IMG/VR virus record: IMGVR_UViG_3300025141_009410
Coordinates: 1-27,633 of that record
Source of the DNA: a virus
Strand: one strand, 5' to 3'
DNA: 27,633 nt
Positions 1 to 27,633 of this stretch are shown piece after piece (the first letter of the stretch is position 1; each line of letters begins with the position of its first letter). The position numbers and the translations under genes were made by a program. The notes beneath the pieces were generated by a model. That model was not told the origin of the DNA, did not search any database, and saw only the letters and a program-made list of their open reading frames with translations.

Positions 1-231
1 TACCGCATCCTCAACAGTATGACCGCCTTCAGCCATCTTGTCTTTCAGTGCACTGATTGCGTTGTCAATGAGTTCAGTGATTGCATCACCCGACATCGGC
101 AGGCTCACACCGAAGCGCGTGCCCTCGATCTCGGGCAGCGTTGCGATTGCCTGGCATTGTGCCGACACAGAACCATCGGCCACGTTTTTCACTATAGTTA
201 CCTGCACTTGATGCAGCGTCTTTTTAGCCAT
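1..231 (-). CDS. Hypothetical protein, 3' end cut by window edge
   Basis: An open frame starts at ATG 231-229 and reads leftward off the window without a stop, giving 77 visible residues that begin MAKKTLHQVQVTIVKNVADG and end with a helical, charged stretch (ITELIDNAISALKDKMAEGG). The start is supported by an AAGGATCG ribosome binding site that overlaps the TAA of the tail fibre gene, with only 10 bases between the two genes, so it is the next gene of the same leftward operon. I do not recognise the family. Its place directly after a fibre with a chaperone domain would fit a small fibre-associated or accessory virion protein, but that is inference only. Confidence 0.75.
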   Translation of the reverse strand, partial: MAKKTLHQVQVTIVKNVADGSVSAQCQAIATLPEIEGTRFGVSLPMSGDAITELIDNAISALKDKMAEGGHTVEDAV

Positions 232-241
232 CGTTCGATCC

Positions 242-2119
242 TTATTTGATAAAGTAAAACTCAACAGAGTCAGAGACGTCTCGCAGCTTGACCCATGCAT
301 CCGCGAGTGGTTGGCCCTTACTGATTGGAACCTGCCCCATCAATCCAACAATCACCCATTCGTCTCTATCCTCGCGCTTTACGTATTCAAGCGACTCGTC
401 ATAGTCGGGGTTTTCAATCCGGCGCATCCACGGTTCACCGCTCTTGTCGGTGCTGGAAATCGTTGCATCGGCGGGAGGGATGACACCATCAGGGATCCCA
501 TCGGTCGCATAGCTATGAAACGCACCGTCGTCGTCGGTCCACTCGGTGATCGTATACGCTTCCCTCAAGTATGCTCCGAAGTCATCTCTCAGATAGCGGT
601 ATTTCCAATGATTCCATGGGTCATTACCAACCACGCTTGAGGTACCAGCAGGTCGAACGACACCAATCGGTTGCTCGCCTGCTTGAGCCGCTCTGACCTT
701 GCCGCCCTCAAGCACAACGCTCGACCCCACAGCAATAGAACCGCCATCGGTTGTCTCAAAATACTCCGCATAATCGGAGTGAACAACAGCATATGATGTG
801 CCCGCGCTAACGGTTCCGTCGCCCTTCACCAGGAAATGAGGCTCACTGCCGCCGCTGGTATAGCAACCGATCATACCTATGTTGGCTGATTCACTGGCTT
901 CAGCGACGACTCGTATGATGGGATAGGTTGCGCCATCGTCGAAGCTTGCATCAGTTGTGGTGAAAATAGCTGGTCCCCTGTTCGTTGATGCGGTGGACAA
1001 GACGAAGCATGTTGCCTGATTGTCCGCGGTTTGATGGAATTTTGCGATCCCGATTGGTTTCGCGCTAGCCACATGAAGAAGATTTATTGGGCTGCTGGTG
1101 CCGACTCCGACTCTACTAGGACTGACGGTGAAAATAGCATCATCATCCCCTGTTTTGAGTTGAAGCAAGTTCGAATCGGTCGTTGCCTGGCCTTTGTCGC
1201 CGGTGCTGCCGTGGTCACCGTCTAGCTCAAAGTTATCCGCACTCGCTGATGAATCGGGACCGAGTGCCGCTACCGTATAGATTGTACTATCGATCTTGAC
1301 TGCTTGACCTATTTTAAGACCATGACCAACCGATTCCACATTGCGATTGGTTCCGACTGTTCCATCCGAAATCACCGAAGTCGAGTCAGATAGGTTTGTG
1401 TTCAGGCTGCCCTTCGCTGTGAGCATTGCCGTTGGTGTGCTTGTGTTGACCTGAAGATAGCCCTCTTCAAGAAAGTAAAACTGTTTCTGGCCTCCACTCG
1501 ACATGAATGCCATGTCGTTGCCGTTGTGGTTGAAGGTGATAGAGGCTTGACCGCTGTTGTTAACATCCCCGAACTGGATTCTTTGACGGGTATTGGCAGC
1601 CCCCAAAAAGCTAATACCTTGCTCAACGGCAGTGCTCTCAATCACCAGATCATCAGCATCAGAGTGAGCCGTCTGCCCGGTCTGAGTACCGGTGAGGAGA
1701 TGAATGCCTCCCGCCGAACAGAGGGGCGTCTCCTCACCCCCGGTGGAGATTTTTTGGCCGGTATCAATCCGGAATGCCTCAGTTCCTCCGTCCGTGTTTA
1801 AGGCAAAACTCTCGCCAACCTGAATTGTGGAAATGCCGTCACCAGAGCGAATCTCAGTCGTGCCCGAATAGCCGGTTCTGAGAAACGATGCGACCGACGC
1901 ATTGCCACCGTGCACGTGCAGCATCGAGGTTGGAGTGCCGCCAACGCCTAGCTTGGCGCCGCCACCGCCGATGATGACAACCTCCCCGCTGGTATCAATT
2001 TCCAAGAAATCGAGGCCCGCCGTGTCTTCGATTAGGACCGCCGGGTCTGCTCCATCTGGGATGACATCAGTCGTCGCACTGATAAGCTCGCCATAGGTAA
2101 TAATTTTTGCATCAGCCAT
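242..2119 (-). CDS. Tail fibre/appendage with C-terminal peptidase G2 (IMC) domain
   Basis: 625 residues. Residues 1-445 are beta-rich, Gly/Ser/Thr-rich and repetitive, with three spaced motifs of the type GVGTxxPxxxLHV (about 57-69, 222-236, 337-350), common in trimeric phage fibres. From about 449 (DYAEYFE) to the end the protein matches the Peptidase_G2 pattern: DYAEYFE, PIGVV, VVGNDPWNHW, RDDFG, NPDYDESLEY, REDRDEW, VGLMGQ. In this family (phi29 gp12 pre-neck appendage type) the C-terminal module is an intramolecular chaperone that helps trimerisation and is then cleaved off. The fibre should therefore be the host-receptor-binding appendage at the tail. The start is ATG after a GAGG ribosome binding site overlapping the stop of the preceding gene. 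The last 15 residues differ from the usual family ending. Confidence 0.85.
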   Translation of the reverse strand: MADAKIITYGELISATTDVIPDGADPAVLIEDTAGLDFLEIDTSGEVVIIGGGGAKLGVGGTPTSMLHVHGGNASVASFLRTGYSGTTEIRSGDGISTIQVGESFALNTDGGTEAFRIDTGQKISTGGEETPLCSAGGIHLLTGTQTGQTAHSDADDLVIESTAVEQGISFLGAANTRQRIQFGDVNNSGQASITFNHNGNDMAFMSSGGQKQFYFLEEGYLQVNTSTPTAMLTAKGSLNTNLSDSTSVISDGTVGTNRNVESVGHGLKIGQAVKIDSTIYTVAALGPDSSASADNFELDGDHGSTGDKGQATTDSNLLQLKTGDDDAIFTVSPSRVGVGTSSPINLLHVASAKPIGIAKFHQTADNQATCFVLSTASTNRGPAIFTTTDASFDDGATYPIIRVVAEASESANIGMIGCYTSGGSEPHFLVKGDGTVSAGTSYAVVHSDYAEYFETTDGGSIAVGSSVVLEGGKVRAAQAGEQPIGVVRPAGTSSVVGNDPWNHWKYRYLRDDFGAYLREAYTITEWTDDDGAFHSYATDGIPDGVIPPADATISSTDKSGEPWMRRIENPDYDESLEYVKREDRDEWVIVGLMGQVPISKGQPLADAWVKLRDVSDSVEFYFIK

Positions 2120-2127
2120 AACTTACC

Positions 2128-2475
2128 TCACTTCGCTGTTGTTGCTTTGATGTGGAGGTCTCCGGCCATGTCGCCAGTGCCATCATCGTCGTAGGTGCAT
2201 CGAACGTGTGAAAGCTTCATATCGAAGTTCACGATGGTCAGCGTGTCTTGAGTGAGATCAATGGTCTGAATATCGCAACCAGCAGTATCACCCGAACCGG
2301 AGCCAGCGAGTTCTACACCATTGCTGTCGGTAAAGACTGACTTTAGCTTAATCCGAAGAGTGGTTCCGGTCGCATAAAACTCCCAGGTCTGTCGAGTGTG
2401 GTTGCTGACTTTTAAGTCAAAAGCCTTTGTCTCGGTCGTTCCTGTTGGGGAGTATTTCTTGGTAATAGTCTGCAC
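2128..2475 (-). CDS. Small unknown structural-module protein
   Basis: 115 residues with alternating beta-like segments (TWEFYATGTTLRIKLKSVF, TLTIVNFDMKLSHVRC) and an acidic Gly-rich loop. It starts at GTG 2475-2473, supported by a textbook AGGAGGAAG ribosome binding site 3-4 bases upstream; no ATG start is available at that spacing. It lies between the largest internal-virion gene and the tail fibre gene and shares their direction. I do not recognise the family. Position suggests a small tail or fibre-connector protein, but no motif proves it. Confidence 0.75.
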   Translation of the reverse strand: MQTITKKYSPTGTTETKAFDLKVSNHTRQTWEFYATGTTLRIKLKSVFTDSNGVELAGSGSGDTAGCDIQTIDLTQDTLTIVNFDMKLSHVRCTYDDDGTGDMAGDLHIKATTAK

Positions 2476-2535
2476 TGTCTTCCTCCTAGCGGGCCTCGTG
2501 GCCGGGACATATCTTCATCCCAAGTGGATAGTTCT

Positions 2536-2565
2536 ATTCTAGCGGTGCATTGCTCAGTTAGGCAA
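2536..2565 (-). promoter_or_regulatory. Possible leftward sigma70-like promoter
   Basis: On the minus strand TTGCCT (2565-2560) and TAGAAT (2541-2536) are separated by 18 bases, matching the -35/-10 consensus at 4/6 and 5/6. It lies in one of the larger gaps of the late operon (2476-2557), just before the small protein and tail fibre genes, where an internal promoter would be useful. The match is modest and can occur by chance. Confidence 0.25.
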
Positions 2566-5500
2566 GTATCTGCTCCACTGGGGACTCCATTGCCGTGATC
2601 ATTTGCTCTGTCTCATTCTTCATCATTCTTGGAGCTGCTGATTGTGGGGCCCCACCCTTCTTCTTGCCCTCTTCTTCTCGATAGTTTTGGAGCAATCTCT
2701 CAGCTACGCTTGGATTCAGGAACTGACCTTCCATTAGAATATTGAGCATCATCCTCTGCTGCTGGGACATGGGTCCATATTCAGGATTATTCATCGAGAT
2801 CATGGCCTTTTCGATTAACTGAGTATGTAGCTGTGGCCAGTTCTTCTTGAGTGTTTTGACCATCTTAGGGGTAAGGGTCCCTGACATCATGCTGCTGAAT
2901 ATGGCGTCGAGTGGGCTGTTCAAGATCTGAAGCGTTGCTCCCCACTCCCGGAGCTCTGAGGTTGTTGGCTCAATCATGGGCGCGCCGAACCCCACCCTGG
3001 TTCCCTTGGGCATCGTGGAGTGTGCAGACTGCAGCTTCCCCCTGATGGCTTTCCTCATGGCCTCTCTTAGATCTGGGGTATCTTCAAAGGCTTCAGTGGA
3101 TTTGTCGAGGAAATGACTCATCAAGGATGGGCTCATCATGAGCTTAGTCAGTGACTCTCGAGCCTCAACGTATTGCTCGCGAGACATCTCAGACGCAAAG
3201 GCCTTAGTCGCTCGGTCTGTCCAATACTTCTTCGAACGCTCCGCTCCTGACTTCCTCCGCATTTCCTTCTGGGTTTCCTTAATGTCCCCAGTAACTGCGC
3301 GTGGGCTCATGAGAAGCATCTGACGGGCTTTCTTCTCCCAGCCCCTAGCTTCGGATATCTTCGGGAGAGAATCCTTCCTCCAGGCATCTACGCCTTCCTC
3401 AAGGTAGTCGTCAGTTGCCTTCTTGAACGACGATAGGAGGTGCAGGAAGTTCGCCATCCTCACGGGGTTCTGCCCCATGGTGGCGACACCTACCCCAGCT
3501 CCAGCCGCAGCGGATGCTATTGGGCTACCAGTCACAGCGTAGGCCATGAACCCGGCTATCCCTCCTCGGCCAAGTTCCGATGTCATCTGTGACAGATTGG
3601 CTGAGCTTGCATTGGCATTCATGAATAGCTTGGCAAGTGGATAGTCTTCTTCAATTCTGGCCAAGTTCTCTGCAAGGTCTAACTGCTTCCCTTCGAAGCT
3701 CTTGATCAGGGCATTGAGGCGGTAGCTCCACTCTTCCTTTTCGATAGACTCGATCTTCTCCTTGTTGCCCTCTTTCCTTGCGGCAGCTAGCCTGGCCTTC
3801 ATCTCTTCAGGTATCTCAACCTCGCCGAGGCCCAACCTTCTCCACTTATCCATGAATCGACCAATGACTTCAGGGTCTTCCCTGGCTATCTGAGACAGGT
3901 TCACGGGCTCAAAGTTATCGTGGATGTAGTTGAGCAGCTCTAGGCCAGTATCCATATACCCCTTCAGTCTACTGCTGCTGGGTCGGATATTGTGCTTGTT
4001 TAGGCTGGCTATGTAGCTGAGGACCTTATCCTCTGAAGCCACTAGCTGGTCTCCAACCTTTACGGTGAAGTCTGAGACGACTTGATCTCGATATTTCTGG
4101 AACTCACCAGCTACCTTGTCGAACCTATCCTTGGCTGCAGCTTGTCCGAGCCAGAGCTTTCTGTCCTTCAGCTTTTTTCGTATCTCAGTGATGATTGTCT
4201 CTTGAATGACAGTCTGGGCTGGGCCCGCCTGAAGGATGCCGTACTTGGACCTGTCGTGAAGCAATGTCGATAGCTGTTCAAGGTAGTGATAAAGGTCTGC
4301 AGTCAGCTTGGCAGACTTTGATTCCCATCCAGCCGTTTTGTGAACGGTGCTCATCACGAGATCAGACACACTCTGGCGATATCCCTCCTCAAGTTCAATG
4401 ACAGAGTCCAAGTGGCCTGGGCCGATTTGCTTAGGCCTCCCCGCTTGCATCGATGTCCACTGCCCATGCTCAGTAAGCGGCTGTACGTAGTGGTCGTATA
4501 TGTTTCTAAGGCCAGCCTCATTATTCAGGTCACCCAACTTGCCGTACTGGATTTCCCCCTGGGCAACTGCGCGATCTACAGCGGCCGTTAGCTCTCCCCA
4601 TGTATCCTCGTAAAACTTGACCTGCTGATAACCCTCTGCCCCTGCAACACGCTTATCCCTAAGCTCGCTCATGTGCTCGGGGTCCAATGGCTTGAGTTTG
4701 CCCTCGGCCTTTGGAAGATCGAGCTTCACGCCCAATGCCTTGGCCATATCTATAATTGGACGTGGGTCTTCATCATCTGCCGCAGCGCGCAGATTATCCT
4801 CGAGCTCATCAAAGTTGAATCGCCTAACTGGCTCAACCGGGCCCTCTACCCTTTGCTCGACACCACCGGAGAGCTTGTAGCGATTGCCCTTCCTAATGAC
4901 GAGGCCACCCTCTACGAGGTGGAGCATTGTTGCTTTGGCTTCGCCTGGCTTTAACCCGAGAGCTTCACCCAGCCCCTTGATGGTTACCTTATTGCCCTTC
5001 GTCGTAACGTAGTCGACAGCCTGGTGGTACTGCTTGCTCAGGGAAGGAGCCTCTTTGGCTCTCTTCATCTGCTCAATAATCGTATCAAGATCATTGCCGA
5101 GCTTCTTCGCGTAGTTCGCACGCGGGTGATTGCTGACAATCTCCTGTAGATCGAGAAGGATTTCGTAAGCCTCCTCTATGTCGTCAGGACTTATCTCCCC
5201 CCTATCGGCATCAAGGAAGAACTCACCGAGCTTTTTCCGATGATGTCGGGCAGAGATTCTGTCGGCTGCAAAAGTATCAGCATCTATCTCGGGCGAAGGG
5301 CCTTTTCTGGGTGGCGCGCCGGGAAGGTCGATGTCGATAAAAACCCCGCCCTCCTTGGCTGTCCAGCTCTGCGCGCCGGGGATCGCATCCAGGACGTCGT
5401 CCATCCTTGTCAGGTCTTGCTCTGGGGGAATGATAACGTCGTAACGCGCTCCCGATAACCTCCCGCCACGACCGCCCGGATCAATCTGTCGGACAACCCC

Positions 5501-7663
5501 TTTTATCCCGAACTTATCGTTCAGCAGGTTACGCAGTTCCTTGGCCTGGCCCTTCAGGGCGGAGACCTCCTCACTGGTGAGCATGTCTGGCCCCTGGTAC
5601 GGCTGAAAAGACGTGCCTGTGACGTCATCCCAGTACGTGCCCTGATTCGCAAACTCGTCGTAGTATTCATCGAAGCTCTTTAGCAGGTAATCGGATATTC
5701 CAAGATCTACCTTTCCCGTCCTGAGCAGATGCGGGGCTGCAACCTCATAGGGGATATCAAGCATGCCCTGCCGATTAGCTGCATCCTCGAACTGCTTTCT
5801 TACGTGCTTCCCTTCATTTGATTCAGGGTTAGCTAGAGCTCTCCAGTAGCGCATCCAGAGCCTAGTCTTATTGCGCTCTGCCTTTGTGAGACGTGGAGCA
5901 TCCTTCTGCGGTAGGGAGTTATTCCTGCGAAGGTTTCGGATAAACTGGTTCTTTGTCTCAGAGGAGAACATGGACTTATAGAAGTTTGCCTCCATATCCA
6001 TGACTTCTTTGACCAGCTTGGTTATCTCGTAGTTTGCGTTTAGTCGTGGGTTCTTTTCGGCTATCTCGAGTAGCGATGTCTTGACTGTATTGAATACGGA
6101 TTGAGCTTCATCGAGCAGAGTGTTGACGCCAGGAAGGCTGTACGTCTTGGCTATGGGGTCCTCAATATCTACCCCGACACCCGTATCAAGGTGCTCGGGA
6201 GGAACAGCACCCTCATCAACGCCAACATCCCCCCGCGTCCAGAGCCCTCTCTGTTGCCCCATTGGCTTCTTGGGATCGAATCGCTCTCGCCTGGGCCTTA
6301 CCCCCTGCTTCGAGTAGGTCTCTATAAATTCACCAGCCTCATCTGTCGTGATGAAGGTTGGGTCTCCCACTTTCCGCCTATCCGTTTGCTGGATATTGTC
6401 GAGAATCTTACCGAGGCTATGGCCCTTTACGTCAGACATCTGACGCAGGTCTTCAATCAAGAGGAGGGCTTCTATCTGTCGAGCTGTATGAGTGGAGTGC
6501 TTGTCCAGGTCCTTGATGAGATGAATCATCTCCCTTCTTGCGGAGTCACCCTGATGGCCAGGCTGAAGCAGCTTCTCATAAGCGGTTATCTGGTCCTCCG
6601 TGAACTCCCCTGTCTGTCTGGCCAGATGCAGGAGATAAGGCCTGAGCTTATCCACGCTCCTGTCTGTCGCCCAGCCCATCATGTCGGAGCCAACGCGGGC
6701 CCCACCAAACATGGCTCTCTTGGCTCCACTAAGCGCCGGAATGATACTCCCGATGGCACCACCGAAAGCCATGCCAATGAGGGCATTTGTTTTCATGTGC
6801 TCGAGAACTGTTTCAGCCACTTGATCGGAGGGCCCAAGCATCGACTCGCTGAGGCCTTCACCCGCGCCCCAGACACCACCCTCGACCAGTCCTCGCGTAA
6901 TGCCAGAGGCTACTTTTGACCCAGTTTCCCCGATGTATCTGGCCAGTGAATGGTTCTTCAGGCTTTGGGCAGTCGCTCTTCCTGCAAGGTGGCTGATGGC
7001 CCTATCCGCTCCACGAGCAGCCCAGTTGCCTGCGAGGTCTGAAGCAGTAGCCATATTGAATGGGCTTACTGTTGTAGCCTTCGCTCCATAGTATCCAGCT
7101 TTTGCCAGGTTCTTTCCGGCTTCAATGACTGACCCGGTTGCTGCGTTTTTACCCGCCTGCCTTACTGCAGTTTTCGCAGAAGCTAATGCCGCTCCACCCG
7201 CAGCACGAGCTGCCCCATAGGTTCCACCGGACATGAGTATAGCCATGGCCGTGGGGGTAAGACCGGAAGCGTGCCAGATGAACGGGTTCGCAGACTGAAT
7301 CTCTTCTCGTCGTCCTTCAGGGACAAGGCCCATTGCCTCCATCGCGCTGCCACCGGCACCCGCAAACATCCAGTCATCAAAGCCAAGAGGAGCAGCGGCC
7401 AATGCGCCAAGAGTGCTTTCAGAGAACTCCTTGTTCTCTCTCATCCTCTCGACTTCACCACCGGGAACGTAGGACCCACCCTCCTGGATTACCGCTGAGG
7501 CCCTGGCTGGGTGTACTCCAGCAATTCGACCCGACACCGTGCGAACATGAACTACGGTCTCTGGGCCACCCACGAATGAATGGCCTGCACGGACCATATC
7601 ATCGATCTTGGTATCCTGAACCTCTTCGTTCTGCTTGGATGATGGATTGTAGAGTAGCTGCAT
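2558..7663 (-). CDS. Giant internal-virion/ejection-type protein
   Basis: 1701 residues, the largest gene here. Its place downstream of the nozzle and the other internal proteins, and its size, match the role of T7 gp16 (1318 residues): packed in the head, then ejected to build the DNA-translocation conduit. Visible features: a short N-terminal module starting LLYNPSSKQNEEVQ; long Ala/Gly-rich, weakly hydrophobic helices at about 90-320; a winged-helix-like segment at about 880-933 (YVTTKGNKVTIKGLGEALGL then GLVIRKGNRYKLSGG); a membrane-like Gly/Ala segment at about 1358-1394; and a Gln/Met-rich C-terminus. I see no lysozyme or transglycosylase motif. ATG start with GGAAG upstream, overlapping the stop of the preceding gene three bases away. 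Function is inferred from context, not from a recognised family. Confidence 0.7.
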   Translation of the reverse strand: MQLLYNPSSKQNEEVQDTKIDDMVRAGHSFVGGPETVVHVRTVSGRIAGVHPARASAVIQEGGSYVPGGEVERMRENKEFSESTLGALAAAPLGFDDWMFAGAGGSAMEAMGLVPEGRREEIQSANPFIWHASGLTPTAMAILMSGGTYGAARAAGGAALASAKTAVRQAGKNAATGSVIEAGKNLAKAGYYGAKATTVSPFNMATASDLAGNWAARGADRAISHLAGRATAQSLKNHSLARYIGETGSKVASGITRGLVEGGVWGAGEGLSESMLGPSDQVAETVLEHMKTNALIGMAFGGAIGSIIPALSGAKRAMFGGARVGSDMMGWATDRSVDKLRPYLLHLARQTGEFTEDQITAYEKLLQPGHQGDSARREMIHLIKDLDKHSTHTARQIEALLLIEDLRQMSDVKGHSLGKILDNIQQTDRRKVGDPTFITTDEAGEFIETYSKQGVRPRRERFDPKKPMGQQRGLWTRGDVGVDEGAVPPEHLDTGVGVDIEDPIAKTYSLPGVNTLLDEAQSVFNTVKTSLLEIAEKNPRLNANYEITKLVKEVMDMEANFYKSMFSSETKNQFIRNLRRNNSLPQKDAPRLTKAERNKTRLWMRYWRALANPESNEGKHVRKQFEDAANRQGMLDIPYEVAAPHLLRTGKVDLGISDYLLKSFDEYYDEFANQGTYWDDVTGTSFQPYQGPDMLTSEEVSALKGQAKELRNLLNDKFGIKGVVRQIDPGGRGGRLSGARYDVIIPPEQDLTRMDDVLDAIPGAQSWTAKEGGVFIDIDLPGAPPRKGPSPEIDADTFAADRISARHHRKKLGEFFLDADRGEISPDDIEEAYEILLDLQEIVSNHPRANYAKKLGNDLDTIIEQMKRAKEAPSLSKQYHQAVDYVTTKGNKVTIKGLGEALGLKPGEAKATMLHLVEGGLVIRKGNRYKLSGGVEQRVEGPVEPVRRFNFDELEDNLRAAADDEDPRPIIDMAKALGVKLDLPKAEGKLKPLDPEHMSELRDKRVAGAEGYQQVKFYEDTWGELTAAVDRAVAQGEIQYGKLGDLNNEAGLRNIYDHYVQPLTEHGQWTSMQAGRPKQIGPGHLDSVIELEEGYRQSVSDLVMSTVHKTAGWESKSAKLTADLYHYLEQLSTLLHDRSKYGILQAGPAQTVIQETIITEIRKKLKDRKLWLGQAAAKDRFDKVAGEFQKYRDQVVSDFTVKVGDQLVASEDKVLSYIASLNKHNIRPSSSRLKGYMDTGLELLNYIHDNFEPVNLSQIAREDPEVIGRFMDKWRRLGLGEVEIPEEMKARLAAARKEGNKEKIESIEKEEWSYRLNALIKSFEGKQLDLAENLARIEEDYPLAKLFMNANASSANLSQMTSELGRGGIAGFMAYAVTGSPIASAAAGAGVGVATMGQNPVRMANFLHLLSSFKKATDDYLEEGVDAWRKDSLPKISEARGWEKKARQMLLMSPRAVTGDIKETQKEMRRKSGAERSKKYWTDRATKAFASEMSREQYVEARESLTKLMMSPSLMSHFLDKSTEAFEDTPDLREAMRKAIRGKLQSAHSTMPKGTRVGFGAPMIEPTTSELREWGATLQILNSPLDAIFSSMMSGTLTPKMVKTLKKNWPQLHTQLIEKAMISMNNPEYGPMSQQQRMMLNILMEGQFLNPSVAERLLQNYREEEGKKKGGAPQSAAPRMMKNETEQMITAMESPVEQILA

Positions 7664-7666
7664 GGA

Positions 7667-10600
7667 CTACTTCCCCCAGGGTCCAGGTGTGCGTGGCCAC
7701 TGGTTTCGAAGACCCTTGAGGCCCCTATCTCTCTGCGTGGGATCAGCCTGCCTCTCGTAAATAGGGGGCACGCGATCAGGAGGAGGGGGTGGCGTAGGCC
7801 ATGCAGGCGCAGGCGCAGGTCGATTATAGACCTCAGGAGGCAGGGGAGGCGGCGTAGGCCAGGCAGGCGTAGCTCGTTTAGGCGCAAGACCGCGGCCCCT
7901 TGCGAAGGCTTGCTGGTGCTGGAGCAACTGCTTAATTGCTTCGGGATCTCTCTGGTAGGGTGCAAGTGGTTTAGTCCCGCCGGCGCCTACAAAAGCATCG
8001 TACTTGGGAGCATCAAATTCCCCCACTACTGGGGCGCTAGGGATATCCACTGTTCTCTCTGCTGTTCCTGGTCTTTGGCCAAACGTAAGGGCCGTAACGC
8101 CACCGTACCCATCCATCTTGGGAGGAGTTCCAGTGAGGGCATCTTCTGGCCGAGACTCAAAGTGATGCAGGTGGGGGTGCTCCCCATCTTTCGTTAGTGT
8201 TGGAAAGATTCCGAAATAAGGCCCTAGCTTAATTAGGGCTCGGTACTCATTACTGTCTTTGCTGTCATGGACCGTAAAGTCGATAGCCTCGTGCTTGCCC
8301 GCTGTGCGCCTGCCCTTTTGCGCATGTCCTCCATGCTTTTCTGGGGCCCACTTACTAGCCCCTACATCCTTGTGAGGCCTCTTCCCCCCTTTCTGTTCAG
8401 CCTCCCAGTTCTCATGCATCTTCTCAAGGTGCCTATGCTCCTCAAGCGTCCTAACGCCAGCACGCTTTCCGCTCGGCAGGACGTTGACGAGGCCATTTGT
8501 CATCCGGCTTATATAGGTAGACATCTTCGAAACCGCTTCCCCGGTCTCCCTCGTAAATCTAGCCTTGACGATGTTGCCTTCTTTGTCCTTATCGGTCGTC
8601 GGAAGGTAAACATAGCCGCCCTCTGGGGCACCCTCGATACCCTCCTTTGGCCTTGCTTCTGGCTGAAGCTCCTTTGAGATTTCCCCACTAATTTTTCGAT
8701 CAATAGGGAATCCTTCCGGGGCCACTGTCCGATAAGAGAGCCCGCTGCCCGACTTGCCGATATCATCCTTAGATACCAATGTGGCAAGGACGCCACCAAG
8801 GGCCGTCTCCATGTCGATCTTCATATCCTCGGGATAGCCGGTAAGATCTAAGTTCGTGAATGGGAGTGTGCCGCCACGAAGAGATTCACGATTCTTTGAA
8901 ACAATCGCATCCATATATACCGGGGATTCAATACCGAACGCAGCCGAGTACAAATTGCCATACTGCTGCCTGGTAGCATTGTTCGCAATGCTCCATGCAT
9001 CAATGGCCTGAAGCCTCGACGAGTGAGCCAGGGTTGCGAGCTTTGTGAAGACAATTCCCATTGGCTGGCCAGTCATATTGGGACCCAGCTTGAACCACCA
9101 TTCCTGCTCTTGCTTTGAGAGGTTACCGGTATCCTTGGACCGGGCAATCTCCTGAGCCATCGCAGTGATTTTATTCGAAAGTTCCGTAAAGGCTTTTTGT
9201 TTTTGGTGATCTTGTCCAAAGATACCCAGCATATCCTGGGCTTCAGTTCCCCACCACTGCGCGGCAGCACCTTGCATTCCGTAACGCTGGATAAACGCTT
9301 GAGCTAGTCGCTGAACCTCGTTGACTGACTTGGCAAAGTTACCCTTCTTGTTAACAAGGACCTTCTCAAAGTTGTTCATCTCCCAGTTGCCATCTGGGTT
9401 CTCGGCTCTCTTTGCGGCTGCTGCTGACGCAGTGGCAAGTGCGTTTATGTGCTGAAGGTCCATGACGGTGAGGCGGCTAGCCGCTGAACCCGCCTGCGCT
9501 AATCTGCTGACCTCTCTCTCGGCGAAGTCCTTGGCAAACTCCTGCATGTTCTTCTGTCTTGCCTGCTGGACCTTGTTCTTCTCCTGCATGACCATGTTCT
9601 CGAGAGCTGCAAGACCACGGGCCTGGGCTGGATCAGACGTCTGAATATCTGCCCTCAATCGCTTGAAGTAGAGCTCTGCATTTGTCAGCTGCATTAGACG
9701 ATAGTGATTTAGTGCAAGAGACTCTTCCTTGTAGGCATCGAGCATGATGCCGTACATGTTCGCCCGATTTCCCTCTGCGCTGATCTGAGCCTTCTGAGCA
9801 CTTAGATCGTTATCCATCGCAGTGGTCAGCAGGTTGATAGCAAATAGAGGAACCTTTCCACCGTCTGGTCCAGCAGTTGCCATGTTCAGAAAAACATTAC
9901 CGGCCACAGCGGCTAGGGATGCAACACTCGTTGCAAATCCAGACCACTGAAAGCTTTCTTCCCATGTCTTCGTGTCTTCGTTGTATTCCTTGCTGAACCA
10001 ATCGAACATACGAAATGCGCTGATGGGGTCTTCGTTCTCCCACTTAGTTCTGCTTGCATCGATGAATCTCTGAATGTCATCTGAGGTCTTCTTAAATTTC
10101 TCGTATTGACCACCAGCAAGCTCAGAGAAGTCTCCAGAAATCTGCTCTCTGACGTGGATCTCTTCCCTGTCTATCCCCATCAGGTGAAACTTCTCAGCCT
10201 CAGCCGCTAGCTTAATCTGCTGGTCCTGCTCCTTTAGCTTGATCTGCTGTGCTTGGAGATCGTCCAGGTTCATCTGGGTTTTGTAGATTGTCCCAGCTTT
10301 TCCGTAGAGAGACTCATGGGTCTTCTCAATGTCAGAAGGAGTAGGACCCATTGAGCGGGAATGCATCTCCGCAATCTTCTTCTGATAGAGGTCATGGTAC
10401 GATAAAACGCTCCCTGCTTTTCCGCCTACACCAGGAACCTCATCAACAGTCTCCGATCTATCGCCCGTTTTACCCTTTTCCCCTAGACCCGATATTGAAC
10501 CAACCTCATATGGGACAGCCGCCTCCGGCAAGCTCTGCTGGGCCGCTTCCTCAGCGGTCTCCATGTAGGTCATCGCAGGAAGTGATTGCCCCGCCATGAT

Positions 10601-10897
10601 ATCTTGACCAGTGACATGATCGAGTTCTCTGCTCTGGAGCATGGCAGGATCCATGAAGGCAACCATCCTAGAGTAATCTTCTGCACCCCTAGCCATCCTA
10701 TACTTAGACAGGATCTTGAGTCTTTCTTCTGGACTCTTGCCTCTCATCCGCTCTTCTCTAAGTGCAGCCGAAGTCTCTGGATGGGTCTTCAGCCCTAGTC
10801 TTTCAGAAAGCGTAAGATCGTCGTCCCCGACATTTACCTCCGGCGACATCGGGGCTGTAGATACCTGGGGGTACGATGGTCCATATGGCGAAGGCAT
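7667..10897 (-). CDS. Internal-virion protein with M15-like peptidase region
   Basis: 1076 residues. The N-terminal two thirds are mostly charged helix and coiled coil (Gln/Lys/Glu-rich around 210-290) with a hydrophobic segment near 317-352, as in the ejection proteins of short-tailed phages. The region at about 780-915 resembles a zinc D-Ala-D-Ala/L,D-peptidase: GKHEAIDF (H869, D873) followed by GEHPHLHHFE (E906, H909, H911). In M15 enzymes a His, an Asp and a later His bind zinc and the enzyme cuts peptidoglycan cross-links. The His-Asp spacing here is shorter than the usual H-x6-D, so the assignment is tentative. The C-terminus (about 1010-1060) is Pro-rich with two copies of PAWPTPPP. 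Start ATG with AGGAGTAG upstream. A wall-degrading domain in an ejected protein would open the cell wall during DNA entry. Confidence 0.65.
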   Translation of the reverse strand: MPSPYGPSYPQVSTAPMSPEVNVGDDDLTLSERLGLKTHPETSAALREERMRGKSPEERLKILSKYRMARGAEDYSRMVAFMDPAMLQSRELDHVTGQDIMAGQSLPAMTYMETAEEAAQQSLPEAAVPYEVGSISGLGEKGKTGDRSETVDEVPGVGGKAGSVLSYHDLYQKKIAEMHSRSMGPTPSDIEKTHESLYGKAGTIYKTQMNLDDLQAQQIKLKEQDQQIKLAAEAEKFHLMGIDREEIHVREQISGDFSELAGGQYEKFKKTSDDIQRFIDASRTKWENEDPISAFRMFDWFSKEYNEDTKTWEESFQWSGFATSVASLAAVAGNVFLNMATAGPDGGKVPLFAINLLTTAMDNDLSAQKAQISAEGNRANMYGIMLDAYKEESLALNHYRLMQLTNAELYFKRLRADIQTSDPAQARGLAALENMVMQEKNKVQQARQKNMQEFAKDFAEREVSRLAQAGSAASRLTVMDLQHINALATASAAAAKRAENPDGNWEMNNFEKVLVNKKGNFAKSVNEVQRLAQAFIQRYGMQGAAAQWWGTEAQDMLGIFGQDHQKQKAFTELSNKITAMAQEIARSKDTGNLSKQEQEWWFKLGPNMTGQPMGIVFTKLATLAHSSRLQAIDAWSIANNATRQQYGNLYSAAFGIESPVYMDAIVSKNRESLRGGTLPFTNLDLTGYPEDMKIDMETALGGVLATLVSKDDIGKSGSGLSYRTVAPEGFPIDRKISGEISKELQPEARPKEGIEGAPEGGYVYLPTTDKDKEGNIVKARFTRETGEAVSKMSTYISRMTNGLVNVLPSGKRAGVRTLEEHRHLEKMHENWEAEQKGGKRPHKDVGASKWAPEKHGGHAQKGRRTAGKHEAIDFTVHDSKDSNEYRALIKLGPYFGIFPTLTKDGEHPHLHHFESRPEDALTGTPPKMDGYGGVTALTFGQRPGTAERTVDIPSAPVVGEFDAPKYDAFVGAGGTKPLAPYQRDPEAIKQLLQHQQAFARGRGLAPKRATPAWPTPPPLPPEVYNRPAPAPAWPTPPPPPDRVPPIYERQADPTQRDRGLKGLRNQWPRTPGPWGK

Positions 10898-10906
10898 GTT
10901 CTACTC

Positions 10907-11938
10907 CTATGCGAGATATTTACTAACGCCACCGTATTGGGCTGGGTCTTTGAGAGCACTTACCCCCGGCTGCATTCTTCGTTTGCGGAGCTTGGCTATG
11001 TCGGTCAGAGTTTCCCCTGCCTTCTTTCCAGCCTGGGATCCAATCATGGCTCCTACAGCCGTCCCTATACCGGGAAGAACTGCGGTTCCGGCTGTTGCTC
11101 CGACCATAGCTCCACCCGTCTGAGCGCCTGTTTCGATAGTAGCAGCAATAGGATCGTCCCCACCCGCTATATCTTTGGCCAAGCCAATGGAGCTCATTGC
11201 CCCCTGGGCAATCGCATTAGAGTCTCCCAGAAGGCTGGGATCTCCACCTGTCTTTGCAGCTCCCTTGACAATCTTTGCGGTTTCATCTGTGGCAGCAGCC
11301 GTTACAGCTTCCTTTGCGGTGTCTTCGTCAAAGTATTCTGCAATTGCAGTCACACCGTGCTCAAGGGCCTTCATGGATCCAACCATTGCAGCCCTCTGAA
11401 TTGCCGCATCTCTTTCTTCTTTTGTTTTAGCGATGGTAACCCCAAGAGCCAGATCGGCGGCAAGTGCCGCGTTTTCACCCCATTCCGATGGAGTCGTTCC
11501 GTCTTCGCCGGCCTTGGCCTTTCGATTCTCCTCCATCTCCTTGAGGGTCTTTTTCTGCTCGGCTGCTCGAGCCCCATATGCTCGCTCCCCGAAGAACTGA
11601 TTCATCCGTCCGCCCATGGGCAAACGTCTCATAGAGCGGCTTGTCTCCCCCATCATAGGCGAGCGAGATGGTGGCGCTATGCTTCGCGGCGCAGGGGTCA
11701 TGGACGGATGCATCATAGAGCGGCTTGTTGGTTCTCCTACCCTGACAGTTGGCACAACGGACGAACGAACCTGTGGGGCCATGCTCGACAGCACCCTTTT
11801 CCCCATTCCAAGGGGACTACCGCTAAAGTGTCTATTTCGGTCCCCAAAATACTGGTCCTTACCAAAGTCAGGACTCCCCCATATACCAGTTGGGATAGGC
11901 TTTTTTTCTTCTTCATCATCATCCCAAAATGCCATCAT
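10907..11938 (-). CDS. Glycine-zipper internal-virion protein
   Basis: 343 residues. N-terminus acidic (WDDDEEEKK), then an Arg/Ser/Met/Pro-rich disordered region with repeated SRSM units (about 60-110), a charged helical middle, and a strong glycine-zipper/transmembrane-like segment at about 265-312 (GAMVGATAGTAVLPGIGTAV, then GSQAGKKAGE). Glycine zippers are typical of small ejection proteins that insert into the outer or inner membrane, comparable in role to T7 gp14. It follows the Gln-rich gene by a few bases; AGGAGTGA precedes two consecutive ATGs, so the start may be 11938 or 11935. Role inferred from this segment and from position. Confidence 0.65.
   Translation of the reverse strand: MMAFWDDDEEEKKPIPTGIWGSPDFGKDQYFGDRNRHFSGSPLGMGKRVLSSMAPQVRSSVVPTVRVGEPTSRSMMHPSMTPAPRSIAPPSRSPMMGETSRSMRRLPMGGRMNQFFGERAYGARAAEQKKTLKEMEENRKAKAGEDGTTPSEWGENAALAADLALGVTIAKTKEERDAAIQRAAMVGSMKALEHGVTAIAEYFDEDTAKEAVTAAATDETAKIVKGAAKTGGDPSLLGDSNAIAQGAMSSIGLAKDIAGGDDPIAATIETGAQTGGAMVGATAGTAVLPGIGTAVGAMIGSQAGKKAGETLTDIAKLRKRRMQPGVSALKDPAQYGGVSKYLA
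11630..11728. repeat. In-frame 15-bp direct repeat inside ejection gene
   Basis: CATAGAGCGGCTTGT occurs at 11630-11644 and again at 11714-11728, 84 bases (28 codons) apart and in the same reading frame, so both encode the TSRSM unit of the disordered Arg/Ser-rich region. It looks like a recent internal duplication within the gene. Confidence 0.7.
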
Positions 11939-11944
11939 TCACTC

Positions 11945-13252
11945 CTATAGGGGCGCTCCGCCTTCTGGGTAATCAGGCTCTTCGTCTGGTAGATTGCCAC
12001 CACCACCACTTTGTCCACCACTGGAGCCAATCATCCCGGACCCCGGCTGAAAGCTGTATTCGTAAATCATCTTGTCTTGATTCCAGGTTCTCCATACTTC
12101 AACCAGATTGCCTCCGAAGTCCTGAACCCCTAGGCTCTGAGGGACGCCAGGTTGACCTGGCTGCATCTCCCATGACTGGGTTTCATGGTTCCAGACCATC
12201 TCATCCATACCGGAAGTTCCCCCGGTTGTTGTCTGAGTAAAGATGCCTTGAGGGTCATCAGTATAGTCTGAAAGTATCTGAGTCTGTGGCAGATCATATC
12301 CTCCTGGAGTTGGGGCACCAAAGAGCATGTTGAGAATAGGCGCAATCTCGGCAACAGATTCAACGCCACCCTCAAGGAAGTCTTTCTGCTCGTAAGCTTG
12401 CTTGAGAACCTCCGTCCCTGCGCCCATTTTTCCAGCCCAGTATTCTTTCTCTAGCTGCTTCTTGAGTCGCGCCATCTCTGCATTGACCTGGGCCAAGGCA
12501 ACGTTTCTATCCACGCCCCTGCCAACAAGAGAGTCTAACATCGTATCCCGTTGTTGCTCGAGCTGCGCATTAATCTGAGCATCTGCCTGAGCCATCTGGT
12601 CGACCATTTGGCCTGCCTGGAGTTGTTGCTGTGCAGCTGCCTCCATCGCTGACCGGTCTGCCTCTCCCATCTGCTGGGTCATCGCACGATGCGCTGCGGC
12701 TGTCGGCATCCCGCGAGCACCAGCGGCAGTCGAGAGGGCTTGTTGAATTGCACGCTCCCTTTGCTGCTGTACAACTGGGCTCATCTGGCCTGCTGCAATG
12801 TCCGCCATTGTCGACTGGAGCTGAACAGGATCTCTCTGCATCAGGTTCTGCTTGATGAATGGATCTATCCACGTCTGCTCGTATGTCCATGCGTCACTCA
12901 AATTCGTTTCTGCTGGCTGTTGCTGCTGATACATCTCGGTATCTCCAGCAACTGCGCCTGTTGGAACATCACTCGGCTCAGGGGCTGGCGGTGTTGGGAC
13001 CGCAGGGGGGCTACCTCCCCCCGCCGATGGATCCGTAGCACCGCCGGGGTCTACGCCACCACCATATCCGCCGGGGTTCGAAGACGTCGTTGCTGCCCCT
13101 CCGACATTCCCTGGAGAAGCGATTGTTGTAGGTGCATCGCTTGCCCCGCCAGTGGCTCCACCTGCGGCAGCGACCTCAAGGAGGCTTGGAGCCTTGTCGA
13201 GATCATCATCAGGGTCTCCAACTTCGGGGTAGCCGTAATAGCCTGGCATCAT
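11945..13252 (-). CDS. Gln/Ala-rich internal-virion or tail-associated protein
   Basis: 435 residues. Residues 1-105 are Gly/Pro/Ala-rich and look disordered. About 120-300 is a long Gln/Ala-rich helical section (QQERAIQQALSTAAGARG and MVDQMAQADAQINAQLEQQR). The C-terminus is Gly/Gln-rich with repeated Trp/Tyr motifs. It is the first gene after the tail nozzle, where short-tailed phages encode their first internal core proteins (compare T7 gp13/gp14). GGAGAACT precedes two tandem ATGs; the second (13249, MPGYYGYPE) has the better spacing. No specific family recognised; role is inferred from position and helical composition. Confidence 0.6.
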   Translation of the reverse strand: MMPGYYGYPEVGDPDDDLDKAPSLLEVAAAGGATGGASDAPTTIASPGNVGGAATTSSNPGGYGGGVDPGGATDPSAGGGSPPAVPTPPAPEPSDVPTGAVAGDTEMYQQQQPAETNLSDAWTYEQTWIDPFIKQNLMQRDPVQLQSTMADIAAGQMSPVVQQQRERAIQQALSTAAGARGMPTAAAHRAMTQQMGEADRSAMEAAAQQQLQAGQMVDQMAQADAQINAQLEQQRDTMLDSLVGRGVDRNVALAQVNAEMARLKKQLEKEYWAGKMGAGTEVLKQAYEQKDFLEGGVESVAEIAPILNMLFGAPTPGGYDLPQTQILSDYTDDPQGIFTQTTTGGTSGMDEMVWNHETQSWEMQPGQPGVPQSLGVQDFGGNLVEVWRTWNQDKMIYEYSFQPGSGMIGSSGGQSGGGGNLPDEEPDYPEGGAPL

Positions 13253-13260
13253 AGTTCTCC

Positions 13261-16200
13261 TTAGAGGCCTCTAGTTACGCCGGAGCTAGAATCACCAATA
13301 GACCTTGTAAGGTTGTAGGCGACTCCCTCCTGACTTGTTGCCGACGTGTTCGGAAGAGACGGTTTGAAATCAGCATTACTCTCAGCCATTCGGTAGATTC
13401 CTTTTTTACCAGCGGTCTCTATGGCCAGAGAGCTGAGGGAAAATCCCGTATTATCCAAGAAACTACTGTCAGCATGCACTGAGTCAAAGATCCTGAACTT
13501 AACAGCTTGGCACTTTTGCCTTGTCATGTGACCCCTGAACTGGAAGAAATGAGTAGAGCTCGGGTCCATGTTTAGAGTGTAAACATCTAGCGGGGCATTG
13601 TCGTAATAGTCGTAGTACACCCAAACATTCATAACGAACTCATCAGCCTCGCTGCACTTACCCAGGAGGGCAAACTTATAGGCCCTAGCAAATCCTTGAA
13701 TCTGGTTAAGGTGAATCCATCCCGTTGTTATGTCCAGAGGAAGATACACGGCATCATCGCTAGTGTGAGACTCGAGCCAGCCCCTGGTCTTGTCTTCTAA
13801 CCACAGCTCATTATCGCTAGTCATGAGGTAGACGGAGTTCTCTATGGAGGCCATGCCTGAAAAAGTGTTGTCACCAATCGTACTGTATTCATAATGAGAC
13901 CACTGCCCAAACTCGGTGTCAAAGGCGAGCACCTTATCATTAAATAGAAACCGAATGGTGCTGGTCTTCTGGTCTTCAATGATATCTTTAACGACGTTGT
14001 CTACAAGAATCGCATTGCTTCCATAGGTGTCACTGGTTGCGGATCCAACAGTATCCTCAACAGCTCCACCGATATATTCGATGCCATTCTGACCAATGCG
14101 GTGTATTCCCTTTACGCTCTGAAAGTATAGGCCAGAATCAGTATGGAGGGTTGGGGAGCCCTTAACTGCCCCAATCGTATTGCTGACAAGCCTTGGCGTA
14201 AAATAGGATCCAGTCCCTGTCTTAGATGGACCATCACCGCTGATTGCGTAGATTGATTTCTCTCGGAAGATGTACAGGTCTCCACCGGCGCTACCTAATG
14301 CAGTCGGCCTGTCATCCAGAGAACCGTCGAGCGGAATATAGAATGAATCAGAGAAAGATACACCGAAGCCACTGGCATACTCCTTCGAGAAGATTATGCG
14401 ATTGTCTTCCGTTATCCCGAAGATACGGTTTCGGTGCTCCTTCACGTAGAAGCAAGCTGGAACAATTACATCCGCCAACTCATTGGTGTCTGTATAGATT
14501 GCAGCTCCTGCTGCAACGACAGTGTCTGCAAATGTGTCCGCATAGGTGCTAGTGCTTCCCGCATAGCTCGATTGTCCTGTGATGGTTGCAACCCTGTTGT
14601 ACAGGCTCCCATCTGCCTGGGTCCTATAGATGGCCACATAGTAGTCATCATGCTTTACCATCATGCCGACCTGCTCAAAGGTAATGACGGTCGACGTATT
14701 TGAGCTCATCGCAACAGATGCCGAGTCCGATGGCTCTGACCTATACAGGTTCCCGTTGATGTCTTCTCTTTCGAAAACAATCTTGTACTTGTAGGTCTTG
14801 CTGGTGGTCATGTTTCCAGCAGTGCCGCTTGTGGCAACAGAGGTAATCTTCGGCTTAGGTAGGCCAGCTATGCTGACAATGTTTCCACCGTCATCCTGAT
14901 AAACCGCATTCCCGAACGTGAAGAAGATATTATCGCCCACGGCGGAATATCTTATCCCATAGCTTGGCATATCTGTGGTGATTTTTATGATCTGAATAGA
15001 GGAGTTTGGAACAGCCTCAACAGCACTCGTTGATGTCGGAAAGGTGTTAATGTTTGTCGTTTTTGGGACAGCCGTAAAAAACTCAGTGGTGCTAGCTGTC
15101 CCATTGTCAACAAATCGGCATGGCCCAAAAGGAGAATACTCTGGCCTGTATGCCTGGACAATAGATCTACCAACAAGGCTCCCACTGCCGTTATTGGTGT
15201 CCAGGTGATAGCTAACAGTGGATAACTCAGTGTCTGTGTCGTAGGCATTGCTGCCACCAAACACAGTTGTCTTCACGTCGTCTGCGCCATTTTGAAATTG
15301 AAACCCTTGAACAGATGCACGCCCCCGCCCAAGGCTCAAGAGCGACGATATGGCAGGGGTTCCCGATGGGTCCGTGATTCTGTAAATTGCCTGAGTAGTG
15401 GTGTTCGCATTAGCGCCTTGCTCAAACATGATTGCAACAGAGCTTATTGACGAGTCGTAAATTGGGACATGGTCAACAAAGCCATGAGGCTGAAAGTAAG
15501 ACAGGGAGTTAGTAAAGCTCAAGACAGAGGATGCGCCTGACGGATCGAGGTTAACTATTCTGATCTTTACGGTAGTGCCAGTTCTCCAGGCTACGTAGTA
15601 CTTTGCAGCTCCAATGCTAGATGAGCCAATCGCCAACCTGGTTGCAGGGGCAGTCCCGCCTAATCCGTCAGAGAAGTCAGTGGCGTATGCGCCAGAGAAA
15701 CCCCCATCGGGATCGCCATCTATAACATAACGAACAGAGTGGGTTCCGGAGTCATTTCTGTAGTAAGCAACAACGGGCTGAGTACCGCTCTCTACAACGT
15801 CGAACCACTGTTGAGCAGTTGTCTGATTGTAGTCGTTCGTTGAACCAGCGATCACAACGCCGCTGCCGGCAAGCGTTGGCATAGTTACAGAAGATTCACC
15901 GATTGCAAGATGACTTCTTCTTAGTTCGTAAGCACTGCTATTCTTGTATTCATAATAAACGGCAAATCCCCCGTGGGCACCTGTGTGAGTGGCAATATTG
16001 ACGACCTTGATTTTCCCAGGGTAGATGTACTGAGCGGCGCTTCCCGTTCTTGCCTCAGTGGTTGAAACAACAGTCATCCCCTCCTTCTCAACGAGGGTTA
16101 CGACATGGCTATAGTTCTTTGCCATGTTAGTGTAGTCGTAATCTACCTTGAGATAAGCAATGCAGATATAGTCACCATACGTTGCAATGCTCGGGGCTTC

Positions 16201-16566
16201 TTCGTGGTGGAGCGAGCTCCCTGCTGATGCCGGAAATACCTCGGTGGAGAATGACGAGTAGTATCCAACCTGCTTCTGGGCTCCGAACTTAGTACTCGAG
16301 AGAGCGTTTCCTAGCCGGTAAAGGCTAGACTCCGAGTAGGCAAGATACACTGACTCTCTGAATGGAAAAGCTCCCTCTAGCTTCCCTTGATCTGTTACCG
16401 CAAAAGTGGTCTTTCGATATCCGGTTCTTTTCTCAATTTCGCCCTGCTTATTAAAGACTCCGTTCTTGAGGACTGAAAGATCTCCAGGCTCAAGATGGTG
16501 ACTTGCTGTCTTTTCGTTCATTCCCTTTGCGAATGGGATTGTTATGACCTGCTTGTTTAGAGACAT
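13261..16566 (-). CDS. Tail nozzle (T7 gp12 / tail tubular B-like)
   Basis: About 1101 residues starting MSLNKQVITIPFAKGMNEKT. The N-terminal pattern (KGMNEKT, LKNGVFNKQGEIEKRTGY) is typical of nozzle/stabilisation proteins of short-tailed phages. The middle holds a fibronectin-like segment near 565-660 (YKYKIVFEREDINGN, YYVAIYRT), followed by nozzle-style repeats (RNRIFGITEDNRIIFS near 700-735; GGDLYIFREKSIYAISGDG near 757-780) that fit a beta-propeller. The product should form the hexameric tail tip below the adaptor. I place the start at ATG 16566, forming a TGATG overlap with the upstream stop; a GTG 12 bases earlier (16578) is the longer alternative. It is larger than T7 gp12 (794 residues). 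Confidence 0.8.
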   Translation of the reverse strand: MSLNKQVITIPFAKGMNEKTASHHLEPGDLSVLKNGVFNKQGEIEKRTGYRKTTFAVTDQGKLEGAFPFRESVYLAYSESSLYRLGNALSSTKFGAQKQVGYYSSFSTEVFPASAGSSLHHEEAPSIATYGDYICIAYLKVDYDYTNMAKNYSHVVTLVEKEGMTVVSTTEARTGSAAQYIYPGKIKVVNIATHTGAHGGFAVYYEYKNSSAYELRRSHLAIGESSVTMPTLAGSGVVIAGSTNDYNQTTAQQWFDVVESGTQPVVAYYRNDSGTHSVRYVIDGDPDGGFSGAYATDFSDGLGGTAPATRLAIGSSSIGAAKYYVAWRTGTTVKIRIVNLDPSGASSVLSFTNSLSYFQPHGFVDHVPIYDSSISSVAIMFEQGANANTTTQAIYRITDPSGTPAISSLLSLGRGRASVQGFQFQNGADDVKTTVFGGSNAYDTDTELSTVSYHLDTNNGSGSLVGRSIVQAYRPEYSPFGPCRFVDNGTASTTEFFTAVPKTTNINTFPTSTSAVEAVPNSSIQIIKITTDMPSYGIRYSAVGDNIFFTFGNAVYQDDGGNIVSIAGLPKPKITSVATSGTAGNMTTSKTYKYKIVFEREDINGNLYRSEPSDSASVAMSSNTSTVITFEQVGMMVKHDDYYVAIYRTQADGSLYNRVATITGQSSYAGSTSTYADTFADTVVAAGAAIYTDTNELADVIVPACFYVKEHRNRIFGITEDNRIIFSKEYASGFGVSFSDSFYIPLDGSLDDRPTALGSAGGDLYIFREKSIYAISGDGPSKTGTGSYFTPRLVSNTIGAVKGSPTLHTDSGLYFQSVKGIHRIGQNGIEYIGGAVEDTVGSATSDTYGSNAILVDNVVKDIIEDQKTSTIRFLFNDKVLAFDTEFGQWSHYEYSTIGDNTFSGMASIENSVYLMTSDNELWLEDKTRGWLESHTSDDAVYLPLDITTGWIHLNQIQGFARAYKFALLGKCSEADEFVMNVWVYYDYYDNAPLDVYTLNMDPSSTHFFQFRGHMTRQKCQAVKFRIFDSVHADSSFLDNTGFSLSSLAIETAGKKGIYRMAESNADFKPSLPNTSATSQEGVAYNLTRSIGDSSSGVTRGL

Positions 16567-16883
16567 CAGAACACCCACAGATCTACGGTAACCGTACCGC
16601 CAGCAGTTAGATACAGCGTCTTGTCAGGAGTATCGTTTGTCTCCTGAGTGTCGTAAACGTGCTGAGCAGCGTTTCGCTTTACGACAATGTATCCAATGAG
16701 TTTTCGGCCAAGGCTATGGGCGATCTCTGAGGTTGTCCCAGAGGCTAGAGCCTGGCCCTCTATCAAATGGCCATCGAGGATTTTAGAGTCGGATACGGGC
16801 AAAAAGGCATCTTCAACCCTTTCCTGAATCCTACTAAGAGTCTCATCTTGAGTAGGGATTCTCTCGTACCGTCTCAGAGCCAT
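16566..16883 (-). CDS. Small phage structural protein between adaptor and nozzle
   Basis: 105 residues. A helical N-terminus (DETLSRIQERVEDAF) is followed by a beta-rich section with the recurrent phage pattern HSLGRKLIGYIVVKRN then LYLTAGGTVTVDLWVF. Proteins of this type are often seen beside adaptor or nozzle genes of short-tailed phages, but their role is not well defined. It is coupled on both sides: its ATG overlaps the adaptor stop (TGATG at 16881-16885) and its TGA overlaps the nozzle start (TGATG at 16564-16568), which suggests that these subunits are made in fixed ratio. Confidence 0.75.
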   Translation of the reverse strand: MALRRYERIPTQDETLSRIQERVEDAFLPVSDSKILDGHLIEGQALASGTTSEIAHSLGRKLIGYIVVKRNAAQHVYDTQETNDTPDKTLYLTAGGTVTVDLWVF

Positions 16884-17575
16884 CAGAACATCCAGCGGTA
16901 GTATGGCATAACGCCAGCACTCTCATCAGTGATCCCTGTAGGCTCAGAGGCATCTCTGTCCCGAGACGCATCCTCTATTCGAAGAGTTATTCTATCAAGG
17001 TCCTGCTGAAGGGGAGTAATGCTTGTCTCCTCCTTCTGTCTCATCTTGATAGCAGCTACCAGAATCGCGTATTCTTCCCAGTTGAGCATAACCATATCAT
17101 CCACGGTTGAAGTGTCACTATCCAGCTCTGCGAACTTCGGAACATACCAGACCTTAATGGTGTCTGTTGACGTAGGCTTCGGAGTGAAAACGATAGAGGA
17201 TGCTCTTAGGCTATACTCGTAATCGGCATAGCCATTACTGTTATGAATTGCTGTATCTGCTTGGTACCTGTTTCTGTCTTGAAATGAGAATCGTCTAACA
17301 CGTACGACATCATTCCCGTGAACGGCATCAACACCAAGCAGCTTATAGAAGTTGCTCAGCCCAATATCCGCAAACCGATAGGTGTCCTGGTCGGCCACCA
17401 GAGAAAAGGACATTTGGTTAACGTACTGATCCTCGTACTTGAGAACCAGCAAATCGTGGAGCTCGCCAAGACCAACGTTTATATAATCGTTAATCTCAGA
17501 ATCGGTGAAGAAGTTATTATCCACCGCATCCACGCGCTGCCTAGCCCGTGTCCTTAGCTCTGATAGCGTCGACAT
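16883..17575 (-). CDS. Tail adaptor (T7 gp11 / tail tubular A-like)
   Basis: 230 residues from the preferred ATG at 17575 (MSTLSELRTRARQRVDAVDN); a longer start at 17608 would overlap the upstream gene by 34 bases. The N-terminal helical pattern LRTRARQRVD, FFTDSEINDYINVGLGELHD, then an aromatic middle (DQDTYRFADIGLSNFYKLLG) is characteristic of head-tail adaptor/tail tubular A proteins, which form the dodecameric ring between portal and nozzle. T7 gp11 is 196 residues, so the size is close. The start forms TGATG with the upstream stop, the end forms TGATG with the next start. Confidence 0.8.
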   Translation of the reverse strand: MSTLSELRTRARQRVDAVDNNFFTDSEINDYINVGLGELHDLLVLKYEDQYVNQMSFSLVADQDTYRFADIGLSNFYKLLGVDAVHGNDVVRVRRFSFQDRNRYQADTAIHNSNGYADYEYSLRASSIVFTPKPTSTDTIKVWYVPKFAELDSDTSTVDDMVMLNWEEYAILVAAIKMRQKEETSITPLQQDLDRITLRIEDASRDRDASEPTGITDESAGVMPYYRWMF

Positions 17576-17793
17576 CAGTACTCGCCTTCTTCGCCAAGCC
17601 CCGTGCAAATCTCGATTGCATCTTTGAGGTTTTCGGCAAAGGCATCCGAGTCACCAGCCTCAAGGGCCCGCATCACAGAACTTGCTGCACTCTTAAATGC
17701 CTCATGTCCTGCATCACCAGACTCTTCAGTCTCTTCGTCACCGCTCGAGCCCTTGGGGGAGCCAAGCATTACTGCGATTTCAGAACTCTTCAT
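17575..17793 (-). CDS. Small acidic unknown protein
   Basis: 72 residues, strongly acidic, with a Ser/Gly/Glu-rich linker (GSSGDEETEESGDAG) and a helical second half (AFKSAASSVMRALEAGDSDA). ATG start with AGGGG five bases upstream; the stop overlaps the adaptor start. It lies directly after a hairpin that separates it from the capsid genes. I do not recognise the family. The conserved spacing and translational coupling make it a real gene; a role in head completion is only a guess. Confidence 0.65.
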   Translation of the reverse strand: MKSSEIAVMLGSPKGSSGDEETEESGDAGHEAFKSAASSVMRALEAGDSDAFAENLKDAIEICTGLGEEGEY

Positions 17794-17800
17794 GACTGCC

Positions 17801-17828
17801 CCTAAAGGATTGGGGGGCCTAGCCCCCC
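17801..17828 (-). other. Hairpin between capsid genes and tail genes
   Basis: GGGGGGC (17812-17818) pairs with GCCCCCC (17822-17828) around a three-base loop, just after the stop of the candidate decoration gene at 17842. On the transcribed (minus) strand it is followed by AAT and then CCTTTAGG (17808-17801), not by a U-tract, so it is not a classical terminator. It may protect the 3' end of the abundant capsid mRNA or attenuate transcription into the less-needed tail genes. Confidence 0.6.
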
Positions 17829-17841
17829 TCTCCAGAAATTA

Positions 17842-18210
17842 TCAAGTATCTTCTTTGAGAAGAGCAATGAAGTGACATTCAATACCAGAGGCAAAACTTG
17901 GCCCCTGAACATTGCCAGCATCATCACAGATGTTGATGACAAAGTTGCCACCATTGGTATCTGCAACAACTGAATGCGATTTAATAACCGCAAAGCCAGA
18001 TTCGCCGGTGGCAAATCCATCATTAAGAACAGTGGCAACGATACTGATTACTCCGTCGTACTGACGATCAAGAGTAACAGTGAAGTCTCCACCACTGTAG
18101 GAGACAGTAAACCCGTTACCAGCATTGGTTGTTGGTGTGGTGGCCCCATCAAAGCGCCCAGCGACAATTGAGACATTGCCGGTGTTTTGCATAGAATTTG
18201 GAAAACCCAT
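17842..18210 (-). CDS. Candidate head decoration protein
   Basis: 122 residues, almost entirely beta-like (FTVSYSGGDFTVTLDRQYD, GVISIVATVLN, NFVINICDD), with an N-terminal stretch GNVSIVAGRFDGATTPTT. It follows the major capsid gene by 10 bases, with AAGGAGTAA as ribosome binding site overlapping the capsid stop. A small beta protein directly after the capsid gene is the usual place for a decoration/stabilising protein, but no family-specific motif is visible, so this call rests on position, size and fold-like pattern. Confidence 0.5.
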   Translation of the reverse strand: MGFPNSMQNTGNVSIVAGRFDGATTPTTNAGNGFTVSYSGGDFTVTLDRQYDGVISIVATVLNDGFATGESGFAVIKSHSVVADTNGGNFVINICDDAGNVQGPSFASGIECHFIALLKEDT

Positions 18211-18220
18211 GACTTACTCC

Positions 18221-19492
18221 TTATGCCAATGCAATTGTGGCGTTGAAGCCAGGTGCAGTGCAAAGCAGGTTACCGTAGTAGCCCCAGCGGTACTCTACGC
18301 CATCTTCGTTAGCTTGTCGGATTCCCTTCAAGCCATCGAAGTCGAGGAGACGAGGAGCTGCCCCAAGGGTCTTGAGCTTCCACGTATCCAGCTGGAGCAT
18401 GTAACACCGCCCTTGTGGACAGTTATGATCTGCATAAAGATCCAGCATTCCCGTTGGCGCAGCAAGCGACAATGAAGAGAAGCCAAAAGTTGCAGCAGAA
18501 TCATTTGAATCATAACGACGACGGTGCGGAGAGGCCCCAGAAGTGGCAGTCACCGTACCCTCAAGGTCTTTGGCCAACGAAGCCCAGTCAAGTGGGTTCA
18601 TGAACACCGCATCAGGACGACCACCCTCACGGGCAACCTGAACAGCACCATCAATCAGAGATTCGCGCATAGTACTGAACGCTCCCGCCAGACGCTGACC
18701 GCCGAGGCGGGTTGCATCAACTGAACGGTCAACGCCGAAAAACGCTGCCGCGCCAGGAGTGGCAGCAGGGATCCATGCAGAAAGACCAGACATCTTCTGT
18801 GCGGTGGAGCCATCCTGAGCATCACCCTCACAGTAGAGGACCAAGTCATCAGTGATTGTTCCCCACACTGTCTGCATTGCTGTTGCAATAGTAAACGTTC
18901 CGGCAGAACGATTAACCGTAAGAACCTCAACAGCAGCGCCGTTATTGGCCAAAGCAGTACCGTCGGCGGCACCTGACAAACTGGCAACAATACGCATTCC
19001 AACTTCAAAGTTCACAATGTCAGATGCCGTCTGAAGGGTAACGGTTGTTCCCGTTGCAGAGGTATCTTCATCAAGAACACCGATTGAGCCAGTGCCGCCT
19101 CGGTAAATATCTCGACCCATCGCACGCGCAAGCGCATGAAGAGCTGAGTCAGTTTTAGACTTAGCAACGTCAAGCAGAGAGCCCTCGCTACCATCAGCAG
19201 CAAGAAGCGTCTCGTTATCAACGCTGACTACCGCATAGTCCTTAACTCGAGTGACTACGAAGTCACTGAGCTTAGTGCCGTTGCGGTTGTTTTGCGCAGT
19301 TTGGAATGTCGCACTGCGGCCGTTAGTGAGACCATACTCAACCGCATAGGTTGCGTTTCGCCCAGGAAAGCTAGTTTCCTTAGGGATCATCGCAAGCAAT
19401 GGGTTGTTCTGGTAGACCATATTTTCGACCTTCTTATACGGGTACATGTGCTTCATGGCCGCGTCGAAGTTCGTTAAGTTAAAAGAAGCCAT
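18221..19492 (-). CDS. Major capsid protein (HK97-fold type)
   Basis: 423 residues. N-terminus (MYPYKKVENMVYQNNPLLAM, then IPKETSFPGRNATYAVEYG) fits the N-arm and E-loop of HK97-fold capsids; a spine-helix-like segment lies near 105-130; the C-terminal part (KLKTLGAAPRLLDFDGLKGI, then YRWGYYGNLLCTAPG) resembles the end of phage coat proteins. Residues about 148-223 are a beta-rich insertion (TTVTLQTASDIVNFEVGMRI, AVEVLTVNRSAGTFTIA) that could form a surface domain. The best ribosome binding site of the window (AGGAGGAAG) precedes its ATG, as expected for the most abundant virion protein. Directly preceded by the scaffold gene and followed by the candidate decoration gene. Confidence 0.85.
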   Translation of the reverse strand: MASFNLTNFDAAMKHMYPYKKVENMVYQNNPLLAMIPKETSFPGRNATYAVEYGLTNGRSATFQTAQNNRNGTKLSDFVVTRVKDYAVVSVDNETLLAADGSEGSLLDVAKSKTDSALHALARAMGRDIYRGGTGSIGVLDEDTSATGTTVTLQTASDIVNFEVGMRIVASLSGAADGTALANNGAAVEVLTVNRSAGTFTIATAMQTVWGTITDDLVLYCEGDAQDGSTAQKMSGLSAWIPAATPGAAAFFGVDRSVDATRLGGQRLAGAFSTMRESLIDGAVQVAREGGRPDAVFMNPLDWASLAKDLEGTVTATSGASPHRRRYDSNDSAATFGFSSLSLAAPTGMLDLYADHNCPQGRCYMLQLDTWKLKTLGAAPRLLDFDGLKGIRQANEDGVEYRWGYYGNLLCTAPGFNATIALA

Positions 19493-19506
19493 CGCTTCCT
19501 CCTAAA

Positions 19507-20370
19507 TTACGTAAAGAGTTTTCCCTTATACATCTCCCGAATTTCTTCATACGAGAGATTTTCTGCATCTTTTCGCGTGGGCTGCTGCTGCCACGCTGAG
19601 GACATTGTTGCGCTTCGTCCTCGATTTCCTGCACCTGCTCCAGGGTTATACTGTCTAAACTTCTGAGCCGCTGACTCTGAAGAATAGAACTCCTCTTCAC
19701 GCTTACGGAGGCCGTCTTCAATCTTACTGAATGCTTCTTCTATAGTGATATTCTCACCAGTTTTTCGATAATATGCAACCATTCCTTGCACAACGTCCTG
19801 AGCTGAGCACGCATCTTTGACCAACTGGTACTGCTCGCTACCCGTTGCAAAGTCCTCAACCTCTGTGATCAGGGTGCCAAAAGCCGCCTTTGAGCGGCTA
19901 TCTTCCGCATGCTGACGCGCTGCGGCATCTCTCCTGCCAAGCTCAGCTTTGAGTTCATCGAGCTCTTTCTGGGTCTTGCCCACTTGCTGCTCGACGGGGA
20001 CTTGGTCGCCGTAAATCTGCCGCTGGGTCCACTTCTGGTAATATTCCGCAGGGTCGATTCCCTGGGAGCGAAGGAACTCTTCTGGGTTCTCTTCTAGTTT
20101 TTGACGAGCTTCACGGAGCTGGCCGAGCTGCTGCTCCTTCTGGGAAAGGTGCTGCTCACGCTGCTTCATTTGGATCTCTTTAGACCGCAGCTCTTTATCC
20201 CGCCGGAGGTTCGCTAAGAACTCCTTGCTCTTTGGTGGCGGGCCCGGCTCTTTTGGCGCTCCAGCCTGAATCGGCGAAGCTTCTTCCGAGAAAATATTGA
20301 ACGACTCTGGCTCGGAGGGCTGTTCCTCACTTGGTGTTGCTGGTGCTTCTGGTGCTGATTCTTCAGTCAT
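19507..20370 (-). CDS. Capsid scaffolding protein
   Basis: 287 residues, highly charged. Residues 1-50 are acidic and Pro-rich (APEAPATPSEEQPSEPESF), followed by long coiled-coil helices at about 55-105 (EIQMKQREQHLSQKEQQLGQ) and 130-160, and a basic/Gln-rich C-terminus. This composition and its position between portal and major capsid genes is standard for scaffolding proteins, which template procapsid assembly and then leave. Start ATG with AGGAGCAG upstream, which overlaps the portal stop codon. Confidence 0.85.
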   Translation of the reverse strand: MTEESAPEAPATPSEEQPSEPESFNIFSEEASPIQAGAPKEPGPPPKSKEFLANLRRDKELRSKEIQMKQREQHLSQKEQQLGQLREARQKLEENPEEFLRSQGIDPAEYYQKWTQRQIYGDQVPVEQQVGKTQKELDELKAELGRRDAAARQHAEDSRSKAAFGTLITEVEDFATGSEQYQLVKDACSAQDVVQGMVAYYRKTGENITIEEAFSKIEDGLRKREEEFYSSESAAQKFRQYNPGAGAGNRGRSATMSSAWQQQPTRKDAENLSYEEIREMYKGKLFT

Positions 20371-20380
20371 TTAGCTGCTC

Positions 20381-22327
20381 CTAAATAGGTAGATTTCCCA
20401 TGCCCGGCGGTAAGCCAGGGGGGAGACCTCCAGCCCCAGGAGGACCGGCCGGGGGAAGCGGCAGACCACCGCCCGGAGCTGGAGGCATTGCGAGACCAGG
20501 AGGTAGGCCCGGAGGAGGTCCGGGAGGAAGTCCTGGCGGCATACCCATACCAGGTTGCGCGCCCGGCATAGGCGGCGCCCCCATTGGCGGCGGGGGCTTC
20601 GTTGCTCCAAGCAAGCTATCAGCTTGGGAAATCCAACGACGCAATAACTCTCGGCGTTCTTCTGGAACGTCTTCGAGAATCGCAAGGTTATAGGCTGCCT
20701 GAACTCGTTTGATGCCGAGCTCTAGGTTCATGTAGGGCTCGGGTCCGATGTACTCACCCTCTTCTACCATCTTTTCAACAGCCATATCGATTACATCTAT
20801 GTGAGCATTCTTGATTCTATTGGCTCGTTCGATGTCTGGGAAGTCGAGCAACTGGTGCGCCTCTTCCTTGGAGAACATCCCGTTGAGCATCATCTCATTT
20901 ACCGAGGCCAGCTTGGCCGCCGGCGTCTGAGGCAATGAGCCGACAGGCTTAACCTGAATAACATACTCGTCGTGGTCTAGATTAATCTCCGACCACTTCA
21001 CAATCTCTAGGCCTGTCTTCCGGTCGAAACTCTTAGAGGTGAAGCTGCCATCTCCGCTGGAAACATCCCTCACCAGCTCGATGATTTGTTCGGAGATATC
21101 AAGGAAGAGCTGCTCATAAGCCTGACCCACGACCATGAATCTCTCAGACTCGATGTCCGAGAACTCTCTGAGGGCTCGACCTGACTCTAGGCCAACTGGC
21201 TTTTTGCTCTGCGCTGCAAGCTGGGAGATGCCCGTCATCTCGTAGGCCCGCTCAACCAGTCGGTCTAGGTGGGAGAACATCTCACCTGATACAGCTCTAG
21301 GGACAAAGAACTGTGGTGGCGTTCCTCGATACTTCATCACTCCCCACACTCGGTTATTCATGTGGGCTTGGACAATCTTAGAGGAATCCTCGATGAAGAC
21401 TTTGGGAGTAGCCAGGTGCATCTGCTCTTGGATTCTCGCCAGGAGCTTGTTGATCTCAACCTGGATTCCCTTCACCTCTTTGCTCAGGCCATTGCCCCAG
21501 AAGGACATTGGGTTCTCAGTCCATCGCATGAAGGCAAACGGGAAGTATCCTTTTTCCCAGGGCTCATCGAGCAGGGTGATTGAGTCGATACAGATAATAT
21601 GTCGGCCATCGGTGGCGTCTGGGCCGGACGGCAGGTGCCATGCTTCGTGACACTGGATCATGTCACTCTTGCGCGCATCCTCTTCACTGTACTCGTTCTC
21701 TTCAATGGCGGCAGCTTCAACAATCGAATTACGGTGCTCGGGAAACATCTCAGCTAGAACGTGTCTAGATAGTCGCTTTGTCTGGAACAACTGGCGCGGG
21801 CTGTTTCCATTCTCCACCTCGAGCGGGTCAAGCGTTAGCTCATGCGGGGGAGTTCTCTCGGCCTTAATCTTCCCATACTGCTCGAAGATTTTGACAGCCC
21901 CAGTCCCGTAGATGCAGGAATCGAGGAAAGCTCGCTGAGCTACCTGGTAGATCCGCATGTCATAGAACTGACCCTGGATGAACTTGTTGAAGAGCTGGGC
22001 CTTTCTCTTCTGGGAGAATGAGCCCCCATCTGTCAGGAAACTAACCGCAGGACGGTGTTTTGCAATCTTGGCCGTAGCCGCCTGACAGATGGAGTGAACA
22101 ATATTGAATGTTAGTCTTGGCTGACGCATCAAGGCGTAATTGGTGGACCCCTGGAGGAACCGAGCGTGCGGAGGTGCCCCATTATAGAGACCACCGAATA
22201 CCGCGTTATCAGCGTAGTATGAATCCTGCTCATCTCTGAGCACTGTTACAAACTTACTGATTTGCCGATGAATGTTATCCTCATCAGCAAGCCACCAGAA
22301 GGTATCATCAAATACGCCGTAACTCAT
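20381..22327 (-). CDS. Portal protein
   Basis: 648 residues, between T7 gp8 (536) and P22 gp1 (725). The N-terminal part contains the portal-like stretch RLTFNIVHSICQAATAKIAK followed by HRPAVSFL, a beta-rich wing, and helical stem and crown regions (KPVGLESGRALREFSDIESE, FLDISEQIIELVRD). It would form the dodecameric DNA gate at one capsid vertex, contacting TerL and the adaptor. Residues from about 573 are an unusual Pro/Gly/Met/Leu low-complexity tail. The ATG overlaps the upstream stop as ATGA, and the gene sits in the standard terminase-portal-scaffold-capsid order. Confidence 0.88.
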   Translation of the reverse strand: MSYGVFDDTFWWLADEDNIHRQISKFVTVLRDEQDSYYADNAVFGGLYNGAPPHARFLQGSTNYALMRQPRLTFNIVHSICQAATAKIAKHRPAVSFLTDGGSFSQKRKAQLFNKFIQGQFYDMRIYQVAQRAFLDSCIYGTGAVKIFEQYGKIKAERTPPHELTLDPLEVENGNSPRQLFQTKRLSRHVLAEMFPEHRNSIVEAAAIEENEYSEEDARKSDMIQCHEAWHLPSGPDATDGRHIICIDSITLLDEPWEKGYFPFAFMRWTENPMSFWGNGLSKEVKGIQVEINKLLARIQEQMHLATPKVFIEDSSKIVQAHMNNRVWGVMKYRGTPPQFFVPRAVSGEMFSHLDRLVERAYEMTGISQLAAQSKKPVGLESGRALREFSDIESERFMVVGQAYEQLFLDISEQIIELVRDVSSGDGSFTSKSFDRKTGLEIVKWSEINLDHDEYVIQVKPVGSLPQTPAAKLASVNEMMLNGMFSKEEAHQLLDFPDIERANRIKNAHIDVIDMAVEKMVEEGEYIGPEPYMNLELGIKRVQAAYNLAILEDVPEERRELLRRWISQADSLLGATKPPPPMGAPPMPGAQPGMGMPPGLPPGPPPGLPPGLAMPPAPGGGLPLPPAGPPGAGGLPPGLPPGMGNLPI

Positions 22328-22617
22328 TCGTTAGCACTCCAGTAGAGGTAATCAGTATCCGTATTACCCAAGTCATCCACGGGCTCATACTCAAGTTTCC
22401 TTTTTGACTCTTTCTCTGGCTTCGGTGCTTCTTCGTCGTACCGATCAAATGAGAAATCCTCGGAGATGGTTTGAGCCATCTGCGGAGGTAGGCCCACTAG
22501 TTCGATCTCAACCTCTGAGTCCTTGTAGTGAGATACTCCATACTCATTGAGCAGCTTCAGAATACTCTTCAGCTTCTTAGTGCTAGGTGCAGATTCATTC
22601 CTGCGCGCTTCACTCAT
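22324..22617 (-). CDS. Small unknown protein between terminase and portal
   Basis: 97 residues: a basic N-terminus with a short helix (TKKLKSILKLLNEYGVSHYK), a beta-like EVEIELVGLPP segment, then an acidic disordered tail. AGGAGGAAG precedes its ATG, overlapping the TerL stop, and its TGA overlaps the portal ATG (ATGA). The tight coupling to portal suggests a role in head assembly or packaging, but I cannot name the family. Confidence 0.7.
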   Translation of the reverse strand: MSEARRNESAPSTKKLKSILKLLNEYGVSHYKDSEVEIELVGLPPQMAQTISEDFSFDRYDEEAPKPEKESKRKLEYEPVDDLGNTDTDYLYWSANE

Positions 22618-22628
22618 TATGCTTCCTC

Positions 22629-24152
22629 CTAGTTGGCCCAGAGCTCAGTATCCTGATACCCTTCGCCCCATAGTTCTTTATCGTACTGATTTGTATCCTG
22701 TTCCTCAAGCAATCTCTGCTCGATCTTGTCCTCAAGCTGCTTGAAGTATGCATCACTCCCGTATTCAGGGGGCTTTTTAGCCTCCTCAAAGAAGAAATGC
22801 TTGCTCTCCATCCACGCATAGAGGGCAGCATCCGAGAGGTGGTTGTCATATCTGCGGTCTTCGGCGGTCTTTGACTTGTTGTATTGGAGTTTATCCCACT
22901 CTTTGAGCAGCTCCATGCCCGGTTTTACCCGGATAAGGGCCGAAGCCAGGTCAGAGTTCATGAGTTTAATCATGCCGACCTTGTCTCCAGTCTTTTTGGC
23001 AGCTTTGAGGGGAAGGCCAGAGCGCTGTTTGAAGGATTCGAGAAGCATTTTGGAGCTACCGCCACCAGTATCCATAACGATTGAGGTGAAGTTGTAGTCA
23101 TTCATGAAGCGTTTAATCTTCTCTTCAACCTCCGAGATGAGCATCTTGGTCTCTTTGTATTCATCTACGATGTAAAGGTAGGGTGATTCAGGGCACCATC
23201 CGACAACCACAAAGGCGGTAGCATCGTGATACCCAAGGTCGATACCCATGACGTATTCCCACTCATTACTGTCGGGGGTTTCATGAAGCAGGTTGTGCTC
23301 ACCGTAGGAATAGACGATGTCTTGGTCGTCGCGGACCCAGAGGCCAAGGTATTCTCGTTTGAAGGATGGATCTCCTGGTCGGAGGATCCCATTCTTAATA
23401 TCTTCCTCGATAGCGCGGACTGCATGTCGCATGTACGGGTTATCTTTCACTGTCCACCGGTGAACTGAGAAACTATACTTCTCCTTCTCGGTGATATCGA
23501 AAAAGAACCCGGTACAGGCACTGTTAGGCGTGGAGATCATGACCAATGAGCCGTCCTTATCCAGAAGGGCTGGGGTCAATACTTCGTTCACGAGCTCCTG
23601 CAAATCAATATTGAAGAAGGCAGCCTCATCGAGGACGGCCAGGGAGAAGGCTGCACCACGTAGCTTATCCACATCCGAGGCATCATTGGCCCCAGTGAAT
23701 ATGATCTGAGAGTTATTCGTAAAAGTGGCTATGAGGTCAGCATTGTTGAACTTAATCCCCAGGCGATACTTCTGGTTCAACTCTTTCAGTGAGGTCCAAA
23801 GGATACGCTTAGCTGCTTCCCTCGTTCTGGCAATGTAGACGCAGAGGGTGCTTTCGTTATCGAGACACTCTTTGACGAGGTAACGCCCTGCGGCAAAGCT
23901 CTTTCCGCTTCGTCGACTACAGATAGCTGCTTTTCGGCGACTAGGGTCTTTGACGAACTCGACTTGCTCCTTGAAGAGCGCTTTCTCAATGTTGAGCACA
24001 TGACTTCGCTTCCTTTGTCTTCTTTGGGCCTCATTGGGCCCCGTGGACTTCTGGCCAAGACGAACAGCGAGCGCCTCGAGCACTTCTCGGCTCGTAAGAG
24101 TCACAGAGGGCAGGGCCTCACTCTTCTTACTGGAGGACACTATTTTCTCCAT
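22629..24152 (-). CDS. terL: Terminase large subunit
   Basis: 507 residues from ATG 24152 (a TTG one codon earlier is less likely; GGAAG lies seven bases before the ATG). ATPase: Walker A CSRRSGKS at about 79-86, Walker B LAVLDEAAF at about 172-180, coupling motif VMISTPN at about 205-211. Nuclease (RNase H-like fold): GIDLGYHDA with D306, VMDTGGG with D362, and NHLSDAA with D442 supply the metal-binding acids (numbered from the TTG). It pumps DNA through the portal into the procapsid and cuts the concatemer. It overlaps the end of the GNAT-like gene by 26 bases. All key residues appear intact. Confidence 0.93.
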   Translation of the reverse strand: MEKIVSSSKKSEALPSVTLTSREVLEALAVRLGQKSTGPNEAQRRQRKRSHVLNIEKALFKEQVEFVKDPSRRKAAICSRRSGKSFAAGRYLVKECLDNESTLCVYIARTREAAKRILWTSLKELNQKYRLGIKFNNADLIATFTNNSQIIFTGANDASDVDKLRGAAFSLAVLDEAAFFNIDLQELVNEVLTPALLDKDGSLVMISTPNSACTGFFFDITEKEKYSFSVHRWTVKDNPYMRHAVRAIEEDIKNGILRPGDPSFKREYLGLWVRDDQDIVYSYGEHNLLHETPDSNEWEYVMGIDLGYHDATAFVVVGWCPESPYLYIVDEYKETKMLISEVEEKIKRFMNDYNFTSIVMDTGGGSSKMLLESFKQRSGLPLKAAKKTGDKVGMIKLMNSDLASALIRVKPGMELLKEWDKLQYNKSKTAEDRRYDNHLSDAALYAWMESKHFFFEEAKKPPEYGSDAYFKQLEDKIEQRLLEEQDTNQYDKELWGEGYQDTELWAN

Positions 24153-24564
24153 CAAGTATCTTCCAGATCACAGTAGGAAGTAGATTCCCCACATAGCGAG
24201 CGTTCCACTTCTCCTTAGCTCCCAGTTTCTGCATATGCCATGACCAGAAGGTACAGAAGATAGCACTGCCCACATCTGGGTATATCTTCCTCAGAAGGTC
24301 ACGAGCTACCCCGTTTTTACGGAAGTTCTTCTTCACAAAGATGAAATGGAGGAGCGGAGTCTCTTCTAGGGTCCCATGGGCCATCCATCCGATGATATGG
24401 TCTGGGTCGTCGTCAGGACACCAGACTTGAATGGCATCTTGACGCACAAGGTCGTCAATGAGGCAGCGGGTCATACCCGTCACTGCTTTAGTCGGGCATT
24501 TTACGGAGTGGAGCCATGAGTGGTAGATGAAATCATGGTCCAGTGGCTTTATCTTGCGAATCAT
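24127..24564 (-). CDS. GNAT-like acetyltransferase-fold protein
   Basis: 145 residues. The pattern HIIGWMAHG (about 56-64), LLHFIFVKKNFRKNGVARDL (about 71-90) and a following helix matches GNAT motif A, where R-x-x-G-x-A contacts the acetyl-CoA pyrophosphate. The typical N-terminal I-R-x-I-K-P-x-D start of GNAT proteins is also present. It overlaps the probable small terminase gene upstream by 32 bases and TerL downstream by 26. GNAT-like proteins next to terminase genes recur in short-tailed phages; their role is unknown, and a packaging-linked or host-modifying activity is inference. Confidence 0.7.
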   Translation of the reverse strand: MIRKIKPLDHDFIYHSWLHSVKCPTKAVTGMTRCLIDDLVRQDAIQVWCPDDDPDHIIGWMAHGTLEETPLLHFIFVKKNFRKNGVARDLLRKIYPDVGSAIFCTFWSWHMQKLGAKEKWNARYVGNLLPTVIWKILDGENSVLQ

Positions 24565-24901
24565 TCTTTGGTTTTTCCCTGAGCACTTTTCTAGCTATCT
24601 TCATCAAATCCTCATTAGTCATTGAACTAATAGCGTCAGATTTGAGCTGTGCTTCTATTTCTAAGAGCTTCTTCATTCCAGCGTAACAGGAGTCGAGCTT
24701 TTGCATCTCTCGGTGGTCGAGCTCCCCTCCCATGTCTATCTTCTGTTTTAAGCCAGAGATCTGACTCTCTGTGATTGAAAACAGGTCATCCCACAACTTG
24801 TGCTTGTCTTTCGACTGGACAACCTTCACCTTCTTGCCCTGTACTGAATACGCTCCAGCACTACGCTTCTTCTGGGACTTTCTCTCTGCTGCTTCTGTCA
24901 T
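24533..24901 (-). CDS. Probable terminase small subunit
   Basis: 122 residues from ATG 24901 (MTEAAERKSQKK); a TTG at 24937 would add 12 residues, and neither start has a clear ribosome binding site. The N-terminus is basic, then mostly helix, including KLWDDLFSITESQISGLKQK and LDHREMQKLDSCYAGMKKLL, and a basic C-terminus. Small size, basic helical character and position as first gene of the packaging module, two genes before TerL, support a small terminase that recognises the packaging site. No diagnostic helix-turn-helix is obvious, so this is a positional call. Confidence 0.55.
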   Translation of the reverse strand: MTEAAERKSQKKRSAGAYSVQGKKVKVVQSKDKHKLWDDLFSITESQISGLKQKIDMGGELDHREMQKLDSCYAGMKKLLEIEAQLKSDAISSMTNEDLMKIARKVLREKPKNDSQDKATGP

Positions 24902-24985
24902 AAGAAAATGGTACGCCAATGATTGCAATGAAGGCAAGGGGTCGCTAACATAGGACTACCCTCACAAGCTACGGAGTAGACGCCA

Positions 24986-25008
24986 GTGACTACGGTCACC
25001 CTTTAGGC
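24986..25008 (+). repeat. UACG-loop hairpin followed by CCTTTAGG
   Basis: GTGAC (24986-24990) and GTCAC (24995-24999) pair around TACG. On the + strand this is a C(UACG)G tetraloop, the very stable UNCG type. CCTTTAGGC follows immediately at 25000. The 11-mer ACCCTTTAGGC here (24998-25008) recurs at 27040-27050, on the other side of the lone rightward gene. Confidence 0.65.
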
Positions 25009-25090
25009 GGACGCGCAACCCTTGTCGCCCTCCGGCCCTAGATGAAAAACCTAGACATTTAGAGCCTACCCAGTTGGATTCCGACAAGGG

Positions 25091-25112
25091 CAACGGAGGT
25101 AGCTTACCGTTG
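25091..25112. repeat. Inverted repeat CAACGG/CCGTTG
   Basis: CAACGG (25091-25096) and CCGTTG (25107-25112) are perfect inverted arms around ten bases, with an inner GGTA/TACC option, so a small stem-loop can form on either strand. Function unknown. Confidence 0.5.
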
Positions 25113-25267
25113 ATGCACAATACAGGTACCCAATCCTGCGGGCTTTCTCTAGGTCAATCCGAGGGGGGGTGCTTTATAAGGGTACTACCTGTGACGCACT
25201 GCACTACACTGAAACTGGCTAAAAATTCATGGAGGGTGTTAGGTTGCCCTGGGGTAAAGTTGAAAGA

Positions 25268-25361
25268 GGGGGGACCCCCCAAGAACTCGGCAGGCTCGTC
25301 GAAGGCTCGAACAAGTTCGACGGTCGATCGAGTACGCTCTCCAATGACCGGGAGTACCCGG
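25268..25361. repeat. Cluster of three compact palindromes
   Basis: Three perfect dyads follow each other: GGGGGG/CCCCCC around one base (25268-25280), TCGAAC/GTTCGA around AA (25307-25320) and CCGGG/CCCGG around AGTA (25348-25361). They lie in non-coding DNA and lack adjacent U-tracts, so they are not standard terminators. Confidence 0.6.
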
Positions 25362-25371
25362 ACATTCTTCA

Positions 25372-25399
25372 TTGAGGGGAAACCCCTCAAACTCCCCGG
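25372..25399 (+). repeat. Hairpin-plus-C-tag element, copy 1
   Basis: A perfect 8-bp stem TTGAGGGG/CCCCTCAA with loop AAA (25372-25390) is followed at once by ACTCCCCGG (25391-25399). The same architecture, a GGGG/CCCC-cored stem and then RCTCCCCG, occurs at 26919 and 26981 beyond the lone rightward gene. Confidence 0.65.
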
Positions 25400-25400
25400 A

Positions 25401-25423
25401 TGAGACCTCAAGCGCCGGTCTCA
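25401..25423. repeat. Inverted repeat TGAGACC/GGTCTCA
   Basis: Seven-base perfect arms (25401-25407 and 25417-25423) surround nine bases. It starts two bases after hairpin copy 1, so together they can fold into two adjacent stem-loops. Confidence 0.6.
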
Positions 25424-25580
25424 AACTCAGGCTGCTCCATCTTCAGATCTAACACATCACTGCATAACCATAGCTACTCGAGTTTCATATCCATGTAACT
25501 GCTTGTTATTGCGTAGTTGGCTTTGCTGACTCTGTGACAAAACGACGGTAGCTACTCACTAAAAAGACGCTTAGACGCGG

Positions 25581-25791
25581 GATGCATAGAGCATCGGTCA
25601 GCATATACGCATCGTTTACAGTCACGACACAATCCAAGCGATTGACACTCATTCGTTTACTATTGTCGTTTTCTCTTGGACGATCGTCAATCCGCTCGAT
25701 ACTACTGTACTCAGTAGATGAGAGAGGGCGCGGGACACACACCGACCCAACAACAGCCCAACTAGGGCGCACAACAAGTCACAATAGTGAC
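25581..25791. promoter_or_regulatory. Four short dyads upstream of lone rightward gene
   Basis: Within about 210 bases there are GATGC-5-GCATC (25581-25595), the uninterrupted palindrome GACGATCGTC (25679-25688), CTACTG-4-CAGTAG (25702-25717) and GTCAC-4-GTGAC (25778-25791). The last ends seven bases before the AGGAG ribosome binding site. Such spacing and size would suit binding sites for dimeric regulators or RNA structures controlling the gene at 25811, but their sequences differ from each other, so one common operator is not shown. Confidence 0.4.
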
Positions 25792-25797
25792 GCACAT

Positions 25798-25802
25798 AGG
25801 AG
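25798..25802 (+). promoter_or_regulatory. Ribosome binding site fixing the start at 25811
   Basis: AGGAG is followed by eight bases and ATG 25811. This makes the ATG the likely start, rather than the in-frame GTG at 25787, which lies upstream of the site and inside the GTCAC/GTGAC dyad. Confidence 0.75.
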
Positions 25803-25810
25803 CCAATCAC

Positions 25811-26863
25811 ATGGCAACACTAGACATGAGAACACAGCCTATCAACATCGACATGAACTCAAACCTCGACAACGTGATGGCTATCCAAGCAAAGCGCATG
25901 GAGATGGGAGCCAACGGCATCGGCAAGTCTGACCTAACCGCCAAGTTCGGTGGGGAGATTGACTTCGATTGGTTGGGTGTCGTGACCGAGTTGAACGTCG
26001 AGGTCGCGGTACGCAAGGAAGAAGCTAAGCCTTACCCCATCGACCTCGGCGACGGTCAACCACGCCAGGCCACCCTCGAAGCGCTCAAGGCGATAACAGC
26101 CAAAGCCCTCACAGCAGCACAGACCTCATCACAGTTCGGTGCATCCAAAGAAGAGACCCAACTCAATTGGGATGTGTGGACAATGTGGTCCGAGCAGCGA
26201 GACACCGTGCAGGCTATCATCGACCGCGCCAAGGGCGAGAAGACCCGAGAATATCTCATCGAGTTCGGTTGGGTGCCTGAGAACGCCGACGAGTGCGAAA
26301 TCGTTGCCGCATGGGTAGACGCCACCGTGAACAACTTCAAAGCCATCAACCCGCTCATCTTGCAGGCAGGTTGCCCAGCGAAGAAGAACCTCAAGGCGAA
26401 AGCACGGTTCGCGAACCCAGACCGCAAGAAGGCGACGCTGCAGCACTTCGAGAGCGCACTCTCGGAGGCTATCGTCCTGAAGGAGAAGCACGACGCCCGC
26501 ATCGAGCGCCAGGAGAAGAAGACGTACACCGTGGAGGGTGACAACGGTCAACTCAAGGGTGCCGTTGGAGTCGTAGCCAACGCGGCAGACCGCATGAAGG
26601 CGATGTTCGACACAGAGCAGGCAGAGCGGGCGGAAGACCCCATCGAGGCAGCGGCAGACGCAGCACGAGGAGCAAAGCTTTACAAGGAGATGGCAGGTCT
26701 CGACCCGAGAACACCGGACGAGATCCTCGCTGCGGGCGCTAAGGCAAAAGAGGAGTGGCGCGAGGAGCAGGAGCACAAGGAGCGCAAAGCACTGATTGAC
26801 GGTGCAATGAGCCGACTCGCCGCAGTCGAGGCAGAAGAAAAGGCGGCACGGCAGGCAGGCTAG
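25811..26863 (+). CDS. Lone rightward gene of unknown function
   Basis: 350 residues starting MATLDMRTQPINIDMNSNLD. The only well-supported rightward gene before the window end. It is soluble-looking, rich in Ala, Lys and Glu, with Trp-containing central motifs (IDFDWLGVVTELNVEV near 45-60; LNWDVWTMWSEQRDTVQAI near 112-130), a basic patch (CPAKKNLKAKARFANPDRKK, about 190-210) and a long charged helical, probably coiled-coil C-terminus (about 270-350). No signal peptide, membrane segment or catalytic motif was recognised. Codons end in G or C much more often than in the leftward genes, suggesting a different history or expression class. Structured non-coding DNA lies on both sides. Possibilities include an early/accessory phage protein or horizontally acquired cargo; I cannot choose between them. 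Confidence 0.75.
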   Translation: MATLDMRTQPINIDMNSNLDNVMAIQAKRMEMGANGIGKSDLTAKFGGEIDFDWLGVVTELNVEVAVRKEEAKPYPIDLGDGQPRQATLEALKAITAKALTAAQTSSQFGASKEETQLNWDVWTMWSEQRDTVQAIIDRAKGEKTREYLIEFGWVPENADECEIVAAWVDATVNNFKAINPLILQAGCPAKKNLKAKARFANPDRKKATLQHFESALSEAIVLKEKHDARIERQEKKTYTVEGDNGQLKGAVGVVANAADRMKAMFDTEQAERAEDPIEAAADAARGAKLYKEMAGLDPRTPDEILAAGAKAKEEWREEQEHKERKALIDGAMSRLAAVEAEEKAARQAG

Positions 26864-26876
26864 ACAACCCGGGCAC

Positions 26877-26902
26877 GGGGGAGGGTGGAAACGCCCCCCC
26901 CC
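26877..26902 (+). terminator. GNRA-capped hairpin after lone gene
   Basis: Thirteen bases after the stop codon, 26877-26887 pairs with 26892-26902 as an 11-bp G/C stem with one A-C mismatch and one G-U pair, closed by a GAAA loop. In the rightward transcript this would be a very stable 3' hairpin. It is followed by A-rich rather than U-rich sequence, so it is not a classical intrinsic terminator and may serve mainly for 3'-end protection. Confidence 0.6.
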
Positions 26903-26908
26903 AAGTCC

Positions 26909-26941
26909 AAAAAAAATTTCGAGGGGCTTCGCGCCCCTCGA
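26909..26941 (-). terminator. Strong leftward intrinsic terminator
   Basis: Read on the minus strand, a perfect 9-bp stem TCGAGGGGC/GCCCCTCGA with a 5-base loop (26941-26919) is followed after two A residues by eight consecutive T (26916-26909). This is a textbook intrinsic terminator for transcription coming from the right, so it would stop antisense transcription of the lone gene. The same stem is hairpin-plus-C-tag copy 2 when read rightward. Confidence 0.75.
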
Positions 26942-27142
26942 GCTCCCCGCGATTAATGAGGGCGAGTACGCCCACAGATTGCGAAGGGCAAGCCCCTCGC
27001 GCTCCCCGTGTCTCCGACGGCTTAGGGCACGCCCTAAGAACCCTTTAGGCCTCCGGCGGCCCTCGCGGGACGACCAATCACTACGCGTGAGGCGTTAGGC
27101 GCTGCCTAAGACCGCTAGGGGCTGGTTGCCCCTTAGAACCCC
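26919..27142 (+). repeat. Array of hairpin-plus-C-tag elements, copies 2-6
   Basis: Five successive stem-loops, each followed by a C-rich tag, fill the stretch after the lone gene: 26919-26950 (9-bp stem, tag GCTCCCCGC); 26981-27009 (9-bp stem with one mismatch, tag GCTCCCCGT); 27021-27043 (CTTAGGGC/GCCCTAAG, tag AACCC); 27095-27114 (TTAGGC/GCCTAA, tag GACCGC); 27115-27142 (CTAGGGGC/GCCCCTTAG with a bulge, tag AACCCC). Stems differ in sequence but keep base pairing, as expected for structure-level selection or a mobile palindromic repeat family. No gene is seen between 26864 and 27136. Confidence 0.6.
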
Positions 27143-27166
27143 ACGCGGCCTAGCACATCATACGGT

Positions 27167-27379
27167 ATGACAGTAGGGACTCCGACAATGCCCAGCATTC
27201 CTAACGGAAGAGGGCGAGGGGCTTTCCCCACCACCAGGAAGAACCATTCTTCAAATTTCCGGGTGAGGGGCATCCACCTAAACAATTCGACGCACTCTAT
27301 CATAGGACCAGGTCTTCCAAACAGAAGAGCTAAAGTCATCGTCTGGAATTACGACACCCAATCAATTGGGGTAACATAA
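27167..27379 (+). CDS. Possible small protein, or 5' part of a broken gene
   Basis: 70 residues from ATG 27167, basic and Asn/Gly-rich at the N-terminus (MPSIPNGRGRGAFPTTRKNH), ending in RAKVIVWNYDTQSIGVT before TAA. There is no good ribosome binding site at this ATG or the next one (27188). The same frame continues open for another 74 codons after the TAA (27380-27601), so this may be the first part of one longer gene interrupted by a stop. No family recognised. Confidence 0.3.
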   Translation: MTVGTPTMPSIPNGRGRGAFPTTRKNHSSNFRVRGIHLNNSTHSIIGPGLPNRRAKVIVWNYDTQSIGVT

Positions 27380-27601
27380 AAAACGGTACCACACGATGAC
27401 TGGACATTGCTCAAGCAGCTGACCTCAAGGATCCCAGGTAGAGTGCATCTTTCGAAATTTAAAGAGCTATCCTTCTGGGGTGCGGGACAGGAAAGAATAC
27501 CACCCCCTTATCGGTCCAACCCCGTGAGTATGTATTTCGACAAATTTAACCGGGCACATATACGCCCACTCATATCTCAAGGAGAGATGCATGATCTTTA
27601 G
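27380..27601 (+). other. Open segment continuing the same frame after TAA
   Basis: 74 codons without a stop in exactly the frame of the preceding segment, with protein-like composition (VHLSKFKELSFWGAGQERIP, SMYFDKFNRAHIRPL). The two other rightward frames contain stops within the first 45 bases, at 27397 and 27420. The only early start is TTG 27407, without a ribosome binding site. It ends 11 bases past the start of the next gene. It could be the 3' part of a broken or readthrough gene, or chance. Confidence 0.3.
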
Positions 27602-27633
27602 TAAAATTGGTTTAGCCTCACTGATGGATCCAC
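27591..27633 (+). CDS. 5' end of a gene running off the window
   Basis: ATG 27591 is preceded by AAGGAG (27579-27584) with a six-base spacer, an ideal translation start. The frame reads MIFSKIGLASLMDP and remains open at the window edge. Only 14 residues are visible, so no function can be given. The strong ribosome binding site compared with the weak ones just upstream suggests this is a well-translated gene. Confidence 0.55.
   Translation, partial: MIFSKIGLASLMDP

Follow-up and report, generated by a model that had tools for sequence, protein, structure and literature searches.

What, if anything, do the hairpins that surround the only rightward gene of this phage have to do with one another and with the gene they bracket? 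The window (the whole 27,633-nucleotide stretch of viral DNA analysed here) carries its structural genes leftward and a single gene rightward, with one stem-loop before this gene and five after it, each followed by a C-rich tag. An earlier note had described the six and had considered a palindromic repeat family that moves, an RNA-processing signal, or recombination points through which phages exchange accessory genes. Our analysis leads us to view the elements, with a probability of roughly 0.6, as potential intrastrand-triplex DNA repeats, REP-like in character and common to some alphaproteobacteria and phage.

A lone rightward gene in non-coding surroundings

The genes for the terminase, the portal or head-tail adaptor and the head protein run leftward on the 27.6-kb contig (Table 1). 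We take the phage to be probably marine, on account of the sample sets behind its relatives as read from the IMG contig names. The first 25 kb of the window matched no known phage by megablast, similarity searches of the whole window and of the end regions against known phages returned no homologue, and the terminase and portal, consulted as clues to the host, gave remote matches only, to phages with many hosts. The product of the lone gene matches neither a Pfam nor a PHROG family at E 0.001; there were no Rfam matches at the gathering score, and a tRNA search found none. The difference in codon use that had been claimed for the lone gene is confirmed, with a GC3 of 0.71 compared with 0.49–0.61 in the leftward genes. 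At the right end of the window (27143–27633) the open reading frames are short and unconvincing, and this end has neither a relative in the collections nor an independent copy in the phages that were searched.

All six stem-loops were recovered where they had been described, with the nearly identical tag RCTCCCCG after elements 1, 2 and 3 and ACCC-type tags after the other three. A further hairpin, absent from the earlier note, lies at about 25263–25290 and is positionally conserved in every relative read (L003, L004, L006, L007 and L009).

Table 1 Features of the window and layout of the hairpin elements.
Feature	Position	Strand	Description
Head protein	18221–19492	leftward	
Portal or head-tail adaptor	20381–22327	leftward	
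Terminase	22629–24155	leftward	
Further hairpin	25263–25290	+	GGGGG-GAC-CCCCC, partial CTC tag
Hypervariable spacer holding element 1	25283–25567	.	L003 98.8% identical to 25282, then wholly different
Element 1	25372–25398	+	stem TTGAGGGG/CCCCTCAA (8 bp, 25372–25390), loop AAA (3 nt), tag ACTCCCCG
Conserved leader of lone gene	25575–25810	+	
Lone gene	25811–26863	+	350 aa
Putative leftward intrinsic terminator (element 2)	26911–26941	-	TCGAGGGGC-GCGAA-GCCCCTCGA then AATTTTTTTT
Element 2	26919–26949	+	stem TCGAGGGGC/GCCCCTCGA (9 bp, 26919–26941), loop TTCGC (5 nt), tag GCTCCCCG; six triplets, spacer GAG
Element 3	26981–27008	+	stem GCGAAGGGC/GCCCCTCGC (about 26982–27000, one A/C mismatch), tag GCTCCCCG; Y side a perfect mirror
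Element 4	27021–27043	+	stem CTTAGGG/CCCTAAG (7 bp, 27021–27038), tag AACCC; about 4 triplets (G, G, G and T·A-T)
Element 5 (weak)	27095–27113	+	stem TTAGGC/GCCTAA (6 bp, 27095–27109), tag GACC; about 3 triplets, under all search thresholds used
Element 6	27115–27142	+	stem CTAGGGGC/GCCCCTTAG (6 bp and bulged T, 27117–27133), tag AACCCC; about 5 triplets

Hairpins of this kind could arise by chance in G/C-rich non-coding DNA. By folding energy only elements 1 and 2 stand out (z −2.7 and −3.2), elements 3 to 6 being weak hairpins (−0.9 to −1.7), and RCTCCCCG taken alone, with four occurrences in the window versus 1.95 in shuffles, is near expectation. However, elements 1 and 2 have the common layout [GAGGGG..CCCCTC]-RAR-CTCCCCG, and the combination of hairpin and tag, GAGGGGN{3,9}CCCCTCRARCTCCCCG, is found twice in the window and in none of 100 shuffles. 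Taken with the controls for opposite polarity and direct order and with the bacterial copies described below, this refutes chance for elements 1 and 2 and makes it a scarcely credible account of the set, although element 5 may be a chance hairpin.

A tag that mirrors the pyrimidine arm

A property overlooked in the earlier note is that the RCTCCCCG tag of elements 1–3 mirrors the 3′ arm (CCCCTC-AAA-CTCCCC, CCCCTC-GAG-CTCCCC and CCCCTC-GCG-CTCCCC, respectively). The length of the C run is the same in tag and arm in all six elements, being 3, 2 and 4 in elements 4–6. In element 1 the six triplets would be formed by the purine arm GAGGGG (25374–25379), the pyrimidine arm CCCCTC (25383–25388) and, beyond a spacer AAA, the third strand CTCCCC (25392–25397), so that the minus strand reads CGGGGAG-TTT-GAGGGG..CCCCTC, a class I arrangement. 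As far as sequence can tell, the layout is that of a potential intrastrand triplex motif (PIT/TM) in the classification of Holder et al. 2015 (PMC4666352), in which a third-strand purine segment followed by the purine and pyrimidine arms, the order on our minus strand, defines class I, the plus strand being class III.

In place of a covariance model the analysis relied on pattern scans and permutation tests, because the relation between tag and stem is a parallel mirror match, which lies beyond such a model. The triplex-motif scan gave four motifs in 26864–27633, compared with a shuffle mean of 0.095 and a largest value of 1 in 200 shuffles, and one motif in 25000–25810, while motifs of the opposite polarity were found in neither region. 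Measured by the ITxF rule (three consecutive segments of third-strand R, R and Y whose triplets match, a length of 6 nt or more, and loops of 1–6 nt), element 1 conforms in full, with 6 perfect triplets, a loop of 3 and a spacer of 3; element 2 also has 6 perfect triplets and a spacer of 3, with 7 nt between its 6-nt arms, just above the loop limit. Elements 3, 4 and 6, with 4–5 perfect triplets, and element 5, with about 3, fall short of the rule. It counts against a triplex reading that the ITxF minimum of 6 perfect triplets is reached in only two of the six phage elements, and that one stem is mismatched. Over-representation relative to scrambled sequence is observed both in the window and in bacteria.

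The elements resemble the TM_ECO/BoxC motif of E. coli (Hoyne & Maher; PMC4666352), which likewise consists of a hairpin with R and Y arms and a mirror third segment, with a 3-nt second loop, and which is intergenic, patchy in close relatives and set in variable surroundings. They differ from it in polarity and uniformity: TM_ECO is ordered Y arm, R arm, R third strand (class II), has 9 triplets and occurs in near-identical copies (PMC4666352), whereas the phage elements are ordered R third strand, R arm, Y arm (class I), have 3–6 triplets and varied stems, and form tandem arrays. The TM_ECO/BoxC pattern of class II polarity, CCCTCNCCC-N3-6-GGGNGAGGG-N3-GGGNGAGGG, is present in neither of the two non-coding regions, and its authors found TM_ECO in no phage (PMC4666352).

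Occurrence in bacterial and viral genomes

At least 119 bacterial contigs contain the exact hairpin and tag pattern. With the pattern relaxed slightly, 11 viral contigs match (the window's near twin and 10 others), compared with 1 when the tag is put in direct order as a control; the proposal of a palindromic repeat family is thereby borne out. Among the matches listed, most belong to Rhodobacterales and Acetobacteraceae, and others are scattered over Chloroflexota, Actinomycetota, Nitrospirota and one Patescibacteria bin. There are 14 exact copies in one Rhodovarius and 6 copies in Tateyamaria, and element 3 is matched at 28 of 29 bp on a Leisingera plasmid, between two convergent genes. By sequence, the repeat family is real, its polarity is opposite to that of E. 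coli BoxC, and its location in a phage is unusual. As to the suggestion that the family moves, the patchiness is suggestive: in the family of Tateyamaria 2 of 61 genomes have the pattern, and in its class 1 of 190 does (query genome included in both). No mobiliser came to light, however.

Classical REP elements or REPINs moved by a RAYT (TnpA_REP) transposase would also be expected to appear as short palindromes between genes, tagged at one end, patchy and at times in inverted clusters. REP elements are, however, defined by a GTAG or CGTC tag at one end (PMC3733652), whereas the tag here is CTCCCCG (CGGGGAG on the other strand) and covaries with the stem. Furthermore, neither the Rhodovarius genome with the 14 exact copies (G003) nor Roseovarius (G012) has a Y1/RAYT gene. 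Tateyamaria does have a RAYT, but the hairpins just downstream of it are GTAA-tagged and of other sequence, and one related hairpin, CGAGGGGC..GCCCCTCG-TG-CTCCCCG, lies about 1.4 kb away rather than at the RAYT ends. With no RAYT in Rhodovarius or Roseovarius, and a Tateyamaria RAYT that is not flanked by the element, the link was rejected, and mobilisation of this kind is very unlikely.

Two bacterial genomes show further repeat arrangements. Six loci of Rhodovarius crocodyli (L150, L158, L160, L161, L165 and L166) hold intergenic mosaic arrays of 2–3 different hairpin-tag units in fixed order, followed by a spacer that contains sequences of the TTGGCGCC type and in many cases then by an inverted array; in appearance these arrays resemble MITEs or REPINs without a recognised transposase. 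A 2.7-Mb bin labelled Paceibacterota (G007) contains a high-copy repeat, GAGGGGCTTATGCCCCTCAAACTCCCCG, in 22 identical copies, which in the three loci read (L045, L127 and L142) is followed by a conserved sequence beginning CTGGATTGCCAGCCGCTCAAA.

Covariation of tag and stem

The varied stems of the bacterial hairpins allow the fit between tag and arm to be compared across units. In a sample of about 1.9 Mb from five alphaproteobacterial genomes, 65 of 514 distinct mixed R:Y hairpins carry a tag that fits their own arm by the triplex rule (for example, arm/tag pairs CCCTTCC/CCATCCC, TCCCTCTC/CTCTCCCT and TTCTCCCC/CCCCTCAT), whereas permuting the tags among the hairpins gave 24 such fits on average and never more than 40. 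The counting of distinct units removes shared descent of copies only in part. Opposite polarity gives 11 matches versus 8.2 expected. A reading of the tag as a direct repeat (slipped pairing) was ruled out by the direct-order controls, which yield 21 matches versus 65 in the same hairpins and 1 viral contig versus 11. Where all G-C positions match, the third base opposite A-T pairs is T in 48 cases, A in 40, G in 17 and C in 6, a preference of the kind that A·A-T and T·A-T triplets of the purine motif permit.

Taken genome by genome, the excess is clear in the Rhodovarius, Acetobacteraceae and Rhodospirillales samples and borderline in Maritimibacter (11 matches; permuted mean 5.1, largest 11), and there is no excess in Tateyamaria (2 against 2.1). 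Motifs of class I/III exceed shuffled sequence in every sample (Rhodovarius 39 vs 2; the others 22 vs 5, 16 vs 4, 12 vs 4 and 6 vs 2), at densities that are somewhat raised because samples of several genomes were partly placed at known exact elements.

Position relative to gene ends

Could the hairpins simply be transcript ends, i.e., intrinsic or Rho-type terminators or protectors of RNA 3′ ends, with an incidental C tag? Element 2 lies 55 nt past the stop codon of the lone gene and has a T8 tract on its minus strand, which gives it, leftward, the layout of a G/C-rich hairpin followed by a T tract that resembles a Rho-independent terminator; the other elements are without it. The bacterial copies favour gene 3′ ends as well, with 43 in convergent, 18 in sense, 7 in antisense and 6 in divergent position; in the genome samples, whose spacer classes are of about equal amount, the corresponding numbers are 25, 16, 8 and 4. 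Both sets of counts rest on crude ORF calls. In the sense direction, however, the hairpins are followed by a C-rich tag and not by a T tract, they occur in arrays, element 1 sits between divergent genes, and a terminator gives no reason for the tag to be a mirror copy and to vary together with the stem. Untagged R:Y hairpins lie 3′ of genes equally often, and position therefore reflects a gene-end niche and is no evidence for a function of the tag, an argument that was accordingly dropped. The earlier suggestion of an RNA-processing signal may still hold, given the bias towards gene 3′ ends, but untagged hairpins have this bias too; transcript ends as the whole explanation are possible but rather doubtful.

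The spacer and the gene behind it in related phages

Relatives L003 to L013 are 87–99% identical to the window across most structural genes, the remotest being L011 and L013 (66–74%). Past 25282 their spacer is unrelated or strongly diverged as far as the conserved leader at about 25575. Element 1 is absent from L003, L004, L006, L007 and L009, and the near-identical L001 is its sole other carrier among the relatives that reach the spacer; as judged from these relatives, element 1 is lineage-specific and lies inside a fast-changing spacer. The gene that follows the leader differs in each phage, the window and L003 sharing a C-terminal stretch only (34% over 79 aa). The contig of L001 ends inside the lone gene, and that of L003 at a junction matching about 26919.

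These comparisons bear on the idea of exchange points for accessory genes, which is no more than a possibility: relatives do have other genes at the site, but the left part is hypervariable in phages without hairpins too, and the repeats are therefore not needed for variability. A phage replication or packaging site could also present itself as a same-strand cluster in non-coding DNA between operons, and there are indeed five hairpins on one strand in 225 nt of non-coding sequence. Against such a site, close relatives keep the spacer and are missing element 1, and the same elements are scattered across bacterial chromosomes, which makes it most improbable.

The region has other features of interest. 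The 235-nt leader, 78–82% identical in L003 and L007, precedes different genes, so that a start site is retained upstream of changing genes. Another short repeat, ACGCT(N0-5)(A/C)CGCGGGA, has 7 copies in 270 nt of the hypervariable spacer of L003 (L003:1924–2189, minus strand) and single copies in the window (25567), L006 (134) and L007 (598). The spacer of L009 (259–368) contains an insertion of about 80 nt that has GGTGTAGCAGAAGTAGCAGGTC close to one of its ends and AGAGTGCTACTCCTGCTAC close to the opposite one, the ends being partly inverted.

Discussion

The reading of the elements as potential intrastrand-triplex repeats builds on their layout and polarity, their excess over chance, the covariation of tag and stem in bacteria, and a patchy distribution. 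Each unit comprises a purine 5′ arm, a pyrimidine 3′ arm and, about 3 nt further on, the pyrimidine arm again in mirror order. On a single minus strand, the purine tag GGGGAG could fold back antiparallel onto the purine arm GAGGGG, forming G·G-C and A (or T)·A-T triplets of the purine motif (class I). On this view the repeats are part of a REP-like population of some alphaproteobacteria, and recombination probably accounts for their sharing with this phage.

With respect to function, the elements may act in replication or recombination, where a folded strand would pause the polymerase and leave the spacer prone to deletion and exchange; the same hairpins may double as transcript ends, element 2 serving as a leftward terminator. 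A role in pausing and rearrangement has been proposed for the E. coli motif, which formed a triplex in vitro and has raised variability around it (PMC4666352). Our confidence is kept moderate because no triplex footprint of that motif was seen in vivo, nor any promoter or terminator activity (PMC4666352). More tentatively, and with a good deal less assurance, we suggest that the family is selected for a purine-motif triplex of the G-rich strand, with a third strand that co-evolves with each stem, and that it travels between phages and the chromosomes of alphaproteobacteria without the help of a RAYT and acts as a pause or recombination point at the level of DNA.

For bacterial triplex motifs it has long been undecided whether selection favours them as triplexes, partly since the near-identical copies of E. 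coli cannot covary. Here the stems vary widely and the tag follows, with a T/A swap mainly opposite A-T pairs, which amounts to a natural test of triplex selection; the carriage of the repeats by a phage suggests a route by which they travel.
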